Assembly (NCBI RefSeq): GCF_000189755.2
Contig: NZ_KI912183.1
Location: 1,738,257-1,802,256 of the forward strand
Direction: 5' to 3'
Source of the DNA: Desulfotomaculum nigrificans DSM 574
Lineage (GTDB): Bacteria; Bacillota; Desulfotomaculia; Desulfotomaculales; Desulfotomaculaceae
DNA: 64,000 nucleotides
Part shown: positions 1 through 64,000 of the stretch, one piece after another
Layout of the letters: each line of letters starts with the position of its first letter
How positions within the stretch are numbered: the stretch's first letter is position 1
Made by a program: the position numbers and the translations under genes
Notes under the pieces: generated by a model
Told to the model about the DNA's origin: nothing
What the model saw: only the letters and a program-made list of their open reading frames with translations
Databases searched by the model: none

Positions 1-2
1 TC

Positions 3-428
3 TTTGAAGGGGGAAATTATCCGGCCACCGCAGAGGTGCAGGAAGATGCTGTGGTAGGGGTGCTGCGTAACCAAGACATTGAAAGGCTGATTAGCCATAA
101 CCCCAGTATGGCCGTAGGGATGCTTAGGATTATGTCCCGGCGATTGAGGACGGCCCAGGAAAAGGTGATGAATCTGGCGTTGCATGATACCGCCCGCCGC
201 CTGGCCTTTACGTTAATTAAAATGGCCGAGGAACATGGTGTAAAAGAAGCCCGAGGTACTTTAATTAACCTTAGCCTGACCAACCAAGAGCTGGCCAATA
301 TGACCGGCAGTTCCCGGGAAACCATTAACCGCATGCTGAACAGCTTTAAGCGAGCCGGTGCTATTGATATGGACCGGCAGCAAATTTATTTGCTCGATAA
401 AGGGAAGCTGGAAAATTTATTGAGGTAA
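3..428 (+). CDS. Crp/Fnr-family transcriptional regulator, 5'-truncated by the window edge
   Basis: The frame is open from base 3 and its first codons already encode family-like residues (FEGGNYPATAEV), so the start and most of the effector-binding beta-roll lie outside the window; about 141 residues remain. Visible are the end of the sensor domain, the long dimerisation helix and a C-terminal winged helix-turn-helix. The recognition helix reads SRETINRML and keeps the Arg-Glu-x-x-x-Arg spacing with which E. coli Crp (SRETVGRIL) reads TGTGA half-sites. A perfect TGTGA-N6-TCACA site at 2257-2272 stands before the neighbouring minus-strand redox operon, so that operon is a likely target (inference). 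The effector cannot be told from this part of the protein. Confidence 0.9.
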   Translation, partial: FEGGNYPATAEVQEDAVVGVLRNQDIERLISHNPSMAVGMLRIMSRRLRTAQEKVMNLALHDTARRLAFTLIKMAEEHGVKEARGTLINLSLTNQELANMTGSSRETINRMLNSFKRAGAIDMDRQQIYLLDKGKLENLLR

Positions 429-540
429 GTTGCTTATATGTATCCCCGGCAACAGGTAAAGCAGCCAGGGTGGCCGGTACCCAGCTGGCAGCAAGGCTAA
501 AAAAATGGCACTAACCACTTCATCCTTTAAAAACAAAAAC

Positions 541-561
541 ACACCCGGCATCCCCGGGTGT
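541..561 (-). terminator. Rho-independent terminator of the redox operon
   Basis: An 8-bp perfect stem (ACACCCGG at 541-548 with CCGGGTGT at 554-561) is followed on the minus strand by a T-rich run (complement of 529-540). It ends the transcript of the minus-strand genes 2119 to 678. Confidence 0.8.
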
Positions 562-677
562 TAAATAAGAGGCGGGTGCACTATTCGCGCATAGCTAATA
601 TTATAGTAAAAGTTACGACAAAAGTCGAGTCTTTTATTTAGCATATCAGAAAGACTTTCCGCCATGCACAGGAGCAA

Positions 678-1376
678 CTAAGGCTGCCGCCGGCTTGTGC
701 CCCTTGTGGGTACGCCCAAAGGCTTGGCGCCAGCCAAGTTTTCCTCGCAGTTTTCGACTTTTTGTAGCCTTTGGAGCAGGCTACCCAGTCTTTCCCCGGG
801 TTTTCCCTGTTGTAAAAGCAAATCAAGGGTTTCCCGCAGTAAGGCAGCGGCTCCCCGGACATTGGTTAAGGAGCAAACCTCCTGGGCCAATTGGGGCCTT
901 CTGCCTAATTTACCTCCTCTGATGACCCGGTAGCCCCGCTTATTAATCTTAATGGCACCGGTGGGGCATTTAGCGGCACATTTACCGCAATTCAAGCACA
1001 CCTGCCGGTCTATGATGGGTCCGGCCTCACCCAGCACGATGCAGTCATCCGGACAGGCGGCCACACATAAACCGCACATGGTACAACCTGCCCCTATTTC
1101 CGGCACTGCTTGTCCCTGTAAAGCAAAATCTTTAATCTGGGGCTGGCAGCAGGAATTGGGGCAGCCGGCTATGGCCACCTGAAAAATATTATGGGATTTT
1201 GGCTTCACCCCACCTAACCGGGCCAGTTGCCGCCGGGAAAAGTCTATCTCTTGAAAAATTTCATGCAATCTTTTCGCCGCTTCATCCATATCAACTAAAG
1301 CATTATGGCAATCCCAGCATTTATTTATTTGGTACAGCTCCGTTGAGTTTAACTTCTCCTTCTCTCCCCTGACCAA
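678..1376 (-). CDS. Short sulfite/nitrite-reductase-domain protein with ferredoxin-type [4Fe-4S] motifs
   Basis: About 232 residues. The N-terminal third resembles the siroheme/[4Fe-4S] half of sulfite reductases: it has CPNSCCQPQIKDFALQG, the usual CxxxC cluster motif. The upstream partner motif is CWDC rather than the common C-x5-C. Two ferredoxin motifs follow (CTMCGLCVAACP and CLNCGKCAAKCP), then a charged C-terminal tail. Whether siroheme is bound is uncertain because the N-terminal half of a full-length sulfite reductase is missing. The start is taken as TTG at 1376, seven bases after AGGAGG (1384-1389). A GTG at 1418 in the same frame has no ribosome binding site. It is the last gene of an operon with a CopD-like membrane protein and a DUF1858 protein. 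A small low-spin sulfite reductase or an electron-transfer protein are both possible roles. Confidence 0.75.
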   Translation of the reverse strand: MVRGEKEKLNSTELYQINKCWDCHNALVDMDEAAKRLHEIFQEIDFSRRQLARLGGVKPKSHNIFQVAIAGCPNSCCQPQIKDFALQGQAVPEIGAGCTMCGLCVAACPDDCIVLGEAGPIIDRQVCLNCGKCAAKCPTGAIKINKRGYRVIRGGKLGRRPQLAQEVCSLTNVRGAAALLRETLDLLLQQGKPGERLGSLLQRLQKVENCEENLAGAKPLGVPTRGTSRRQP

Positions 1377-1427
1377 ACTTAATCCTCCTCTTCCGGTCCA
1401 AAAAAATAGCCCCTGCACCGCAGAGGC

Positions 1428-1910
1428 TTATCTAATGATGGCCATAATGAATAAAATAGTCACTCCCAAAGCCAGATTTAAAGCTGAGAAGGTTATAAAC
1501 CTCCGCTGCATGCGGGAGAACTCCGGGGTTGGCTGCTCACCGGGCCTTTGGGGTGCTTCTGCCGGTATTCGTTTAGCGTAACTAAGGCTGACGATGGCCG
1601 TTAATAAGACCATAATTATAAACAGGCTTAATTTTAACAGCATCAGTTTGCCGTACCTGCTCATGACAAAGAGGTCAAACATATAAAACCGACCGTACAA
1701 CCGGTATATACCGGTGACAGCCAGTACGGCAATACTGGCCCAGGCCCAACTTTTGAAGCGTTCAATCCCCATCAGCCGTAGGAACTGAGGTGGTATACCT
1801 TTGCCTCCTACGGCCGGAGTAAGCACCAGCATCATAAAAATCATGCTACCTATCCAGGTGGTAAAAGCCAGGTCATGAAAGAACCTGGCGATTTGGATCA
1901 AGCTAAGCAT
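1428..1910 (-). CDS. CopD-like integral membrane protein
   Basis: 160 residues with four strong hydrophobic stretches (about residues 8-32, 54-72, 88-110 and 137-158), which is the four-helix plan of the CopD/YkyA-type membrane proteins. A histidine near the start of helix 1 (RFFHDLAFTTW) and charged residues at helix ends could bind heme or a metal, as proposed for relatives. It sits between the DUF1858 gene (stop 1922) and the siroheme-domain ferredoxin gene (start 1376), so a role as membrane anchor or electron conduit for that protein is reasonable but unproven. Copper transport itself is not indicated: no copper genes are nearby. Confidence 0.7.
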   Translation of the reverse strand: MLSLIQIARFFHDLAFTTWIGSMIFMMLVLTPAVGGKGIPPQFLRLMGIERFKSWAWASIAVLAVTGIYRLYGRFYMFDLFVMSRYGKLMLLKLSLFIIMVLLTAIVSLSYAKRIPAEAPQRPGEQPTPEFSRMQRRFITFSALNLALGVTILFIMAIIR

Positions 1911-1921
1911 CTCACTGCCCC

Positions 1922-2119
1922 TTATTTAGCTACCTTATTTAACTCGGCCAGCAGCGCTTCAATGTCTATGCCGTGCAACATGGCACCCTTTTCCAGGGAT
2001 TCCAGTTGAGCCGTAGGGCAACTGAGGCAGCCCATACCATAACGCTGGAAAACCTCTACAGTTTGGGGATATTGTTTAACAATATAACCCATGGTCATGT
2101 CTTTGGTAATGTTAGCCAT
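1922..2119 (-). CDS. DUF1858 domain protein (short disulfide/CxxC protein)
   Basis: 65 residues starting at ATG 2119, which follows a clear AGGAGGG; the longer in-frame extension to 2158 lacks a binding site. The whole protein is one DUF1858 domain: an N-terminal segment MTMGYIVKQYPQTVEVF, then GMGCLSCPTAQLESLEKGA with a CxxC pair, then a short helical end. These proteins are found with hybrid-cluster and other redox proteins in anaerobes, and the CxxC pair is thought to be redox-active. It is the first gene of a three-gene operon, and a Crp-type site lies about 140 bases upstream. Confidence 0.85.
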   Translation of the reverse strand: MANITKDMTMGYIVKQYPQTVEVFQRYGMGCLSCPTAQLESLEKGAMLHGIDIEALLAELNKVAK

Positions 2120-2256
2120 ATTTTTCCCTCCTAAGTGTATCAAGATTATTTTGTGCATTTCCGCTATTTAATATAATTGGCTTTGATTTTTATTGAGGTT
2201 GTTTTAATGATAACTCTATTTGCTTGTTATTATTGTGAGTTGGGCAACTAAGCTGC

Positions 2257-2272
2257 TGTGAGATTGGTCACA
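2257..2272. promoter_or_regulatory. Crp-type operator TGTGA-N6-TCACA
   Basis: TGTGAGATTGGTCACA is a perfect palindrome at the ten conserved positions, extended to CTGTGA...TCACAG (2256-2273). It lies 138 bases upstream of the DUF1858 start in an intergenic region and matches the half-site that the SRETINR helix of the Crp/Fnr protein at 3-428 should read. HcpR-like Crp/Fnr regulators of anaerobes use similar sites. Confidence 0.6.
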
Positions 2273-2277
2273 GAACA

Positions 2278-2294
2278 TCTTCCTGCGAAAGATT
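2278..2294. repeat. 17-bp dispersed repeat, copy 1
   Basis: TCTTCCTGCGAAAGATT occurs here and again, identical, at 14256-14272. Read on the minus strand, both copies are followed within a few bases by TGTTCT. Both copies are intergenic and upstream of small minus-strand genes. The function is not known. Confidence 0.6.
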
Positions 2295-2296
2295 TG

Positions 2297-2325
2297 TGTG
2301 GCAAGAGGACGTTTCTCTTGCCACA
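2297..2325. repeat. 11-bp inverted repeat, REP-like
   Basis: TGTGGCAAGAG (2297-2307) and CTCTTGCCACA (2315-2325) are exact inverted copies around a 7-base loop GACGTTT. There is no T-run on either side, so it does not look like a terminator. The form resembles REP palindromes associated with Y1 transposases (inference). Confidence 0.55.
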
Positions 2326-2334
2326 TGCCAAAAA

Positions 2335-2358
2335 AACCCTGTGATCGCTCACAGGGTT
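2335..2358 (-). terminator. Rho-independent terminator of nrdR-nrdD-nrdG
   Basis: A perfect 10-bp stem (AACCCTGTGA / TCACAGGGTT) with a TCGC loop is followed on the minus strand by TTTTTT. It stands 75 bases after the nrdG stop. The remainder of the 313-base gap 2120-2432 holds the Crp-type site and the two repeats listed above. Confidence 0.85.
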
Positions 2359-2432
2359 AAACTTGTTTTCTTTAGGGCTTTGACAGCGAGTTTTTTTCTC
2401 ACCTCTGACTTCTCACATCTCACTTCTATGCC

Positions 2433-2969
2433 TTACCAGCCAGGCTGCCATTCCACCACCTGACCGGCCCGCCTGGTTTTTGGCAGATCAATCAGCCGCT
2501 GGTTGGCGGAGCCCCGGAAAGCCAGCTCCAGGTCCTTTTTATCCTGCTCAAAGGGCCCGTCCACCAGTACATCAATCAAATCCAGCACCGGCAGGTGTTT
2601 TACTTCATCATATTTATAACCGGTATATACCCAAATGTCCAGGTGAGGAAAATCCTGCTTCAGCTGTACCACCAGCTGGTGTAAAGCCTCCGGCTGCAAC
2701 AGCGGGTCCCCGCCACTAAAGGTAATACCCTGGGTGATGGGAGAAATACTGGCCCTGATTTCTGTCAGGGCTTCCTCTATGGTGACTTCCCTGCCCCCGT
2801 TGCTGTCCAGTAAATCAGGGTTATGGCAACCCGGGCAGTGGCGAGGGCATCCCTGTAAAAACACCACTGTTCTTAAGCCGGGCCCGTCTACCACACTATT
2901 GGCTGTTATACCCCCGATACGGAGTTTATTACTCACAGGTATCATCCCCTGTTGGTTAATCCCGTGCAT
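2433..2969 (-). CDS. nrdG: Anaerobic ribonucleoside-triphosphate reductase activating protein
   Basis: Radical-SAM activase that makes the glycyl radical on NrdD using S-adenosylmethionine and a reduced [4Fe-4S] cluster. The cluster motif is CPRHCPGC (CxxxCxxC), preceded by the family signature SVVDGPGLRTVVFLQG and followed by TFSGGDPLLQP. About 178 residues from the chosen ATG at 2969, which overlaps the end of nrdD by 14 bases and has AGGA four bases upstream. ATG 2945 is an alternative with almost the same product. The overlap indicates translational coupling with nrdD; a strong terminator follows. Confidence 0.93.
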   Translation of the reverse strand: MHGINQQGMIPVSNKLRIGGITANSVVDGPGLRTVVFLQGCPRHCPGCHNPDLLDSNGGREVTIEEALTEIRASISPITQGITFSGGDPLLQPEALHQLVVQLKQDFPHLDIWVYTGYKYDEVKHLPVLDLIDVLVDGPFEQDKKDLELAFRGSANQRLIDLPKTRRAGQVVEWQPGW

Positions 2970-4986
2970 TAAATCCTGTGTGCACCACCCGGTCATGTAG
3001 TTCCTCCACCTTGGCATCGTTAAACCGATCAACGGTACTAAGGTAACCGGTAATCCGCCGCACCCGGCGAATCTCGGTGGATTCACAACGGGGGCAGGTA
3101 TCCTGGTTAATTACTCCGGTTACACTGCAAGAGGTGCAATAGTCCACCGGGAAGTTAATGGCCGCATAACCCATATCACTGGCCCGCATGTGTTTAATAA
3201 TTGCCTCCACTGCCTGTGGGTTATGCAGCGGGGGAGATGCCATTTCCACATAACTGATATGCCCGGCGTTACAATATTTATGGTAAGGACCTTCCAAAGA
3301 AATTTTATCAAAGATACTAATGGGATAGCCCACCGGTATATGGAAAGAGTTAGTGTAGTAACTCTTATCTGTTACCCCGGGAATAATGCCAAATTCCTTT
3401 CTATCCAGTTTGGCGAACCGGCCGGCAACGCTCTCGGCGGGAGTGGCCAGCAAGGTATAATTTAAATCATACTTTTCAGCGGCCTCATCCACCTTACGCC
3501 GCAGGTATTCCACTATTTGTAGGCCCAGGGCCTGTGCCTCTTCACTTTCGCCATGGTGTTTGCCGGTTAAGGCCACCAGGGCCTCGGCCAAACCAATAAA
3601 GCCCGGTGACAGGGTACCGTGTTTAATGGCTTCTTCAATGGGATCATCGGGTTTAAGTGTCTGGGAGTCAAGATATAAACCCTGTCCCATCACAAAGGGC
3701 ATGTCTTTAACCTTTAACTTAGCCTGTACGCCATACCGGTGATAGAGTTGGCGGCAGGTTAAGTCCATGGTTTCATCCAACAGATGGTAAAACTTATCTA
3801 TGTTCCGTTCGGCCCTAATGGCGATCCTGGGTAAATTAATGGTGGTAAAGGACAAATTACCTCGGCCATCGGTTACCGCCGGACCCCTGCGGTTAGCCAT
3901 GACCCTGGTGCGGCAGCCCATGTAACCCACCTGGTCGCCATATTCCTGGTTAAAGGAAGAATCCATAAAACTAAAGGTTGGATTTAGCCGTTTAGAGGCT
4001 ACTCTGATAGCTAACTGGAATAAATCATAGTTAGGATCCCCGGGATTCAGGTTAACCCCTTCCTTAAGTTTAAAAATGATGTTGGGGAAAATGGGGTTCT
4101 CGCCCCGACCCAGGCCGGCCTCATAGGCTAACAATAAATTTCGGGTAACCTTGCGGGCGGCCTCGGAGGTTTCGGTACCCAGGTTAATACTGGAGAAAGG
4201 TACCTGAGCTCCGGCCCGGCTGTGCATGCTGTTTAAATTATAAATCAGAGCTTCCATGGCCTGATAAGTTTCCTCATCGCTGGCGTCCTCCACATAGGGT
4301 GCAATATCCCGGTCAAAGAAGGCAAAGGACTGACCCCCGTGCATGTCGTTTTGTGAGCTCTGCAGAATGATGGCCGCCAGTGCCGTGGCCGAGGTGGGAC
4401 GTTTAGGTGGCCGGATATAACCATGGCCGGTATTAAATCCCTCTTTAAGCAATTTACCCAGCGGGATTTGAATGCAGGTAAGAGTTTTACCATAAAAATC
4501 GAGATCGTGAATATGGATGTCTCCCCGGATATGAGCCTGAGACATTTCTTCCGGTATTAAGCGGGTCAGGTAATATTTCTTACTGGCCGCACTGGCAATC
4601 TGCAGCATTTTGGCCGACGGAGAATTAGAAATGTTGGCATTCTCCCGGTTGGTTTCAGCCAGAATTTCTGCCACCGCGTCCATTAAATCACTTTTAGCTT
4701 CCCGCAGACGGGTGCGCTGGTGCCGGTACAAAATATATGCTTTAGCCGTACGGGCGTGGCCGGTCTCAATGAGTACCTTTTCTACCATATCCTGAACTTC
4801 TTCAACCCCGAACAGATTGCCGTTATATTTTTTCTTGAGCATCTTTAATACTTCCAGGGTGAGTTCCATAGCTGTTTGGCGGTCTTCACCGCCAACGGCT
4901 TTAGCTGCTTTAAAAATGGCTTCAGTGATTTTAGTTTCATCAAACGGTACTATCCGCCCATCCCTTTTCTGGATATCTTTAAACAT
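2956..4986 (-). CDS. nrdD: Anaerobic (class III) ribonucleoside-triphosphate reductase
   Basis: 676 residues, normal length. Reduces ribonucleotides to deoxyribonucleotides without oxygen. An N-terminal ATP-cone (about residues 1-95, beginning KRDGRIVPFDETKI) provides allosteric control. The C-terminal end has four zinc-binding cysteines (CTSC and CPRC, about 617-634) followed by the glycyl-radical loop RRITGYLSTVDRFN, with the radical glycine near residue 647. It lies between nrdR (upstream) and nrdG (downstream, overlapping), so regulator, enzyme and activase form one minus-strand unit. Confidence 0.97.
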   Translation of the reverse strand: MFKDIQKRDGRIVPFDETKITEAIFKAAKAVGGEDRQTAMELTLEVLKMLKKKYNGNLFGVEEVQDMVEKVLIETGHARTAKAYILYRHQRTRLREAKSDLMDAVAEILAETNRENANISNSPSAKMLQIASAASKKYYLTRLIPEEMSQAHIRGDIHIHDLDFYGKTLTCIQIPLGKLLKEGFNTGHGYIRPPKRPTSATALAAIILQSSQNDMHGGQSFAFFDRDIAPYVEDASDEETYQAMEALIYNLNSMHSRAGAQVPFSSINLGTETSEAARKVTRNLLLAYEAGLGRGENPIFPNIIFKLKEGVNLNPGDPNYDLFQLAIRVASKRLNPTFSFMDSSFNQEYGDQVGYMGCRTRVMANRRGPAVTDGRGNLSFTTINLPRIAIRAERNIDKFYHLLDETMDLTCRQLYHRYGVQAKLKVKDMPFVMGQGLYLDSQTLKPDDPIEEAIKHGTLSPGFIGLAEALVALTGKHHGESEEAQALGLQIVEYLRRKVDEAAEKYDLNYTLLATPAESVAGRFAKLDRKEFGIIPGVTDKSYYTNSFHIPVGYPISIFDKISLEGPYHKYCNAGHISYVEMASPPLHNPQAVEAIIKHMRASDMGYAAINFPVDYCTSCSVTGVINQDTCPRCESTEIRRVRRITGYLSTVDRFNDAKVEELHDRVVHTGFNARD

Positions 4987-5003
4987 ATCTATAGGGCCCC
5001 CTT

Positions 5004-5465
5004 TTAACTTGACTTGCTCTTTAAAAGCTGCTCTACCTCTTGTAAAAAACTGTAAACATCCCGAAACTGACGATAGACCGAGGCAAACCGAACATAGGCT
5101 ACCTCGTCCAATTCCCGCAGTCGGTCCATGACCATTTCCCCGATTTCTTGGCTGGGTACTTCCAGTTCCATGTTATTGCGTAATTCCCTCTCAATATAGC
5201 TTACAGTTTTCTCCAGTTCCTGGACCGGTACAGGTCTTTTTTCACAGGCCTTAATTAATCCCGCCAGTAATTTGGCACGATCAAATACTTCCCGTCGACC
5301 GTCTTTTTTGACTATAACCAACGGCCTTTCTTCTACTCTTTCGTAGGTTGTAAATCTTTTGCCGCATTCACCACATTCCCTGCGGCGGCGAATACTGTTG
5401 CCATCGTCAGCTGGCCGGGAGTCCAGGACCCGGCTTTCCGAAAAACTGCAGAAGGGACAACGCAT
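5004..5465 (-). CDS. nrdR: Transcriptional repressor NrdR
   Basis: 153 residues from ATG 5465 (GGGGGGAAAG just upstream); this gives the canonical N-terminus MRCPFC. An N-terminal zinc ribbon has CPFC and CGEC pairs (CPFC near residue 3, CGEC near 31) followed by [10 protein letters not shown]. An ATP-cone fills the remainder and senses ATP/dATP. The family represses ribonucleotide reductase genes when dATP is high. Its position directly upstream of nrdD makes autoregulation of the whole unit likely; a candidate NrdR box lies 71 bases ahead of the start. Confidence 0.96.
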
Positions 5466-5535
5466 AACTTTCCCCCCAATATATCGGCGGCCTTGACTTA
5501 ACACCCCTAGATGTTGTGGGCAGATTAATTATAGA

Positions 5536-5551
5536 TTACCATATCTAGTAC
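5536..5551. promoter_or_regulatory. Candidate NrdR box
   Basis: The core CCATATCTAG (5539-5548) agrees with the NrdR box core CWATATATWG at 8 of 10 positions. It lies upstream of nrdR. NrdR sites normally come in pairs about three helical turns apart, and I could not find a convincing second copy, so the call is weak. Confidence 0.3.
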
Positions 5552-5588
5552 GTCAATTGCCATCAGACGTAATTTTTACTAATAAACA

Positions 5589-5608
5589 AGGGAGGGATGT
5601 CCCTCCCT
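5589..5608 (-). terminator. Hairpin after the lipoprotein gene
   Basis: A perfect 9-bp stem AGGGAGGGA / TCCCTCCCT with a two-base centre, followed on the minus strand by TTGTTTATT. It most likely ends the transcript of the lipoprotein gene at 5672-6274; the T-run is interrupted. Confidence 0.55.
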
Positions 5609-5671
5609 CTCAATTGCGCCGTTTTTTAGCATTGGATAATAATAGGAAAAAGGTCCTCATTTTTTAGCCGG

Positions 5672-6274
5672 TTAATCCTGTGCACCGGGCGGAAAAGCAG
5701 CCCGCAGCGGCTTCTTCCGGACCACATCATAGCCAGAAACTGTTACTATTATTTCTTGCAGTAGCTCCGGATGATCCGGTTTAAAATCCTTAATCGTAAC
5801 AGTGGTAGATTGCCCTGCTTTAAGCCGGGGCACTATGGTATGCCTAATGTCAACCTTGGGGGCTGTTTGGTAGTTCATAAAGGTTTTATGTAATTCCCCC
5901 ACCACTCTTAAATCGCTTAAATCTTTTTTGCTGTTATTTTTAATATTAACAGCTATATCAAAGGGGCCGTAGACGGCACCGGCTGCCTGGCCGGACCTAA
6001 TTATATTGTTGGAAACTATATTAACACTCTGTAAGATGATATCTCCCCGGCCGACTTGCCCCGCGGTGTTACCGGCAGTTTGCTGCTTAAGGTCCTGGTA
6101 TGCTTGTTTATATTTGTCCCTTTCTGCGGTTATTTGCTTAATTTGTTCCTGCTGGCTTTTAACCTGGCCCTGTAGTTTTTGTACATCTTGATTGGAGCAA
6201 CCGATCAACCCACTAACCAAAAGGGCCAGCAAAGTAACCAGCATCAGAGTTTTAGTGAGATTAAATTTTTTCAT
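5672..6274 (-). CDS. Lipoprotein with coiled coil, function unknown
   Basis: 200 residues. A lysine-rich start and hydrophobic stretch end in a lipobox, SGLIGCS, with Cys about residue 26, so the mature protein should be lipid-anchored on the outer face of the membrane. Residues about 30-67 (QDVQKLQGQVKSQQEQIKQI and on) are Gln/Lys-rich and coiled-coil-like. The C-terminal part, about 75-195, looks like an extracytoplasmic beta-sandwich (DIAVNIKNNSKKDLSDLRV), comparable to FxLYD-type modules. GGAGG stands at the right distance from the ATG. It is divergent from splB. I do not recognise a specific family. Confidence 0.7.
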   Translation of the reverse strand: MKKFNLTKTLMLVTLLALLVSGLIGCSNQDVQKLQGQVKSQQEQIKQITAERDKYKQAYQDLKQQTAGNTAGQVGRGDIILQSVNIVSNNIIRSGQAAGAVYGPFDIAVNIKNNSKKDLSDLRVVGELHKTFMNYQTAPKVDIRHTIVPRLKAGQSTTVTIKDFKPDHPELLQEIIVTVSGYDVVRKKPLRAAFPPGAQD

Positions 6275-6353
6275 GGAGTCCTCCTACATAATGTTAAGCC
6301 CAGGCGAAATACTTAACCTGAACTTATTTATATTATATAAAGGACGGGGTAAT

Positions 6354-7412
6354 ATGACAAATGTAACGCTAGAGCGGCCGGGGGCAAAGTATATCTTTGT
6401 GCCTAAGCGAGTGTTCTTTGAACCTGACGCTTTGCATTACCGGTTAGGCCAGCAGTTATATGACAGGTTTAAAGCAGAGCATATTCCGGTGGCACTAACC
6501 GGTTCCCATAACCGGGTCACCGGTATTCCGGGACGGACACCGCAAGAAGCCTTCATGGAGGCCAAGCGAACTCTGGTGGTAGGGGTGCGCAAGGGGAGCG
6601 AGTTCCAAACCTGCAAACCTTCGGCCCACTACCAACTGCCCCTGGTTACCAGCTGTCCGGGCAAGTGTGAATATTGTTATCTGTTAACCAACCTCGGTAA
6701 AAAACCCTATGTGCGGGTATATGTCAACATCGAAGAAATTTTGGCCCGGGCTTTAGATTATATAAATCAATTCCTACCCCGGGAAACCATCTTTGAAGGG
6801 ACCGCCACTTCCGACCCCATCCCCGTGGAGCACTACACCGGGGCATTAAAAAAGGCCATTGAATTTTTTGGCCGCCAGAGTCACGCCCGGTTCCGATTTG
6901 TAACCAAATTTACCGATGTGGACTTGTTGTTGGATGCCGTTCATAACGGCCGTACCCGGTTCAGGTTTAGTCTAAATTCGGACTATGTGATAAAAAAATT
7001 TGAACACGGTACTCCCCCTCTGGCAGAGAGAGTGGCAGCAGCGGCTAAAGTAGCCGGGGCAGGTTACCCGGTGGGGTTCCTGGTTGCCCCCATCATGCTC
7101 TATGACGGCTGGCAGCGGGAATACACTAATCTTTTCCACCAACTAAACGCCGCCCTGCCCCCCTCGACCCGGCAGGACCTGACCTTTGAACTAATAACCC
7201 ACCGTTTTACCAAGCGGGCCAAAAACACCATTAACGAAATTTTCCCCGGTTCTGAACTGGATATGGATGAGGAAGCACGGCAGTTTAAATACGGGCAGTT
7301 TGGTTACGGTAAATATGTCTACCCCAAGGAAAGCATGGCGGAAGTGAAAGAAGTTATGGCGGGATTGGTCAGCCGGTTCTTCCCGGCCGCCCGGGTGGAG
7401 TACTTAGTATAA
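6354..7412 (+). CDS. splB: Spore photoproduct lyase (clostridial type)
   Basis: 352 residues; radical-SAM enzyme that reverses the UV lesion spore photoproduct in DNA during germination. The cluster motif is CPGKCEYCY (Cys101, 105, 108). Family blocks FRFVTKFTDVD, TRFRFSLNSDYVIKKFE and ELITHRFTKRAK are present. The start is ATG 6354, after AAAGGA; the open frame reaches back to 6192 but overlaps the divergent lipoprotein promoter region. The hydrogen-donor cysteine of B. subtilis SplB (Cys141, in a Ser-Cys-Thr-Ser-Asp context) is alanine here (TATSDP), while a cysteine before the cluster (TCKPSAHYQ, Cys87) is present. That pattern is as I recall for clostridial lyases. It stands alone on the plus strand. 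Confidence 0.95.
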   Translation: MTNVTLERPGAKYIFVPKRVFFEPDALHYRLGQQLYDRFKAEHIPVALTGSHNRVTGIPGRTPQEAFMEAKRTLVVGVRKGSEFQTCKPSAHYQLPLVTSCPGKCEYCYLLTNLGKKPYVRVYVNIEEILARALDYINQFLPRETIFEGTATSDPIPVEHYTGALKKAIEFFGRQSHARFRFVTKFTDVDLLLDAVHNGRTRFRFSLNSDYVIKKFEHGTPPLAERVAAAAKVAGAGYPVGFLVAPIMLYDGWQREYTNLFHQLNAALPPSTRQDLTFELITHRFTKRAKNTINEIFPGSELDMDEEARQFKYGQFGYGKYVYPKESMAEVKEVMAGLVSRFFPAARVEYLV

Positions 7413-7465
7413 GGATGTAAAACAGAATGGAGGCAGACTGCCAAGATAGCCTATTCTACATAAAA

Positions 7466-7492
7466 AGAGGCTAACCCAAAAGGTTAGCCTCT
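7466..7492. terminator. Bidirectional terminator between splB and lutAB
   Basis: An 11-bp perfect stem AGAGGCTAACC / GGTTAGCCTCT with loop CAAAA. The minus-strand side runs into TTTTTA, which suits the lutAB transcript; the plus side is followed by ATATTTA. The same stem is found again at 42891-42918. Confidence 0.8.
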
Positions 7493-7501
7493 ATATTTAG
7501 C

Positions 7502-9649
7502 CTAGTCGTCTAAAGCCTCAGCCAGCAGTTCTACGGTGTGCTTAACAGGTAGCTTACTGCCTTTAGCATCCAGACCGCCGGCAATTTGCATCTTGCAACC
7601 GGGACAGTCCAGAGCCAGTACATCTGCACCGGCCGCTTCCGCGTTAACCAGTTTCTTATCCAAAATAGCCTTGGAAATCTCAGGCATTTTAATGGAGTAA
7701 GAACCACCGAAACCGCAACACTCATCGCAGCCCTTCATTTCCACCAGCTTAACTCCGGCTTTGTTCAGCAGTTCCCGGGGCTCCTTCCATACATTAAGAG
7801 TCCGCTTCATGTGGCAGGAGTCATGGTAAGTGGCCTTGGTGAACAGTTTCTTAAACTTCAGATTATTACCATGTTTGGCTACAAAGGTGGGGAAGTCCAC
7901 CACTTTGGCGGCAAACTTCTCCGCCCGTTCTTTCCAAGCCGGGTCATTTTTTAAGTAATCAACATAGTGGTGCTTAAGTACCTCAACACAGGTGGGGCAC
8001 AGGGAAACAATGTAGTCCAGACCTTCTTTTTCAAAGGCCTCAATATTTTGCTTAGCCAGCTTCACTGCCACTTCCGGGGCGCCCATTTGGGTGGCCGGGA
8101 TACCGCAGCAGGTTTGCTCCAGGGGGAAGACAATTTCCATACCCATTTTGCCCAGTACCTTGTAAGCAGCCTCACCCTGTTCAGGATAGACGAAGTCACC
8201 CAGGCAGCCGGCATAGTAACCAACCTTGGCCTTGGGTTTGCTCTTAGGTACATAATGGCCCACTTTATCCCTTAAGGGCTTAGCCGCAATGGCCGGCAGG
8301 CTACGGCCTTCAGTGAGGCCGGAGAAGAACAGGGGCAGGTGACGGATTACGTTCCCCTTGACAAAGGGCTTCTGGGCCACCGAAGCGGTTCTCAGCAGAC
8401 TGTGGAACAGCTTACGATTGGTTAATACCTTTTCCAGGATTAACTTTTGGCCCATGGGCAAACCGTTTTTCTCTACGGTGCGGCGGCGCAGTTCGGCAAT
8501 CAAAGCCGGCAGATCAATCTTACCGGGGCAGTAAGTTTTGCAGCGTTCACACCGCAGGCAAAGATTTTGCAATTCCCCGGCCTTTTCAAAGCTGTTTAAA
8601 AAGGCGGTCAAAATGGTGCCGATACCACCGGTATAAACGTGACCGTATACGTGCCCGCCTACCTTTTGGAAGACGGGGCAAACGTTTAGGCAGGAGGCGC
8701 AGCGGATACACTGGAGAGCCTGCTTAAACATGGGGTCATCACGCATGGCGGTACGACCGTTATCCATCAGCACTATGTGCAGCTCTTTTTGTTCAATGAT
8801 ATTACCATCCAGGTCGATGGCCGGGGTGGGTCCGGATATCATGGTTACGTAACTGGTTATTTTTTGTCCGGTGGCACTGCGAGGCAGGGCTTCCAGGATG
8901 GGACCCACATCCTTAAATTTAGGCACCAGTTTCTCCAGCCCTACCAGTATAATATGAACCGGCGGTACAGTGGTGGTGAGACGCCCATTGCCTTCGTTGG
9001 TGCACATAACAATAGTACCGGTTTCGGCCACGGCAATGTTGGCACCGGAAATGCCGATACCGGCTCTCAGGAACTTTTGCCGTAAGTTCTCCCTGGCCAC
9101 TTTAACCAGTTTAGCAATATCCGGATCCAGGTTTTGATTTGTCTCTTTGGAGAAAATTTCTGCCACTTCGTCACGGGTCATGTGGATGGCAGGCATAACC
9201 ATGTGGGAAGGACGCTGGCCGCAAAGCTGGATAATCCATTCGCCCAGGTCAGTCTCAGCCACTTCATCCACACCGGTATTTTTCAATAAGTAATCATTTA
9301 AATGTATTTCCTCCGAAGCCATGGACTTGGATTTAATAACAGTTTTAGCATTATGTTCTTTGACAACTTTAGCAATGTACTCTTTGGCCTCTGCAGCGGT
9401 TTTAGCCCGGAATACCTTGGCGCCGTTTTTCTCTGCCTGTTTGGCAAACTGCTCGGCCAGTTCTTCCATATGGTCCGCCGCATAGCTCTTAATTTCCTTG
9501 ATTTGTTCGCGGATAGCGGCAAAGTCTTTTCCTTCGTAGGCCTTTTCCCGAGCCGGTAAATAAGCCTCACCAAAACGCCCCAGAGCGCCGGTCAGGTTAT
9601 CGTTATTAAGGGCGGAATTAATGTCCTGCTTTAATTTTGCTATTGCCAT
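7502..9649 (-). CDS. LutB-LutA fusion: lactate-oxidising iron-sulfur protein
   Basis: 715 residues joining what are two proteins in B. subtilis. The N-terminal part is LutB-like: a LUD domain (about 60-300, with NIAVAETGTIVMCTNEGN near 210) followed by two [4Fe-4S] motifs, CIRCASCLNVCP near 316 and CLRCERCKTYCP near 370. The C-terminal part is LutA/GlpC-like with two CCG domains (YYAGCLGD with CCGIP near 483-520, and DSCHMKR with CCGFGG near 606-640). Together with LutC it oxidises L-lactate to pyruvate. AGGGGG precedes the ATG. It directly follows lutC (11-base gap) and is ended by a strong terminator. Lactate is a main electron donor for sulfate reducers, which suits the remainder of the window. 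Confidence 0.9.
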   Translation of the reverse strand: MAIAKLKQDINSALNNDNLTGALGRFGEAYLPAREKAYEGKDFAAIREQIKEIKSYAADHMEELAEQFAKQAEKNGAKVFRAKTAAEAKEYIAKVVKEHNAKTVIKSKSMASEEIHLNDYLLKNTGVDEVAETDLGEWIIQLCGQRPSHMVMPAIHMTRDEVAEIFSKETNQNLDPDIAKLVKVARENLRQKFLRAGIGISGANIAVAETGTIVMCTNEGNGRLTTTVPPVHIILVGLEKLVPKFKDVGPILEALPRSATGQKITSYVTMISGPTPAIDLDGNIIEQKELHIVLMDNGRTAMRDDPMFKQALQCIRCASCLNVCPVFQKVGGHVYGHVYTGGIGTILTAFLNSFEKAGELQNLCLRCERCKTYCPGKIDLPALIAELRRRTVEKNGLPMGQKLILEKVLTNRKLFHSLLRTASVAQKPFVKGNVIRHLPLFFSGLTEGRSLPAIAAKPLRDKVGHYVPKSKPKAKVGYYAGCLGDFVYPEQGEAAYKVLGKMGMEIVFPLEQTCCGIPATQMGAPEVAVKLAKQNIEAFEKEGLDYIVSLCPTCVEVLKHHYVDYLKNDPAWKERAEKFAAKVVDFPTFVAKHGNNLKFKKLFTKATYHDSCHMKRTLNVWKEPRELLNKAGVKLVEMKGCDECCGFGGSYSIKMPEISKAILDKKLVNAEAAGADVLALDCPGCKMQIAGGLDAKGSKLPVKHTVELLAEALDD

Positions 9650-9660
9650 TTTTGTACCCC

Positions 9661-10227
9661 CTAATCTATGAATACAATAATTAGTCTGCCGGGTCCGTGC
9701 ACGCCTATGGTCAGTACACGCTCAATATCAGAGGTGCGGCTGGGTCCGGTAACAAAGGTTAGATACCGGGGCAGCTCCCCAAGTTTATTATTATAAAGGG
9801 CAATGGTTTCCAATAAGTTAGGTAAAATATTCGCCGTCCGAACAAGGGCCACATGAACCGGCGGCAGGATGGACACCATGCGGCTCTCAATACTGGTGGC
9901 ATTACCAACTAAGGTGCCAATTTCGGCAATGGCATAATCCAACTGCGAAATACCCAGTCCGGCATCAGCCGCATTTTGACGCAGGTTTTCACTGGTCATC
10001 TCTACCCCGGCATCCTTACCGATGGCCTGGACATCAATACTCTGGGTCAGCTCAGATGGGGCATAAACGACTTTATTAGTACCCAGTTCTTTAATAATCT
10101 TTGTTACCAGTTCACGGGCTGCTTTAACATCAGCCACCCGGTGTACTTCGGCAGATATTGCCTCAGCCTTTTCCTTAAACTCGTTGTACAAAGCATCCAT
10201 GGGATTCTTTGTCAATACAACACTCAC
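9661..10227 (-). CDS. lutC: LUD-domain lactate utilisation protein LutC
   Basis: 188 residues forming one LUD domain: YAIAEIGTLVGNATSIESR is the characteristic block, with LPPVHVALV following and a C-terminal FVTGPSRTSDIERVLTIGVHG motif. It works with LutA and LutB functions, here fused in the downstream protein, in lactate oxidation. The start is taken as the GTG at 10227, preceded by AGAGGTG at a 6-base distance; the first possible GTG at 10236 is part of that Shine-Dalgarno region. A palindrome of the type read by GntR-family lactate regulators lies about 70 bases upstream. Confidence 0.9.
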   Translation of the reverse strand: MSVVLTKNPMDALYNEFKEKAEAISAEVHRVADVKAARELVTKIIKELGTNKVVYAPSELTQSIDVQAIGKDAGVEMTSENLRQNAADAGLGISQLDYAIAEIGTLVGNATSIESRMVSILPPVHVALVRTANILPNLLETIALYNNKLGELPRYLTFVTGPSRTSDIERVLTIGVHGPGRLIIVFID

Positions 10228-10296
10228 GCCACTCACCTCTTTGTTATAATTGTTGAACTAACTGGTTAACATAGGAGATTAATCAGATGGTGTGAT

Positions 10297-10305
10297 GGTC
10301 TGACC
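10297..10305. promoter_or_regulatory. Candidate GntR-type (LutR/LldR-like) operator upstream of lutC
   Basis: GGTCTGACC, within TGGTCTGACCG, is a 9-bp palindrome matching the TGGTnnnACCA core bound by FadR-subfamily GntR regulators such as LldR and LutR. No such regulator is encoded in the window. The remainder of the 324-base gap 10228-10551 is AT-rich and I see no gene in it. Confidence 0.35.
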
Positions 10306-10551
10306 GCACTTGGGACACATTGTTAAAAAATTAACATTTTGTCACATCATTTTAAATCTAATGCAAAAATTAAGATACATAGTGACAAATAATTTTTACT
10401 ATTTACTATTATTGAGTATATAAAATCTTTCGACAAAAAGCAAGAATTTTAGTAAGACATTTTACGTAACATTAAGCCGACATAACTCTTACTAAAATAC
10501 CATGGAAATAACTTAGCCCCTACTCGGCGGCAGAGGCTGCAATAATCTTGA

Positions 10552-10818
10552 TTAATATTTATAATCGTCCTTGGGGTTCTGATAAGGAGGCACTTCAACC
10601 AAAATTACATCAACACCGATTCTTTTGATCTTTTCCCAGGGAACCACCAACTCGTCCTCCCGGCCAAATAGACCTAAGAACCTACCTTGTCCAGGCAGGA
10701 CAATAGCAGATATCCGACCCGCCTCCAAATCAACATCGATATCTTTGATTAAGCCTAACCGTCTCCCGTCAACTACATTAACAACTTCTCTTACCCGCAG
10801 GTCAGAAATTTTAATCAA
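10552..10818 (-). CDS. YlmC/YmxH-family PRC-barrel protein
   Basis: 88 residues: a single PRC-barrel domain (KISDLRVREVVNVVDGRRLG at the start, VVPWEKIKRIGVDVILVEVP at the end). Members are small sporulation-associated proteins of unknown function. The start is taken as TTG 10818, seven bases after GAGGAGGT; the upstream GTG at 10827 overlaps the ribosome binding site. It sits just downstream of sigG, as ylm genes do in Bacillus, but the remainder of the Bacillus ylm region is absent and the lut genes follow instead. Confidence 0.88.
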   Translation of the reverse strand: MIKISDLRVREVVNVVDGRRLGLIKDIDVDLEAGRISAIVLPGQGRFLGLFGREDELVVPWEKIKRIGVDVILVEVPPYQNPKDDYKY

Positions 10819-10871
10819 GTCGTCCACCTCCTCTGTAAATTTATATGCGGAGGCATTTGATAGATGTACAA

Positions 10872-10898
10872 AAAAATAGAGCCAGGGGCTCTATTTTT
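10872..10898. terminator. Bidirectional-type terminator abutting the sigG stop codon
   Basis: A perfect 12-bp stem AAAAATAGAGCC / GGCTCTATTTTT with loop AGG, directly after the sigG stop at 10899. The T-run is part of the stem on both strands. Confidence 0.85.
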
Positions 10899-11672
10899 CT
10901 AAACATATTTGCGCATGTGGTTTAAAGCAGCCTTTTCCAATCGGGAAACCTGAGCCTGGGAAATGCCAATCTCATCGGCTACTTCCATTTGGGTCTTGCC
11001 CTCAAAGAAGCGCAGCGTCAAGATATGCTTTTCCCTATCACTTAGGCGTCTCAGGGCATCCCGGATAGAAATTCCCTCCAGCCAACTTAAATCCATATTT
11101 TTCTCATCACTGATTTGATCCATCACAAAAATCGGATCACCACCGTCATGATAAATGGGCTCAAACAAGGAAATTGGTTCTTGAATAGCATCCAGAGCAA
11201 AAACAATCTCTTCCCGAGGCATTTTTAATTCACCGGCTATTTCATTAATTGATGGTTCCCGGGAAAATTTATTCACCAAACTGTCTCTAACCTGCAGTGC
11301 TTTATAAGCAACGTCCCGCAGAGAGCGGCTAACCCTGATGGGGTTGTTGTCCCGCAGGTAACGTCTTATTTCACCGATGATCATGGGCACCGCATAGGTA
11401 GAAAATTTGACATTTTGACTCAGGTCAAAATTATCAATGGCTTTCATTAGGCCGATACAGCCCACTTGAAACAAATCATCCACATATTCGCCGCGGTTGG
11501 TAAATCGCTGAATAACACTGAGTACCAGTCTCAGATTACCATTAATCAATTGATTTCTGGCCTCTTTATTCCCTTGCTGCATTGCTTCAAACAAAGTTCT
11601 CATCTGGCTGTTTGTTAGCACTGGAAGCTTAGATGTATTCACCCCGCAGATCTCCACTTTGTTTACCAGCAT
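10899..11672 (-). CDS. sigG: RNA polymerase sporulation sigma factor SigG
   Basis: 257 residues, standard length. Directs late forespore transcription. Sigma-70 region 2 (ANQLINGNLRLVLSVIQRF-like block and VGCIGLMKAIDNFD), region 3 and region 4 with the helix-turn-helix EVADEIGISQAQVSRLEKAA are complete. The start ATG 11672 follows GGGAGG. It lies downstream of spoIIGA-sigE, the conserved Firmicutes order. Its leader holds a sigma-F-type promoter (11787-11816) and a long inverted repeat (11696-11754), so expression is probably restricted to the forespore and may be controlled at the RNA level. Confidence 0.97.
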   Translation of the reverse strand: MLVNKVEICGVNTSKLPVLTNSQMRTLFEAMQQGNKEARNQLINGNLRLVLSVIQRFTNRGEYVDDLFQVGCIGLMKAIDNFDLSQNVKFSTYAVPMIIGEIRRYLRDNNPIRVSRSLRDVAYKALQVRDSLVNKFSREPSINEIAGELKMPREEIVFALDAIQEPISLFEPIYHDGGDPIFVMDQISDEKNMDLSWLEGISIRDALRRLSDREKHILTLRFFEGKTQMEVADEIGISQAQVSRLEKAALNHMRKYV

Positions 11673-11695
11673 TTATCGGCCTCCCAACGTTGTTT

Positions 11696-11754
11696 CTAAT
11701 AAATTTCATCAAGATCCTTGGGTACCCACAAAAAAGTTCTGATGAATTTATTAG
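11696..11754 (-). promoter_or_regulatory. Inverted repeat in the sigG leader
   Basis: CTAATAAATTTCATCA (11696-11711) is complementary to TGATGAATTTATTAG (11740-11754) apart from one extra T. A second palindrome TGGGTACCCA (11719-11728) lies in the loop. In the sigG mRNA it would fold about 10 bases upstream of the Shine-Dalgarno. On the plus strand the structure is followed by TTTTTT, but no plus-strand gene lies before it. Confidence 0.6.
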
Positions 11755-11786
11755 TTTTTTCACGTGCGATTTTGACCTTACAAAAT

Positions 11787-11816
11787 CATTATTACCTTGG
11801 TAAATTTCTTATATAC
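11787..11816 (-). promoter_or_regulatory. Sigma-F/sigma-G type promoter of sigG
   Basis: On the minus strand the -35 is GTATA (11812-11816) and the -10 is GGTAATAATG (11787-11796), with a 15-base spacer. Both boxes and the spacing match the published B. subtilis sigma-F consensus (GYWTA, N15, GGNRANANT). The transcript would have a leader of about 110 bases. Confidence 0.7.
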
Positions 11817-11844
11817 ATTGACAGGAAGGCCGACACATACAGCA

Positions 11845-11869
11845 AAAAACACCTTTTTACGGTGTTTTT
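11845..11869 (-). terminator. Rho-independent terminator of spoIIGA-sigE
   Basis: A 9-bp stem AAAAACACC / GGTGTTTTT with a 7-base loop; the minus-strand side continues as TTTTTTGC. It separates the sigE transcript from the sigG promoter. Confidence 0.8.
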
Positions 11870-11903
11870 CGAGCTTAAACTTCTTTTTTCTCTCTTTTTG
11901 AGC

Positions 11904-12635
11904 TTATTCCAGACGGTGAATTTCTTTTTTTAGACGCTTAATTATTCTTTTTTCCAACCTGGATATATAGGATTGGGATATACCCAGCATATCCGCCACT
12001 TCTTTTTGAGTTTTTTCGGTACCGTTATTCAAGCCAAAACGCAGTTCCATAATTCGCCGTTCCCGGCCTGATAGTTTTAAAAGGGCCTGGTGAAGGAGTT
12101 TTTTGTCCACTTCCTCTTCAATATTTTTATAGATAATGTCATTTTCCGTACCCAGCACATCTGAAAGTAATAGCTCATTACCGTCCCAGTCAATATTTAA
12201 GGGTTCATCAAAGGAGACTTCGGATCTGGTTTTATTGTTCCGGCGCAGATACATTAAGATTTCATTCTCAATGCAACGGGAAGCATAGGTGGCCAGCTTT
12301 ATTTTTTTGTTTGGATCAAAGGTATTAACAGCCTTGATTAACCCAATGGTACCAATGGACACCAGATCCTCAATTCCCACACCGGTATTTTCAAATTTCC
12401 TGGCAATATAAACTACCAATCGTAAGTTGCGTTCAATAAGTACACTTTTTATGGAACCATCAATATCCCCTTCCCCCAGCCGACCAATTAGGTCGTTTTC
12501 TTCATCACTGGTTAACGGGGGCGGCAAAGCCTCACTGCTGCCAACGTAATAGATTTCCTGGTTGTTGCCCAACCACTGCATCACCCGAACCACATAAAGT
12601 TTTAATAACATCTTAAACTGCCAAGCCTTTCTCAA
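11904..12635 (-). CDS. sigE: RNA polymerase sporulation sigma factor SigE (pro-protein)
   Basis: 243 residues. Mother-cell sigma factor made as an inactive pro-protein; the hydrophobic N-terminus ([13 protein letters not shown] within residues 9-21) is the pro-sequence removed by SpoIIGA. Region 2 ([31 protein letters not shown]) and the region 4 helix-turn-helix ([20 protein letters not shown]) are intact. The start is TTG 12635, after GGGGGAG. It follows spoIIGA by 64 bases in the spoIIG operon and has its own terminator. Confidence 0.97.
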
Positions 12636-12699
12636 GCATCTCCCCCCTTGAACCCATTACATAACTTCTATATAGAAATATCATTAAACGTAATAAAAG

Positions 12700-13608
12700 T
12701 TAGGAAGCCAACAATTGCGGGTGCAACAAGGCTTTATATGTGGATTCCGGACTTAATTGGTGGTTGTAAATTCCCACCACCACGTCTTTGTAAATGTGGC
12801 TTTTCCCGCCGTGCCGAATAACTACTACATCGGGGTAAATACCTAGCAACATGCCATTTTCCTGGCCGACTGATTTGAAGGGTATCAATCTCAGACGTTT
12901 AGCGTAAGGAGTATCAGCCAATGCCAACATCATCCGGGAACCATCCTGGGCTTGCTGGTTAGCAAACATTTCAACAATTTTATCCGGCAGTGCCGGTTGC
13001 AATGCGTCAAATTCCACAATAATCACCGGACGTTGACTAAGCGGATCGGTGAGTTGGTTACCGGTATCAAGCAATGCCGGTACACAAACTTCCTTACCCC
13101 ACAAACTAACGGTGAGCGGCACCTTATGGGATGCCTGTTGTATTCGTTTAAACCACATGGCCGCGCCCCATTTGCCGGTAATAAAAACAATTAATACGGT
13201 AAGGACCAGGCTGGTCCATTTATTAAATCCCCCGATAACCGATTGATTATCTGGTTGCATAATTAATGCATTTGCCAACAAATAATCCAAACCAACGGCC
13301 ACGCCACCCACTGCAAAGGAAGCCAACAAAAAATATGCCATTTGTTTTAACAATTGTTTCAGACTGATTAGTCCAAAGGTGATTACCAGCATCACTACAG
13401 CCACCAACAGTTTTAGGCCCAGATGCAGGGCCATTTGCCACCCCGGAAAAAAGATGCTGACGGCATAAATACACCCCACTGCCGCCGCGGTTGTCATTCT
13501 GAAGGAGGAAGTCCGGTTCCCGGAAAACCTGGATGTTAACCAAAGGGCAGTAAGATTCATCACTAAATTCACTATAAATATTTCGTCTATATAAACCACT
13601 TGCTTCAT
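12700..13608 (-). CDS. spoIIGA: Sigma-E processing peptidase SpoIIGA
   Basis: 302 residues. Membrane aspartic protease that cleaves pro-SigE after a signal from the forespore. Five hydrophobic helices fill about residues 8-150; the cytoplasmic protease domain has the catalytic LLDTGNQLTDP near residue 183. ATG 13608 follows GGAG. A TATAAT (13647-13652, minus strand) lies 39 bases upstream; no classical -35 at 17 bases is visible, as expected for the Spo0A-dependent spoIIG promoter, but I could not recognise a clear Spo0A box. Confidence 0.95.
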   Translation of the reverse strand: MKQVVYIDEIFIVNLVMNLTALWLTSRFSGNRTSSFRMTTAAAVGCIYAVSIFFPGWQMALHLGLKLLVAVVMLVITFGLISLKQLLKQMAYFLLASFAVGGVAVGLDYLLANALIMQPDNQSVIGGFNKWTSLVLTVLIVFITGKWGAAMWFKRIQQASHKVPLTVSLWGKEVCVPALLDTGNQLTDPLSQRPVIIVEFDALQPALPDKIVEMFANQQAQDGSRMMLALADTPYAKRLRLIPFKSVGQENGMLLGIYPDVVVIRHGGKSHIYKDVVVGIYNHQLSPESTYKALLHPQLLAS

Positions 13609-13697
13609 AAATAAATCTCCATAAAACCCCGCAGTTAGACAGTACCATTATATGGCTTGGCTAAAAGTTTTATGCCAGGGACGCCTAAAAATAAAAA

Positions 13698-13724
13698 CCC
13701 TGGCAACATTATACATTGCCAGGG
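13698..13724 (-). terminator. Rho-independent terminator of the DUF2007 gene
   Basis: A perfect 9-bp stem CCCTGGCAA / TTGCCAGGG with a 9-base loop, followed on the minus strand by TTTTTATTTTT. It isolates spoIIGA-sigE from the upstream genes. Confidence 0.85.
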
Positions 13725-13786
13725 CTGGGAAACTTGTCATTATCTGGAAATTAATTCCAATAAATTTCTGTGTTATTCCTACAATT

Positions 13787-14011
13787 TTATTCTGTTACTG
13801 CCAAATAGGCCCTAGCTTCAGTAAAGTCATCCTCCCGGACGAAAACCTGTACTTGCGAATTGGGCCCCGTGGCGGCATGGCCAAACATCACCGTATTAAA
13901 ACTCTCCCATTTAAGAAATACCGGAATGTTGACACTTTCCAGGGCACTTTTTAATATTTCCGCTTCCACCATATTGGGAACTGTGGTTAGCAGGCATAAT
14001 TTAGAGGCCAT
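13787..14011 (-). CDS. DUF2007 small protein
   Basis: 74 residues. Matches the short DUF2007 (putative signal-transducing) domain: KLCLLTTVPNMVEAEILKSALESV, then NTVMFGHAA, then VQVFVREDDFTEARAYL. This ferredoxin-like fold is related to the ACT/PII type; its function is unknown. The start ATG 14011 follows GAGAGGTG; the in-frame codon at 14020 is less suitable. It is preceded by a 49-residue gene (stop 14031) and probably shares its transcript. Confidence 0.85.
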   Translation of the reverse strand: MASKLCLLTTVPNMVEAEILKSALESVNIPVFLKWESFNTVMFGHAATGPNSQVQVFVREDDFTEARAYLAVTE

Positions 14012-14030
14012 TGGCAGCACCTCTCACTTC

Positions 14031-14180
14031 TCACTTAAGCGGGTCATTAATATCGTTACGGTTGGAATCCTTTTTGGCGGGTCCTTTATTGGGGTTTTCG
14101 AAAAATTGAGTACCCCTGATTTTATCAACATCTTCTTTACGGGTCAAGCCGGACTTATTGGCATTGGGGAGTTGTCTCAT
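14031..14180 (-). CDS. Small hydrophilic protein, 49 residues, function unknown
   Basis: ATG 14180 follows a strong GGAGGT at good spacing, and the frame runs to TGA at 14031. The product (MRQLPNANKSGLTRKEDVDK then ...FFENPNKGPAKKDSNRND...) is rich in Asn, Lys, Asp and Gly with no hydrophobic core or cysteine. This is a composition like small spore proteins, though I cannot match a known SASP family. It lies 19 bases before the DUF2007 gene, between ftsZ and the sporulation sigma genes. The copy 2 of the 17-bp repeat lies about 75 bases upstream. Confidence 0.7.
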   Translation of the reverse strand: MRQLPNANKSGLTRKEDVDKIRGTQFFENPNKGPAKKDSNRNDINDPLK

Positions 14181-14255
14181 TATTATCAACCTCCATTAAA
14201 ATAAATACTATGATTTATTTTTTCCCGATGCCACAACAATATCCTAAGAACAAAT

Positions 14256-14272
14256 TCTTCCTGCGAAAGATT
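14256..14272. repeat. 17-bp dispersed repeat, copy 2
   Basis: TCTTCCTGCGAAAGATT, identical to 2278-2294, between the ftsZ terminator and the 49-residue gene. Copy 1 also lies upstream of a small minus-strand gene. Confidence 0.6.
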
Positions 14273-14336
14273 AAGGGGGAGTAAGGGCTTCGTTCACTCA
14301 ATGATAACGGAATTCCCCTGTTTTCCTAAACAATAA

Positions 14337-14360
14337 AAACCTCCTGGCCACAGGAGGTTT
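14337..14360 (-). terminator. Rho-independent terminator after ftsZ
   Basis: A perfect 10-bp stem AAACCTCCTG / CAGGAGGTTT with loop GCCA, running into TTTTTATTG on the minus strand, 24 bases after the ftsZ stop. It marks the end of the dcw transcript. Confidence 0.85.
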
Positions 14361-14384
14361 GATGTTTGTTGAAAGGTTAGCACA

Positions 14385-15440
<1,056 letters not shown>

Positions 15441-15486
15441 ATATAAGTTCCTCCTCTATATTTATCACGGTAAAGCCGCTCTCCAA

Positions 15487-16464
15487 TCATCTAAACCGGG
15501 CTAAAATTTTTCGCCACCCGGATACTTGATCTAAGCGGCGGGACCTTCGCTTGGCACTGTAAATAGCCAGGCCTATAGCCGAGGCATAAGCGGGGCCGGT
15601 CCATTCTTCCCTGGGTACCCCGACTCTTGCTGTTGAACCCAATTTAACCTGCATGGCCAATGCATTGCCGGTAAATTCAAGGAGTCCGGTTAGTAAAGCT
15701 CCCCCACCGGTAATAATTAATCCGCCGGGTAATGATGCCGACCGGTCAAATCGAGATAATTCCTGTTGAGCCAATTCTAAGATTTCTTGTACCCGTGATT
15801 GAATAATCTCTACTGCTGTGACTCCAGGGACTTTTTTAATGCCTTGTCCATTTACACCGGGTACTTGCAAAATTTTGTTTTGCTCCGGGTATTGCAAACC
15901 CAATGATTGTTTAACACGTTCGGCTTCCCCTATGGTGGTTCTTAAGCATACGGCCAAGTCAGTGGTAATATGCTCACTGCCCACAGGTAGGTAATGTGAC
16001 CAAACCAACTGCCCCCGGTCAAAGACAGCCAGTCCGGTAGTTGTTCCTCCCATGTCCATTAACACAGTTCCGAGGTTTTTATCTGTATCGGTTAGCACAG
16101 CCTCGGCGGAAGCTACTACAGAAGGAACCATTTCCACGATGTTCAATCCGGCAAGTCTAACGGAGTTCACCAATTGACCGTCAAAAAATTCTAATGTACC
16201 AGTTAGTGAATTAGCGACCGGGAACGCTACCCAAACAGATTGGATTGTTTCACCTGCCAGGTCTTGGGCCGATCTCACTGCATTATTTATAGACTTGCTG
16301 AGGGCCTCCACATCTGAAACAGTGCCCTTACGAACCCCTACTGTTGGGCATTCCCCAATGCCTTTAATCATAGGATAGCCGTTGGGTCCAATCTCGGCAA
16401 TCACAGCCACAACCTTGGTTGTGCCAATGTCGAGCCCGGCAACAACGACTTGTCTCCTGGCCAA
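15487..16464 (-). CDS. ftsA: FtsA-like division actin lacking the 1C subdomain
   Basis: About 325 residues, some 90-100 shorter than usual FtsA. Phosphate-1 (AGLDIGTTKVVAVIAE), phosphate-2 (LMDMGGTTTGLAVF), the EEAERVK-like helix (TTIGEAERVKQSLG) and the adenosine motif (GGLIITGGGALLTGL) are all present. The protein passes from SVWVAFPVANSLTGT directly to the segment before phosphate-2 (LNIVEMVPSVVASAEAVL), so about 80-90 residues that form subdomain 1C (SHS2) are missing with no frameshift. The end, LDQVSGWRKILARFR, looks like the usual amphipathic membrane-targeting helix. Start TTG 16464 lies 8 bases after AGGAGG; GTG 16473 overlaps it. Its position before ftsZ supports the FtsA assignment. 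Confidence 0.88.
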   Translation of the reverse strand: MARRQVVVAGLDIGTTKVVAVIAEIGPNGYPMIKGIGECPTVGVRKGTVSDVEALSKSINNAVRSAQDLAGETIQSVWVAFPVANSLTGTLEFFDGQLVNSVRLAGLNIVEMVPSVVASAEAVLTDTDKNLGTVLMDMGGTTTGLAVFDRGQLVWSHYLPVGSEHITTDLAVCLRTTIGEAERVKQSLGLQYPEQNKILQVPGVNGQGIKKVPGVTAVEIIQSRVQEILELAQQELSRFDRSASLPGGLIITGGGALLTGLLEFTGNALAMQVKLGSTARVGVPREEWTGPAYASAIGLAIYSAKRRSRRLDQVSGWRKILARFR

Positions 16465-16554
16465 GCCAGGCACCTCCTAAGTGCTAACGTTTTACTTAAA
16501 ATGTAAAATTCAACAAAGAATAAAAATTCCCTTTTGCGAAAACACGAAAAAACT

Positions 16555-16896
16555 TTATTTTTTTAGTAAATGACGGCGAATTATGGCAAGATTTTGGAAT
16601 AAACGCACGCCAAAGGCCACCACTGCAGCGGTGCTCAAGGGAACACCCAATTTATTACCTAAATAAGCCAGACCGGCCGCTAAAAGAGCATTACTAAAAA
16701 ACCCGGTAATGAAAATTTGATTATCATAATGATCTTCCATAGCAGCCCTGATGCCGCCAAAAACCGAATCTAAGGCCGCCAGCACCGCTAACCCCAGGTA
16801 CTGACCCAAGGTCTGCGGCAAAATCATAGGTGCCTTGAGCCCGGCTGCTACACCCAGAGCCAACCCGGCCAGTGCTAATATAATACTTGCCCACAT
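16555..16896 (-). CDS. sbp: Small basic protein Sbp (DUF1290)
   Basis: 113 residues with three to four membrane helices and the DUF1290 blocks YLGLAVLAALDSVFGGIRA and NALLAAGLAYLGNKLGVPL. In B. subtilis sbp stands in the same place, between the ylxW/ylxX-type genes and ftsA. The function is unknown. The start codon is two bases after the upstream DUF881 gene stop, so the two are co-translated. Confidence 0.9.
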   Translation of the reverse strand: MWASIILALAGLALGVAAGLKAPMILPQTLGQYLGLAVLAALDSVFGGIRAAMEDHYDNQIFITGFFSNALLAAGLAYLGNKLGVPLSTAAVVAFGVRLFQNLAIIRRHLLKK

Positions 16897-16898
16897 GG

Positions 16899-17603
16899 CT
16901 ATCTTGCCTCCTTATGCGGCTTGGCGTATTCCAAATTTATACTCCGGGAATATGCCGGCACTATAATCTTATCCTTTTTAACCACAGTTACTGCTATTCC
17001 CCACTCTTGCATGGTGTCCACCAGTCCACCTTGAATTAACAGGCTGCTTTCCAATTGGCCAGCCGGGCCAATGGCTGAGACCACATAGGGGGGTGATAGG
17101 CGGGTCAAATTAACATCAATAAAGGCCCCGGCCAGCCTAATCTCACTGGTGGAAATTATTCGCTGCCCGTTAATGGACAGGGCCTCGGCGCCAGCAGCTC
17201 TTAATTCATTGACCACCCGCAGTAAATCTTCATCCCGCACGGTAAAAAGATTATCTCCTGCGCTATCTCCTTTTTTTATGGGTGCAATGGTAACCTCTAC
17301 TCCCGGTCCTTGCATGCTGGTTAAGCCGGCCGCCTGACGGACCTTCACCAGCTCGTCTTGTACGGCCTGGGAAGCCTCCGGACTACCCTTTTCAGCTTTA
17401 GATAGCTTGGCCTCCAAGTCGCTGGCTTCGGTGGCCAGGGTATCATTTTCTTTCTCTATCTGTCTGAGTTCAGTGGTTAAAAGTTGTACCCGGTCAAATG
17501 GCACTCCCGAATCCACCCGCCCCGCAGAGCGAAATTGAAAGGCCACCATCAAACCTAATACCACAGACACCACAGCAATAGACAAATACAAAGTCTTATT
17601 CAT
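16899..17603 (-). CDS. DUF881 family protein (YlxW/YlxX type), second copy
   Basis: About 234 residues: one N-terminal membrane helix (residues 5-22), a coiled-coil (about 40-75, LLTTELRQIEKENDTLATEA) and the DUF881 domain (QGPGVEVTIAPI, then LLRVVNELRAAGAEALSING, then AIGPAGQLESSLLIQGG). It is predicted to lie mostly outside the cell as a cell-surface division-associated protein of unknown role. ATG 17603 is preferred, with AGGGCG upstream; the frame overlaps the end of the first DUF881 gene. It is a tandem paralogue of that gene. Confidence 0.9.
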   Translation of the reverse strand: MNKTLYLSIAVVSVVLGLMVAFQFRSAGRVDSGVPFDRVQLLTTELRQIEKENDTLATEASDLEAKLSKAEKGSPEASQAVQDELVKVRQAAGLTSMQGPGVEVTIAPIKKGDSAGDNLFTVRDEDLLRVVNELRAAGAEALSINGQRIISTSEIRLAGAFIDVNLTRLSPPYVVSAIGPAGQLESSLLIQGGLVDTMQEWGIAVTVVKKDKIIVPAYSRSINLEYAKPHKEAR

Positions 17604-18321
17604 TATTATCACGCCCTAAATCCTCTTCTACCGGCTTAGCATACTCAAAGGTAATCGCCCCGGTATAACCGGGCACCTCCAGGTTGTTTTGCTTACGCAC
17701 CTGTACCTGAATACCCCAAATCTTAAGTTGTTCAACTACGCCACCCTTCATAAACAGTGAGTTTTCTAAAGTCTGGGGGTTACCAATGGCCGTAATGGTA
17801 AAAGGGGCCGGCAGGCGTTTATTTTTATTGGTCAGAATAGTGGGTCCGATACAACGTATTTCACTGGTAGCAATTAACCTCTGGCCGTTTAAGGCAATGG
17901 CCTCTGCCCCGGCTGCCTTTAGCTCATTAAGCACCCGCAGGACATCTTCGTCATGCAGCACATATAAATTGGGATCCTGGCCCGGCGCCAGGGTTATATT
18001 ACTATCATTTAAAGTAACCTCTACACCCGGTCCGGTCACAGCTTGAATACCTGCGATGATCCGGTTGGTATCCAACTCCTCACTGAAATTCCGGGATTGA
18101 ACGGTGGCCTTTTTATCCAATTTTTCTCGTAAGGCCTGAACTTTTTGCTGCAGATCGTTTCGCTGCTGCTTCTTGTCATTTATTTCATTGGTTAAAGCCT
18201 GCACTCTGGCTATCTGGGGGGTTTCACTTATCTCTTTGGAAGATCGGTATTGAATGGCCAACATTAACCCCAATACCATGGCCACCAAGGCAATTCCCCA
18301 CTGGTATCCTTTTACCTTCAC
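17596..18321 (-). CDS. DUF881 family protein (YlxW/YlxX type), first copy
   Basis: 241 residues with the same plan as its neighbour: a membrane helix at residues 9-24, a coiled-coil around 40-75 (LTNEINDKKQQRNDLQQKVQ) and a DUF881 domain (TGPGVEVTLND, LRVLNELKAAGAEAIALNGQ, AIGNPQTLENSLFMKGG). GTG 18321 follows GGAGG and overlaps the ftsQ stop by four bases. It matches the ylxW-ylxX pair in the Bacillus dcw cluster. Confidence 0.9.
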   Translation of the reverse strand: MKVKGYQWGIALVAMVLGLMLAIQYRSSKEISETPQIARVQALTNEINDKKQQRNDLQQKVQALREKLDKKATVQSRNFSEELDTNRIIAGIQAVTGPGVEVTLNDSNITLAPGQDPNLYVLHDEDVLRVLNELKAAGAEAIALNGQRLIATSEIRCIGPTILTNKNKRLPAPFTITAIGNPQTLENSLFMKGGVVEQLKIWGIQVQVRKQNNLEVPGYTGAITFEYAKPVEEDLGRDNNE

Positions 18322-19076
18322 CGATTGGCCCTCCCGTTGTTCTTTTCATATTTCACCACCGGCACCTTGGGATTGGACAGATCCACATACTCAATTTTAC
18401 CGCCGGTTTTGCTTAAACTATTTAACACCTGTAGAAAAACTAAACCTTTATATTCAATATCTTCCCCTAAACCTAATCTACCTTGAGCCCCGTCTAACGT
18501 ATATAACCATATTTGGCCACTTTCGTTAATATGAATTTCGGACAACTGTTGCACCAGTGATCTTGGCAGTTTAGCTAAAGTATCCAGCGCCAGCGGCAAA
18601 TATGGAGACTCTACTCGCTCTCCGGGACTACCCACTTTTAAAGATAAACCGGTAATGATAGGCAGTGCCGATAATGCTATATCACCCTTGTGCAAGTATA
18701 CCCCATCTGAATCTACTTTAATAAAGCCATTTTTCACCGGTAACAGCGCCACGGCGCTGCGCTCTGTAACATTAATCACAATGGTGGCGGGTAATTTACG
18801 TTTTAGTTCAACTTTTTTAATTATTGGCACCAGGGCCAGTTTCTCCCGGGCCTGCTGCAAATTTATTTTAAAGATATTGGATCCCGGTGTGATGCCGGAA
18901 AGCTTCTTAATTTCTTCGGCCTTAAGTTGTCTGTTGCCGGAAACTATAATTGATTTTACTTCAAATAAGGGAGACTGTAGTAAAACATAAGCGGCTATAA
19001 CTACCAGTAAAATAAAAAAAACACTCTGCATGAAGTGATTTTTTTTTAGCGGGGTTGTGGCACGAGGTTGATACAA
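18318..19076 (-). CDS. ftsQ: Cell division protein FtsQ/DivIB
   Basis: 252 residues from TTG 19076, preceded by AAGGGGTGGG. One membrane helix (SVFFILLVVIAAYVLL), then a POTRA domain (FEVKSIIVSGNRQLKAEEI through VINVTERSAVALLP), then the beta-domain. It links FtsL/FtsB to the septal synthase. The open frame extends to 19178, but that stretch contains a sigma-A-like promoter (19125-19155) and no family residues, so the longer form is not used. Confidence 0.93.
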   Translation of the reverse strand: MYQPRATTPLKKNHFMQSVFFILLVVIAAYVLLQSPLFEVKSIIVSGNRQLKAEEIKKLSGITPGSNIFKINLQQAREKLALVPIIKKVELKRKLPATIVINVTERSAVALLPVKNGFIKVDSDGVYLHKGDIALSALPIITGLSLKVGSPGERVESPYLPLALDTLAKLPRSLVQQLSEIHINESGQIWLYTLDGAQGRLGLGEDIEYKGLVFLQVLNSLSKTGGKIEYVDLSNPKVPVVKYEKNNGRANR

Positions 19077-19124
19077 GGTTCCCACCCCTTGCGGTAAATT
19101 CCGTTGATGTCCATAATTACCAAT

Positions 19125-19155
19125 ATTATAACTGAAATGTAAATAACTTGTCCAA
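19125..19155 (-). promoter_or_regulatory. Internal sigma-A-type promoter before ftsQ
   Basis: Minus strand: -10 TATAAT (19125-19130, a perfect match) and -35 TTGGAC (19150-19155) with a 19-base spacer, or TGGACA with 18. It sits between the murA stop (19175) and the ftsQ start, and would allow ftsQ to ftsZ to be expressed apart from the mur genes. Confidence 0.5.
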
Positions 19156-19174
19156 GGTAAAACTAAAAAAAGAG

Positions 19175-20431
19175 TCACTGGCTGTTGACTCTGATAATTC
19201 TGGCCCCCAGGGCATTATATTTCTTTTCAATACGCTCGTAACCCCGGTCAATATGTTCAATATTGTCTAATACCGTACCGTCTTCAGCGGCCAGCGCTGC
19301 TAAAATCAATGCCGCCCCTGCCCTGAGATCGGTGGCCTCCACACAGGCCCCGGACAACCGTTTAACACCTTTGACAATGGCCGTGTGGCCCTCCAATCGA
19401 ATGTCGGCCCCCATTCTGCGAAATTCCGGTACATGCTTAAAGCGGTTTTCAAATATGGTTTCACTGATCACACTGGTGCCCTCGGCGATAGTCATCAAGG
19501 CCATCATTTGAGCCTGCATGTCAGTGGGAAATCCGGGATAGGGCATAGTCTTAATATCTACTGCCTTAATCACACCGGTTCCCTGTACCCGCACGCTGTC
19601 ATCCATCACCTCAACCCGCACCCCGGCTTCCCTCAATTTATAAATCAGGGGGTCCAAATGTTCAGGTATCACGTTGGTCACTACCACATCACCGTTGGTA
19701 ATGGCCCCGGCAACCATATGAGTACCGGCTTCAATACGGTCGGGAATCACGGTATGGATAACCGAACCTAATTCTTTCACCCCTTCAATACGGATTATAT
19801 CAGTACCGGCACCAACCACTTTGGCTCCCATAGCATTAAGGAAATTTTGTAAGTCTACAATTTCCGGTTCCTTGGCCGCGTTACGAATAACGGTGGTACC
19901 ATGGGCCAGTACCGCTGCCATAATCAGATTTTCTGTGGCACCTACACTGGGGACATCAAGGTGAATAACTGTGCCGGTTAACTGTTTAGCTGACGCAGAA
20001 ATGTAACCAAACTTTTCCGAAATGTTGGCTCCCAGGGTGGCCAGACCCTTTAAGTGCAGGTTCATGGGACGAGAACCAATGTTACAACCACCCGGATAGG
20101 AAATCTTAACGTTGCCGAATCGACCGATCAGGGGGCCCATGACCAAGTTGGAAGCTCTCATTTTCCGCATCAGGTCTTCGGAAATCTCCTGAGACTGCAC
20201 CTTGGAACAATCCACAGTCATAGTGTTGCCCTCAAAATTAGTTTTGGCCCCCAGGTAAGTAAGCAGTTCCTGCATGACAAAAACATCTTTTAATCGGGGC
20301 ACTTCGTTAACGGTACAAATACCGCCGGTCAATAATGTTGCTGCCAGTATAGGTAATGTTGCATTCTTCGATCCGTTAGCTCTAATGGTACCCTTTAGGC
20401 GGTTTCCTCCCACAACTACAAACTTTTCCAT
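19175..20431 (-). CDS. murA: UDP-N-acetylglucosamine 1-carboxyvinyltransferase
   Basis: 418 residues, full length. Transfers enolpyruvate from PEP to UDP-GlcNAc, the first committed step of peptidoglycan synthesis. The catalytic, fosfomycin-reactive cysteine is at residue 116 in SYPGGCNIGSRPMNLHL. The N-terminal GSKNATLPILAA and the block AALAAEDGTVLDNIEHIDRG are typical. GGAGGT precedes the ATG, 14 bases after murB. In this cluster it lies after murB and before ftsQ, a clostridial-type order. Confidence 0.98.
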   Translation of the reverse strand: MEKFVVVGGNRLKGTIRANGSKNATLPILAATLLTGGICTVNEVPRLKDVFVMQELLTYLGAKTNFEGNTMTVDCSKVQSQEISEDLMRKMRASNLVMGPLIGRFGNVKISYPGGCNIGSRPMNLHLKGLATLGANISEKFGYISASAKQLTGTVIHLDVPSVGATENLIMAAVLAHGTTVIRNAAKEPEIVDLQNFLNAMGAKVVGAGTDIIRIEGVKELGSVIHTVIPDRIEAGTHMVAGAITNGDVVVTNVIPEHLDPLIYKLREAGVRVEVMDDSVRVQGTGVIKAVDIKTMPYPGFPTDMQAQMMALMTIAEGTSVISETIFENRFKHVPEFRRMGADIRLEGHTAIVKGVKRLSGACVEATDLRAGAALILAALAAEDGTVLDNIEHIDRGYERIEKKYNALGARIIRVNSQ

Positions 20432-20445
20432 GATGTCACCTCCGC

Positions 20446-21357
20446 CTAATCTTCTCCCAGCACCCTCACTTCCAAATGCAGGGCCACCCCAAAACGTTCT
20501 TGTACCAAATGTTGCACCTGCTTAATTAATGATAAGACATCGGTGGCAGTGGCCTGCCCCAGGTTTAATATCCAATTGGCATGCTTGGGGGAAACCTCAG
20601 CATCCCCTACTCTAAGTCCTTTACCCTGGGCCGCCTCGATGAGCCGACCGGCCGAGTCCCCCGGCGGATTTTTAAATACGCTGCCGGCGTTGGGCCAACC
20701 CTGGGGCTGTAAGGATTTTCTTTTGGCCAGGTAGTCCCTGGTTTCCTGCTCAATTACTGCTCTGTCCTTGGGGCACCCCACCCAGGAAGTTTCCAGGCAA
20801 ATATACTGCTTTTTTTGCAGTAAACTGCTGCGGTAAGAAAAAGCCAGCTCTTCCTTTGACAGCAGAACAAATTCATTTCGCTCATCTAATACCAATACCG
20901 ATTTCAAAACGTCCGCCACGCACCCGTTCATGGCCCCGGCATTCATCACCACCGCACCGCCCAGTGAACCGGGAATTCCCGCCGCAAACTCAAAGCCACC
21001 CAACCCTGCCCGGCGGGCTGCGGCAGCCAGTTCAGGCAGTATGGCCCCGGCCCCGGCCTTAATTTCATTTCCCGCCACGGTAATATCGGACAAACCCCGG
21101 CCGATTTTAATTACCATCCCTCTGATGCCGCCATCCCTAACTAACAGGTTAGATCCGTTACCTATAACAGTTAAGGGTATCCCTTTGACCCTGGCATATC
21201 GTACTGCCCGCTGCACATCTTCTTTACCTACAGGATCAATAAAGATATCTGCCGGCCCACCGATGCGCCAGGTGGTATGATTGCTCATTAATTCATTTAC
21301 CCGTACCGATCCCTGCAACATTGGCCGGAGTTCTCCGGCCAGTGCCGCCAAGTTCAT
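20446..21357 (-). CDS. murB: UDP-N-acetylenolpyruvoylglucosamine reductase
   Basis: 303 residues. FAD-dependent reductase that turns the MurA product into UDP-MurNAc. FAD-binding blocks GNGSNLLVRDGGIRGMVI and FAAGIPGSLGGAVVMNAGAM are present, as is the catalytic serine region GWPNAGSVFKNPPGDSAG; it is the type I/II-like short form with HANWILNLGQATATDV. The ATG directly follows the murC stop codon, so the two are translationally coupled. Confidence 0.97.
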   Translation of the reverse strand: MNLAALAGELRPMLQGSVRVNELMSNHTTWRIGGPADIFIDPVGKEDVQRAVRYARVKGIPLTVIGNGSNLLVRDGGIRGMVIKIGRGLSDITVAGNEIKAGAGAILPELAAAARRAGLGGFEFAAGIPGSLGGAVVMNAGAMNGCVADVLKSVLVLDERNEFVLLSKEELAFSYRSSLLQKKQYICLETSWVGCPKDRAVIEQETRDYLAKRKSLQPQGWPNAGSVFKNPPGDSAGRLIEAAQGKGLRVGDAEVSPKHANWILNLGQATATDVLSLIKQVQHLVQERFGVALHLEVRVLGED

Positions 21358-22737
21358 CTAGCCTTCCCCCATTCTTTGCAACAGTTCTCTACCCACTGTC
21401 CAAACATCTCCGGCGCCCATGGTTAGGACCAGGTCCCCTTCAGTTACCTGCTGAGTTAAAAAGTTTGTCGCCTCTTCGAGGGTAGGTAAGTAAATCACCT
21501 GTTGATTTGGTCGCTTGGCAATAGCATCAACAATCAGTTTAGTGTGCACGCCTTCGATGGGCTTTTCACCGGCCGGATAAATATCCGTTAAAATTAAAAT
21601 ATCCGCATGGGCGAAGGACTCCCCAAATTCTCGAAACAGTTGCCGGGTGCGGGTAAACCTGTGGGGTTGAAAAACGGCAATAATTCTTCCTGGATGAGCC
21701 TGCCGGGCTGCCTGCAGGGTGGCTTTAATTTCTGTTGGGTGATGGGCATAATCGTCAACAATTTTGGCTCCTTTAACCTCGCCGATTAACTGGTAACGTC
21801 TTTTAGCTCCTTTGAACTCCCGCAGGGCAGCGGCAATTTGGCTAAAGGAAAGTCCCACGTAGCGACCAACAGCCACCACGGCCAAAGCATTAAGCAGGTT
21901 GTGATAACCCGGCACATTTAAAACCAGTTGGCCTAATTTTTCTCCCCGGAAAGACACCTGACCCAGGGTGGTTTCGCCCTGCAGGGCAAAACTATCTATG
22001 GTATAATCGGCCCCGGAGTTATAAGAACCATAGGTGACCAGCGGACAGGTTAAATCGGCAATTAGCTGCCTTACGGTGGGATCATCCCCACATACCACGG
22101 CCAGGCCACTCTCCGGAACTTTATTTAAAAACTCTCTAAATGCTTTAACAATATTTTCCCGGGAGCCATAATAATCCAGGTGGTCATCCTCAATATTAGT
22201 CACCACGGCCACCACCGGATCCAGCAGTAAAAAAGAACCGTCACTTTCATCTGCCTCGGCTACCAGGTAATCTCCCCGGCCCAGTTTGGCATTCCCACCA
22301 ATATAACTCAAATCACCTCCAATTAAAATGGTGGGGTCCAGCCCGTTCATTTCTAAAACCAGGGCGGTCATTGAAGTGGTAGTAGTCTTGCCATGGGCAC
22401 CGGCCACGGCAATACCTTGTTTTTCCTTCATCAGCCGGGCCAGCATTTCTCCCCGGCGTACTATGGGAATACCCATTCTTTTGGCTGCCACTACCTCCGG
22501 GTTATCATCAGCAATGGCGGTGGAGACCACCAGCATATCCACATCTTTTAGATTTTCTGCGGCATGACCGGTATAACATGTGGCGCCCAGGGATGCCAGC
22601 CGCTCGGTGGTGGCAGTACTTTTAAGGTCAGAGCCCGATACCTGGTAACCGCCCATGCCCAGCATGACAGTGGCAATGCCGCTCATACCGGCCCCGCCGA
22701 TGCCAACAAAATGTATACCTTTTGTCTTCCCCTGCAC
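21358..22737 (-). CDS. murC: UDP-N-acetylmuramate--L-alanine ligase
   Basis: 459 residues from GTG 22737, preceded by GGAAGGAG. Adds L-Ala to UDP-MurNAc. N-terminal Rossmann block IHFVGIGGAGMSGIATVML, ATP-binding GAHGKTTTTSMTAL, and the C-terminal YAHHPTEIKATLQAAR are diagnostic. The frame stays open to 22950, but the extra 71 codons match nothing in the family and cover a leader-like region, so the shorter start is chosen. Followed without a gap by murB. Confidence 0.96.
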   Translation of the reverse strand: MQGKTKGIHFVGIGGAGMSGIATVMLGMGGYQVSGSDLKSTATTERLASLGATCYTGHAAENLKDVDMLVVSTAIADDNPEVVAAKRMGIPIVRRGEMLARLMKEKQGIAVAGAHGKTTTTSMTALVLEMNGLDPTILIGGDLSYIGGNAKLGRGDYLVAEADESDGSFLLLDPVVAVVTNIEDDHLDYYGSRENIVKAFREFLNKVPESGLAVVCGDDPTVRQLIADLTCPLVTYGSYNSGADYTIDSFALQGETTLGQVSFRGEKLGQLVLNVPGYHNLLNALAVVAVGRYVGLSFSQIAAALREFKGAKRRYQLIGEVKGAKIVDDYAHHPTEIKATLQAARQAHPGRIIAVFQPHRFTRTRQLFREFGESFAHADILILTDIYPAGEKPIEGVHTKLIVDAIAKRPNQQVIYLPTLEEATNFLTQQVTEGDLVLTMGAGDVWTVGRELLQRMGEG

Positions 22738-22950
22738 TAACTTCAGCTCCTTCCAGAAACAGGACTGCCTCCTTGATGTCCTTTTTGACACTTCAACGAA
22801 GGCGTTTCTGTGCCATACTATGCATTTCCCGGGGGAGGTGTTACTCTCCCGATGGGGACATATCCCGGCCAAAGGGGGCTTGTCCTCAACCAATATATTT
22901 GCTGTCATCAAATATTTACTCAAATAAAAGACTACCCCGGCGCATGTCAA
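22738..22950 (-). other. 213-base gap between murG and murC, possible RNA leader
   Basis: This is by far the longest gap among the core mur genes, which otherwise abut or overlap. Read on the minus strand it has several short stems, including GGGAG/CTCCC around 22833-22850 and GGACA/TGTCC-type pairs further upstream, but no T-run. It could be a cis-regulatory leader for murC; I recognise no known riboswitch in it. Confidence 0.3.
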
Positions 22951-24069
22951 TTATTTCCGCCGCGGCAAAATTCTTTCCACGCAGTTTATAATATCATTAA
23001 GAGCCTCAGGTCGTCCTAAATTTTTACTGGCTACAGACATATTTTGCAATCTTTTTTTATCATCTAACAGTTCCTTTAATTGTTGCACTAGTTTAACACC
23101 TGTTAGTTCGGCATCCCTGATTAAAATTGCCGCCCCCCGGTCGGCCAAGGCCCTGGCGTTATGCTCCTGGTGGTTCTCGGCGGCGTAGGGGTATGGGATC
23201 AGAATCGATGGTAACCCCAAAACAGTAAGTTCCGCTAAAGTAGCAGCCCCTGCTCTGCTCACCACTAAATCAGCGGCAGCCAGGGCTTCATGCATATTAT
23301 ACAAATAAGGCTTAATAGTAATATTAACATAATTATCCAAATTCATACCATTTCTGGTAACTTGATCAAGAAATTCCTGGTATCCCACCTGGCCGGTGGC
23401 ATGTAATATTTGGATGTCAGGATCATTGGCATATTCCCTGATCACTTCAATCATGGCCTGGTTGATCCGCCGGGCACCCCTGCTGCCACCGAAGACCAAT
23501 AAAGTAAGCGGTCCCTGCTGTAAATTTAGTGATTGTAAAGCAGTGCTGCGGTCCGCCTGGGTGATTTCCGGACGCACCGGCAGGCCGGTAACGGTAACCC
23601 GGGCCTTTTTAGGGAAATATTTCAGGGAGTCTTCAAAGGTGGCTGTAACCTGGTCCACAAACCGGGATAAAATACGATTGGTTATACCAGGTAATGCATT
23701 TTGCTCATGGATTAGAGTGGGTATCCCCCGCCTGGCAGCTGCCAGTACCACCGGACCACAAACATAACCCCCGGTGCCTATCACCACGTCCGGTTTAAAT
23801 TCTTTAATGATGGCTCTGGCCTCTTGATACCCCTGCATGGCCTGCCACAATACCTTAAGGTTAGCCGGTGAAAGCTTTCTTTGGAAACCGGCTACGGTTA
23901 TTGCTTTAAAAGGGAAATTGGCCTTGGGCACAATATCAGCCTCAAGACCACGATTGGTTCCGATATAGAGAATTTCTGTATTGTTAAAACGGCTTTGTAA
24001 ACCTTTGGCAATGGCTAAAGCAGGGTAAATGTGTCCGCCGGTACCGCCGCCTGTAACAATTACTCGCAA
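22951..24069 (-). CDS. murG: Undecaprenyldiphospho-muramoylpentapeptide beta-N-acetylglucosaminyltransferase
   Basis: About 372 residues. Membrane-associated GT28 glycosyltransferase that adds GlcNAc to lipid I to make lipid [19 protein letters not shown] at the N-terminus and [26 protein letters not shown] in the C-terminal domain are the donor- and acceptor-binding signatures. Start TTG 24069 gives the usual [12 protein letters not shown]; it lies 6 bases after AGAGGTG, and GTG 24078 is part of that site. An 18-bp palindrome lies just upstream. Confidence 0.97.
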
Positions 24070-24084
24070 ATGCCTCACCTCTTC

Positions 24085-24102
24085 TGGGGGTTCGAACCCC
24101 CA
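24085..24102. repeat. 18-bp perfect palindrome before murG
   Basis: TGGGGGTTCGAACCCCCA is its own reverse complement and sits about 8 bases upstream of the murG Shine-Dalgarno. It would form a GC-rich hairpin in the mRNA. It resembles a tRNA T-arm (GGTTCGAACC), but no other tRNA part is present around it. Confidence 0.6.
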
Positions 24103-24159
24103 ACATAAGCTGCGAACTTTATCTTTATATTTTAGATTTTCCAGCCCTTGATTATGCCA

Positions 24160-25263
24160 TCAGCGGGGGGTGGTATATTTTGAAATATTTAAGATTATCC
24201 CAATACCCGCCAGGGTAAACAATAACGATGTACCACCGAAGCTGATAAAGGGCAGCGGCACTCCGGTAACCGGCATAGAACCGGTAACTACACCCATATT
24301 AATAATGGCCTGCAGGGCAATACCACTGGTGATACCGGCTGCCAATAAACTGGCAAAGGGGTCAGGAGAGGTAACGGCTATCTTTAACCCCCGCCATACT
24401 AACATGATAAAAAGCAGGATAATTAAAGTGGCCCCAATAAAGCCAAGCTCCTCCCCGACAATGGCAAAGATAAAGTCGGTATGGTTTTCGGGCAGGTAGA
24501 GAAACTTTTGCTTACTCTGCCCCAGTCCCAGGCCAAATAATCCACCGGACCCCAGGGCATAAAGGGACTGAATGATGTGATAACCGGTACCCTGGGGATC
24601 CTTTTCCGGATCTAAAAAAGCAAAGAAACGTCTTAGCCGGTATGGTTCAAAGTAGATGGCCAGGGCCACCGCCACCAGGCCAGCACCCACCAAGCCTCCC
24701 AGGTGCGAAAGACGGGCCCCGGCAACAAAGAACATAATAAATATGGTACCGGATAACACCACTGCGGTGCCCAGGTCAGGCTGCAACAGAATCAACCCCG
24801 CGGCTAAACCCATAACTGCCAGGTAAGGAGCCAGGCCGTGCCAAAAGGATTGAATTTCCTCTCCTTTTTTGGACAGGCCAAAGGCCACAAAGATAATCAA
24901 ACATAATTTAACCAGTTCGGCGGGTGAAAAGGACATAAATCCCAGGTTAATCCACCGTTGGGCCCCGTTGGCTGACCGGCCGACACCGGGGAGCAGTACA
25001 GCAATTAGCAGGACAAAACCGGCAATGGTAATGGGGCCTACCCAGCGCTTTAATTTATAGTAGTCAATATGCATCATCACAAACATGGTGGTTAGCCCCA
25101 GGAGTGCCCAAAGCAACTGTCGCTTAAAGAAATAAAAGCTATCCCCATAGCGGACCATGGTCACGTATTCACTGGCAGAGAAGACCATGACCAGACCAAT
25201 ACTCAATAACATTAGTACCGTGAGAAACAAGACAAAGTCCGGTGGCCTTTTCTTTAAACGCAT
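24160..25263 (-). CDS. ftsW: Lipid II polymerase FtsW (SEDS family)
   Basis: 367 residues with ten predicted membrane helices. SEDS glycosyltransferase that polymerises lipid II at the septum with its partner penicillin-binding protein (SpoVD/FtsI type). Family blocks RWINLGFMSFSPAELVKL, LQPDLGTAVVL, PENHTDFIFAIVGEELGFIG and GVPLPFISFGGTSLL are complete. ATG 25263 follows AAGGGGG. The longer frame (to 25401) runs through a repeat-rich spacer and is not used. SpoVE is a close relative that cannot be fully excluded. Confidence 0.95.
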   Translation of the reverse strand: MRLKKRPPDFVLFLTVLMLLSIGLVMVFSASEYVTMVRYGDSFYFFKRQLLWALLGLTTMFVMMHIDYYKLKRWVGPITIAGFVLLIAVLLPGVGRSANGAQRWINLGFMSFSPAELVKLCLIIFVAFGLSKKGEEIQSFWHGLAPYLAVMGLAAGLILLQPDLGTAVVLSGTIFIMFFVAGARLSHLGGLVGAGLVAVALAIYFEPYRLRRFFAFLDPEKDPQGTGYHIIQSLYALGSGGLFGLGLGQSKQKFLYLPENHTDFIFAIVGEELGFIGATLIILLFIMLVWRGLKIAVTSPDPFASLLAAGITSGIALQAIINMGVVTGSMPVTGVPLPFISFGGTSLLFTLAGIGIILNISKYTTPR

Positions 25264-25484
25264 AGGAACACCCCCTTTTTGGCTTTTGGCTGTTGGCCTT
25301 TGGCTATTGGCATGTAGACTTGGCTGTTCGCTATTCGCCGTTCGCTTTTTATAAAACGAAGAGCGAATAGCGAAAAGCCGGACCCTAAAGGAACACCCCA
25401 AAGTCTAACAGCTGACCTCAAAGAAATACCCGTTAGCCAAGTCTAACAGCTAGGCCCATAAGGAATACCCTCAAGGCTGGCCCC
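25264..25484. repeat. Repeat-rich spacer between ftsW and murD
   Basis: This 221-base stretch is made of self-similar pieces. It contains GGCTTTTGGCTGTTGGCCTT-like motifs (25280-25312), a long imperfect hairpin with exact 12-bp arms TTCGCTATTCGC (25327-25338) and GCGAATAGCGAA (25363-25374) flanked by GGCT/AGCC, and a degenerate direct repeat of about 35-38 bases carrying AAGTCTAACAGCT twice. It is unlike the remainder of the cluster. Confidence 0.6.
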
Positions 25485-26873
25485 TTAAGCCCTACCCTTA
25501 AGCTTCAGCACTTCCTGTTTAAACAGTTCTCCCCGCTCCTCGAAATTATTGAACATATCCCAGCTGGCGCAGGCGGGGGAAAGTAAGACAACCTCTCCCG
25601 GACGGGCTTGTTGGTGAGCCAGCCGCACTGCCTGCGGATAATCCTGAGCCTGCAGGATGTTGGTAAACCCCTGGTCCCGGGCGGCTGCTTCAATTTGGTA
25701 ACCGTGCAACCCCAAGACAATCAAAACCCGTACCTTTTCCTTAATTTTCCGGGCAAACTGGGTAAAGTCACTACCCTTGTTCTTGCCCCCGGCAATTAAT
25801 ATAATGGGCTCGTTGTAAGCATCCAGGGCCTTAATGGCAGCATCCGGATTAGTCCCCTTGGAGTCGTTGATGTATTTAACCCCATCGATGGTGGCTACAT
25901 ACTCCAGCCGGTGCGCCACCCCGGCAAAACTTTCCAAGGTGCGGGCTAGATCCGTTGCGGCAATGCCCATGGCATAACCAGCTGCCACCGCAGCCAGGGC
26001 ATTCTCCAGATTATGGGCCCCGGGGATGCGGAGGGTATTAACCGGCGTAATCTCGGTTACCCCCTGGTCCGCTACCATTATTTTACCGTCCTGGACATAG
26101 ATTCCTTTTTCTAAAATATGCTGGCGACTGAAAAATAGAACCTGTGATGGACAATCTGCCGCCATTTCCCTGGTAACAGGGTCATCATAATTTAACACGG
26201 CCCAGTCTTCTTGATCCTGGTGGGCAAAGATCAGGGACTTGGCCCTAATATACTCAGCCATGGATCCATGGCGGTCCAGGTGGTCCGGTGTTACATTTAA
26301 TACCACTGCCACCCTGGGGGCAAAGGACTGTGTGGTCTCCAGCTGAAAGCTTGACACTTCGGCCACTATGATATCCTGCCGGGAGTAATTTTCTACTTCA
26401 CTGGCCAGCGGCAGACCGATATTCCCGGCCACCAGGGTGTGATAGCCGGCATCCCGAAACATTTGGCCAATTAACGAAGTGGTGGTGGTTTTACCGTTGG
26501 TGCCGGTGATGGCCACAATGGGTGCCCGGGCAAAACGGTAGGCCAGTTCCAGCTCCCCGATAACAGGAATATCCATAGCCTTAGCCTGGACCACCGGCGG
26601 TACCGTTAACGGTACCCCGGGACTAACCACCAAAAGGTCAAAGCTATCCCGTGTCACCTGAGGATAATCCCCCAGGGCCAACCTTATTCCCGCCGCCTTT
26701 AGCTGCTCTGCTAATGGCTGCATTTGCTCTTCTGTCTTGGTATCCGTCAGTGTGATCCGGGCTTGTTTTTGGCTAAGAAACTCACATACCGCCTGGCCAC
26801 TCTTGCCTGCCCCTACCACTAGTACAGATTTTCCTGCCAATTTCACTTTAAACGTACCTTCTTCCCCTTGCAT
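25485..26873 (-). CDS. murD: UDP-N-acetylmuramoyl-L-alanine--D-glutamate ligase
   Basis: 462 residues. Adds D-Glu to the nucleotide precursor. Rossmann-like N-terminus ([19 protein letters not shown]), ATP loop [19 protein letters not shown], and [16 protein letters not shown] and [15 protein letters not shown] blocks. ATG 26873 is taken as start (AGGT upstream); a GTG nine codons further in is possible. It lies between mraY and the ftsW-murG genes, and is separated from ftsW by the repeat-rich spacer. Confidence 0.97.
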
Positions 26874-26904
26874 TTTAATTACCTGTTCAGTTTTGCTACA
26901 GCTC

Positions 26905-27900
26905 CTAAATATATATATTTAGTAATCCCAGTAATGAAAAGAAAAGACTGATTAACCAAAAGGTTCTAACCACCCTTTTTTCCGACCAACCGGACAGTTC
27001 AAAATGGTGGTGTAACGGGCTCATGCGAAAGACACGTTTACCGGTGGTTTTAAAAGATATTACTTGAATGATCACTGACAGAGCCTCCAGTACATACAAC
27101 CCGCCAATAATCACCAGTAACAATTCATTTCTGGTGACCACCGCCGCGGCCCCCAGGGCACCCCCCAGAGCCAGGGAACCGGTATCCCCCATAAACACCC
27201 GGGCCGGGTGTCGGTTGTAAGCCAAAAATCCCAGGCAACCCCCGGCCACCGCCGCTAAAACAATGGCGGTACCCACTTTTCCGCTGACCATGGCTAACAG
27301 CACAAAAGCGGCTGAGGTGAAGACAGTTGCCCCGGCGGCCAGGCCATCCAGGCCGTCAGTTAAGTTGACGGCATTACTGGCGCCAAGCAGCACCAATATG
27401 GTAATCCCTAAAAAAGGGATAAAGCCGAGATCAAATCCTATCCCCCCGGGGGAAATCAAGCCGGAAAAAGGAATGATGTAGTCGGTGCCGCGGCCCAATT
27501 TAAACACTGCCACCACACCTAAAATCACAGCCAAAATTAATTGTCCAAAGAGTTTTTCCCGCCCTCTCAGGCCAAGATTTCTCTTCATCACTATCTTAAT
27601 AAAATCGTCAATAAAGCCGATTAGACCATAACCCAGGGTTACCATCAGTACCACCAGGCCCTCATACCGGCCCTTTACCGGCCCGCTTAGTAAAATTATA
27701 CTGGCCAGGGCAATACCCACTAAAAACATAATCCCACCCATGGTGGGTGTGCCGGATTTAGCCATGTGTCTGGCCGGCCCTTCGGCCCGGATGGTTTGAC
27801 CAAACTTTAATCTTCTCAGCAACGGAATGGCTATGGGGCCGAGTAATACGGTAGTTAATAAACTAATACCGGCGGCTGCCCACACCAGTGAAGTTTCCAT
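26905..27900 (-). CDS. mraY: Phospho-N-acetylmuramoyl-pentapeptide-transferase
   Basis: 331 residues and about ten membrane helices. Transfers phospho-MurNAc-pentapeptide to undecaprenyl phosphate, giving lipid I. Motifs [25 protein letters not shown] (catalytic Asp pair), [15 protein letters not shown] and [16 protein letters not shown], and HHHFELSGW near the C-terminus, are all intact. GAGGTG precedes the ATG. In order between murF and murD. Confidence 0.98.
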
Positions 27901-27951
27901 TGGCCTTCACACCTCTATTTCAATTAGCTTAAATCTAGTCAACTGTGAAAG

Positions 27952-29322
27952 TTAGTTATTGACCAGCGCCTGGACTATCTCTTCCATGTGCATACTCCGG
28001 GAACCCTTAACCAGAATTGTATCACCGGGTTGCATAACTTGCCGTAAAACTTCAATGGCTAGCTTATTATTATCACAATGGTGTACCCTGTCTCCGGGCA
28101 GACCCCCTTTAATAGCGCCCTGGGCCGTAAATCGGGCCAGGTCACCCACTGTCACCAACTGGGCGACACCTCTTAGGGCCGCCGCTTCTCCCACCTCACG
28201 GTGCCCGGACTCGGCTAACGCCCCCAGTTCATACATATTCCCAAGTACGGCAATCTTTCTTCCCGGGGCTACTTCTGCTAATACTTTTAAAGCGGCTTTG
28301 GTGGAAGAGGGGTTGGCATTATAGACATCGTTAATAACGGTCATGTTATTGGCTTTAATAATTTCCAGCCGCATGCCGGTGAGCTCCACCTGGGCTAATC
28401 CCCGGACAATGTCGGTAAAGGGTATCCCTAACCTTAACCCCACCCCCACGGCGGCCATACTATTCATTACGTTATGACTGCCGGGAATGGGCAGGTATAT
28501 TTCCCCTGTCCCACCGGGGTATGATAGGTCATACCTAACTCCCCGGCCTTCCACTCGCACATTCCTGGCCACCAAATCTGTTTGACCGTTAATGGAGTAA
28601 AACCAGACCTGGCCCTGGCAACGGGAAACCTGATTTCTTAACTCGGGGCTATCACCGTTAAGAATGGCAAACCCCTCCGCTCCGATGTGATCTAAAACCT
28701 CTGCCTTGGCGGCAGCAATGTTCTGCACCGACCCTAAGAGTTCCAGGTGAGCCTCACCAATGTTAGTAATAACGGCTCCGGTGGGTTTGGCCAGCCGGGC
28801 CAACAAGTCGATTTCCCCGAACCCCCGCATGCCCATCTCCACCACCGCTGCCTGGTGGGTTTGATCCAGAGCCAATAAGGTCAAAGGAAGACCCAATTCA
28901 TTATTATAGTTGCCCTGGGTCTTTAGGGTTTTGTAGCGGGTATTTAATACCGCTGCGATCATATCTTTAGTGGAGGTTTTGCCGTTACTGCCGGTTACCG
29001 CCACCACCGGGATGTTGAGCCGGCTCCGGTTGTGGGCGGCCAGTTGCTGTAAGGCCTGGATGGTATCGGATACCTTGATGACAGCCACCTGCGGGGGTAC
29101 GGTTACTGTTTTTGTCACCAGCAGTGCGGTGGCCCCCTGCTCTATGGCCTTCAGGGCAAAATCATGACCGTCCACCTGCCGGCCCCGCATGGCTACAAAT
29201 ATATCCCCGTTCTTAGCCCGGCGGCTGTCGGTGCAAAGTCCGTTAACCTCGGCTGCCGGATTACCCTGGATAATCGTCCCCCCGGTAACTGCGGCAATTT
29301 CTTTTATGGTATAAGTCAGCAT
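27952..29322 (-). CDS. murF: UDP-N-acetylmuramoyl-tripeptide--D-alanyl-D-alanine ligase
   Basis: 456 residues. Adds D-Ala-D-Ala to the tripeptide precursor. AVTGSNGKTSTKDMIAAVL is the ATP loop; VEMGMRGFGEIDLLARL, NDVYNANPSSTKAAL and ILVKGSRSMHMEEIVQ are diagnostic. Start ATG 29322 follows GGGAGG by seven bases; the frame could extend to 29355 but without a binding site. It comes 37 bases after murE. Confidence 0.97.
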   Translation of the reverse strand: MLTYTIKEIAAVTGGTIIQGNPAAEVNGLCTDSRRAKNGDIFVAMRGRQVDGHDFALKAIEQGATALLVTKTVTVPPQVAVIKVSDTIQALQQLAAHNRSRLNIPVVAVTGSNGKTSTKDMIAAVLNTRYKTLKTQGNYNNELGLPLTLLALDQTHQAAVVEMGMRGFGEIDLLARLAKPTGAVITNIGEAHLELLGSVQNIAAAKAEVLDHIGAEGFAILNGDSPELRNQVSRCQGQVWFYSINGQTDLVARNVRVEGRGVRYDLSYPGGTGEIYLPIPGSHNVMNSMAAVGVGLRLGIPFTDIVRGLAQVELTGMRLEIIKANNMTVINDVYNANPSSTKAALKVLAEVAPGRKIAVLGNMYELGALAESGHREVGEAAALRGVAQLVTVGDLARFTAQGAIKGGLPGDRVHHCDNNKLAIEVLRQVMQPGDTILVKGSRSMHMEEIVQALVNN

Positions 29323-29359
29323 AGTCATGCCTCCCGGATAAATCCTGCTTAGCAAGTAA

Positions 29360-30823
29360 TTACTTATTAAACCCGCGGGCCTTCAGTGCCTCCGCGGCCA
29401 CTTCCCGGTCATCAAAATGGTACTTGGTGGTACCAATTATTTGATAGTCCTCATGGCCTTTGCCGGCTATTACCACCACATCGCCGGGCTCTGCTAAATT
29501 AATGGCCCGGTTAATAGCTTCCCGGCGGTCAGCGATGACCAAATAACTGCCGGGGTCCTTTCCCTGCAGGCCCACTAGTATATCTTCAATAATTTTTTGT
29601 GGATCTTCGGTTCTCGGGTTATCCGAGGTAACCACAGGCAAGTCACTATAACGGGCGGCAATCTCCCCCATAATGGGGCGCTTGGTCCGGTCCCGGTCAC
29701 CACCACAGCCAAAAACAGTAATTAGTCGGCCTTTGGTAATTTGCCGGGCGGTGGTAAGGATATTTTCTAAACCGTCCGGTGTGTGGGCATAGTCCACCAC
29801 TACGGCAAAATCCTGCCCCTGGTCAACCAGTTCAAAACGCCCGGCAACTCCTGTGACTCCTTCCAAAGCAGCCTTTACATCCATACCATTATATCCCAGA
29901 ACCATGCCAACGGTGTAGGCCGCCAGGGAATTATAAACATTAAACCGGCCGGTTAGCTTAAGCTCCAGCCTTTGTTCTCCCCAGGGACTGTTGACGGTAA
30001 AGGACACTCCTCTGGCCGTTACTTGAATATCCTTAGCTCTAACATCAGCATTATTTTCAATACCGTAGGTATAAACCTTGCCCCGACTAATTTTAAAAAG
30101 CTGCTCCGCCGCCTGGTCATCGGCATTGATTACCGCATATTTAATATCCTTCTCGAAAAGTTTGGCTTTGGCCGCTAGGTAGTCTTCCATATTACCGTGA
30201 AAGTCTAAATGATCCTGGGTGATGTTGGTAAACACCGCCACGTCATACTTCACCCCCGCCACCCGGTTAAGGGCTAAAGCATGGGATGATACTTCCATAG
30301 CTACACCTTGCACATCTTCCCGCACCATTTCAGCCATCAATTTATGTAAATCCAAAGATTCCGGCGTGGTATTGGTGACAGGTAAGGCCTTTTCACCAAT
30401 CAGGTTATGAATGGTGCCAACAACCCCTGGTTTTAAGCCGACCTGGCGCCAGATGGCAGCGATTAAATGGGTAGTGGTGGTTTTGCCGTTGGTGCCGGTA
30501 ACACCTACTACGGTCATTTTTCGGGAAGGGTGGCCATAGAACTTATCAGCCAGCAGAGCCAGGGCCTGACGGCTGTCAGATACTTTGATGACGGTAAGGT
30601 CAGCCGGGACTTCTACCTCCCTTTCTACCACCACTGCGGTGGCCCCGGCTTCCCGGGCATTATTAATGAAACTATGCCCATCTACTTTAAAACCCTTGAT
30701 GGCTACAAACAAGTATCCAGGTTGAACTTTTCGGGAATCATAGGTAATTCCGGCCACCTCTATATCTTGGGGGCCGGAAATGGCAATAACGTCTATAGCT
30801 GACAACAATTCTTTTAATAACAA
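29360..30823 (-). CDS. murE: UDP-N-acetylmuramoyl-L-alanyl-D-glutamate--2,6-diaminopimelate ligase
   Basis: 487 residues. Adds the third amino acid of the peptide stem. [18 protein letters not shown] is the ATP loop, and TSDNPRTEDPQ contains the DNPR signature typical of meso-diaminopimelate-adding enzymes, so the wall is predicted to be of the A2pm type. Start TTG 30823 (MLLKELLSAI) has GGGGGAG six bases upstream; ATG 30838 lies within that purine run. A hairpin lies between spoVD and this gene. Confidence 0.97.
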   Translation of the reverse strand: MLLKELLSAIDVIAISGPQDIEVAGITYDSRKVQPGYLFVAIKGFKVDGHSFINNAREAGATAVVVEREVEVPADLTVIKVSDSRQALALLADKFYGHPSRKMTVVGVTGTNGKTTTTHLIAAIWRQVGLKPGVVGTIHNLIGEKALPVTNTTPESLDLHKLMAEMVREDVQGVAMEVSSHALALNRVAGVKYDVAVFTNITQDHLDFHGNMEDYLAAKAKLFEKDIKYAVINADDQAAEQLFKISRGKVYTYGIENNADVRAKDIQVTARGVSFTVNSPWGEQRLELKLTGRFNVYNSLAAYTVGMVLGYNGMDVKAALEGVTGVAGRFELVDQGQDFAVVVDYAHTPDGLENILTTARQITKGRLITVFGCGGDRDRTKRPIMGEIAARYSDLPVVTSDNPRTEDPQKIIEDILVGLQGKDPGSYLVIADRREAINRAINLAEPGDVVVIAGKGHEDYQIIGTTKYHFDDREVAAEALKARGFNK

Positions 30824-30899
30824 GGCAGCTCCCCCCATTATATTCTAATTCCTATTATTTCCATATAAGGGACATTTATGCCCGGTATGAACGCTTGAA

Positions 30900-30932
30900 A
30901 ACCCTGGCCCCCCTGTATGGGAGGCCAGGGTT
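30900..30932 (-). terminator. Hairpin between spoVD and murE
   Basis: A perfect 10-bp stem AACCCTGGCC / GGCCAGGGTT, with further pairing inside, followed on the minus strand by only TTTT. It may partially terminate or stabilise the transcript inside the dcw cluster. Confidence 0.5.
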
Positions 30933-30950
30933 ACCTTGGCCAATTGTAGT

Positions 30951-33089
30951 TTAACTCCCGTCTGACGGCGGTTTAAATTGTACCTTAACCGGTCTACCCC
31001 GGGGTAATTTGGTGCCTGGGGCGGGACTCTGGCTTTCAGCTAGTCCGGTCCCTTCCGGCTCTAATTTAAGCCCTAAACTTTCCAGCAAATTACCGGCTTC
31101 CCTGATACTCATACCTTTTAAATTTGGTACTGATACCTGTTGCCCCGTTTGGCCATTACCGCCGCCTGCTCCGTTAAGATCAAGGATAACCGTAGTGCCC
31201 GTTAATACCAGGGCGCCGCTTTCCGGTATTTGTCCGTAGACCATATTCCCCTGTCCCCTGGTCTCAAAGGCCAGGCCGACTTCCCGCAGCAGTTTCTGGG
31301 CTTCATCCAGCGGCAGGTTTACTACGTTTGGTACTGCTACCTCGATTCTTTCTTCTTCAACCTCCCAGGGATTATCCTTGGGTTTGGGTAAATCCTTTTG
31401 TTCCGGAACTCCCAGGTAGTGCAGGGTATCCTGGGCCAGGGAGGAAAATACCGGAGCTGCCACCATACCACCATAATAGGACCCACCCTGGGGCTCCGCA
31501 ATCATAATTAAAATGGAAATCTTGGGATCGTTTACTGGCGCAAACCCAGCAAAGGAGGCTACATATTTGCCACTGGCATAGCCGCCCCGCTCCGCCACCA
31601 CCTGGGCGGTACCTGTTTTACCGGCCGCCCGGTAGCCATCCACATAGGCATTCCTACCGCTACCCTTTAACACTACGTTTTCCAGTAACTTGGCAGTTAA
31701 ATTGGCAGTTTCCTTGGAAATAACCTGCCGCACTACCTCCGGTTTAAACTCTTTAATTACATGGCCCTTTTGATCCTCAATACTCTTAACCAAATGAGGT
31801 TTCATCAGCATGCCACCGTTGGCTACAGCATTAACTGCGGTTAGCAGTTGGATGGGAGTTACAGCAATGGATTGGCCCATAGCCATAGTGGCTATGTTCA
31901 GGTTAGTGGCATCCTTTTCCGGAATGACGATACCCCTTGCTTCCCCCGGCAGGCCAATGCCCGTGGGCTGACCAAAACCAAAGGCCTGAATATATTTATA
32001 GAATCTCTCTTTACCCAGGTTAAGTCCAACTTGAATAAAGCCAGGGTTGCAGGAGTTCTGGACCACCTCTTCAAAACTCTGGCTGCCATGTCCACCGGCC
32101 TTCCAGCAACGGATTTTACGGTCCGCCACCTGATAATAGCCCGGATCATAAAACCTGTCGCTGGGTTTAACTACATTTTCTTCCAGGGCCGCGGCGGTTG
32201 TAATAATCTTAAAGGTTGATCCTGGTTCGTAGTTGTACCAAATAGCCGGGTCGCGATCCCAAACACTCTGGGGTACTTCCCGCCACTTGTTGGGGTTAAA
32301 GGTTGGCCGGTTACCCAGGGCCAACACTTCCCCTGTTTTGGGGTCCATAACTATGATAACAGCCATCTTAGGCTTATACACACTAACAATTTTATCCAGT
32401 TCCCGTTCCACAAAGTGCTGGATGGTCTGGTCCAGAGTGAGTACCAAATTGTGTCCCTGGACAGGTGGGATGTACTGGTGCAAAGCCTGGGGAATTTCTC
32501 GCCCGGCAGCATCATGTTCAATCACAATGCGTCCCGGGATACCCTTGAGTTCTTCATCATAGGCCGCTTCCATCCCCATTAATCCCTGGTTGTCAGTTCC
32601 GGTAAAGCCCAGGATGTGCGGCGCCAGGGTTTCTTGTTTATAGTAACGCCTGCTCTCTTCGGCAAAGCCAATGCCGGCAATTTTTAGTTCCTTTAGTTTC
32701 TGAGATGTTTCAAAATCAACCTTACGTTTAATCCACTCAAAGCGGGATTTCTTGGTGATAATCTGTTTAACCTTGGCCACGTCCATACCCAGGATAGGGG
32801 CAATTTTAGCCGCCGCCTCATCAGGATTCTCGATGTGGGAGGGAATTGCATAAACCGAATCAGCACTAACGCTGGTCACCAATTCGTTACCGTTACGGTC
32901 CAGGATACTGCCCCGTTTGGCCTCCACCGGCACATCCCGCATACGGTTAATAATTCCCTGCTGTCGCAGCTCATCTCCCCGAACAAATTGAATCCAGGCC
33001 AGACGTAATATAAGCATACACAATAAAGCGGAGCCCAGTAAGAATAGCCAGGTTATCCTCCTGCGGATCAGTATGTTGGTAGTTCTCAA
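30951..33089 (-). CDS. spoVD: Class B penicillin-binding protein SpoVD/FtsI with two PASTA domains
   Basis: 712 residues. A short cytoplasmic tail and one membrane helix (about 10-30) lead to the PBP dimerisation domain and a transpeptidase domain with EPGSTFK (SxxK), SCN and KTGTAQ motifs. Two PASTA modules follow (VAVPNVVNLPLDEAQKLLRE and VSVPNLKGMSIREAGNLLES). This matches SpoVD and also PBP2B; SpoVD is favoured by name in this group, but no second class B PBP is in the window and it may serve ordinary division too. TTG 33089 follows GGGGGGATTAAGGG. It follows ftsL in the cluster. Confidence 0.92.
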   Translation of the reverse strand: MRTTNILIRRRITWLFLLGSALLCMLILRLAWIQFVRGDELRQQGIINRMRDVPVEAKRGSILDRNGNELVTSVSADSVYAIPSHIENPDEAAAKIAPILGMDVAKVKQIITKKSRFEWIKRKVDFETSQKLKELKIAGIGFAEESRRYYKQETLAPHILGFTGTDNQGLMGMEAAYDEELKGIPGRIVIEHDAAGREIPQALHQYIPPVQGHNLVLTLDQTIQHFVERELDKIVSVYKPKMAVIIVMDPKTGEVLALGNRPTFNPNKWREVPQSVWDRDPAIWYNYEPGSTFKIITTAAALEENVVKPSDRFYDPGYYQVADRKIRCWKAGGHGSQSFEEVVQNSCNPGFIQVGLNLGKERFYKYIQAFGFGQPTGIGLPGEARGIVIPEKDATNLNIATMAMGQSIAVTPIQLLTAVNAVANGGMLMKPHLVKSIEDQKGHVIKEFKPEVVRQVISKETANLTAKLLENVVLKGSGRNAYVDGYRAAGKTGTAQVVAERGGYASGKYVASFAGFAPVNDPKISILIMIAEPQGGSYYGGMVAAPVFSSLAQDTLHYLGVPEQKDLPKPKDNPWEVEEERIEVAVPNVVNLPLDEAQKLLREVGLAFETRGQGNMVYGQIPESGALVLTGTTVILDLNGAGGGNGQTGQQVSVPNLKGMSIREAGNLLESLGLKLEPEGTGLAESQSPAPGTKLPRGRPVKVQFKPPSDGS

Positions 33090-33129
33090 CCCTTAATCCC
33101 CCCTGCAGGCCGGATCGTCACCGCTTCCC

Positions 33130-33663
33130 TTAGAGTTTTTTCTCCCAACGATTAACTAATTCGGCAAAGGCCCCAATCACCGGGCTGCCCGGTTGTTTTA
33201 TACCGGACTGATTGTCCTCTTTTGGGGCCTGCTGATTTATAGATGATGCCTGGGACCGGTCAGTTTTTGTTGGTTTCTTTTCTCCCTGAGGATTGGCAGG
33301 TAAAGCGGGAACCAGCACCACTTCTTTAGTGTTTGGTTTAACCATACCTAATTTAGTGGTGGCTATGGCCTCAATTCGTTGTAATGACATTAACTGATTA
33401 GTTTGGCTTTCTAAATACTCATGTTCAGCTTGCAATTCATCTAACTCGTTTTGTAACCGGCTGATTTGATAGCCCACATTAGCTATCTGCGCAAAATAAT
33501 AAGCAATGGCCACACCTGTGAGAAACAAAGTAAAGATCGAGCCGGTTAATAAAAGTTTACCTCTGACAATGGTTTGTCTGGATAACCGCCTTCTGGCCCC
33601 GGATCGTTCAAATGTTTGTTCTTCCGGCAACGTGTAGTTAAATTTTTCCTGAGCCACACTCAT
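33130..33663 (-). CDS. ftsL: FtsL-like division protein
   Basis: 177 residues. Short basic cytoplasmic N-terminus (ARRRLSRQTIVRGK), one membrane helix (about 38-60), a leucine-zipper-like coiled coil (ISRLQNELDELQAEHEYLES) and an extracellular tail rich in Pro, Lys and Gln that is longer than in most FtsL proteins. Position between rsmH and the PBP gene is the standard ftsL place. It should pair with DivIC/FtsB and FtsQ to control the septal synthase. Confidence 0.85.
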   Translation of the reverse strand: MSVAQEKFNYTLPEEQTFERSGARRRLSRQTIVRGKLLLTGSIFTLFLTGVAIAYYFAQIANVGYQISRLQNELDELQAEHEYLESQTNQLMSLQRIEAIATTKLGMVKPNTKEVVLVPALPANPQGEKKPTKTDRSQASSINQQAPKEDNQSGIKQPGSPVIGAFAELVNRWEKKL

Positions 33664-33747
33664 AGCTTATTCACCCTCTTACCTTTTTAGAACTTGCACT
33701 GGCAAAAGTCGGTTAATTAGAAATTTAATGACAGAATTACCAGCCTG

Positions 33748-34683
33748 TTATAGTTTCTCGGCAATTCTTAACTTGGCACTTCTGGCCCGGGGATTATATG
33801 CCAGTTCCTCTGCACCAGGTTCGATGGGTTTATTGGTAATAATCTTCACTTGTGGCTGCTTACCACAGTTGCATACCGGAAATGAAGGGGGACAGGTACA
33901 GGGGTTGGCTAATTCCTTGAAGGTATCCTTAATAATTCTGTCTTCCAGTGAATGAAAGGTGATGACACAAATACGGCCACCCGGTTTCAGAACTTGTACT
34001 GCACCCTGGATGGCCCCTTTCAGGATACCCAGTTCATTATTAACCGCGATACGTAAAGCTTGAAAGGTTCGCTTGGCTGGGTGGGGTCCTTCCCGGCGGG
34101 CATTGGCCGGTACAGCTGCTTTGATAATTTCCACTAACTGCCCGGTGGTGGTGATGGGCCGCCGTTGCCTTTCTCTGACGATAAAGGAAGCAATACGCTT
34201 GGCCCAGCGTTCTTCCCCGTATTTACGAATGATATTGGTTAATTCCTCTTCCGGGAGGTCATTCACCAGTTCCTTAGCGCTGGTGGGTTGATCCGGGTCC
34301 ATGCGCATGTCCAATTCAGCATCATGCATATAGCTAAAACCACGTTCCGGAGTATCCAATTGATAGGAGGAAACCCCTAAATCAAAAAGCACTCCATCCA
34401 CTGTGCTGATGCCCAGTTCAGCCAAAACCTGTTTGATGCCGACAAAATTTGCTCTAACGGCCTGAAACCGGCCGGCAAAACGCTGTAACCGCTGTTCAGC
34501 GTTAGCTATCGCCGCCGGGTCCTGGTCTAAACCAATGAGACGCCCCCCGGGGCCCAGACGGCGCAAAATCTCCGTACTATGTCCTGCGCCGCCCAAGGTG
34601 CAATCCACATAAATTCCCTGGGGGTTAATATTTAAACCATTTATTGATTCCTTCAGTAAAACTGATATATGCTTAAATTCCAT
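33748..34683 (-). CDS. rsmH: 16S rRNA (cytosine(1402)-N(4))-methyltransferase RsmH
   Basis: 311 residues. SAM-dependent methylation of C1402 in 16S r[22 protein letters not shown] is the SAM-binding block; [21 protein letters not shown] and [11 protein letters not shown] (with the RRLRI-like end [11 protein letters not shown]) are diagnostic. It follows mraZ, the usual order. The Shine-Dalgarno is weak. Confidence 0.97.
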
Positions 34684-34742
34684 AACCGGAAGTGCTAAAT
34701 ACCTTTCGTTTGTTTGTTATATTAGTAGTCTATCCAGGTTGG

Positions 34743-35171
34743 CTAAAGCAAATCCACAATCTTTTCGGCCAGTTCCTCAAAGGAGGCTTCGGCCTTGGCA
34801 TTGTAACGATCCCATTCATCCTTGGCCCATATTTCCACCCGGGTGGACACCCCTACGATAACGGTTTCCTTGTCCAACCGGGCATATTCCCGCAGGTTAT
34901 TGGGCAGCAAAATACGACCTTGCTTATCCACTTCGCATTCGGTGGCTCCGGAAAAGAAAAAACGTACAAAGGCCCGGGCATCTGCCCTGGCAAAAGGCAG
35001 TGACTTAAGCTTTTGCTCTACCTCAGCCCATTCAGCGGGCGGGTAGACAAAAAGGCAGTTGTCTAAACCTTTAGTGACAATAAACCGGTCACCCAGGCCT
35101 TCGCGGAAGCGGGCAGGGATTATTAAACGCCCCTTCGGGTCAATATTGTGTTGGAATTCCCCCATGAACAT
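34743..35171 (-). CDS. mraZ: Transcriptional regulator MraZ
   Basis: 142 residues with the two AbrB/SpoVT-like halves ([18 protein letters not shown] and [18 protein letters not shown]). MraZ forms rings and represses its own dcw operon through phased repeats in front of the gene; such repeats are present at 35202-35227. ATG 35171 follows GGAG. First gene of the dcw cluster. Confidence 0.97.
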
Positions 35172-35180
35172 AACTTTTTA

Positions 35181-35227
35181 CTCCACTTTCTGGGTGGTTT
35201 CCACCACTTCATACCACTTTACTCCAC
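35181..35227 (-). promoter_or_regulatory. MraZ operator: phased GTGG repeats
   Basis: On the minus strand GTGGAG, GTGGTA and GTGGTG begin at 35227, 35217 and 35207, exactly 10 bases apart, each preceded by A-rich spacer (AAAGTGG-like). A fourth GTGGAG (35181-35186) overlaps the mraZ Shine-Dalgarno. Direct repeats on one helical face are the known MraZ binding pattern. Confidence 0.75.
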
Positions 35228-35300
35228 AAGTATTCGCTGTGGTGTTAAAAATTCCTTCCCCCCGCAGAGGCCTTAGCTAACTTTTTTCCAAAAAAATAAA

Positions 35301-35323
35301 CCAAATCCAATTTTAGGATTTGG
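35301..35323 (-). terminator. Rho-independent terminator after the PHP gene
   Basis: An 8-bp stem CCAAATCC / GGATTTGG with a 7-base loop, followed on the minus strand by TTTATTTTTTTGG. It separates the PHP/patatin group from mraZ. Confidence 0.85.
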
Positions 35324-35377
35324 CCTTTGCTTCGCTTTTGGAAAAGATCGGTCTGCCCCCTTATTTTGTAGGGTTGA

Positions 35378-36181
35378 CTATAAATCTACCATGCTGCGTT
35401 TTCTCTGGCTAAAAACTGCCACTTGCGTAAAGCCTATTTCCTTTAATAAAGCTGCAGCCTCCTTTATCCCCGCTGCCACCTGTTCCGGTTTGTGTGCGTC
35501 CGAGCCCAGGGTCACCGGTACACCGTAGGTGAGGCACAGCTTAAGAAACTCCGGCGATGGATACAACTCAGCACAGGGATAACGCCAACCGGCGGTGTTG
35601 ACATCTACACAGACATCATTTTCCTTGAATACCGCAACTGTTTCCCGGTATAGTTCGTCCAGGGGGACGGTGGGTTTAAAACCAAACTTCTTAATTAAAT
35701 CAGGGTGAGACATAATATCAAACAACCCGGAGGCTGCCGCCTGCTGGACATGGTTAAAGTAGGTTTGATACAGTTCATTAATGTCGTGATTTTTATATTC
35801 CTCAATTAGTCCCGGATCATCAAAGGCCCAGTCCCCCAGGAAGTGTACTGAGCCTAAAACATAATCCAACGGCAGGGAGGACAGTATTTCTCTTAAATCC
35901 TGCTCAAAGCCAGGAATAAAATCCGCCTCCAGCCCTAGTTTAATGGATAAATCCGGATTCTTTTGCCGGGCTTGATTTACCTCCGCCATATAAAGGGGCA
36001 GATGGGACCAGGGCATGGCCAATGCGGGGTCCCGTTTCTCTTCGGGTAACCAGTAGAGCGGTAAATGGTCGGCAAAACCAAACTCCCTCAGTCCTTGACG
36101 ACGGGCCGCGGCCGCATATTCATCCACTGTTCCCACAGCATGGCCACATCTAAAGGTATGTATATGATAATCCACCAGCAT
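35378..36181 (-). CDS. PHP-domain histidinol-phosphatase family protein
   Basis: 267 residues. Metal-binding PHP motifs are all present: DYHIHTFRCGHA at the N-terminus, GFADH, a glutamate in LGLEADF, GSVHFLG, MSHPDL and the C-terminal GSDAHKPEQV. These are typical of HisJ/HisK-type histidinol phosphatases, but the family also contains phosphoesterases with other substrates and no his genes are in the window. ATG 36181 with GGAG ten bases upstream is taken as start. It precedes the terminator at 35301-35323. Confidence 0.85.
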   Translation of the reverse strand: MLVDYHIHTFRCGHAVGTVDEYAAAARRQGLREFGFADHLPLYWLPEEKRDPALAMPWSHLPLYMAEVNQARQKNPDLSIKLGLEADFIPGFEQDLREILSSLPLDYVLGSVHFLGDWAFDDPGLIEEYKNHDINELYQTYFNHVQQAAASGLFDIMSHPDLIKKFGFKPTVPLDELYRETVAVFKENDVCVDVNTAGWRYPCAELYPSPEFLKLCLTYGVPVTLGSDAHKPEQVAAGIKEAAALLKEIGFTQVAVFSQRKRSMVDL

Positions 36182-36267
36182 GTACAAACAACTCCTTTAT
36201 TAACCCCGGTATGGTGTTATCCACCTTCCGCCAATGGACAGCACCGGTACCTGGATATTTTCATTTG

Positions 36268-37179
36268 TTATGAACCAACCGAAAGTTTTTCCACCCTTGG
36301 CCGCCAACCCAGCTGGTCCAAAAGTTTTTGATAATCAGCTGTGGTTATGGCACCGGGGAAAGAATTTAAAAGGGCCACACAAATTCCCTCCAGCACGTTG
36401 GCTCCCAGGGAACGTCCGTCCAGATCCGGTGAGGTGGTAACCAACCAGGCCGCGCCTCTTTTTCTTAATTCAGCCACATCACCGGCAGTGACGGTACTGG
36501 TGATAATGATCTTCCCGGCTAAATTTTCCGGCATGTGCCGACGGATAAAGTGAAAATCACCGGCAATGATATCGGCTTTCTGATACCACCCGGCAAACCT
36601 GGGTTTAATTCGTTCCTGCCTGTCCCCCAGGGGATAAAGCCAACTGATGGGTAACCGGGCCAATACAGGTACCGTTATTCCGGCCAGTCCGGTAAACCAG
36701 GACAGTGAGGAGAAAGCAATGGGTAAACCCAGGGCAAACATGGCATCCCCGATGATTAACCGGCAGCCGACTCTCTGCAAGGCGGCGGCCAGAGGAAACC
36801 GGTCCAGCACGGAACTGATTAAAACCCTCTGGCCGGCCCGGGGCCAACCGTAACGGACTTGCAAAAAATTGACCAGGTTGGTTTCCACTGCTTCTTTAAT
36901 GCCACTGCCATCCACCAGGGGGGTATATTTTACATGTCCCGCCAGTTTAACCCCATCCCTGAGGGGGAACTTATATTTACCTACCCGGAGATATAAGTTA
37001 ACCCCTCCCAAGGTCAGCACATCAACCTGGCCATCCAGTTTTTTTAACAGGTCGACAGCTCTAGCCATACTTCCATCGGTCCCAATACGTTGCACCAGTA
37101 TCCTTTGTCCCAGTAAATCAAACTGACCGGTATAATCCCGCCGGGATGAACCTAAACTTACGCTAACAACTCGTTTCAC
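36268..37179 (-). CDS. Quinate/shikimate-dehydrogenase-like protein, substrate uncertain
   Basis: 303 residues, starting at GTG 37179 after GAGGT. The opening KRVVSVSLGSSRRDYTG and the block LTLGGVNLYLRVGKYKFPL are shared with proteins usually annotated quinate 5-dehydrogenase in clostridia. The middle part (RVLISSVLDRFPLAAALQRV) may form a Rossmann-like fold, but I see no clear GxGxxG dinucleotide motif, and the family name has little experimental support. It lies between the PHP gene and the patatin-like gene on the same strand. Confidence 0.55.
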   Translation of the reverse strand: MKRVVSVSLGSSRRDYTGQFDLLGQRILVQRIGTDGSMARAVDLLKKLDGQVDVLTLGGVNLYLRVGKYKFPLRDGVKLAGHVKYTPLVDGSGIKEAVETNLVNFLQVRYGWPRAGQRVLISSVLDRFPLAAALQRVGCRLIIGDAMFALGLPIAFSSLSWFTGLAGITVPVLARLPISWLYPLGDRQERIKPRFAGWYQKADIIAGDFHFIRRHMPENLAGKIIITSTVTAGDVAELRKRGAAWLVTTSPDLDGRSLGANVLEGICVALLNSFPGAITTADYQKLLDQLGWRPRVEKLSVGS

Positions 37180-37245
37180 GGTAAACCTCGTAGATTAAAC
37201 TAGGATTAACAATATCGATATTATACGCCTTACCGGCGAAAAATC

Positions 37246-38148
37246 CTATCTTCTACCGCATACCCTTAAAATATCCGGCAAAAGCTCCCTGGTGGCCAGT
37301 TCACCCTGCTCAATCATGTAGGGAATTTTATTAAAATCCCAAGCTCCAACCCCTTTTAACAAAGGACGGATGCGAACATCAGCATTACCGTCCAACACCA
37401 GTTCCAGGGTGTCGGAACCTATAATGTCAATGGTCTGTCCCAGCACATCCAGAACGTCACGTGGTTCTTTAGTTTCCTCTCCGTCATTACCCAAATCCAC
37501 TGCTATAACGGTGTGGGCACCCATGGCCTTTAGCACTTGGGCCGGCACATTTTCCCGGAGTCCCCCGTCCACCAGCAAATAACCGCCAATTCGCTTAGGT
37601 TCAAATATGCCCGGTACGGCAGTACTGGCCCGTACCGCCTCCCATACGGGTACGCCGCTGATAAATACCTGGTTTTTGATTGACCGTAAACGGGTCTTAT
37701 TATGACGGCTGACAAAGATCACCTTGGTGCCGGATACTATATCTACTGTGGTCACTGCTAAATCAATATGGGCAGTTTCGAATTTGTTTTGTCCTAGTTT
37801 GGACCGGACAAATCGTTCCAACTTAATACCTCGCATTATACCCAGGGGTGACCTGAAAGGATAAGGTAAATGAAGTAAATCAAAAAATATTTTAGTAGTC
37901 ATAAAAAAGAAATTTTCCACCGCGGCAAACTCATCCAAAAACATGTGGGGTCTTAATTTAAGAATCATTTCCTCTAATTCTGCCACGGTCCAACCGGCGG
38001 CATAAAGTGAAGCCACTATACTGCCGGCACTGGTTCCCGCTATCATTTGGGGCTTAATGCCGTTTTCCTCCAGAACTTTCAGCACTCCCACATGGGCCGC
38101 CCCACGCACAAAGCCACCACCCAGGGCTAAACCAATCTTTTTGATCAT
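37246..38148 (-). CDS. Patatin-like phospholipase
   Basis: 300 residues. Ser-Asp dyad lipase: oxyanion loop LGGGFVRGAAHVG, nucleophile elbow GTSAGS with Ser near residue 44, and the aspartate in LLVDGGLRENVPA. Cytoplasmic, probably acting on membrane lipids. ATG 38148 follows GGGGGAA; the upstream GTG at 38160 is within the purine run. Divergent from the small gene at 38289. Substrate unknown; relatives of RssA type are common in Firmicutes. Confidence 0.88.
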   Translation of the reverse strand: MIKKIGLALGGGFVRGAAHVGVLKVLEENGIKPQMIAGTSAGSIVASLYAAGWTVAELEEMILKLRPHMFLDEFAAVENFFFMTTKIFFDLLHLPYPFRSPLGIMRGIKLERFVRSKLGQNKFETAHIDLAVTTVDIVSGTKVIFVSRHNKTRLRSIKNQVFISGVPVWEAVRASTAVPGIFEPKRIGGYLLVDGGLRENVPAQVLKAMGAHTVIAVDLGNDGEETKEPRDVLDVLGQTIDIIGSDTLELVLDGNADVRIRPLLKGVGAWDFNKIPYMIEQGELATRELLPDILRVCGRR

Positions 38149-38288
38149 TTCCCCCACCACCTTATAGTAATTTATGAAATATGGCGATTCTTGGTGACCT
38201 GCGAGAAATGATGATATAACCTGGAATTGCCCCGGTTGGTTATTTTAAAATAAGATAATGATAAAAGAAATAAGCAGGGAGCGGATTT

Positions 38289-38510
38289 ATGGGTAAGTTG
38301 CAAGTAGGGACCAGGGTCAGGCTCTGGCCCAAAGATACCTACGCCAAATACGGCGTTGTCAGGAGTGTTACGGACAGGGATATTATCATTGAAATAACTG
38401 AAATTGATCCCCGGGACCATTGCCGGTATCGGATCGGCGATAAAATTAAATTGTCCGCCAGCAGATTGAGCGTTTTAAGTGAACAGGAATTTAAGGATAG
38501 GTATTGCTAA
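38289..38510 (+). CDS. Small hypothetical protein, 73 residues
   Basis: ATG follows AGGGAG with seven-base spacing and the frame is followed by a hairpin, so this is a genuine gene. The product (KLQVGTRVRLWPKDTYAKYG, then VVRSVTDRDIIIEITEID) looks like a small beta-barrel of SH3/KOW type with a basic, charged end (DKIKLSASRLSVLS). I do not recognise a named family. Transcribed divergently from the patatin-like gene and convergently with the sigma-54 activator gene. Confidence 0.7.
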   Translation: MGKLQVGTRVRLWPKDTYAKYGVVRSVTDRDIIIEITEIDPRDHCRYRIGDKIKLSASRLSVLSEQEFKDRYC

Positions 38511-38524
38511 AGGTGGGGTTTAGA

Positions 38525-38554
38525 AAGGGCCAGGAATACAAATTCCCGGCCCTT
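38525..38554. terminator. Hairpin between two convergent genes
   Basis: AAGGGCC / GGCCCTT with a second stem GGAAT / ATTCC inside. It lies between the stop of the small gene (38510) and the stop of the convergent sigma-54 activator gene (38599). T-runs are weak on both sides. Confidence 0.5.
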
Positions 38555-38598
38555 ATCTCATATCAATAATGCAAAAGGTTGGCCTGTTCAGAGGGACA

Positions 38599-40176
38599 CT
38601 AAATCTGTAACCCAAACCGTTTAATCTTGTTTAATACCGTGGTATGGGAAACACCCAGGGCCTTGGCAGCCTTGCGGGCACTGCCGTGGGTTTTTAGGGC
38701 CTGCTTTAAGGCATCTAATTCTGCCCGGGCCACCACTTCTTTGAGACCAGCCACGTCTGTGGATTCCTGTACTTTAGAACGGTGACTAACCTTGTCTAAG
38801 GGGGTGCCGTCCAGGACGTCCAGGATAATGTGTTCCGGTTTAATCTCGCCGTTTTCCACCAGGTTGATGGCCCGTTCGATCACGTTTTCTAACTCCCGCA
38901 CATTGCCCACCCAGTTATGTTTAATTAATATACGCAGGGCCTCGGCGGAAATTCCGGTTAAATCTTTATCTTGTTGTTTAGCTATTTTTTTAATAAAATG
39001 CTGAACTAAAAAAGGTATGTCTTCCCGGCGTTCCCGCAGGGCCGGTAGTCGAATAGGAAATACATTCAAGCGATAATATAAATCTTCCCGGAAGTCACCC
39101 CGGGCCATCATTTCCTCCAGGTTCCTGTTGGTAGCGGCAATTACCCGTACATTGACAGCAGTCTCATGTCGCTCGCCAATCCGCCTCACCTTGCCATCCT
39201 GCAGCACCCGTAAAAGCTTGGCCTGCAAATGGGGTGACAGCTCACCAATCTCATCAAGGAATAGTGTCCCTTCGTTAGCAAATTCAAATAAACCTTGTTT
39301 ACCGCCCTTTTTAGCCCCGGTAAAGGCTCCATCGGCATATCCGAAAAGCTCACTTTCCAACAGAGAATCCGGCAGGGTCGCACAGTTTAAAGGTACAAAG
39401 GGCTTGTGGCGGCGGTTGCTCTCCATATGAATAGCCCGGGCAAACAATTCCTTACCGGTGCCACTCTCACCCCTGATAACCACAGTAGAGTCACTGCGGG
39501 CCACTCTTTTAGCCAGGGCAATTACTCTTTCCATCGCATCGCTGCCATAAATAATATCGTCAAAGGTTAGCATAGAGGGCTTGGTAACTGAATAAACCAA
39601 ATCCCGCACCTGGGACATATCCTTCAGTGCGGCCACCATACCAATAACCCTGCCCGCCTGATCCTTAATGGGTCGGCCGGTACTCAGATAATGGTGTCTA
39701 CCCCGGGGCGTATTAATAATCATTTCCCGGTTATCATAACTTTCACCGCTTTTGAGACTCTTAAGCATGGGTATATTGGCCGAAATCACATCTGCCACAT
39801 TGCGGCCCACCGCTTTTGCCGCAGGCAGTTGGAGGATTTTTTCACAGGCCGGATTATATACAGTAATACTCCCCTGGCGGTCCACGGCAATAATCCCCTC
39901 GCTAACAGAATCCAACACCGCTCTTAATTGCCGCTCCCTTTCTTCATGGGGCATCAGTTCAATGGTTGCCACCTGTTTAACGCTGGCAATGGACATTAGT
40001 TCCCGGATTAAGACGCTGGCCTGCGGCTCAGATATGGCCTCAATTTCCAGGTACATGTTATTAGGCAAAACCTCAAGGGATATAATATTAATATTTTTGG
40101 GTGATACCACCCGGGAAACGTCAAGCACAATACCAACCCGGTCATCAAACTCAATACGTAGACAAAGGGTATCCAC
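38599..40176 (-). CDS. Sigma-54-dependent activator with ACT and PAS sensor domains (TyrR-like)
   Basis: 525 residues. Order: ACT domain (about 1-75, LCLRIEFDDRVGIVLDVSRV), PAS domain (about 85-185), AAA+ ATPase (about 205-435) with Walker A GESGTGKE, the sigma-54 contact loop GAFTGAKKGG and Walker B LFLDEIGEL, and a Fis-type helix-turn-helix (about 480-522, GSARKAAKALGVSHTTVLNK). The plan is that of TyrR, so an amino acid or related small molecule is a likely signal. GTG 40176 with GAGGTGG upstream is chosen over GTG 40185. No obvious -12/-24 promoter was found close by; the target is unknown. Confidence 0.9.
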   Translation of the reverse strand: MDTLCLRIEFDDRVGIVLDVSRVVSPKNINIISLEVLPNNMYLEIEAISEPQASVLIRELMSIASVKQVATIELMPHEERERQLRAVLDSVSEGIIAVDRQGSITVYNPACEKILQLPAAKAVGRNVADVISANIPMLKSLKSGESYDNREMIINTPRGRHHYLSTGRPIKDQAGRVIGMVAALKDMSQVRDLVYSVTKPSMLTFDDIIYGSDAMERVIALAKRVARSDSTVVIRGESGTGKELFARAIHMESNRRHKPFVPLNCATLPDSLLESELFGYADGAFTGAKKGGKQGLFEFANEGTLFLDEIGELSPHLQAKLLRVLQDGKVRRIGERHETAVNVRVIAATNRNLEEMMARGDFREDLYYRLNVFPIRLPALRERREDIPFLVQHFIKKIAKQQDKDLTGISAEALRILIKHNWVGNVRELENVIERAINLVENGEIKPEHIILDVLDGTPLDKVSHRSKVQESTDVAGLKEVVARAELDALKQALKTHGSARKAAKALGVSHTTVLNKIKRFGLQI

Positions 40177-40264
40177 GGCAACCACCTCGTAGATTTCTAA
40201 GTATTTTTAAAATTCGACAATCCTCGCCTCCATCCTGCCGGGATAAAAAATTCCAGGCGAGGCA

Positions 40265-40293
40265 TTGACATCCCTCTGCAACAGGTATATACT
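40265..40293 (+). promoter_or_regulatory. Sigma-A promoter of the first feo operon
   Basis: TTGACA (40265-40270), 17-base spacer, TATACT (40288-40293): a near-perfect promoter, 153 bases upstream of feoA. Fur boxes lie just after it and close to the gene. Confidence 0.8.
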
Positions 40294-40307
40294 TAAGTCG
40301 AAGATAT

Positions 40308-40322
40308 TGATAATCACTATCA
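40308..40322. promoter_or_regulatory. Fur box 1 of the first feo operon
   Basis: TGATAATCACTATCA agrees with the 7-1-7 Fur consensus TGATAATNATTATCA at all but one position, and lies about 15 bases downstream of the -10 element, where it would block transcription. Confidence 0.75.
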
Positions 40323-40405
40323 TTTATGTTTTGCTGATTATCTAATCACTTAAAAAATTACCCTATCCGAGAAACTAGTTTTTTAGGGCTTTTGGCTGTT
40401 TCCAT

Positions 40406-40420
40406 TGATAATGATTATTA
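40406..40420. promoter_or_regulatory. Fur box 2 of the first feo operon
   Basis: TGATAATGATTATTA agrees with the Fur consensus at all but one position. It is 26 bases upstream of the feoA start, in the leader. Confidence 0.75.
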
Positions 40421-40445
40421 CCATCAAACAAAGGAGTGTTTCTTT

Positions 40446-40664
40446 ATGACTTTAGATCGGATTAAAAGAGGTCAGTCCTTTAGAATTACGCATATTCCTA
40501 ACGAAACAGTGCGGTCCCAGGCCATCCGGTTTGGCATTGCCGCCGGGGAATGGCTTACCTGCGAGGAAGTTGTGCCGGCCGGACCCATTGTGATACGTAA
40601 AAATCATCAGCAAATTGCCCTGGGTCGACAATTGGCCAGGGAGATAGATATTTGCCTAAATTAA
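40446..40664 (+). CDS. feoA: Ferrous iron transport protein FeoA (first copy)
   Basis: 72 residues with the SH3-like FeoA fold: GQSFRITHIPNETVRSQAIRFGI, then VVPAGPIVIRKNHQQIALGRQLAREI. ATG follows AAAGGAG at 9 bases; an upstream in-frame start at 40392 would overlap Fur box 2 and is not used. It starts the plus-strand feoA-feoB-peptide operon and is a paralogue of the gene at 46702-46923. FeoA modulates the FeoB GTPase at the membrane. Confidence 0.95.
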   Translation: MTLDRIKRGQSFRITHIPNETVRSQAIRFGIAAGEWLTCEEVVPAGPIVIRKNHQQIALGRQLAREIDICLN

Positions 40665-40698
40665 CCGGAATATAATTTTTAGCAAGGAGTGAACTCTT

Positions 40699-42678
40699 AT
40701 GTCCCACTGTCATAGCTGCCATGTACAAATCGATATTCCGGAGGGCGCCAGGCGCATAGTTCTAGTGGGCAACCCCAATGCCGGAAAATCTGTGTTTTTT
40801 AACAGTCTAACAGGTATGTACGTGGATGTCTCCAACTACCCCGGCACTACTCTGGAAATTTCCCACGGTCGTTATCAAGGGGATGTAGTGATAGATACCC
40901 CTGGAGTATACGGCATATCTTCCTTTAATGATGAAGAAAGGGTAGCCCGGGACGTTATTTTGTCCGCTGATGTGGTAATTAACGTAGTTAACGCAGTTTA
41001 CCTGGAAAGGGATTTGTTTTTAACCCAGCAGGTTATTGACACCGGCGTACCGGTAATAGTGGCCCTGAATATGGTTGATGAAGCCGCCAGACAGGGTATT
41101 AAAATTGATCATCAGTTATTAAGTGACTTACTGGGGGTACCGGTGATACCCACCGTAGCCATAAAAAAACAAGGTCTAACGGAATTAAAGCAGAGCATTT
41201 GGCAGGCCCGCCCGGGGCATTCCGATGAGGAACTGCAAAAGCAATTGGATCAACTGTTAAACCAGGTAGGTAGTCGCGGTGATGCCTTGTTAATTTTGGA
41301 AGGTGACAGTACGGTGGCCGAGCGTCATGGGCTACAGCCTTTTAATCTACGGGAAGAAATCTATCTGAAGCGGCGTCAGCGGGTTAACCAGGTGGTTAGT
41401 CAGGTAGTTAAAGAGGTTAACAAAAAGACCGCTTTGGGCCAAGCTCTCAGTCGTCTAATGATTAAACCCCTGACCGGTGTGCCTATTCTTTTACTTACCC
41501 TCTACGCCATGTATCAAATCATTGGTGTTTTCGTGGCCGGTACCGTGGTGGGTTTTACCGAGGAAACTATCATGATTGGTCACTTTGAGCCCTTTGTTAG
41601 ATCAGTGGTAGGTCAGTTTATCAGTGAGAAATCTGCCCTGGGTACTATCCTTATCGGTGAATTTGGCTTGTTAACCATGACCTTCACTTATGTACTGGGC
41701 CTATTAATGCCCCTGGTAATTGGTTTCTACTTTTTCCTTTCATTATTTGAGGATTCGGGTTACCTACCCCGCATCGCCACCCTGGTGGACCGGGTGTTGA
41801 CCAGTATTGGCCTAAACGGTCGGGCAGTTATCCCCCTCATCCTTGGTTTTGGTTGTGTAACCATGGCCACCATTACTACCCGGCTTTTGGGCTCAGAACG
41901 GGAAAGACGCATTGCCATCTTTTTGCTGGGTTTAGTTATCCCTTGTTCAGCCCAATTGGGTGTTATCAGCGGTATGTTGGCGTCTGTAGGCCCTGCCTTT
42001 GTGGCTCTTTACACCCTGGTTATTCTGTCTGTGCTGGTGGTGGTGGGCACCTTGATGAATTCCCTGCTATCCGGGCAATCATCGGACCTGTTAATTGACT
42101 TACCACCGCTGCGCTTACCCCGCATCAGCAACGTAGTTACTAAAACAAGTATTAAATCTTACCAGTTTTTGAAGGAAGCTTTCCCGCTCTTTGCCCTGGG
42201 GGCACTCTTAATCAGTACCTTCCAGGTAAGCGGTATCCTGGCCTTCTTACAAAATGCCCTCTCTCCCCCGACCGTTAGTTGGTTGGGTCTGCCCAAAGAG
42301 GCTGCCACAGCCTTCATTATGGGCATTGTGCGCCGGGATTTTGGGGCAGCCGGTTTAGCCGGTATGCCTTTAACCCCCATTCAGACGGTGGTCTCTTTAA
42401 TTACCATTACCCTATTTGTGCCCTGTATTGCCTCCATCCTGGTAATGTTTAAAGAACGTTCCAAAAAGGAAGCAGCCATAATGTGGCTTAGCACCTGGGT
42501 TATCGCCTTCCTCATCGGTGGTACCGTCAACCAGCTGGCCACTCTGCTGGGCACCTCTACCACGCAGCAGATTCTTACCGTGATGGGAGCGATATCCCTG
42601 ATCGCCTCGCTGATAATTTTAGCAGTTAGGTTATTTAAAGGACACAGCCAGCGTCCCAACTTAAATCAATCTAACTAG
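40699..42678 (+). CDS. feoB: Ferrous iron transporter FeoB (first copy)
   Basis: 659 residues. An N-terminal GTPase (GNPNAGKS near 25-32, DTPGVYG, LNMVDEA) is followed by a helical spacer and the membrane domain with two repeated gate blocks (YLPRIATLVDRV...GCVTMATITTRLLGS and PCSAQLGVISGML; VPCIASILVMFKE). It begins with a Cys/His cluster, CHSCH at residues 4-8, which the second FeoB lacks and which could bind iron. It imports Fe(II) under anaerobic conditions. It is 34 bases after feoA, repressed by Fur (predicted). Confidence 0.97.
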   Translation: MSHCHSCHVQIDIPEGARRIVLVGNPNAGKSVFFNSLTGMYVDVSNYPGTTLEISHGRYQGDVVIDTPGVYGISSFNDEERVARDVILSADVVINVVNAVYLERDLFLTQQVIDTGVPVIVALNMVDEAARQGIKIDHQLLSDLLGVPVIPTVAIKKQGLTELKQSIWQARPGHSDEELQKQLDQLLNQVGSRGDALLILEGDSTVAERHGLQPFNLREEIYLKRRQRVNQVVSQVVKEVNKKTALGQALSRLMIKPLTGVPILLLTLYAMYQIIGVFVAGTVVGFTEETIMIGHFEPFVRSVVGQFISEKSALGTILIGEFGLLTMTFTYVLGLLMPLVIGFYFFLSLFEDSGYLPRIATLVDRVLTSIGLNGRAVIPLILGFGCVTMATITTRLLGSERERRIAIFLLGLVIPCSAQLGVISGMLASVGPAFVALYTLVILSVLVVVGTLMNSLLSGQSSDLLIDLPPLRLPRISNVVTKTSIKSYQFLKEAFPLFALGALLISTFQVSGILAFLQNALSPPTVSWLGLPKEAATAFIMGIVRRDFGAAGLAGMPLTPIQTVVSLITITLFVPCIASILVMFKERSKKEAAIMWLSTWVIAFLIGGTVNQLATLLGTSTTQQILTVMGAISLIASLIILAVRLFKGHSQRPNLNQSN

Positions 42679-42690
42679 GGGGAGTGACTG

Positions 42691-42864
42691 ATGAAACCAA
42701 ACAAGCAATCCCCGTGCTGTCAAATCAAAACTTGCCCCCGTTGCGGCTGTCCCATAGATATGCTGACACTGGTTTGTCCCAGGTGCCGGGAACCTATTCC
42801 GGGTGGTTGTTCCGGTAACTGTTCTAAATGCAGCAGTAAAGTTAAACCCCAGGCATCTAACTGA
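42691..42864 (+). CDS. Cys-rich 57-residue peptide of the feo operon
   Basis: ATG follows GGGGGAG, 12 bases after the feoB stop. Ten cysteines in 57 residues: TCPRCGCP, VCPRCRE and CSGNCSKC, which looks like a small zinc-ribbon or iron-binding knuckle; there is no membrane helix. Its stop codon lies inside a 14-bp hairpin. It takes the place where feoC or other small feo genes occur elsewhere, but it has no sequence likeness to them that I can see. A role in handling the imported iron is an inference. Confidence 0.8.
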   Translation: MKPNKQSPCCQIKTCPRCGCPIDMLTLVCPRCREPIPGGCSGNCSKCSSKVKPQASN

Positions 42865-42877
42865 GATGCCTGGGGTT
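42845..42877 (+). terminator. Strong hairpin at the end of the first feo operon
   Basis: A perfect 14-bp stem AACCCCAGGCATCT (42845-42858) / AGATGCCTGGGGTT (42864-42877) with a 5-base loop. It includes the last six codons and stop of the Cys-rich peptide gene. No good T-run follows, so it may protect the mRNA end or act with the next hairpin. Confidence 0.7.
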
Positions 42878-42890
42878 GCTATTTCTTAAA

Positions 42891-42918
42891 AAGAGGCTAA
42901 CCTTTTGGTTAGCCTCTT
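42891..42918. terminator. Terminator between the feo operon and fur
   Basis: A 12-bp stem AAGAGGCTAACC / GGTTAGCCTCTT with loop TTTT. The minus-strand side continues as TTTTTAAG, which suits fur; the plus side can end feo. Eleven stem bases are the same as those of the terminator at 7466-7492. Confidence 0.8.
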
Positions 42919-43369
42919 ATTTCTTACCCCGGCAATCCTGGCAATGACCATATATTTTTAATTCATGATCCATGATGTCAAATTCATAATCCCTGGCCAC
43001 TTGTTTTTCTAATTCTTCCAACAGGTCCTCATTTATTTCAATGATTTTCCCACACTGAACACAAATGGCATGGTGGTGATGGTGTCCTTCATTATCTTCA
43101 CCATACTCATAGCGTTTGCGTCCATCACCAAAGTTAACACTATGAATAATATCAAATTCCAAAAACAGCTCCAGGGTACGGTAAACAGTGGCTATGCCTA
43201 CATCTGGCGCCTTTTGTTTGACCAGGTTATAAACATCCTCAGCGCTTAGGTGTTTATCTTTGTTTTCTAACAGAACCTCTAGGATTTGCTGCCTTTGGGG
43301 TGTTAGCTTATATTCCCGGGATCTCAACTTCTCTCTCACTTGAGATATAATCTTATGCAAATCCCTCAC
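42917..43369 (-). CDS. fur: Ferric uptake regulator Fur
   Basis: 150 residues. Winged helix N-terminal domain (LTPQRQQILEVLLENKDKHL, VGIATVYRTLELF) and C-terminal metal-binding domain with EDNEGHHHHHAICVQCGKI and a second CQDC. These fit an iron-sensing Fur, and the neighbours on both sides are feo operons with Fur boxes. GTG 43369 is given; a TTG three codons inside (43360), at a better distance from GGGGTG, is as likely. PerR or Zur are alternatives but fit the context less well. Confidence 0.9.
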   Translation of the reverse strand: MRDLHKIISQVREKLRSREYKLTPQRQQILEVLLENKDKHLSAEDVYNLVKQKAPDVGIATVYRTLELFLEFDIIHSVNFGDGRKRYEYGEDNEGHHHHHAICVQCGKIIEINEDLLEELEKQVARDYEFDIMDHELKIYGHCQDCRGKK

Positions 43370-43424
43370 CCCAAACTAAAACTTTTTTTCAGTATATTGT
43401 TTTTTAATCCAAGTGTCAACGCCG

Positions 43425-44669
43425 TTATTCCTCATAGGCCCCGTAATACCGTCTCTGCCGGGCCAATCTTTTTTGGCGCAAACGGTAGATTCTTATTCTA
43501 TGGCGCAGCCAAAACAAGAATAACAATGGCAGTACCACCCAAAATGATGGTGTTAAGTAGGCTATCCAGTCCTTGGCCACATTTCCCTGGGCCACCAGGT
43601 CAACTTTACCCACTTGTTTACCATTTTGACTCAGCAGAATTGAACCCAACACCTGCCCCCTGGTCACCGGTGCCTTAACTTCCTTTTGGGGTTGTACGGA
43701 AATCTGCAGGTCGTCGGCACCCTCTAGCGGAAAGGTATAGTAAAAATCCCGACTGGCCACCAAGTCCACATTAGGGCTTTTACCATATTTAACCGGTATA
43801 TTGGCCATTACCTGACCACCTTTAACCACTTGCCGGCTATGAAAGTTAGTAAACCCATAATCCAATAGTTTGGTGGCATCAGACCAGATATTACTGCCAT
43901 CACTGTGCAGTACCACCGCAATTAACTCGCGGCCATCCCTTTGGGCCGAGGCAATCACGCACTGGCCGGCTTCCACGGTATAGCCGGTTTTCACCCCGGT
44001 GGTACCTTGATAACCATAAATCTTACTCCATAGGAGCTTGTTGTGATTAAATAAATATTTTTGGGCATTGGGGTCAGCTCTGGAAACCTGGTAATGCACC
44101 GTGGAAACTATCCGGCGGAATTCCTGATTTTGCATGGCCTGACGTGCAATCAGGGCCAGATCATAGGCAGTACTGTAATGATTCTTATCCGGCATACCGT
44201 GGGGGTTGGTGAAATGTGTATCCTTAGCCCCTATTTTCTTGGCTTCCTGGTTGCTTAAAGCAGCAAATTTTTCCACCGAGCCGGAAATATGTTCAGCAAT
44301 GGCCACCCCGGCATCATTGGCGGAATTTAACATTAAAGCATAGAGCAAATCCTTTAAGGGTATTTTTTCCCCTTCGGTTAGCCCAATAGAAGTTCCACCG
44401 GCCTGCAGGGCATTGGGGCCGATGGTCACCAAATCAGTTAGTTTGGCGTGTTCCAGTGCCACCAGAGCTGTCAGGGTTTTGGTGGTACTGGCCGGGTACA
44501 TACGTTTATGTTCATCCTTGCCGTAAAGTACCTGCCCCGTTCCGGCATCTATTAAGACCGCGGCTTCCCCGGAAATCTCAGGTGCCCCGGCCCAGGCATA
44601 AGGAATGCTGCCAAGGCATAACCATACTATGACTATAACTGATAATATTTTCTTTGCCACAACAATCAC
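43425..44669 (-). CDS. D-alanyl-D-alanine carboxypeptidase (DacF type)
   Basis: 414 residues. A signal peptide (residues 1-27) is followed by a serine-type low-molecular-mass PBP domain: YPASTTK (Ser61, Lys64), LNSAND (Ser116) and VKTGYT. A beta-rich C-terminal domain and a membrane helix close to the end (about 375-395), followed by a strongly basic tail (RLRQKRLARQRRYY), anchor it. It trims the terminal D-Ala from peptidoglycan stems. Relatives DacB/DacF are sporulation genes. It lies between fur and the second feoB. Confidence 0.92.
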   Translation of the reverse strand: MIVVAKKILSVIVIVWLCLGSIPYAWAGAPEISGEAAVLIDAGTGQVLYGKDEHKRMYPASTTKTLTALVALEHAKLTDLVTIGPNALQAGGTSIGLTEGEKIPLKDLLYALMLNSANDAGVAIAEHISGSVEKFAALSNQEAKKIGAKDTHFTNPHGMPDKNHYSTAYDLALIARQAMQNQEFRRIVSTVHYQVSRADPNAQKYLFNHNKLLWSKIYGYQGTTGVKTGYTVEAGQCVIASAQRDGRELIAVVLHSDGSNIWSDATKLLDYGFTNFHSRQVVKGGQVMANIPVKYGKSPNVDLVASRDFYYTFPLEGADDLQISVQPQKEVKAPVTRGQVLGSILLSQNGKQVGKVDLVAQGNVAKDWIAYLTPSFWVVLPLLFLFWLRHRIRIYRLRQKRLARQRRYYGAYEE

Positions 44670-44725
44670 CCAAAAATTAAACTTCTTTTCTGGTAAACCT
44701 CATCTCTCTGGCAACTTCTCATATC

Positions 44726-46651
44726 TCACTTATCATGAGCCGGCTTTAGCCAACTTAAGCCTAAAATTAAAACCAACCACAATATAATTACCCCCGCCAG
44801 CATGGTGAGCGGAGATGTATGGGGTATGGAAATAAACAGGTGTAACAGTTGGTTAACAGTACCCCCTACCAAAAAGGCCATAAAGATAACACCTAACCAT
44901 ATAAGGGAGCCCTCCCGCCAGCCCCATTCTTTAAAAATGACCATAGCGGAAGCAACACAGGGTACAAATAAAGTTATGGTGGTGAGGGCCACTAACTTTT
45001 GTAAGTCGGACATAGGAAAGGAAAACAGACCAGCGGTACCGAATTCCCGCCGAATAACCCCCATAATAAAGCCGCTGGCTGCTTCTTTGGGTAGACCCAG
45101 CCAATTTACCGTTAAGGGAATCAGGGCGTTTTCAATGGCCTCTAACGCACCTGAGACATCCAACAAGCCTAAGGCCAGGGCCCCTAACGCAAAGAGGGGG
45201 GTTGCTTCCAAAATAAATTCCTTGCTTTTGTGCCAGCTTTTCTGCAGCACATTTTGTAAGCGGGGCAGCCGCAGCGGAGGCAGGTCTATCCACAGTGAGG
45301 ATGACTTGCCTGGCACAAATTTATCCAATAAAACTCCTCCGCTGATAAACACACTGAGAATGATTAACCCGTAAATTACAGCGTAACCAGGACCCAGTCC
45401 TGCCAGCATGGTGGCAATGATGGCCAACTGGGCAGAACAGGGAACAGTTAAGGCCAAAATGATGGTGGCTATCCGGCGCTCCCGAACGGACCCCAGTAAA
45501 CGGGTAGACATCAGGGCCATGGTTACACAACCAAAGCCCAATACCAGGGGAATTACTGCCTGTCCATTCAAACCAAAGACCATCAGCATGCGGTCCAACA
45601 AAGTGGCGATGCGGGGGAGATAACCGGTGTCCTCTAAAACCGCCAGCACCAGATTAAATCCTAAAACCAGCGGGAATAACAAGCCTAACAGGTAGGTAAC
45701 AGTCATGGTAACAACCCCAAACTGGCCCACCAGTATCTTACCCACTGCCGATTCCGGTGCTACTAAATGGCCTGCTAAATACCTGGCCAGAGGCTGAAAA
45801 TACTGCACCATTATTGTTTCTTCGGTAAAGCCAACCACGGTTTGGGCCACAAAAACCCCCACCAACTGGTAAATAGCCCAAAGGGTAAAAATCAGCAGGG
45901 GAATGCCGGTAACGGGTTGAATCATCCAACGACCCAAGGCCGCCCCCAGGGCCTGGCCCCGGCCTGTTTCCCGTACCGACATAGCCACTAATTCATTAAC
46001 CCACCGGCGTCTGGCACCGTATATTTCATCTCGGTAATTTCTGGCAATAAGTTTATATTTGCCAGCAACATACTGATCTCCTTCCAGGATTAAAAGTTTA
46101 TCCGGTCGGGGTACCTGGTCCGGAAGTTCCCCTATTTTTTCCTGTACCTGGGGTAGTACCCGACCAACTCTGGCCTGGTAAATGGCTTCTTTAAGTTGAG
46201 GCATGCCTCGGCCGCTTACCGCTGAAGTGGCAATGACCGGTACCCCCAGCAATTCCTGTAATACCTTTATATCTACTTTAAGGCCATGTTGTTCCGCCTC
46301 GTCAATCATGTTCAAAACAACTAAAACGGGAATACCTGTGTCAATCAACTGTTGAGTAAGAAATAAATCTCGCTCCAAATGCACTGCATCAACAATATTC
46401 ACCAAAATATCCCCATGCAAAACAATATCCCGGGCTATCTTTTCTTCCTCATTAAAGGAGGAAATACCATAAATTCCCGGGGTATCGGTTACTGCATCAC
46501 ATCCAAAGCGACCACATATGACATTTGTAGTTGTACCCGGGAAATTAGCTACATCAACGTAGCGCCCGGTTAAATAATTAAACACCACAGATTTACCTAC
46601 ATTGGGATTGCCCACCAGAACTATGTTCTTACCCGGAGATAGTTCATTCAT
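44726..46651 (-). CDS. feoB: Ferrous iron transporter FeoB (second copy)
   Basis: 641 residues, a paralogue of the protein at 40699-42678 with the same plan: GTPase (VLVGNPNVGKSVVFN, DTPGIYG, LNMIDEA), helical spacer and membrane domain (YLPRIATLLDRM, PCSAQLAIIATML, VPCVASAMVIFKE). It lacks the N-terminal Cys/His cluster. The gene runs toward the first feo operon with fur and a carboxypeptidase gene between. No Cys-rich gene follows it. It is 50 bases after the second feoA. Confidence 0.97.
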   Translation of the reverse strand: MNELSPGKNIVLVGNPNVGKSVVFNYLTGRYVDVANFPGTTTNVICGRFGCDAVTDTPGIYGISSFNEEEKIARDIVLHGDILVNIVDAVHLERDLFLTQQLIDTGIPVLVVLNMIDEAEQHGLKVDIKVLQELLGVPVIATSAVSGRGMPQLKEAIYQARVGRVLPQVQEKIGELPDQVPRPDKLLILEGDQYVAGKYKLIARNYRDEIYGARRRWVNELVAMSVRETGRGQALGAALGRWMIQPVTGIPLLIFTLWAIYQLVGVFVAQTVVGFTEETIMVQYFQPLARYLAGHLVAPESAVGKILVGQFGVVTMTVTYLLGLLFPLVLGFNLVLAVLEDTGYLPRIATLLDRMLMVFGLNGQAVIPLVLGFGCVTMALMSTRLLGSVRERRIATIILALTVPCSAQLAIIATMLAGLGPGYAVIYGLIILSVFISGGVLLDKFVPGKSSSLWIDLPPLRLPRLQNVLQKSWHKSKEFILEATPLFALGALALGLLDVSGALEAIENALIPLTVNWLGLPKEAASGFIMGVIRREFGTAGLFSFPMSDLQKLVALTTITLFVPCVASAMVIFKEWGWREGSLIWLGVIFMAFLVGGTVNQLLHLFISIPHTSPLTMLAGVIILWLVLILGLSWLKPAHDK

Positions 46652-46701
46652 ATTGCATACTCCAAAAATTTATTTTTATACATCTTTCTATAGACATTTT
46701 A

Positions 46702-46923
46702 CTAATTTATAAGTTCAACGGAAATGCTTTTAGCTAAATTCCGGCCAATGGCAATTTGTTGTTTATACATCCCTACCACCACCGGGCCGGCCGGTACAAC
46801 TTCCTCGCAGGTAACCACGGCGCCCTCGGAAATGCCAAACCTGATTGCTTGAGAGCGGATAATTTCATTGGGAATATTCATGATTTTAATTTTTTGCCCC
46901 TTCTTGCATTTGTCTAAGGTCAT
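46702..46923 (-). CDS. feoA: Ferrous iron transport protein FeoA (second copy)
   Basis: 73 residues: GQKIKIMNIPNEIIRSQAIRFGI and VVPAGPVVVGMYKQQIAIGRNLA. The likeness to the first FeoA points to duplication of the whole operon. GGAGGG precedes the ATG. A sigma-A promoter with a Fur box at its start site lies directly upstream. Confidence 0.95.
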   Translation of the reverse strand: MTLDKCKKGQKIKIMNIPNEIIRSQAIRFGISEGAVVTCEEVVPAGPVVVGMYKQQIAIGRNLAKSISVELIN

Positions 46924-46945
46924 GGAATTCCCTCCGCAGCTTAAT

Positions 46946-46960
46946 GGATAATGGTTCTCA
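46946..46960. promoter_or_regulatory. Fur box of the second feo operon
   Basis: Read on the minus strand, TGAGAACCATTATCC matches the 7-1-7 Fur consensus at 11 of 14 positions. It lies just downstream of the -10 element and 23 bases before the feoA start. Confidence 0.6.
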
Positions 46961-46965
46961 ATTTC

Positions 46966-46994
46966 ATTATATCTTTGACTTATCTAATAGGCAA
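46966..46994 (-). promoter_or_regulatory. Sigma-A promoter of the second feo operon
   Basis: Minus strand: -35 TTGCCT (46989-46994), 17-base spacer, -10 TATAAT (46966-46971). The Fur box follows within a few bases. Confidence 0.7.
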
Positions 46995-47056
46995 TTATTT
47001 TTTAGGTTAATTTATGCTCCGCAGGGGATAATAGTGACCAAAAGGAGGGTAAAGGT

Positions 47057-47203
47057 ATGGTGGATATAAATACCGCAGGCTTAGAAGTGGCACCCTTGTC
47101 AGGTAAGCAGCTTTCTCTTTTAAACGCTGCCCAGGCGGAAATAAATGAAACAAGGGAGGGTGGCCAGGAAATCTACTTATTAGCCGTTACCAGGAGAGAC
47201 TAA
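47057..47203 (+). CDS. Small protein of 48 residues, function unknown
   Basis: ATG is preceded by AAAGGAGGG at ideal distance and the gene is followed at once by a strong terminator, so it is very likely expressed. The product begins MVDINTAGLEVAPLSGKQLS and ends EIYLLAVTRRD; it has no cysteine, signal peptide or membrane helix, and its middle (LLNAAQAEINETREG) should be helical. It is divergent from the second feo operon. I do not recognise a family. Confidence 0.65.
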   Translation: MVDINTAGLEVAPLSGKQLSLLNAAQAEINETREGGQEIYLLAVTRRD

Positions 47204-47227
47204 TAACTTCTCACTAAATAAAAATTT

Positions 47228-47250
47228 AATGGGGGGTACCACCCCCCATT
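47228..47250. terminator. Bidirectional terminator
   Basis: A 10-bp stem AATGGGGGGT / ACCCCCCATT with a three-base loop. The plus side is followed by GTTTTTAT and the minus side by AAATTTTTATTT, so it can end both the small gene at 47057 and the GH18 gene. Confidence 0.85.
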
Positions 47251-47254
47251 GTTT

Positions 47255-48304
47255 TTATAACTTATTTTGAATTGTGTTCCACAGGGTGTAGTCTTCCATG
47301 CCCAGGCGCCAGAGGCTAACACCGCCCAGCCCATAGGATTTAACCAGACCCAGCTTAATGGCTAAACTATATTTATTTTCAAACCAAACCTCATGTTGCT
47401 CGTTACCGATCCAGTAATAAAAATAAGGAGAGCTGCTGTAATTATCCCACTGTATCTGAGCCCCGTATTGATTAGCCAGTTCATTAACATCTTTCCATTT
47501 AACTGCCCTGGTCCCGCTCCAAGACCAATCATAACCGTAAGCGGCCAGACCCAGTAAAATTTTTTGTGGATTCATTTGTTTTACCGCGTAATCCAGTACG
47601 CTTTGTACCCAAGGTAAAGAAGCTATGGGTCCCGGAGAACCACCAAACCAGTGCTCATCATAGGTCATCAGCATAACGTAATCGCAAACTCTGTTTAACT
47701 CCCGGTAGTCATAGGCACCAGACCAGGCATTGTCCCACTGGTCACTGTTTTTAGCCGGTACCGCTGCTGTCAGCAAGTAACCACCCGGTTTAAGCAGGCC
47801 TTTTAATTCCCATAAAAATTTATTATAATCGTCTCTGTTCCAGGTTGGAACTGCTTCCAGGTCAATATTAACACCGGCAAAACCATATTTTTTAACTAAC
47901 CAAACAATATTTTGGCTTAAATTCCAGCGTTTATTGGCATCACCCAGAACAGCAGACACTGTCCAACTATCCATGCCGTTGTTCATATTATGTACAACCA
48001 GAAGAGGTTTGACACCCTTCTTTTTAGCTAAATCTATTCCCTCGGTAGGAGGAAAGTCCATAATTAGATTGCCGTTCCAATCGATGAGCGCGGAGAAGGT
48101 TGCAGTGTAATCCAGGTTACTGTGATATGTAGCTAAGGAATTGTAAGAACCATAGTCGTTATACCAATCCTTCACATAGTAACCCATAACAACTGGTTGA
48201 TTGGCCGCCGCACTGGCCGGGCCAGGAGTAAAGAAGAGAAAACAACTGGCAAATAAGAGATACAGGATCAGGATACCCGAGCTTGTCCACCTATATTTTG
48301 TCAT
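47255..48304 (-). CDS. Exported glycoside hydrolase family 18 protein (YaaH/SleL-like)
   Basis: 349 residues. Signal peptide (1-33, ending ASAAA), then one TIM-barrel GH18 domain. The catalytic strand reads GVNIDLEAV, where the last acidic residue is the proton donor, and YVMLMTYDEHW and LLGLAAYGYDW are typical. Bacterial relatives act on spore cortex peptidoglycan as N-acetylglucosaminidases, but they usually carry LysM repeats, which are missing here. GGGGGG lies just before the ATG. Divergent from the YuiD-MFS-deacetylase genes. Confidence 0.88.
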   Translation of the reverse strand: MTKYRWTSSGILILYLLFASCFLFFTPGPASAAANQPVVMGYYVKDWYNDYGSYNSLATYHSNLDYTATFSALIDWNGNLIMDFPPTEGIDLAKKKGVKPLLVVHNMNNGMDSWTVSAVLGDANKRWNLSQNIVWLVKKYGFAGVNIDLEAVPTWNRDDYNKFLWELKGLLKPGGYLLTAAVPAKNSDQWDNAWSGAYDYRELNRVCDYVMLMTYDEHWFGGSPGPIASLPWVQSVLDYAVKQMNPQKILLGLAAYGYDWSWSGTRAVKWKDVNELANQYGAQIQWDNYSSSPYFYYWIGNEQHEVWFENKYSLAIKLGLVKSYGLGGVSLWRLGMEDYTLWNTIQNKL

Positions 48305-48547
48305 AATTCCCCCCTGTATAATTTAATAGACCTGCTCTTACATCATAACAAGAAGAACAATTCCCTTGAAGACCTATAATATTTCCAAAGATGGCAGACA
48401 TTTGCAATATTCGTTATAAAATATTTAATATATAATGGTTAATTCTGAAATTAATTGTCAGCAAGGATTTCAGATATAGGATAGAGAATAGCTATGGACG
48501 TAGGTTTTAAATGTACAAGTATTGGGAATATCTTTGAGGTGAATGAA

Positions 48548-48997
48548 TTGTCCGATATTTTTTACTGGTTAATTTTAAATAAAATACTCTTTGCCCCCCT
48601 GTCCGCTTTTCTTACGGCACAGGTACTAAAGGGTTTATTGGCCTCCCTGCACAGCAAAAAATGGCAGTGGAGCAGGTTTCATGGAGCCGGTGGCATGCCC
48701 AGTTCTCATTCGGCCATGGTAACTGCCCTGGCCACTGCCGCCGGATTAAGTTACGGCTGGTCTTCGTCTTTATTTACCATCACGGCTATTTTTTCCGTCA
48801 TTGTTATGTATGATGCCATGGGGGTTCGCCGGGCGGCCGGCAACCAGGCCAGGATACTAAACCAAATTCTAGAAGAAATGGGCCGGCAAGATGGCCAGCA
48901 GAACGTTAAGGCCTTAAAGGAACTGATCGGTCATACTCCGGTCGAAGTAGCCGTGGGGGCTCTTATCGGAGTCATTATGGCGGCAGTTGTTTTTTAA
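48548..48997 (+). CDS. Divergent PAP2-family membrane protein (YuiD/DUF212)
   Basis: 149 residues from TTG 48548, six bases after GAGGTG; the frame opens at 48494, but the added 18 residues are unlike the family. Four hydrophobic segments. The core FHGAGGMPSSHSAMVTALATA and VMYDAMGVRRAAGNQARILN are the DUF212 signature, with the PSSH phosphatase-like motif. The substrate is unknown; a lipid phosphate is likely. It starts a plus-strand run of three closely spaced genes (9 and 6 base gaps). Confidence 0.88.
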   Translation: MSDIFYWLILNKILFAPLSAFLTAQVLKGLLASLHSKKWQWSRFHGAGGMPSSHSAMVTALATAAGLSYGWSSSLFTITAIFSVIVMYDAMGVRRAAGNQARILNQILEEMGRQDGQQNVKALKELIGHTPVEVAVGALIGVIMAAVVF

Positions 48998-49006
48998 GGA
49001 GATAGT

Positions 49007-50191
49007 ATGTTAAAATCGTTAAATTTAACCGGACTGGACTATATCCTGGTATTATTGTTGTTGCTTACTGAATTCACCAGAAGTGCTTTTTTTCTAACCT
49101 TTTGGCCCCTTTATGCCGTGAACTTCTTACACCTTTCGGTGGTAACGGCAGGCGTAGTGGTTTCTGCCCATTATTTAAGTGAAACCCTGGTTAAAGGCGC
49201 TGTCGGGTACCAGTTGGACCGGCGAGGTCGTCCGGTTTTAATCGTCGGACTGATCATAAGCTTTCTTTCTTTGATCAGTATTTATTTACTAAATGTTAAG
49301 CATGAACTGCTTATGGTTTTGTCAGGGGGGTTGTTTGGCCTGGGATTTGCTCCGGTCTGGCTGGCTGTGATGAGCCAGGTGGCTCCCATAGACCGGCCGG
49401 ACCGGGCCGGCCGCATTGGATTGGTGTTCTCGGCCTGGCTGATCGGTGCGGGAGCCGGTCCGGTGGGAATTAACTTTATTCTGCCCATTGGCTTTCGCCC
49501 AACCTTTCAAATTTTAATCCTACTATGGCTTACGGCCGTATTACTGGTTATAGTCATTCCCTTTAGGACTAAGACTACATCTACAAAGGTATCTCCGGTG
49601 GAGCAGTTCAAAAAACTGGCCCGGAATCCCATGGTGGTTAAGGTGCTTTTACCGGGCATGTTTTTACAAACTATGGCCGCCAGCCTGCTATTACCTGTAC
49701 TCCCCATTTACGCCACCAAAGTTTTAGGATTGGCGTCACAGCAATACGGGTTGCTGTTAACTGCCGGGGGTGCCGCCACTGTACTTTTTTTAGTACCCAT
49801 GGGACGCCTGGTGGACAGATTACCCTTGCGGGTTATGCTAACAGGTGGGTTTCTGCTTAGCGCTATCTTTCTGGCTGCCTTTCCTTTAACCAAAAACCTT
49901 ACTTATATAATTATCCTGGTTCTGCTGGTGGGGGGTTCCTATGCCATGGTACTACCCGCCTGGAACTCTTTGCTGGCCCGGGCCATTCCGGCTGAACATC
50001 AAGCCACCGGTTGGGGTATCTTTACCACCCTGGAGGGGCTGGGCATTGCCACCGGGCCAACTCTAGGGGGAGTTATTTCCGGTTATATTCACCCGGTCGG
50101 GACCATTTATCTCAGTGCCATAATTCTAGGGGGGATGGGTATCTTTTACCTGTTTTATCCCTTTGATCAACTTTCCTGTCCTCAGGAGTGA
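49007..50191 (+). CDS. Major facilitator superfamily transporter
   Basis: 394 residues and twelve predicted membrane helices. The loop after helix 2 reads GAVGYQLDRRGRPVLIVG, an MFS motif A (G-x3-D-R-x-G-R-R/K), with a weaker copy in the second half (GRLVDRLPLRVML). AAGGAG precedes ATG 49007. Most likely a drug or small-molecule efflux carrier; the substrate cannot be told. Between the YuiD-like and the polysaccharide deacetylase genes, which suggests an envelope connection. Confidence 0.88.
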   Translation: MLKSLNLTGLDYILVLLLLLTEFTRSAFFLTFWPLYAVNFLHLSVVTAGVVVSAHYLSETLVKGAVGYQLDRRGRPVLIVGLIISFLSLISIYLLNVKHELLMVLSGGLFGLGFAPVWLAVMSQVAPIDRPDRAGRIGLVFSAWLIGAGAGPVGINFILPIGFRPTFQILILLWLTAVLLVIVIPFRTKTTSTKVSPVEQFKKLARNPMVVKVLLPGMFLQTMAASLLLPVLPIYATKVLGLASQQYGLLLTAGGAATVLFLVPMGRLVDRLPLRVMLTGGFLLSAIFLAAFPLTKNLTYIIILVLLVGGSYAMVLPAWNSLLARAIPAEHQATGWGIFTTLEGLGIATGPTLGGVISGYIHPVGTIYLSAIILGGMGIFYLFYPFDQLSCPQE

Positions 50192-50197
50192 TTTACC

Positions 50198-51481
50198 ATG
50201 TCCCTAACCATCTATAAATTGCTTGGTCTGGCTTTTTTGCTCTATGCTCTGGTACCTACTATCTTAGGGCGAATTTTACATTGGGGCGTCTTCTGGCATG
50301 GCGATAAAACCTGCGGCAAGGTTGCCATTACCTTTGATGACGGGCCTGATCCGGAGTATACACCAAAATTACTGGGGATTTTGCGCCAATACAATGCTAA
50401 AGCCAGCTTTTTTATGGTAGGTCAACAAGCTGCCAAATACCCTCAGTTGGTAAAACAAATTATGGCCGATGGACACACCCTGGGCACCCACGGTTATAGT
50501 CACCGGCTGGCATGGTTACAGGGACCTGTTTGTTCCCTCCGGGAAATAAAAAAAGGAAACCAAGTAATTCAGCAAATTACCGGCAAATCCCCGCAGTTTT
50601 TCCGCCCCTCCTGGGGGGTATTTAACTTAACTACCTTAATTTATTTTTGGTTGACCGGGCATAAAGTGGTATTGTGGTCATTTATGAGCCATGACTGGAG
50701 CCCTCACACCACTCAGACCACCGTTGTGAATATCGTTCAACGTAAAATTAGATCCGGTTCAGTGGTGGTGTTTCACGACCGGTGCACCAGACCCGGAGCT
50801 GATGAAAAAGGCCCGGCCAAAATGTTAGAGGCGCTGCCGAAAATTTTGGACCATTTGCAACAGCGGAACCTGCAACCTGTTACAGTGGATGAGTTATTTA
50901 CCTTTAACCGGATAGGTCTAGTGAAAAGATTGCTGCGCCGACTATGGCGGGTTTGGGAATTTGGCTTTGAAAAACTGGCTGGTCTTAAGCCGGTGGGCGG
51001 TAATAATTTATTTCGACTGGCGGTACGTAAACACCGTGGCAGCGTGATGCAGTTACCCGATGGTACCTTATTAAAACCCGGTGATCAGATAGGAGAACTT
51101 CATTTTAACAATGACCAGCTGCAAAAAATTAACACCACAGCCCGTTCCATTGAACAGGTGGGTGTTAAACTACTTAAGGAAGCCAAGAATTCCTTACCAT
51201 TACTGGCCAAAGTTGTGGCCCAGGACCCGTCCTACCAGGGAGTTAAAGCCTTTGTGGGGATTACTATGATCTACCGGGGCTCAACCAAACTAGGCTTTTC
51301 CGTATACGATCTATCCCCCTTTACCCGGCCAATTGTGGCTTGGTATCAGATGTGGTTATTATTTTTACTTCACCCCGGTGGTTTAGCTCACCTACGACGT
51401 CAGTGGGATAAACTGGTACCTAAAAAAATTATTATTTCCAGACAAGAACTTTTAGCCCGCTACCTCGACGGGATTGGCTAG
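50198..51481 (+). CDS. Polysaccharide deacetylase with C-terminal YkoP-like domain
   Basis: 427 residues. A membrane helix (about 5-25) is followed by a NodB deacetylase domain (about 35-230): AITFDDGPDPEYTP with the catalytic and metal Asp pair, metal His motif LGTHGYSHR, FFRPSWGVFN and VVFHDR. The remaining 190 residues (RLLRRLWRVWEFGFEKL, then VMQLPDGTLLKPGDQIGELH) resemble the YkoP domain found with deacetylases in Bacilli and clostridia. Predicted to deacetylate a cell-surface glycan. AGGAG before ATG. The stop overlaps the convergent larA stop by four bases. Confidence 0.88.
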   Translation: MSLTIYKLLGLAFLLYALVPTILGRILHWGVFWHGDKTCGKVAITFDDGPDPEYTPKLLGILRQYNAKASFFMVGQQAAKYPQLVKQIMADGHTLGTHGYSHRLAWLQGPVCSLREIKKGNQVIQQITGKSPQFFRPSWGVFNLTTLIYFWLTGHKVVLWSFMSHDWSPHTTQTTVVNIVQRKIRSGSVVVFHDRCTRPGADEKGPAKMLEALPKILDHLQQRNLQPVTVDELFTFNRIGLVKRLLRRLWRVWEFGFEKLAGLKPVGGNNLFRLAVRKHRGSVMQLPDGTLLKPGDQIGELHFNNDQLQKINTTARSIEQVGVKLLKEAKNSLPLLAKVVAQDPSYQGVKAFVGITMIYRGSTKLGFSVYDLSPFTRPIVAWYQMWLLFLLHPGGLAHLRRQWDKLVPKKIIISRQELLARYLDGIG

Positions 51482-52731
51482 TGTGACAATGGGAATACCA
51501 ACCCTGCCTGTGGCAGTATTAACGCACGGTAATTGACACCGTGCTTTTTCTTTAGATAGTTTTCCGCCGTTGGCCAATCAGCGGCATGTCTAAATACCGC
51601 CAACCTCTGTTGGGCCTGGTCCAAGTGGGAAATCATCACCACTTCTTTATCCTTTAACTGCTTACAAAGGACATAGGCCTTATGTCCACCTAAAATAAAC
51701 CCCTGACGGCGAAAGCGTGCCAATACCTCCTCCGGTTCCTGTACACCGTCCATCCACCGGGCAAACTGCGGGTCCCCCATCCCCTGCCGGCACTTAGCCA
51801 ATAACACAACGGTTCCTCCGGGTTTCACCATTCTACCGGCATTAACCAGGGCTTTAACAGCCTGGTAGAGGTTGGCATCCCGGGGATAACCGCCGGCCCC
51901 GGCGATAACTACTTCCGCCTTATCTGGCAGCGGCTGTTCATAGATATGCCTGGCGTACTGGCAACCAGCCCGCCAGGCTGCTTCCGGGTGACCGGCAAAG
52001 GCTCGGCTGATACCATTGTGCCAGTCCAGCACTACATTTAATACGAAATCCACCCCCACCATGCGGGCAGCTTCCAACATTTGCTGTTGAATCGGGTTAT
52101 CAGACAGGTGCCCCGGCCCCACTCCCGCTTGGTTCATCATCCGGTGGTTTTCCTCTATGGTGCGCCTGCCGGCTACGCCGGGTAATATTAATTTGGGTCC
52201 GCCGGAAAAGCCAGCCAGGTTATGGGGCATGATGGCGCCAATTGTGATGACCATATCAGCGTTGGCCACCTGGCGGTTAATCCATAGTTCAGTACCGTTG
52301 CTAAGATGACCTAAAAAAGCCAGGTCGTTATCGCAATCATGATTGCTAAAATTATATTGTCGAACCAGGTTACCAAAAACCTCCTGGTTTTCTTCATCAG
52401 TATTGGGCCGGTGGGCGCCGGTGGCAATCACAAAGCTCACTTGCTCCGGTCCTAAACCGGTTTCATGAATCACATTGAGTAAAGCAGGCAATAGATTCCG
52501 GTAGGGAATGGGCCGGGAAACATCCGTCACCACGATGACCACCCGGGTGGGTTTTTGGCGGTCAATAATTTCCTGCAGCCGGGGACTGGCGATGGGTTGG
52601 TTGAGGGCCCGGCGGATTTCTGCCCCGGGGTCAATCACACCGGTCATGGTGTTCCCAATAACACCCGCCACATTAGCTTCATTAATTGTTATGGTCATGG
52701 TTTCCCGGCCATATCTGAAGTTAATATCCAT
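51478..52731 (-). CDS. larA: Nickel-dependent lactate racemase LarA
   Basis: 417 residues. Interconverts D- and L-lactate using a nickel pincer cofactor. Key residues can be placed: ATGAHRP (first His), MPHNLAGFSGGPKLILPG (His and the cofactor-bearing Lys region) and ENHRMM. DVSRPIPYRNLLP and GGYPRDANLYQAVKAL are further family blocks. LarA homologues with other 2-hydroxyacids exist, but lutC/lutAB elsewhere in this window make lactate a sensible substrate. GGAGGG before ATG. The cofactor synthesis genes larBCE are not in the window. Confidence 0.9.
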   Translation of the reverse strand: MDINFRYGRETMTITINEANVAGVIGNTMTGVIDPGAEIRRALNQPIASPRLQEIIDRQKPTRVVIVVTDVSRPIPYRNLLPALLNVIHETGLGPEQVSFVIATGAHRPNTDEENQEVFGNLVRQYNFSNHDCDNDLAFLGHLSNGTELWINRQVANADMVITIGAIMPHNLAGFSGGPKLILPGVAGRRTIEENHRMMNQAGVGPGHLSDNPIQQQMLEAARMVGVDFVLNVVLDWHNGISRAFAGHPEAAWRAGCQYARHIYEQPLPDKAEVVIAGAGGYPRDANLYQAVKALVNAGRMVKPGGTVVLLAKCRQGMGDPQFARWMDGVQEPEEVLARFRRQGFILGGHKAYVLCKQLKDKEVVMISHLDQAQQRLAVFRHAADWPTAENYLKKKHGVNYRALILPQAGLVFPLSH

Positions 52732-52768
52732 GCTATCCCTCCTGACGTTAGTCTATCCCGTAAAGAAT

Positions 52769-52795
52769 AGGGACACTACAATTCATAGTGTCCCT
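52769..52795. repeat. 10-bp inverted repeat downstream of htrA
   Basis: AGGGACACTA (52769-52778) and TAGTGTCCCT (52786-52795) around CAATTCA. No T-run on either side. It stands between larA (start 52731) and htrA (stop 52906), 20 bases from the larger inverted repeat. Confidence 0.55.
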
Positions 52796-52815
52796 TAGTT
52801 TATCTTTATAACCGG

Positions 52816-52861
52816 AAGGTACTTCTGTTATCCACCGTTTAAAGGATAACAGAAGTACCTT
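52816..52861. repeat. 18-bp perfect inverted repeat downstream of htrA
   Basis: AAGGTACTTCTGTTATCC (52816-52833) and GGATAACAGAAGTACCTT (52844-52861) around a 10-base loop. Arms match exactly over 18 bases. No T-run follows, so this is not a standard terminator even though it lies after htrA. Confidence 0.65.
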
Positions 52862-52905
52862 GCCAATTACGTTGTTTTTGGTAGCAACCCGGCATCTGTA
52901 GAGTG

Positions 52906-54048
52906 TTATCTGGTCTCGGCCGGTCTTTCGGTAGTTTGCACAGTTACTTTGATGGTCTTGCCTTTACGGAAAAGCTGTACCTCTAGTTCTGCACCTATTT
53001 TCTTTTTCTGTACGGTTTTAATTAGATCATCCGGAGTACTGATTTTTTGTCCGTCAATGGCGGTAATGATGTCCCCCTCTTTTATGCCGGCCCGCTGAGC
53101 CGGACCGCCGGGAACCACTCCTCCTACCACGGCTCCCTCGGAGGAATCATAACCCAGGAAATGAGCTAAATCCGGAGTAACTGCCTGTATCTGCACACCC
53201 AGCCAGGGTCGTTTGACCTTACCCTGTTGAATCAATTCATCTAAAACCTCTTTAACCGTACTGGTAGGAATGGCAAAACCAATTCCCTGGGCCTGGGCAT
53301 TGATGGCGGTGTTAATTCCCACCACTTCCCCGTTAAGGTTTAATAAAGGTCCGCCACTGTTACCGGGGTTAATGGAGGCATCTGTTTGGAGTAAATTTTC
53401 AAAGGTTCGGTTATCTATTTCCAGGGGGCGCCCTTTGGCACTTATCACACCGATGGTTACGGTATCCTCCAGACCAAAGGGACTACCTATGGCAATAACC
53501 CAGTTGCCCACCCTGATGCGGTTAGAATCTCCCAGGGGCAGGGTGGGGAAATCTTTACCGTCTATTTTTAATACAGCCAAATCCAGAGAGGAATCTGCAC
53601 CTATTAACTTAGCCCGGTAGGTTTTTTTATCTCCCTTAACCGTAACAGTGATGTTTTCTGCCCCTTCTATCACGTGCTCATTGGTAAGAATATACCCATC
53701 TTTAGAGATAATAAATCCGGAGCCCAGACCGCTTTGATATTGGGGTGAAGGGGACACACCAAAGAATTGGCGGAAAAACGGGTCATCAAAAAATGGGTTA
53801 CCTTGATAATCTCCCCCTACCCGTACCACTGTGTTTATCTTCACCACGGCCGGACCCGCCTGGGCTACAATGTTGGCAATGGTATCAGGCCCTACGCCGG
53901 GTAAGCTGGCATCCGCCACGCCGCTTCGTTCAGTTTGTTTTTCCTTGGGCGTTAGATCCTTTACCAGCGTACATCCGCCTGCAAACATAATGCCGGATAA
54001 GAAGGCCAGAATTAATGTATAGACTGCGATCTTTCTCCACTGTGGCAT
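52906..54048 (-). CDS. HtrA/DegP-type serine protease with PDZ domain
   Basis: 380 residues. N-terminal signal (7-25) ends in FAGGC, a possible lipobox with Cys26, so it may be a lipoprotein. Protease domain with ILTNEHV (His), SLDLAVLKID (Asp) and DASINPGNSGGPLL (Ser), followed by one PDZ domain (VTPDLAHFLGYDSSEGAVVG, GIKEGDIITAIDGQKI). Extracytoplasmic quality control of proteins. Family members in Firmicutes are usually membrane-anchored; the cysteine anchor here is less usual. Monocistronic, between two hairpins. Confidence 0.93.
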   Translation of the reverse strand: MPQWRKIAVYTLILAFLSGIMFAGGCTLVKDLTPKEKQTERSGVADASLPGVGPDTIANIVAQAGPAVVKINTVVRVGGDYQGNPFFDDPFFRQFFGVSPSPQYQSGLGSGFIISKDGYILTNEHVIEGAENITVTVKGDKKTYRAKLIGADSSLDLAVLKIDGKDFPTLPLGDSNRIRVGNWVIAIGSPFGLEDTVTIGVISAKGRPLEIDNRTFENLLQTDASINPGNSGGPLLNLNGEVVGINTAINAQAQGIGFAIPTSTVKEVLDELIQQGKVKRPWLGVQIQAVTPDLAHFLGYDSSEGAVVGGVVPGGPAQRAGIKEGDIITAIDGQKISTPDDLIKTVQKKKIGAELEVQLFRKGKTIKVTVQTTERPAETR

Positions 54049-54113
54049 TTAATTACCTCCCTTGTTATATTATTGTCCTGACCCTTGATTTATTTACATT
54101 AGTATAAAAAATT

Positions 54114-54128
54114 CCCGGCCACACCGGG
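54114..54128 (-). terminator. Terminator after the HD-GYP gene
   Basis: A short GC stem CCCGG / CCGGG with a 5-base loop is followed on the minus strand by AATTTTTTAT. It separates the HD-GYP gene from htrA. Confidence 0.6.
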
Positions 54129-54173
54129 ATAAATAATGTTTTGTTGGGTAACAGAAGAAACCTACGTAAAGGT

Positions 54174-55292
54174 TTACTCGCCGTTACTTCCCGCTGTAGG
54201 AAATGTCTGAATTTCTGCAGGGTCGTCCAGCACCCGGCTAATCACCAAGTTGCGGTAATCTAGTAACTCAAGTTCTTTTACTTCGGTCACCGGCCTTTTT
54301 TGCCGGTCAAACAATACCCTGACCCGCGGGTATAAGGAAAATCCCTTTTTGGTGCTCACCACTATGGCCACCTCCCCGGAACTCAGCTCCACCATTGTTC
54401 CGGCCGGGAAAGCTGCTATATTAGAGAGGAAGGGTTGAATGATTTCGTAGGTAAACAGGTAATTGCCTGCCGCCGATATCATTTCATAGGCTTCGTGAGG
54501 TGGAAATGCCTTGCGGTAAACCCTATCTGCCGTCAACGCATCATACATATCCACCATACCGGTTATTTGGGCGAACTCATGAATTTCTGATTCTTTTAAT
54601 CCCTGGGGGTAGCCTTGTCCACAATAACGTTCATGGTGCTGGTACACAACTAATTTAGAAAGGTTGCTCACATGTGGATTATCCTTAAGTAATTTGAGGC
54701 CATGTTCAGGATGTTGCTTTACCACCGCATATTCTTCATCCGTCAATTTACCAGGCTTGTCCAAAATCTCTTTGGGGATAAGAATCTTTCCTATATCATG
54801 AAGTATCGCACCCATACCCAGGTGAAACAGCTTTGATCGACCGTAGCCTAAGGCTATACCTGTCATCAAAGCCAGTACGCAAACATTTACCGAATGGGCA
54901 AAGACGTAATCATCCATAGCTCTAATATCTATTAAATTAACTATTAGCTGATTATTACTTAATAACTGATCAATTATTTCATTTACGGTTGAATATATTT
55001 TTTCGGTGTGTTGTTCTTGTTCTCCCAGGGATCTGGTATGTTCTTTTAGCAAATTTTTTACCTGAGTAATGGCCTTTATCCTGGTTTCATCCGATATAAC
55101 GTCATCAACCTGCAGATCCGGCAAGTACCCATCCTCTATGTATAACGAGGGAATTCCTAATAATTTCAGACGATGAATATACTTTTCTGTTAATATCACA
55201 CCTGCATTTAACAGTACTTGACCATTACTATTTATTACAGGACGTCCAACCTTCATGCCCGGACTAATTAAATTTAAGGAAACCCTGCGCAT
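54174..55292 (-). CDS. HD-GYP domain protein, probable cyclic-di-GMP phosphodiesterase
   Basis: 372 residues. The HD-GYP domain (about 115-300) has all key motifs: HDIGKILIP, the KQHPEHG and HHERYCGQGYPQG segment with the GYP residues, and VDMYDALTADRVYRKAF. The N-terminal 110 residues form a small domain with no clear sensor (PGMKVGRPVINSNGQVLLNA, a DUF3391-like opening). The C-terminal segment (GEVAIVVSTKKGFSLYP) is beta-rich. It should hydrolyse c-di-GMP in the cytoplasm. AT-rich region upstream; monocistronic. Confidence 0.9.
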   Translation of the reverse strand: MRRVSLNLISPGMKVGRPVINSNGQVLLNAGVILTEKYIHRLKLLGIPSLYIEDGYLPDLQVDDVISDETRIKAITQVKNLLKEHTRSLGEQEQHTEKIYSTVNEIIDQLLSNNQLIVNLIDIRAMDDYVFAHSVNVCVLALMTGIALGYGRSKLFHLGMGAILHDIGKILIPKEILDKPGKLTDEEYAVVKQHPEHGLKLLKDNPHVSNLSKLVVYQHHERYCGQGYPQGLKESEIHEFAQITGMVDMYDALTADRVYRKAFPPHEAYEMISAAGNYLFTYEIIQPFLSNIAAFPAGTMVELSSGEVAIVVSTKKGFSLYPRVRVLFDRQKRPVTEVKELELLDYRNLVISRVLDDPAEIQTFPTAGSNGE

Positions 55293-55471
55293 GAAATTTC
55301 CTCCGCTTTAGATAATTAGATAATAATTCTTCTAATGGCTAATTATTCCTATAAATACTTTATAATACTATATGATACAATTTTTTCTAAAGTTTGACTA
55401 CCAATTTTCACTCTAAAAAGTTTGTATTTTGTTGAATCGCACTTTTTTTATCAAAGGTTAAAATAAGACTA

Positions 55472-55499
55472 TTGGCAAATTAATCGGTTATAGTATACT
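55472..55499 (+). promoter_or_regulatory. Sigma-A-type promoter of the second deacetylase gene
   Basis: TTGGCA (55472-55477), 16-base spacer, TATACT (55494-55499), 27 bases before the start codon. I found no clear sigma-E or sigma-G match. Confidence 0.55.
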
Positions 55500-55525
55500 A
55501 TCTTCAAAAGCAAAGGGCGGTGGCA

Positions 55526-56260
55526 ATGATGACTAAGACAATGTTCAGGCTGGCTAATGTTTTTGCCGGTTTAATGGCCATCTTGATTGTAATAACCATG
55601 AGTCCTACTATGTCGAAAGTTGCTATTGGTAATAGTCACGGTATTTATAGAATAAAAACCAAAAATAAATTAGTTGCCCTTACTTTTGATGACGGTCCGG
55701 ACCCCCGTTTTACACCGGCAATCCTTGATATACTTAAAAAATATAAGGTTCCGGCTACGTTTTTTGTGGTTGGTAAGAATGTAGAGGATCACCCCGAAAT
55801 ATTATTGAGAACTATTCATGAAGGGCATCAAGTTGGTAATCATACCATGACCCACCCGATTTTAAATCAACTTAAGCCGGAGGAAATCTATAAAGAGCTT
55901 AAAGATTGTTCCAGGACCATCTGGTTGGTATCTGGTGAACACCCCATTTACTTTCGTTCCCCCAAGGGATTAACCAGTGCTGAGGTGCAAAAAATCGGCT
56001 CATCTCTTGGTATGGAACAGATACTTTGGACTGTAACAATGGAAAATCACGCTGCTAAAACGCCAAAAGAAATGGCTGACCGGGTGCTAAGGAAAGTTGG
56101 TCCGGGTTATATAATTTTATTACACGATGGTAGGTTAGACAGATCTAAAACAGTAGCAGCCCTCCCACTATTGTTGGAGGGATTACAGAAACGCGGATAC
56201 AAAGTAGTTCCCTTAAGCGAACTGCTAAGTATAGAAACAACAGACAATTCATCTTGGTAG
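55526..56260 (+). CDS. Polysaccharide deacetylase (PdaB-like)
   Basis: 244 residues. A membrane helix or uncleaved signal (about 8-28) and a NodB domain: LTFDDGPDPRFTP, metal His motif VGNHTMTHP, YFRSPKGLTS and ILLHDGR. The size and plan match PdaB-type deacetylases, which modify spore or cell-wall peptidoglycan. The start is taken as ATG 55526 after AAAGGG; GTG 55520 and ATG 55529 are possible. A second, longer deacetylase is at 50198. Ended by a terminator. Confidence 0.85.
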   Translation: MMTKTMFRLANVFAGLMAILIVITMSPTMSKVAIGNSHGIYRIKTKNKLVALTFDDGPDPRFTPAILDILKKYKVPATFFVVGKNVEDHPEILLRTIHEGHQVGNHTMTHPILNQLKPEEIYKELKDCSRTIWLVSGEHPIYFRSPKGLTSAEVQKIGSSLGMEQILWTVTMENHAAKTPKEMADRVLRKVGPGYIILLHDGRLDRSKTVAALPLLLEGLQKRGYKVVPLSELLSIETTDNSSW

Positions 56261-56300
56261 AAAAATTCGTTAATGAGTAGGAAAATTTATAAATAAAAAG

Positions 56301-56324
56301 CCCCATTTACATCAGTAAATGGGG
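56301..56324 (+). terminator. Rho-independent terminator of the pdaB-like gene
   Basis: A perfect 10-bp stem CCCCATTTAC / GTAAATGGGG with loop ATCA, followed by TTAATATTTTG. Confidence 0.8.
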
Positions 56325-56573
56325 TTAATATTTTGCAAATGGTATTGTAATATTAACAATAATGTGATAGTATCATCCAAACACACCTAGCCAAGACGAA
56401 ATTCACGCCTTGGACTTACTAATTTAACAGTTCAACCTCAAACCATTATATTGTCACTACTATTTTCTTATAGTTTAGCACTACACCAGTTCCTTGGCAA
56501 GGGGTTTTTATAAGTTTACCAAAAATTTTTTGGGGGTGTTGCGCTTATTATTTGTCATTGGTGCACCCGTCGT

Positions 56574-56595
56574 TTAAAGTTATTAATAACTTTAA
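56574..56595. promoter_or_regulatory. 22-bp perfect palindrome next to a promoter
   Basis: TTAAAGTTATT AATAACTTTAA is a complete 22-bp palindrome. TATAAT stands at 56613-56618, so the palindrome covers the -35 position of a promoter for the 53-residue gene and could be an operator. The remainder of the 375-base gap 56261-56635 is AT-rich and holds only the terminator at 56301-56324; I see no gene there. Confidence 0.5.
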
Positions 56596-56635
56596 TGGTT
56601 GGCTAAAAATAATATAATTAGGAGGGATTCATGTG

Positions 56636-56797
56636 ATGACAATGAATGATTTTTCCCAGTGGGCTCAAGCTAAAATGGATGCCTGCAACATTCACGATGA
56701 GATAGAGACCAGTAAAGTCATGGTAGAAATAATGAAAAGATTCTTTGCCATTGGTGGCCAGCACCTTCAGGCAGAAGATAGTGAAGCTGAGATTTAA
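56636..56797 (+). CDS. Small acidic protein of 53 residues, function unknown
   Basis: ATG 56636 (or GTG 56633) follows GGAGGG. The product begins MTMNDFSQWAQAKMDACNIH and continues DEIETSKVMVEIMKRFFAIG, ending in an acidic tail; it should be mostly helical, with one cysteine and no membrane segment. It has its own promoter-like region with a 22-bp palindrome and its own terminator, and it converges on the qmo-apr genes. I do not recognise a family. Confidence 0.65.
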   Translation: MTMNDFSQWAQAKMDACNIHDEIETSKVMVEIMKRFFAIGGQHLQAEDSEAEI

Positions 56798-56828
56798 TAA
56801 TTAAATTTCAGCTGCTTATTGTAAGAAA

Positions 56829-56850
56829 AAACCCCGCCGCAGCGGGGTTT
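56829..56850. terminator. Bidirectional terminator after qmoB
   Basis: A 9-bp stem AAACCCCGC / GCGGGGTTT with loop CGCA; the minus side runs into TTTTTTC. It ends the sulfate-activation transcript 43 bases after the qmoB stop, which shows that no further gene follows qmoB in the operon. Confidence 0.85.
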
Positions 56851-56892
56851 CATATTAACCAAACAGATAACAGAATTGCCATCCCTAATAGT

Positions 56893-59076
56893 TTAGAAGC
56901 CTTTCATCGGGTTAGGTCCGAACTCTTCCAGATCCTCGGCAAACTTGTCGATGATACCGGGTAGTTCAGCATAATCCATAATGCTGATCTGCACCATGCG
57001 CACCCGTTCAGATTCCAGACCTAAGCGGTCAAGTGTTTCAGAAACCTTGGACAGACGAATTTCTGCCAGTTCACTACCCTTCATGAAGTGGCACTGGTAA
57101 TCGTCACCATGCTTGCAGCCTAACAGCAGTACGCCGTCAAAGCCCTTGGACATGGAGTCTGCGATCCAAACCAGGTTTAGCGAGCCCAGGCAGCGAACGG
57201 GAACAATACGTACCCAGGAGTTGTATTTGAGGCGGTTGATACCGGCCATATCCAGGGCCGGAATAGCATCATTTTCGCAGGCCAGAATAAGAATTCTCGG
57301 TTTTTCCTCATCTTCTTCCGGAACCTCTACGGCTTTAACCATGTTACCAATCATGCCCACTGAGTAGTTCTTAAAGGAAATGATCCTCTCAGGGCAAGCA
57401 CCCATACAGGTACCGCATCTTCTGCATCGAGTCGGGTTGGGCAGCGGGTTACCTTTCTCATCTTCGTTAATAGCACCAAAGGGGCACTCTTCCGTACATC
57501 TCTTGCACTGGGTGCAGCGCTGGAGGGCAAATTCCGGATAAGACAGGTCACCGCTTCTGGGATGCACTGCCGCACCGCCGGCGGTGGCTTCCACACACTG
57601 GATAGCCTTTAAGGCGGCACCGGTGGCGTCACTGACAGCCTTAGCCATATCCATAGGAGCCCTTACACTACCGGCAGCATAAATACCGGTACGGCGGGTC
57701 TCATAGGGGAAGCAAACAAAGTGGGAATCAGGGAAACCATATTTTAAGTTAGGCAATTCAGGACCTTGCCTGTATTGCAGGTTAAGGATTTTCTCGGCAG
57801 CTTCCTGGGTGGCAGCAGCCTCTGCAGCAGCATCATCTGCACCGGCAGCGGCGACGATGGGCTCAGTGGCCCTGGTGGTGGGAACCATACCGTTGGCCAG
57901 CACTACCAGGTCGATATCTTCCACCCGGGCGGTACCGCCCAGTAGCACATCTTCAGATTCAACAACTAACTTACCATTAGCCTCAGAAATACCGGTGATT
58001 TCACCTTTAATAAATACAGCGCCGGTTTCCTGAGCAGTCTTGTAAAGGTGTTCATATTGACCGGAACTACGGATATCTTTATAGAATACATAGGCCATGG
58101 CATCGGGGGCCAGTTCCTTTAGATAAGTGGTCTGTTTCAAGGTTTCTACACAGCAGGCTGCGGAACAGTAAGGCAGGCGCTCTTTATCCCGGGAACCGGC
58201 ACATTGAATGAAGGCAACCTTCTTGGCATTAATTTTGCCAGTCTTAGCCATGGCTTCAAAATCAGCATGGGTGATCACATTGGGATATTTGCCATAACCC
58301 AGGTGATCCAGATTCAGATTTGGTTTGGAACCGGTGGCCAGCACAATGGCCCCTACCCGTTCAGCAATGATATTACCGCCCTGGTTAATTTCAGCGTCAA
58401 ACATGCCGGGCCCACCGGCAATCTTTTCAATTACCGCACCGGTATAAACCTTGATATTGGGATTAGCTTCGATTTCAGCAATACGTCCGGCCAGGTTGGG
58501 GTCTTCCGGAGTAGTAAAAGGAGCGGCCATTGGGGTAGTCTTATAAACCTTGTTTAAATAACCACCCAGGCTGGCTTCTTTTTCCACCAGCACTACCGGA
58601 TAACCTGCTTTACCGGCTTCCAGTGCTGCGGTCATACCGGCTAAACCGCCGCCCACCACCAGCACAGTTTTGGACAGGTTCTCGCCAATGTAAGGGGTAG
58701 GCTGTTCACCACTTTGGACCTTAACCACACCCATGCGCACATTATCTTCAGCCAGCATCTGGGTGTCTTCATCATTGGGTTCATGGCTCCAAATAACCTG
58801 CTCCCGCAAATTTACCCGCTCCAGGAACACATTGGGGAACCTGAACACATCATAATTAACACGGCTGGAGCAAGCGGCAATTACCACGCCATCCAGTTGC
58901 TGAGCTTCAATTTCATTCTTAATTAATTCTGCACCTTCAGCGGAACACAGACAAGCATGTTCATGGCATACAGGTACTTTATATTCCTTAGCTGCAACTT
59001 TGGTTAAGGCGGCTACGTCAAGGGCTTCGCCAATGCCACAACCAGAGCAGATGAAAAATCCTAGTTTTTTAGCCAT
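56893..59076 (-). CDS. qmoB: Quinone-interacting membrane-bound oxidoreductase subunit QmoB
   Basis: 727 residues. HdrA-like flavoprotein: N-terminal Cys motif FICSGCGIGEAL and HACLCS, FAD motif VLVVGGGLAGMTAALEAG near 140, IQCAGSRDKERLPYCSAACC, two ferredoxin clusters (CTQCKRCTEECP and CRRCGTCMGACP), then a C-terminal MvhD-like domain (ILILACENDAIPALDMAG, LLLGCKHGDDYQCH). It accepts electrons for AprBA from the membrane pool or from a heterodisulfide-type partner. It is four bases after qmoA. No qmoC or hdrBC follows it: a terminator does. Confidence 0.96.
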   Translation of the reverse strand: MAKKLGFFICSGCGIGEALDVAALTKVAAKEYKVPVCHEHACLCSAEGAELIKNEIEAQQLDGVVIAACSSRVNYDVFRFPNVFLERVNLREQVIWSHEPNDEDTQMLAEDNVRMGVVKVQSGEQPTPYIGENLSKTVLVVGGGLAGMTAALEAGKAGYPVVLVEKEASLGGYLNKVYKTTPMAAPFTTPEDPNLAGRIAEIEANPNIKVYTGAVIEKIAGGPGMFDAEINQGGNIIAERVGAIVLATGSKPNLNLDHLGYGKYPNVITHADFEAMAKTGKINAKKVAFIQCAGSRDKERLPYCSAACCVETLKQTTYLKELAPDAMAYVFYKDIRSSGQYEHLYKTAQETGAVFIKGEITGISEANGKLVVESEDVLLGGTARVEDIDLVVLANGMVPTTRATEPIVAAAGADDAAAEAAATQEAAEKILNLQYRQGPELPNLKYGFPDSHFVCFPYETRRTGIYAAGSVRAPMDMAKAVSDATGAALKAIQCVEATAGGAAVHPRSGDLSYPEFALQRCTQCKRCTEECPFGAINEDEKGNPLPNPTRCRRCGTCMGACPERIISFKNYSVGMIGNMVKAVEVPEEDEEKPRILILACENDAIPALDMAGINRLKYNSWVRIVPVRCLGSLNLVWIADSMSKGFDGVLLLGCKHGDDYQCHFMKGSELAEIRLSKVSETLDRLGLESERVRMVQISIMDYAELPGIIDKFAEDLEEFGPNPMKGF

Positions 59077-59080
59077 TGTC

Positions 59081-60331
59081 TTACCCCCTCACCGTTGATT
59101 GTATGGCTTTTATGACAGCACCGGTGGCGCTTTGCACGGAAGAGGCAACATCACCAGGTTTAGCCACGCAACCTGCACCATAAATACCAGGAGCCTCAGG
59201 GCTATTTACCAAAAAGCCATCAACGTCATAAGCCGCGGCGGCAGGAACTTGAGCGGTAGCGGTGGCAGGAGCCATACCGGTGGCCAGGACTACCATATCA
59301 TATTTCAGTTCGGTTATTTCTTGGGTTAATTGGTTTTCAGCCAGTACTATAACATCCTTGGTTTCCGGATCTTCTTTAATCTCAGACGGCTTACCTTTAA
59401 TCATGGTAATGTCGTATTCCTGAACTTTATTGTAGAAATCCTCGTATTTGCCCATAGCCCGGATATCCATATAATAAATGGTTACCTTGGCGTCAGGGTA
59501 TTGCTTTTTCACATAGGTGATTTGTTTTAGGGAGGCCATGCAGCATACTGAAGAGCAGGCTTTTTGGTGATTTTCGTCCCGGGAACCGGCACACTGTACA
59601 AAGGCAATGTTTTTAGGTTCTTTACCGTCAGAGGGACGAACAATCTTTCCATTGGTCGGTCCAGTGAGGGCAGCTAAGCGCTCCATCATGATGTTAGAGA
59701 TGGCATTGGTGACCGTGCCGGATCCGTAATTGCTAAGTTTTTCAATGGGATAAGAATCCCAACCGGTAGCCCAGATGATAGCACCAACATTTAGATTCAT
59801 AGTCTTGGCCTTCATGCCCAGGTCAATAGCTTTTACTTCACAAGCCTCAACGCATTTGCCGCAGGAGGCACCGGTGCAAGCGGTATCATCAATCACATAC
59901 TTCATAGGGAAGGCAAAGGGATGGGCCAAGTAAGCGGCTTTGGTCTTGTCAAGACCAAAGTTAAAATCGTTGGCTCTTTCAACGGGACATACTTCAGCAC
60001 ATTTACCACAGCCGGTACAATTATCTGCCACGTACCGGGGCTTAATCTTAATAGTTACATCAAAGTTACCTTCCTGACCGGAGATGTTTTCAACTTCAGC
60101 CAGGGTGATAACTCTGATTTTAGGGTTCTTTTTAATTCTTTGGAAGTTAATTTCCAAACCGCAGTTAGGCGGGCAAAGCTTGGGGAAATATTCGTTGATC
60201 TGAGCTACTTTACCGCCCAGATAAGAGTTCTTTTCCACCAAGAACACTTCATAACCTACTTCGGCGGCTTCCACAGCGGCGGTAATTCCACTGATACCGC
60301 CACCTACTACTAATATGCTTTTGTTCGCCAT
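59081..60331 (-). CDS. qmoA: Quinone-interacting membrane-bound oxidoreductase subunit QmoA
   Basis: 416 residues. HdrA-like flavoprotein smaller than QmoB: FAD motif ILVVGGGISGITAAVEAAEV at the N-terminus, a [4Fe-4S] motif CTGCGKCAEVCP and a second, altered one (CTGASCGKCVEACE), IQCAGSRDENHQ-type block FVQCAGSRDENHQKACSSVCC, and the second dinucleotide block MVVLATGMAPATA. Works with QmoB as electron donor to APS reductase. It is separated from aprA by 251 bases that contain a strong hairpin. Confidence 0.96.
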   Translation of the reverse strand: MANKSILVVGGGISGITAAVEAAEVGYEVFLVEKNSYLGGKVAQINEYFPKLCPPNCGLEINFQRIKKNPKIRVITLAEVENISGQEGNFDVTIKIKPRYVADNCTGCGKCAEVCPVERANDFNFGLDKTKAAYLAHPFAFPMKYVIDDTACTGASCGKCVEACEVKAIDLGMKAKTMNLNVGAIIWATGWDSYPIEKLSNYGSGTVTNAISNIMMERLAALTGPTNGKIVRPSDGKEPKNIAFVQCAGSRDENHQKACSSVCCMASLKQITYVKKQYPDAKVTIYYMDIRAMGKYEDFYNKVQEYDITMIKGKPSEIKEDPETKDVIVLAENQLTQEITELKYDMVVLATGMAPATATAQVPAAAAYDVDGFLVNSPEAPGIYGAGCVAKPGDVASSVQSATGAVIKAIQSTVRG

Positions 60332-60505
60332 TTTCTCACTCCCTAGTCCATTTGTCGGTAGGCCTTAAGGCCTTTGGATAGGTGAATACAAAGATACAAA
60401 AACTTACATACCCTACCAGGAGATTAAAAAACCAGGCGCCGTTCAGGCCACCTGGACTTCTGGGCCCTAAAAGCGCGATGCACCTAGGCCGTTAATAATT
60501 ATGGA

Positions 60506-60531
60506 GCCCGTGGCCGTAGCTGGCCACGGGC
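60506..60531 (-). terminator. Strong hairpin between aprA and qmoA
   Basis: A perfect 10-bp GC-rich stem GCCCGTGGCC / GGCCACGGGC with a 6-base loop. There is no T-run on the minus strand, so partial termination or an RNA-processing or stabilising role is more likely than full termination between aprBA and qmoAB. Confidence 0.5.
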
Positions 60532-60582
60532 CAATGTGCTTTAATGTGCTTTTAATTTAATCCAATCATTAACTTGCAGTAA

Positions 60583-62457
60583 TTAGTCAACCAGACGGAT
60601 GATGGGCCGTTTGATCATTTCCCATTCACCGGTAGCTGCATCGTACTTGCAGTTAACGAATACTTCCCAATCTTCCTTCATCTTGGGCTCGTCAGCGCGG
60701 AAGTAGTAGCCGGGCCAACGGGTCTCTTCACGGAACATTACGGTACGGATGTGGGCTTCAGCCTGCAGGGTTCTGTGGATGTTTTCCCAGCATCTCATTA
60801 ATTCGTGCAGGTTGCGAGCAGCCAGTTTTTGGCCGTCTTCTTTCAGCATGAGCAGGTACTCAAGACCTTTTTCTAACAGAGCCTTGCTGGTGGTGAAGTT
60901 AGATACAACACCGCCGGCGTACTCGTCCATCAGCTTTTGCAGACGGAACATGTACATTCTGGGCAGGATGTAGTTCGGGTTGGTTTCGGGGTCAGTGGTG
61001 AAGCCACTGAACTCTTCCCAAATAGCCAGAGGCTTGAGGATCTTAGCCTTCAGTTCTTCTATCTTAGCATCGTCAATGTTGGGCTCCTGGTTGTTTTCTA
61101 CAACGAAGCGTACGGCAGACTTACCAGCGATACGACCTTCGGCGTGAGAACCGGAGGAGAACTTGTGGCTGGAAGCACCGGAAGCGTCGCCGGCAGCAAA
61201 CAGGCCCTTAACAGTGGTCATGTTGGTGTAACCCCACTGATATTCCGGAGGAGCGATGTCAGCAGGACCGGATACCCAGGCACCGGAAGCACCGGAGTGA
61301 GAACCGATGAAGTAAGGTTCAGCAGCAGCGATCTCGGATGCTTTTTCTTCCGGAGCAATGTTACAAGCTGCCCACAGCATAGCTTGAGAAACAGTCATAT
61401 CAAGGAAATCTTCCCAAGCTTCGCTTTCCAGTTCTTTCATTTTCTTCTTAAAGGCCTTGGGATCGTCTTCGTATTCTTTAGCCAAGTTAGCAATAGCTTC
61501 AGCAGTTTGCATGTAGATGGGGCCTAAACCAGCGCTGGTATCTAACATACCGAGGTAGTTGCGCAGGTTAGCAGGGATGGGCTTAACTTTGCCATAGGGA
61601 CCCCAGTTTTCCAGTTCGGCGCGGCGGGTTACCATGTACTCTTCACCCAGAGCGTTGGTAGCACGGGATTTGAAGAGCAGGAACCAAGCACCTACAGGAC
61701 CGTAAGCATCTTTAAAACGTACGGGAATGAAACGTACTTCCTGGCAGGTCATTTCAGCGCCAGCTGCCATGGTGAAATAAGCAGAGGAACCGGAGCTAAA
61801 CGGAGGATACCAGGAACGGCCAAGACCTTCACCGGTGGAACGGGGCTTGAATACGCCTACAGCACCGCCCATAGCAGCAATAACGGCTTTAGCCTTAAAT
61901 ACATAAACTTTTTCTTCACGGGTGCTGAAACCGATAGCACCAGCGATTCTGTCACCATCCATGATGGGCTCGCAGATGTAAACACGTTCGTAAATGTTGT
62001 CGGTACCCAGAGCGTTCTTAGCAGCTTCTGCAACGATGACCTTGTAGGACTCACCGTTTAACATGATCTGCCAGCGGCCACCACGAACATAGTTGCCGTC
62101 TTCTTTCTTCCAAATGGGCAGACCCCATTTTTCAAACAGGTGAACGCTGGAGTCAACGTGACGGGCAATGTTAGCGACCAAGTCATCACGAGCAATACCC
62201 ATCAGGTCGTTTTTAACGTACTTAACATAATCTTCAACGGTGTTTTCGCCTTTAGCAACACCCAGGTATTGGTTAATAGCAGACAGACCCATAGCAACGG
62301 CACCGGAACGGTCCATAGCAGCCTTATCCACCAGGGTAACCTTTAAGCCGTTTTTCTTAGCCCAATAAGCTGCTTCAACGGCTGCGCCGCAAGCTGCCAT
62401 ACCGCCACCAAGGATCAGAATGTCGGTATTCACTACAACAGTTTCAAAGTTCGGCAT
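60583..62457 (-). CDS. aprA: Adenylylsulfate (APS) reductase, alpha subunit
   Basis: 624 residues. FAD-containing catalytic subunit that reduces APS to sulfite and AMP. N-terminal FAD motif TDILILGGGMAACGAAVEAA, the block DKAAMDRSGAVAMGLSAIN, and GADASGASSHKFSSGSHAEGR-like segment (SGASSHKFSSGSHAEGRIAG) near residue 420 are diagnostic, as is the C-terminal RTVMFREETRWPGYYFRAD. GGAGG before ATG. It follows aprB by 34 bases. Codon and composition use is that of a highly expressed gene. Confidence 0.98.
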   Translation of the reverse strand: MPNFETVVVNTDILILGGGMAACGAAVEAAYWAKKNGLKVTLVDKAAMDRSGAVAMGLSAINQYLGVAKGENTVEDYVKYVKNDLMGIARDDLVANIARHVDSSVHLFEKWGLPIWKKEDGNYVRGGRWQIMLNGESYKVIVAEAAKNALGTDNIYERVYICEPIMDGDRIAGAIGFSTREEKVYVFKAKAVIAAMGGAVGVFKPRSTGEGLGRSWYPPFSSGSSAYFTMAAGAEMTCQEVRFIPVRFKDAYGPVGAWFLLFKSRATNALGEEYMVTRRAELENWGPYGKVKPIPANLRNYLGMLDTSAGLGPIYMQTAEAIANLAKEYEDDPKAFKKKMKELESEAWEDFLDMTVSQAMLWAACNIAPEEKASEIAAAEPYFIGSHSGASGAWVSGPADIAPPEYQWGYTNMTTVKGLFAAGDASGASSHKFSSGSHAEGRIAGKSAVRFVVENNQEPNIDDAKIEELKAKILKPLAIWEEFSGFTTDPETNPNYILPRMYMFRLQKLMDEYAGGVVSNFTTSKALLEKGLEYLLMLKEDGQKLAARNLHELMRCWENIHRTLQAEAHIRTVMFREETRWPGYYFRADEPKMKEDWEVFVNCKYDAATGEWEMIKRPIIRLVD

Positions 62458-62491
62458 TATATTAACCTCCTCCGATAGTTAATTATCTAAA

Positions 62492-62935
62492 TTACTTCTT
62501 GAAAGCAGGCAGTTCAGGAGTACCGATAGAATAGGGTTCAGTGAACAGAAGCTCGTTGTTCAGATCTTCCTGGTCTACGGTATAACCGCCGGTGGGATCA
62601 GCGCTACCTTCAGGAGTGGTACGGATGGGGAATTTAAACCGCTTCAGTTGGCCGTTACGGAATTTAACGGTCCACATGATGCTGTCAGAACTTCTGAGAG
62701 GTACGCAACTAGCACCCATGGGAACGAAGTCAGCATAGCCACGAACGTCAATAGCTTGTTGCGGGCAAATTTTAACGCAGCAGTAGCACTCCCAGCACTG
62801 GGAAGTATCACGGTTATAGGCTTTCATTCTTTCTTTGTCCAGAACCATTAAGTCATTGGGGCAGATGTACATGCAAGCGGTTTTGTCTTGTCCCTTGCAA
62901 CCATCGCACTTTTCAGCAATTACAAAGCTAGGCAT
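62492..62935 (-). CDS. aprB: Adenylylsulfate (APS) reductase, beta subunit
   Basis: 147 residues. Ferredoxin-like electron carrier with two [4Fe-4S] clusters: CDGCKGQDKTACMYICP and CWECYCCVKICPQ. The C-terminal tail (FPIRTTPEGSADPTGGYTVD and beyond) wraps around AprA in known structures. AGGGAGG before ATG. First gene of the aprBA-qmoAB group and preceded by a long structured leader. Confidence 0.97.
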   Translation of the reverse strand: MPSFVIAEKCDGCKGQDKTACMYICPNDLMVLDKERMKAYNRDTSQCWECYCCVKICPQQAIDVRGYADFVPMGASCVPLRSSDSIMWTVKFRNGQLKRFKFPIRTTPEGSADPTGGYTVDQEDLNNELLFTEPYSIGTPELPAFKK

Positions 62936-63232
62936 TTTTTTACCTCCCTATTTCTAATTTTAAAGACTATTCGTCTTTAACAGGCCTTATTTATTGAGAT
63001 CATTTAGCATAAACCATTTCCCTACCCGCCGGTGTAACGGATTCTCAAAATGATTAGTTCGGAAACCCCGATTTGGTTATTGACTGCATCTTTACTTATT
63101 ACTTGCCGGTAATTTCTTGGGCCTTACCACCTCCTCCAAACAGGTTACTTCACCAGCAGTAAGGGCCTTATTGCCGTTGGTATAGCGGAAACGGAATGTT
63201 TCCCTACACCAACGGATTGAATTTCAAATACC
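62936..63232 (-). promoter_or_regulatory. Structured leader of about 300 nt before aprB
   Basis: Between the predicted start point near 63226 and aprB there is no gene, but several stems. The main one has arms 63174-63192 and 63198-63215 (CCGTTGGTATAGCGGAAAC against a complement with one bulge and one mismatch). Another is TAAAGAC / GTCTTTA at about 62961-62979, near the aprB start. A GGAGGAGGTGGTAAGG stretch around 63121-63136 (minus strand) looks like a ribosome binding site but heads only a 12-codon frame. I recognise no known riboswitch class. The gap 62936-63364 as a whole is 429 bases. Confidence 0.45.
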
Positions 63233-63260
63233 GGTATATATAAAGATGTCAAACTGTCAA
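63233..63260 (-). promoter_or_regulatory. Candidate sigma-A promoter of the apr-qmo operon
   Basis: Minus strand: -35 TTGACA (63255-63260), 16-base spacer, -10 TATACC (63233-63238). A second TTGACA follows eight bases downstream (63247-63252). Confidence 0.5.
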
Positions 63261-63305
63261 TTATCAGACAGATCATTTATGTCGAATACTGTAGGATATT
63301 AGTAT

Positions 63306-63328
63306 AGACTTACTAATGCTATAAGTCT
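63306..63328 (-). terminator. Weak hairpin after sat
   Basis: A 7-bp stem AGACTTA / TAAGTCT with a 9-base loop, 37 bases after the sat stop. The T-run is poor, so sat transcription may continue into aprB. Confidence 0.35.
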
Positions 63329-63364
63329 TACGCAACCCACAAGTCGGCGGAAAACAATTTATAC

Positions 63365-64000
63365 TTATTCTTTAAGACCTTGATAGTATTTGGTGAGGAT
63401 TTCCAGAACTTCCTTACGGCCAAACTCAAGCGGCGGCAGTTCGCCTCTGGAGAACATTTCGCGAACCTTGGTGCCGCTGATGGCAATACGATCTTCTTTG
63501 CCGTGCGGGCAGGTCTTTTCTGTGGCCATACCCATGCACTTCTTGCAGTAGTAAGCTGCGGTAACTTTAATGGGTTGGCAAAGAATTTCGCCGGGCTTGA
63601 ATTGATCAAAGATTTCTTGGGCTTGGTAAGGTGTATAGTAGCTGCCTACACCAGCGTGGTCACGACCAATCAGGATGTGGCTGCAGCCAAAGTTTTGACG
63701 GAAGATAGCGTGGAGAATAGCTTCCTTAGGACCGGCATAGCGCATTTCCATGGGATATACGCGCATTTCAACATACTTGGGATTGAAGTAGTTTTCCAGG
63801 TGAGCTTTGTAAGCTTCGAAGCGAACTTCAGCCGGAATGTCACCCTTCTTCAATTTACCAACGATGGGGTGGATAAACAAGCCATCACAAATTTCCATAC
63901 CGATCTTGCACAGGAACTCATGGGAACGGTGCAGGGGGTTCCTGGTTTGGAATGCAGCAACGGTATTCCAACCCTTAGATTCGAACAGTTCACGGGTTTG
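63365..64000 (-). CDS. sat: Sulfate adenylyltransferase, C-terminal part (gene continues beyond the window)
   Basis: 212 codons are visible from the window edge. ATP sulfurylase activates sulfate to APS, the substrate of AprBA downstream. The nucleotide motif [12 protein letters not shown] is at about 63926-63950; the frame upstream of it is open to base 64000, so the gene is cut by the window and not truncated. [20 protein letters not shown] and a Cys-rich insert ([18 protein letters not shown]), which binds zinc in related enzymes, are present. The protein ends in a standard way without an APS kinase domain. Confidence 0.96.

Follow-up and report, generated by a model that had tools for sequence, protein, structure and literature searches.

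The ftsA locus

We analysed a 64,000-nucleotide stretch of the Desulfotomaculum nigrificans DSM 574 genome (the window), in which ftsA lies on the reverse strand at 15487–16464. The gene is preceded by one of the small basic protein type (sbp; 16555–16896, reverse strand), a position kept in all 30 loci examined, and is followed by ftsZ with its conserved tail (14385–15440, reverse strand), assigned by family match and locus comparison. The order sbp–ftsA–ftsZ is common to the genus and its relatives in the locus comparison, and the FtsZ tail is unchanged within the genus. A complete dcw cluster surrounds ftsA in the window, with rsmH/mraW, a DivIC/FtsL-type gene, a PASTA penicillin-binding protein, mraY, murD, an FtsW-family gene, murG, a murC-type gene, murB, an EPSP-synthase-family gene at the murA position and ftsQ/divIB. 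Two neighbouring paralogous genes between ftsQ and sbp (16899–18321) presumably encode DUF881-like membrane proteins. An earlier note, made from the letters of this DNA, had described ftsA as being in its normal place before ftsZ, and the conserved gene order and complete cluster agree with it.

The open reading frame spans 15487–16473 on the reverse strand and counts 328 codons from its first GTG. This in-frame GTG sits inside the Shine–Dalgarno segment AGGAGGTG (16462–16478), a motif kept across the genus, and both points make the TTG at 16464 the likelier start. Hence the true start is probably the TTG, 9 nt beyond the GTG, giving a 325-residue protein with the same coordinates as in the earlier note. 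The AGGAGG itself (16473–16478, reverse strand) is genus-conserved and lies 8 nt ahead of the TTG. The start-region motif AGGAGGTGCCTG(G/T)CTTG is likewise conserved in the genus, with GGGAGG replacing AGGAGG in two species. Automatic callers could take the GTG within the Shine–Dalgarno as the start of ftsA.

The window protein scores 215.2 bits (E 1.5e-63) against TIGR01174, whose curated cut-off of 175.85 bits we used as the criterion for an FtsA equivalog, and matches PF14450 (FtsA) at 2e-32, in agreement with the original assignment of the frame as FtsA. The other PF14450 matches in the genome are two MreB proteins, one PilM and a 624-residue FtsA-like actin (L003; 1121458–1123329 of the genome, outside the window). 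The last is a distant protein that reaches 89.6 bits against the FtsA model, below the cut-off. The earlier statement that no second FtsA is present in the window holds for the whole genome. As judged by these matches, the window gene is the true and only ftsA of the organism.

FtsA of the genus lacks a recognizable 1C subdomain

The 1C (SHS2) subdomain is unique to FtsA and PilM-type actins. Descriptions of 1C present it as specific to FtsA among actins and as the site where double filaments form and FtsN binds. The alignment of the window protein to E. coli-type FtsA structures breaks at one place only, with residues 9–84 aligned to 8–83 and residues 100–307 to 170–387, and the genus profile splits similarly. 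About 15 residues of the window protein correspond to E. coli residues ~84–169. The 1C interval is 15–16 residues long in the genus versus 86–89 residues in 31 FtsA proteins of the class (families f3, f4, f5, f6, f8, and f15), a net shortening of ~70–72 residues. The earlier note had reported that 1C is absent and that 80–90 residues are gone; the absence is upheld by the split alignment and the models, and the size is to be corrected to the net value.

In place of 1C/SHS2 there is a 16-residue linker (residues 85–100; 16174–16221, reverse strand), delimited by the interval lengths and the invariance count. None of its 16 positions is invariant in the genus, versus 87 of the 328 positions over the whole protein (P = 0.006 for zero in 16), and therefore no trace of a constrained 1C is left there. 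We found no match to PF02491 (SHS2_FTSA) in the organism's own genome, which is one contig and 99.95% complete, or in any of the eight sampled genomes of the genus. A class-specific 1C model gave nothing credible in these eight genomes (best E 0.63). This model was built from class members and picks up the 1C of every full-length FtsA on which it was tried, from families f3, f4, f6, f8, and f15 (13 genomes, some of them outside the model). A single-sequence AlphaFold2 model had a pLDDT of 36 and a pTM of 0.27, too low for reading a fold. Split alignment, Pfam, class model and interval lengths all returned no 1C in the window protein. On this sequence evidence the protein is a variant of FtsA without 1C and not a standard member, and it is filed with FtsA on orthology.

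Retained ATP site, contact positions and presumed FtsZ-binding helix

The rest of the FtsA fold can be followed on both sides of the linker. Structure alignment places the first part of subdomain 1A at residues 4–84 (16222–16464) and the remainder of 1A with the start of 2A at residues 101–200 (15874–16173), both on the reverse strand. The phosphate-1 loop GLDIGTTK (16414–16437), the phosphate-2 loop MDMGGTTT (16036–16059) and the adenosine motif GGLIITGGGALL (15691–15726), all on the reverse strand, were located by sequence alignment. Phosphate-1, D140, G142, and G143 of phosphate-2, and the GGG of the adenosine motif are conserved, in keeping with the earlier claim that the ATP-binding motifs are present; only the TTD of phosphate-2 is relaxed, being TTG, TSS or VTG in the genus instead of the usual TTD. 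Because of this relaxed loop, ATP hydrolysis may be reduced in the FtsA of the genus.

The longitudinal-contact positions E199, S252 and 286 of E. coli FtsA correspond in the structure alignment to D129, G182 and K214, respectively. The E. coli lateral-interface and FtsN-suppressor positions (91, 123, 124, 139, 143, and 155) all fall within the missing part. The 2B helix presumed to bind the FtsZ tail (15757–15813, reverse strand) carries R227 and E230, which are invariant in all 53 FtsA proteins compared and occupy the positions of E. coli R300 and E303, which we take to be FtsZ-binding residues. The chain ends in the helix GWRKILARFR (15490–15519, reverse strand), presumed to be a short membrane anchor, and the pattern GWRxVLxRF is conserved in the genus. 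This short helix has a moment of 0.62–0.65 in seven of the eight species, a value that 6–27% of shuffles match and that is not significant singly; in the remaining species (G046) it is weakly amphipathic (0.22).

A single loss in the genus

The same intact, collinear FtsA frame of 327–330 residues is present in all eight sampled species of the genus, the seven other proteins being 49–61% identical to the window protein. The earlier note had stated that no frameshift explains the gap and had proposed a search of related genomes for the same deletion; the frame is intact throughout, and the deletion was found in every one of the sampled species. When the tree is computed from an alignment stripped of the 1C columns, the genus FtsA proteins form one clade (100/100 support) within the FtsA of the class, and families branch as units. 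A single loss of 1C on the genus stem therefore suffices. Pairwise dN/dS among the genus FtsA proteins is 0.14–0.30. We consider the evolutionary part of our account, that is, distribution, single origin, selection and motif retention, to be well supported.

FtsA above the cut-off occurs in 142 of 249 genomes taken from across the phylum. Among the FtsA frames listed, those shorter than 390 residues belong to genus members only, with the exception of G260, whose frames reach contig ends. When the genus profile was run against 398 genomes of the phylum, end-to-end matches were confined to genus members (at least 540 bits), and the best match outside the genus, at 213 bits, begins past the junction. 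Hence no collinear FtsA without 1C was found in the other genera of this 398-genome sample, and its uniqueness is meant within the sampled phylum. A literature search found no published report of an FtsA naturally without 1C.

Erosion of FtsA in the class

In family f14 the 1C is shortened to 52–81 residues and escapes both Pfam and the class 1C model, and family f11 has a borderline 1C of 83 residues without a Pfam match (L058, G059). Degenerate short-1C FtsA genes occur at L029 (G074, which misses ~35 residues), at L030 (G078) and at the other f14 loci. FtsA above the curated cut-off is absent from 25 of 85 class genomes, where the best matches to the FtsA model are the large FtsA-like actin and MreB- or PilM-sized proteins. 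These genomes (G001–G005, G025, G033, G035–G040, G057, G058, G060–G066, and G080–G082) are scattered over at least seven families, and SepF is present in all of them. Overall, SepF is found in 84 of the 85 class genomes. Given the eroded 1C subdomains, the absences of FtsA and the near-universal SepF, the loss of 1C belongs to a broader loosening of FtsA in lineages that retain SepF. The ratio of the evolutionary rate of FtsA to that of FtsZ is ~11 in the genus (11.4) and 5–9 in the other families; the genus value is only slightly above the 9.1 of f8, whose FtsA is full-length.

All eight genus genomes carry two copies of SepF, those of D. nigrificans lying at 1723300–1723515 and 1181409–1181624 of the genome, outside the window. 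Two copies are also found throughout family f6, where FtsA is full-length, and we rejected SepF duplication as a specific partner of 1C loss on this ground. FtsX was likewise rejected as a correlate, being present in 83 of the 85 class genomes.

Alternative explanations

A decaying relic that is heading for disappearance, its whole task taken over by SepF, is an unlikely though serious candidate. The 25 class genomes without FtsA above the curated cut-off, the eroded 1C of f11 and f14 (52–83 residues) and the fast FtsA rate of the genus are what such decay would produce. Yet the frame is open in 8/8 species at identities down to 48%, the dN/dS values are those given above, and 87 of 328 positions are invariant, with the ATP, FtsZ-helix and tail motifs retained; moreover, the rate ratio is near that of f8 with its full-length FtsA. 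An artefact of assembly or a frameshift is scarcely credible, since the identical form occurs in eight independently assembled species, which rules out the assembly deletion that the earlier note had named as a refutation.

It is also quite improbable that the function of 1C comes in trans from another polypeptide, or from the 624-residue actin in co-assembly with the short FtsA. This large protein has an actin core, an insert at the place of 1C and C-terminal ThiS/TGS-like repeats, no function was assigned to it by the libraries searched, and it occurs in all eight genus genomes (53 of the 85 class genomes). It is, however, also present in 45 of the 77 other class genomes, with a full-length FtsA or none, and therefore does not track the loss of 1C; it scores below the FtsA cut-off, and no free 1C domain was found by Pfam in the own genome and the eight genus genomes or by the class 1C model in the genus. 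We rejected it as a substitute for 1C on account of this independent distribution. A take-over of the ftsA locus by another actin-like protein is very improbable. Single-stretch alignments to MreB (PF06723, 47–282; 4czf, 39–263) and to EutJ (3h1q) do cross the junction without an insert, but the FtsA match is at E 1.5e-63 versus ~1e-12, the protein branches among class FtsA in a family-wise vertical pattern, and the FtsZ-helix residues are invariant. The hhalign comparison of the genus profile with the organism's own MreB is aligned from residue 95 onward only (24% identity), and alone is therefore no proof of collinearity across the junction.

Discussion

The genus FtsA resembles the FtsA of E. 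coli, V. maritimus, S. aureus, and T. maritima in its 1A/2A/2B core, ATP motifs, presumed FtsZ-binding 2B helix and adjacency to ftsZ, and putatively in a C-terminal membrane helix. It differs from these standard proteins in being without 1C/SHS2 (PF02491) and shorter by the net value given above, and neither the lateral interface for double filaments nor a pocket of the FtsN type appears to be left. A laboratory 1C deletion of E. coli FtsA is reportedly non-functional; the subdomain removed in such deletions is the same, artificially there and as a fixed, genus-conserved form here. AlfA, a plasmid-segregation actin, is without subdomain IIB, and is likewise a bacterial actin minus one subdomain, although the subdomain and the function are other ones. 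The alignment to EutJ (PDB 3h1q) is continuous without a 1C insert, but EutJ is distant (E 3e-6) and no division protein. In MreB the 1A strand aligns through to the next helix without an insert, but MreB has 1B and another function.

We consider it probable, and the best explanation of the data, that the protein is a working, stripped-down tether of FtsZ to the membrane, that 1C was lost in the ancestor of the genus and that SepF most likely covers recruitment. An in-frame removal of 1C in the common ancestor would have put the short linker in its place and left an actin built of the three subdomains 1A, 2A and 2B plus the C-terminal helix, serving as an ATP-binding tether. The conserved FtsZ tail would bind the 2B helix, and single protofilaments would probably still be made through 2A–2B contacts. 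Antiparallel double filaments mediated by 1C would not be possible, and the 1A–1C pocket, the FtsN site in E. coli, would be absent. From the loss of the lateral positions and the retention of the longitudinal positions, FtsZ-helix residues and FtsZ tail, we infer a tether that would bind FtsZ and could still make single protofilaments, but no double filaments of the 1C type. An FtsN would not generally be expected in such bacteria.

The expectation in the earlier note that this FtsA would polymerise or recruit differently fits published structures. In the antiparallel double filaments of FtsA, 1C contributes nearly every lateral contact; it also forms one wall of the FtsN pocket, and the longitudinal contacts lie between 2A and 2B (PMC7613929). 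The late double-stranded form of FtsA in E. coli is thought to activate FtsWI (PMC11323482). With the 1C interface and the FtsN pocket gone, another factor, most likely SepF, would therefore have to link the Z-ring with the late division proteins. In a minimised B. subtilis a Z-ring can be sustained by SepF alone (PMC11790237), and FtsA depletion in B. subtilis is rescued by SepF (PMC8178401). Since SepF can thus replace much of FtsA there, losing the recruiting surface may be tolerable. FtsZ binding, polymer form and the role of SepF in the genus are presented here as expectations.

A consideration against the tether is that 1C is said to be essential in E. coli for recruiting late proteins; the 1C-less FtsA might therefore do much less here. 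The relaxed phosphate-2 loop, the short C-terminal helix with its weak amphipathicity in one species, and the second SepF of f6 beside a full-length FtsA also count against it. Returning to the working tether, we give about even odds to a broader proposal, namely that this is a naturally minimal division actin, devoid of both 1B and 1C, a pure tether of FtsZ in which the making of single protofilaments is set apart from double filaments and late-protein recruitment. It would then be a stage in a class series from intact through eroded to lost 1C and finally to no FtsA, driven by redundancy with SepF.

FtsA kept under selection without 1C in one genus shows that 1C is separable from the remaining FtsA, and the genus may be regarded as a natural counterpart of the 1C deletion experiment. 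If the broader proposal is true, 1C would be dispensable for the core role of FtsA outside FtsN-using bacteria. The 1C-less protein would be a ready reagent for the roles of FtsA besides late-protein recruitment in bacteria without FtsN, and the class, with FtsA whose 1C is intact, eroded or missing and with genomes that have no FtsA, would offer a graded series for comparing the division of labour between SepF and FtsA at the Z-ring.

Follow-up and report, generated by a model that had tools for sequence, protein, structure and literature searches.

Among the described systems closest to the leader considered here, the STAB-SD of cry3A was reportedly described by Agaisse and Lereclus in 1996, a polypurine 5' stabiliser is said to go back to Hue in 1995, and the Bacillus subtilis aprE leader was reportedly studied by Hambraeus in 2002; ribosome standby sites, in their classical form, are single-stranded regions that are not defined by Shine-Dalgarno (SD) complementarity. 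The STAB-SD of Bacillus thuringiensis cry3A is, in the passages of PMC4113751 that deal with it, an experimentally tested stabiliser in the 5' UTR, in a host that has RNase J; this SD-like sequence, complementary to the 3' end of 16S rRNA and not used for initiation, lies about 130 nt upstream of the gene, near the 5' end of the stable transcript. With regard to B. subtilis aprE, the pertinent sections of PMC7509114 state that message stability depends on the ribosome-binding site (RBS) and that transcripts lacking start codons remain stable when they carry a strong SD; in the aprE leader, a 5' stem-loop and ribosome binding, but not translation, matter for mRNA stability. For mycobacterial katG, the corresponding part of PMC2358910 describes a polypurine, 16S-complementary stretch that stabilises the mRNA, sits 4 nt upstream of the start codon and depends on translation.

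We compared with these systems the leader that precedes aprBA in Desulfotomaculum nigrificans DSM 574, using a window (i.e., the whole stretch of DNA that was analysed) of 64,000 nucleotides. An earlier annotation made from the sequence alone (the sequence-only reading) had pointed to a long leader in front of aprBA. The gap between the end of sat (63365) and the start of aprB (62935) is indeed noncoding over its 429 bases, and both genes and the leader lie on the minus strand; the accompanying statement that most leaders in the window are under 60 bases did not hold, as crude gene calls put only 20 of 58 gaps under 60 bases, with a median of 90. The names qmoA and qmoB for the two HdrA-like ORFs 3' of aprA are assumed here from that reading. 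The features of the locus, in the direction of transcription, are as follows.

63365..64000, minus strand, 3' part of sat (sulfate adenylyltransferase), the gene upstream of the leader (ORF; NCBIfam TIGR00339 and PRK04149 matches)
63255..63260, minus strand, TTGACA, -35-like, retained by 8 of the 9 Desulforamulus genomes
63233..63238, minus strand, TATACC, the proposed -10, 16 nt from TTGACA and not conserved in relatives
63174..63215, minus strand, P1, a 5' stem-loop that covaries and folds in all 9 genus members (MFE -27.2 kcal/mol)
63151..63165, minus strand, 5' arm of P2, a long-range helix (RNAalifold and covariation)
63125..63146, minus strand, P3, a weak hairpin with the orphan SD (GAGGAGG) in its loop (within the genus, 82% of cells pair)
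63126..63135, minus strand, orphan extended SD AGGAGGUGGU, complement of the 16S 3' end, with no start codon 3-12 nt downstream
63059..63071, minus strand, P4, a small hairpin UCGG/CCGA (RNAalifold and covariation)
63020..63034, minus strand, 3' arm of P2, CACCGGCGGGUAGGG (RNAalifold and covariation)
62960..62980, minus strand, terminal hairpin UUAAAGAC/GUCUUUAA, directly before the aprB RBS and almost unchanged across the genus
62943..62948, minus strand, GGGAGG, the SD of aprB itself
62492..62935, minus strand, aprB (ORF; TIGR02060, 211.7 bits, cut-off 135.65)
60583..62457, minus strand, aprA (ORF; TIGR02061, 910.4 bits)
59081..60331, minus strand, HdrA-like ORF taken as qmoA (HdrA models below their own cut-offs)
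56893..59076, minus strand, HdrA-like ORF taken as qmoB (HdrA models below their own cut-offs)

The promoter proposed in the sequence-only reading, TTGACA-N16-TATACC, is present and its -35 stood up to comparison within the genus, but by a consensus scan, which reported no promoter in 62930-63370, it is no better than chance, and its -10 shows no such conservation. Across the genus, the block at 63245-63295 (minus strand), which lies upstream of TTGACA and includes it, is conserved (ATTCTACAnTnTTCGACAAAATnATTCTGTCTGnnAGTTGACA); the copy in the window contains an inverted repeat, CTGTC-N8-GACAG. This block is possibly a regulator site or an unusual promoter.

The aprB loci nearest to that of the window are those of D. 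aeronauticus, D. putei and D. aquiferis, and the window groups with Desulforamulus; the leaders of these three are identical to those of three genomes of the same genus, and a match to the leader was found at aprB in all eight other Desulforamulus genomes examined (nine of nine with that of the window). The transcribed strand of the gap is predicted to have a more stable fold than 99 of 100 shuffles (z -2.8), and three features pointed out in the sequence-only reading are there, namely a large stem (a 42-nt near-perfect stem-loop exactly at 63174-63215), a second stem (the hairpin at 62980-62960, which precedes the aprB RBS) and an internal SD-like stretch, GGAGGAGGTGG, with no gene behind it. 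When RNAalifold was applied to the nine Desulforamulus leaders, four helices (P1, P2, P3 and P4) were obtained; 91.3% of cells in the nine-genome alignment pair in the consensus helices, and 11 pairs carry changes on both sides, a number equalled in 1 of 500 shuffles. The covariation score was 0.262 (reached by 0 of 500 shuffles), compared with 0.177 for the control, and sliding the partners gave at most 0.142. Covarying helices, for which the sequence-only reading had suggested a search, were thus found above control, and the leader, whose lack of conservation in relatives would have counted against that reading, is conserved across Desulforamulus. The terminal hairpin is so nearly invariant in the genus that the alignment does not test its pairing.

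A covariance model of P2-P4 matched the aprB leader in all nine Desulforamulus genomes, where the only other match was weak (E 0.9, in G008). The same model found nothing convincing among the aprB leaders of other families, where L123 came closest (E 0.31). Outside the genus, no match in the order or in 398 sampled genomes of the phylum was better than about E 0.002; of the 394 sampled genomes that lie outside the genus, two had weak matches (E 0.002 and 0.007). The proposed Rfam search likewise returned no match at gathering score in 13 loci, lax E-values adding only sub-threshold, chance-like matches. The structured leader is real and particular to aprBA and to Desulforamulus; since the structure is confined to the genus and matches no Rfam family, a widespread riboswitch is disfavoured. 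In the interval from P3 to P4 an additional hairpin seemed compensatory on inspection, but we do not claim it, as 18 of 200 shuffles (with several regions mis-extracted) were as stable.

Within the leader as it would be transcribed, AGGAGGUGGU is predicted to pair with GAUCACCUCCUUUCU of the organism's own 16S rRNA at -18.7 kcal/mol, a value matched by 0 of 100 shuffles; the six 16S copies examined in this genome end in GGATCACCTCCTTTCT. To place this orphan site in its order, Desulfotomaculales, 73 aprB loci were read and 72 scored (L184, with a partial aprB, was left out); for families f9 and f14 scoring covered only the last 105-130 nt, as a small gene lies further upstream. With the SD of aprB itself excluded, 52 of the 72 leaders gave a duplex with the 16S tail that outscored 95 or more of 100 shuffles, and 49 reached -17 kcal/mol (from rounded values). 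A shared word, GGAGGTGG, occurred in 37 of 72 leaders where 0.7 were expected, and the motif, allowing at most one mismatch, was found in sense in 58 of 72 and in antisense in one. Among 60 sites, 14 had a start codon (ATG, GTG or TTG) 3-12 nt downstream, compared with 40% of random windows; the 60 sites differ from the 58 by L126, which is the RBS of a true gene and one of the 14, and by L136, where the site lies beyond -450. Because these sites are followed by a start codon less often than random windows are, and the peptides that would result are unrelated, we conclude that the orphan site is not an initiation signal.

The variation among sites follows the 16S sequence: letters that face U swap mostly between A and G and those that face C hardly vary (scored without presupposing purines), while an A at position 9, present in 11 of 67 sites, improves the pairing. 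A second purine motif, GGRAGAG, was found in 25 of the 72 aprB leaders of the order in sense and in four in antisense (4.2 in shuffles). The orphan site is lacking in one of the nine Desulforamulus leaders (L117, of genome G006); five of seven f3 leaders failed to beat shuffles, and f6, f7, f8 and f10 fell short of the 5-in-100 line, f7 with a shifted variant, GGGAGTGGTG. In predicted folds of the genus the site is no more open than average (unpaired 0.10-0.58 vs. about 0.4). Overall, the sequence evidence for the orphan element is strong, and it very probably represents a real, selected RNA element that pairs with 16S rRNA.

Further observations were made in individual families. Most of the f3 leaders (L121-L127) are without an orphan site and carry, immediately in front of the aprB RBS, a compact hairpin (GAGG..GGGAGAG..CTCTCCC..CCTC) that by eye apparently covaries. 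Six f16 aprB leaders (L164, L166, L173, L179, L181 and L182) share a conserved block of AAGAAGGA-type and GTCGAAAGTATAATTAT-type sequences well upstream of the orphan site, which to us resembles a Spo0A box (TGTCGAA). P3 was dropped as a feature of the order, since a helix of at least 4 pairs was found at 44 of 59 sites and at 43.5 when upstream arms were swapped between families.

Outside the order, aprB loci were fetched by name, mostly from Desulfobacterota, and 40 were usable. At least 95% of shuffles were beaten by 27 of these 40 leaders in sense and by one in antisense; as three of the 40 duplicate Desulfotomaculales loci, the count outside the order is 25 of 37. The typical form, AGAAAGGAGGUGY, pairs with the very end of 16S rRNA; sites start -81 to -148 from aprB (26 of 27 between -81 and -115, the other at -148), and a start codon lies behind one of the 27. 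We also looked at dsrA in 20 of these genomes, where, after 3 of 18 leaders had been dropped for short gaps, the same kind of site (GAGGGAGGAGGUGAR) was found in 14 of 15 usable Desulfobacterota leaders in sense and in 0 of 15 in antisense, starting at -82 to -103 in 12 of 14 and with a start codon behind two of the 14. For dsrA of Desulfotomaculales (8 of 30 dropped), 8 of 22 passed overall; f16 was clear (5 of 5), and the Desulforamulus and f3 dsrA leaders had no strong site. Most Desulforamulus dsrA leaders (L207-L210, L213, L217, L225, L228 and L233) have a conserved, probably structured leader of their own, with a TTGACA promoter, TTGTGCAATTTNAGACAA, a short GACAAGTTTGTC hairpin with a T run behind it, and TGCCATTTATGGCGGGATAG; the TTGTGCAATTTNAGACAA stretch resembles, in our estimation, a Rex operator. 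Repeats like TTGTTCCAAAATGCACAA, which we likewise take to resemble Rex operators, were seen in three Desulfobacterota aprB promoters (L019, L026 and L036) and in one region upstream of sat (L319).

As a control, sat leaders were taken from 20 genomes (17 of the dsrA set, that of the window and two more), and none of the 15 usable leaders had the site (7 of 22 dropped for a short gap or lack of an ORF). A second, weak control, recA, gave 2 passes among 7 usable leaders, with starts that were probably misplaced and 11 of 18 dropped for short gaps; the starts of sat, recA and dsrA were picked by script and some are wrong. Of 237 leaders in a 464-kb sample of the window's genome (380 crude genes), 12 reached -17 kcal/mol and five reached -18.5 kcal/mol, aprB among them. 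Exact AGGAGGTGRT is rare across this genome, the pattern searched giving 14 matches in 3.05 Mb, which is not above a reversed control. A few other genes of this genome are also preceded by start-less sites, and aprBA is thus not their sole user. At the first of these (L239, near G000:C1:845401), AAGGAGGTGGTAAT is followed by a two-codon ORF, ATG ACG TAA, and lies about 74 nt before a gene that we take to be amidase-like; the AGGAGGTGGT sites at L247, L251 and L261 (G000:C1:1717669, 2164483 and 2602617), which have no clear start codon, precede, in this order, a gene for a membrane protein with multiple spans, one for an exported protein, and glmS (315 nt away), all named by inspection.

The reading we prefer is that the orphan site is a STAB-SD-like stabiliser of the aprBA message, and we hold it about as likely to be right as wrong. 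Transcription would begin ahead of the orphan site and so include the leader; a 30S subunit would pair with 63126-63135 through the 3' end of its 16S rRNA and, with no start codon behind the site, would dock without initiating; and the docked subunit would be a roadblock that keeps RNase J from degrading the message 5' to 3'. P1 at the 5' end of the leader would add protection. Roadblock and P1 together would render the aprBA message long-lived and abundant. As in cry3A, as far as the published passages cited above describe it, a 16S-complementary SD-like sequence with no start codon at proper spacing is found in a host with RNase J (TIGR00649, 674.5 bits in the window's genome; over the cut-off in 17 of 20 genomes). 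Unlike the cry3A site, those reported here are usually interior, precede aprBA or dsrAB across phyla, and are known from sequence; in Desulforamulus the arrangement suggests a site about 90 nt into the transcript, behind P1 and not at the 5' end. The aprE leader offers, in the sections cited, the same pairing of a 5' stem-loop with ribosome binding, and katG, in the part cited, a likeness to both the purine-rich site and the GGRAGAG motif, which is reminiscent of the polypurine stabiliser, although the katG stretch differs in its position and its dependence on translation. We take aprE to use the gene's own RBS, whereas the aprB leader has a separate second site. Between the two interpretations offered by the sequence-only reading, an mRNA stabiliser fits best, given the recurrent start-less 16S-complementary site and the 5' stem-loop of the genus, whereas the RNA sensing a sulfur or redox signal is unsupported (no Rfam match, no more than one weak hit in aprB leaders of other genera, and no conserved aptamer-like core across families).

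The same evidence can be read in other ways. The site might capture a 30S subunit and pass it on, by sliding or transfer, to the aprB RBS, in which case initiation would rise and stability would be secondary; this would resemble ribosome standby sites in that a 30S subunit docks upstream of the RBS of the gene. The roughly constant distance of the sites outside the order from both aprB and dsrA favours such loading, as do the shared strand and lack of a start codon at these sites and the prediction that the aprB RBS is partly paired with its own first codons. In Desulforamulus, f5, f12 and f16, however, most sites are 140-290 nt away and structure intervenes, which loading at a fixed distance does not predict; this long, variable and structured interval favours stabilisation instead. 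A 5' stem-loop and then a strong start-less SD, before a gene expected to be very highly expressed, are also what known 5' stabilisers have. We consider loading the main rival, tentative and rather unlikely, and stabilisation the evenly balanced reading. An improbable reading is that P2 and P4 form the receptor of a riboswitch-like or protein-bound RNA specific to the genus, which controls aprBA with the SD-like loop as part of a switch. P1, P2 and P4 do covary, the unpaired stretches GUCAAUAAAACC and GGGAGACAAGUU are conserved in the genus, the model is specific to the aprB leader there, bar the one weak match in G008, and the 5' arm of P2 has, by eye, an alternative pairing CUGGU/ACCAG; yet neither Rfam nor the aprB leaders of other families yielded a convincing match, the 394 genomes outside the genus gave only the two weak ones, no terminator-like site was found on the coding strand of the leader, and sequestration of the aprB RBS by the leader is not conserved. 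A switch that hides the RBS was rejected, the main predicted partners of the RBS being its own first codons and not the leader. An aptamer confined to one genus may still be compatible with a P2-P4 model that finds only Desulforamulus leaders, and the P2/P4 core with its conserved unpaired bases, which a plain stabiliser leaves unexplained, could be a lineage-specific regulator.

Two further readings remain. If the motif were an element unrelated to ribosomes, i.e., bound by a GGA-binding protein of the CsrA type, folded into a G-quadruplex or recognised by a transcription factor, its G-richness and GGA repeats would be accounted for, and GGAGGAGGTGG could by inspection form a two-tier quadruplex; the A/G swaps opposite U, the near-fixed letters opposite C and the strict sense orientation make this very improbable, and in several leaders a TTGACA-type promoter is seen by eye well upstream, so that the motif would be transcribed. 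The quadruplex was rejected in particular, as the A at position 9 breaks the fourth G pair, the number of G runs varies and the substitutions favour 16S pairing. Least probable, to the point of being nearly negligible, is a short upstream ORF that is driven by the SD and controls aprBA through stalling or coupling: an ATG stands at the right spacing in a few leaders (L163, L170, L174 and L180), but start codons are depleted at the sites within the order and stand behind one of 27 outside it, the peptides range from 1 to 46 codons, and neither start codon nor frame is conserved.

Few proteins in sulfate reducers are reputed to be more abundant than APS reductase and dissimilatory sulfite reductase, and aprBA is expected to be very highly expressed. 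The recurrence of the site before aprBA, and often before dsrAB, of distantly related sulfate reducers suggests that it probably protects these messages or feeds ribosomes to them. We found no account of such a site in sulfate reducers in the openly licensed part of PubMed Central. A broader proposal, which we regard as doubtful, is that a dedicated 16S-pairing site with no start codon is common to dissimilatory sulfate reducers of separate phyla, placed before aprBA and often dsrAB, though not sat. Idle 30S docking at this site would tie the life and output of the main respiratory messages to the supply of free ribosomes, and this layer of post-transcriptional control would be new. The orphan site, as a 10-base element, is open to simple mutation. 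A start-less docking site that recurs before these operons across phyla would account for part of the output of APS reductase and sulfite reductase and, among natural cases of STAB-SD-like action, would be the widest known to us.
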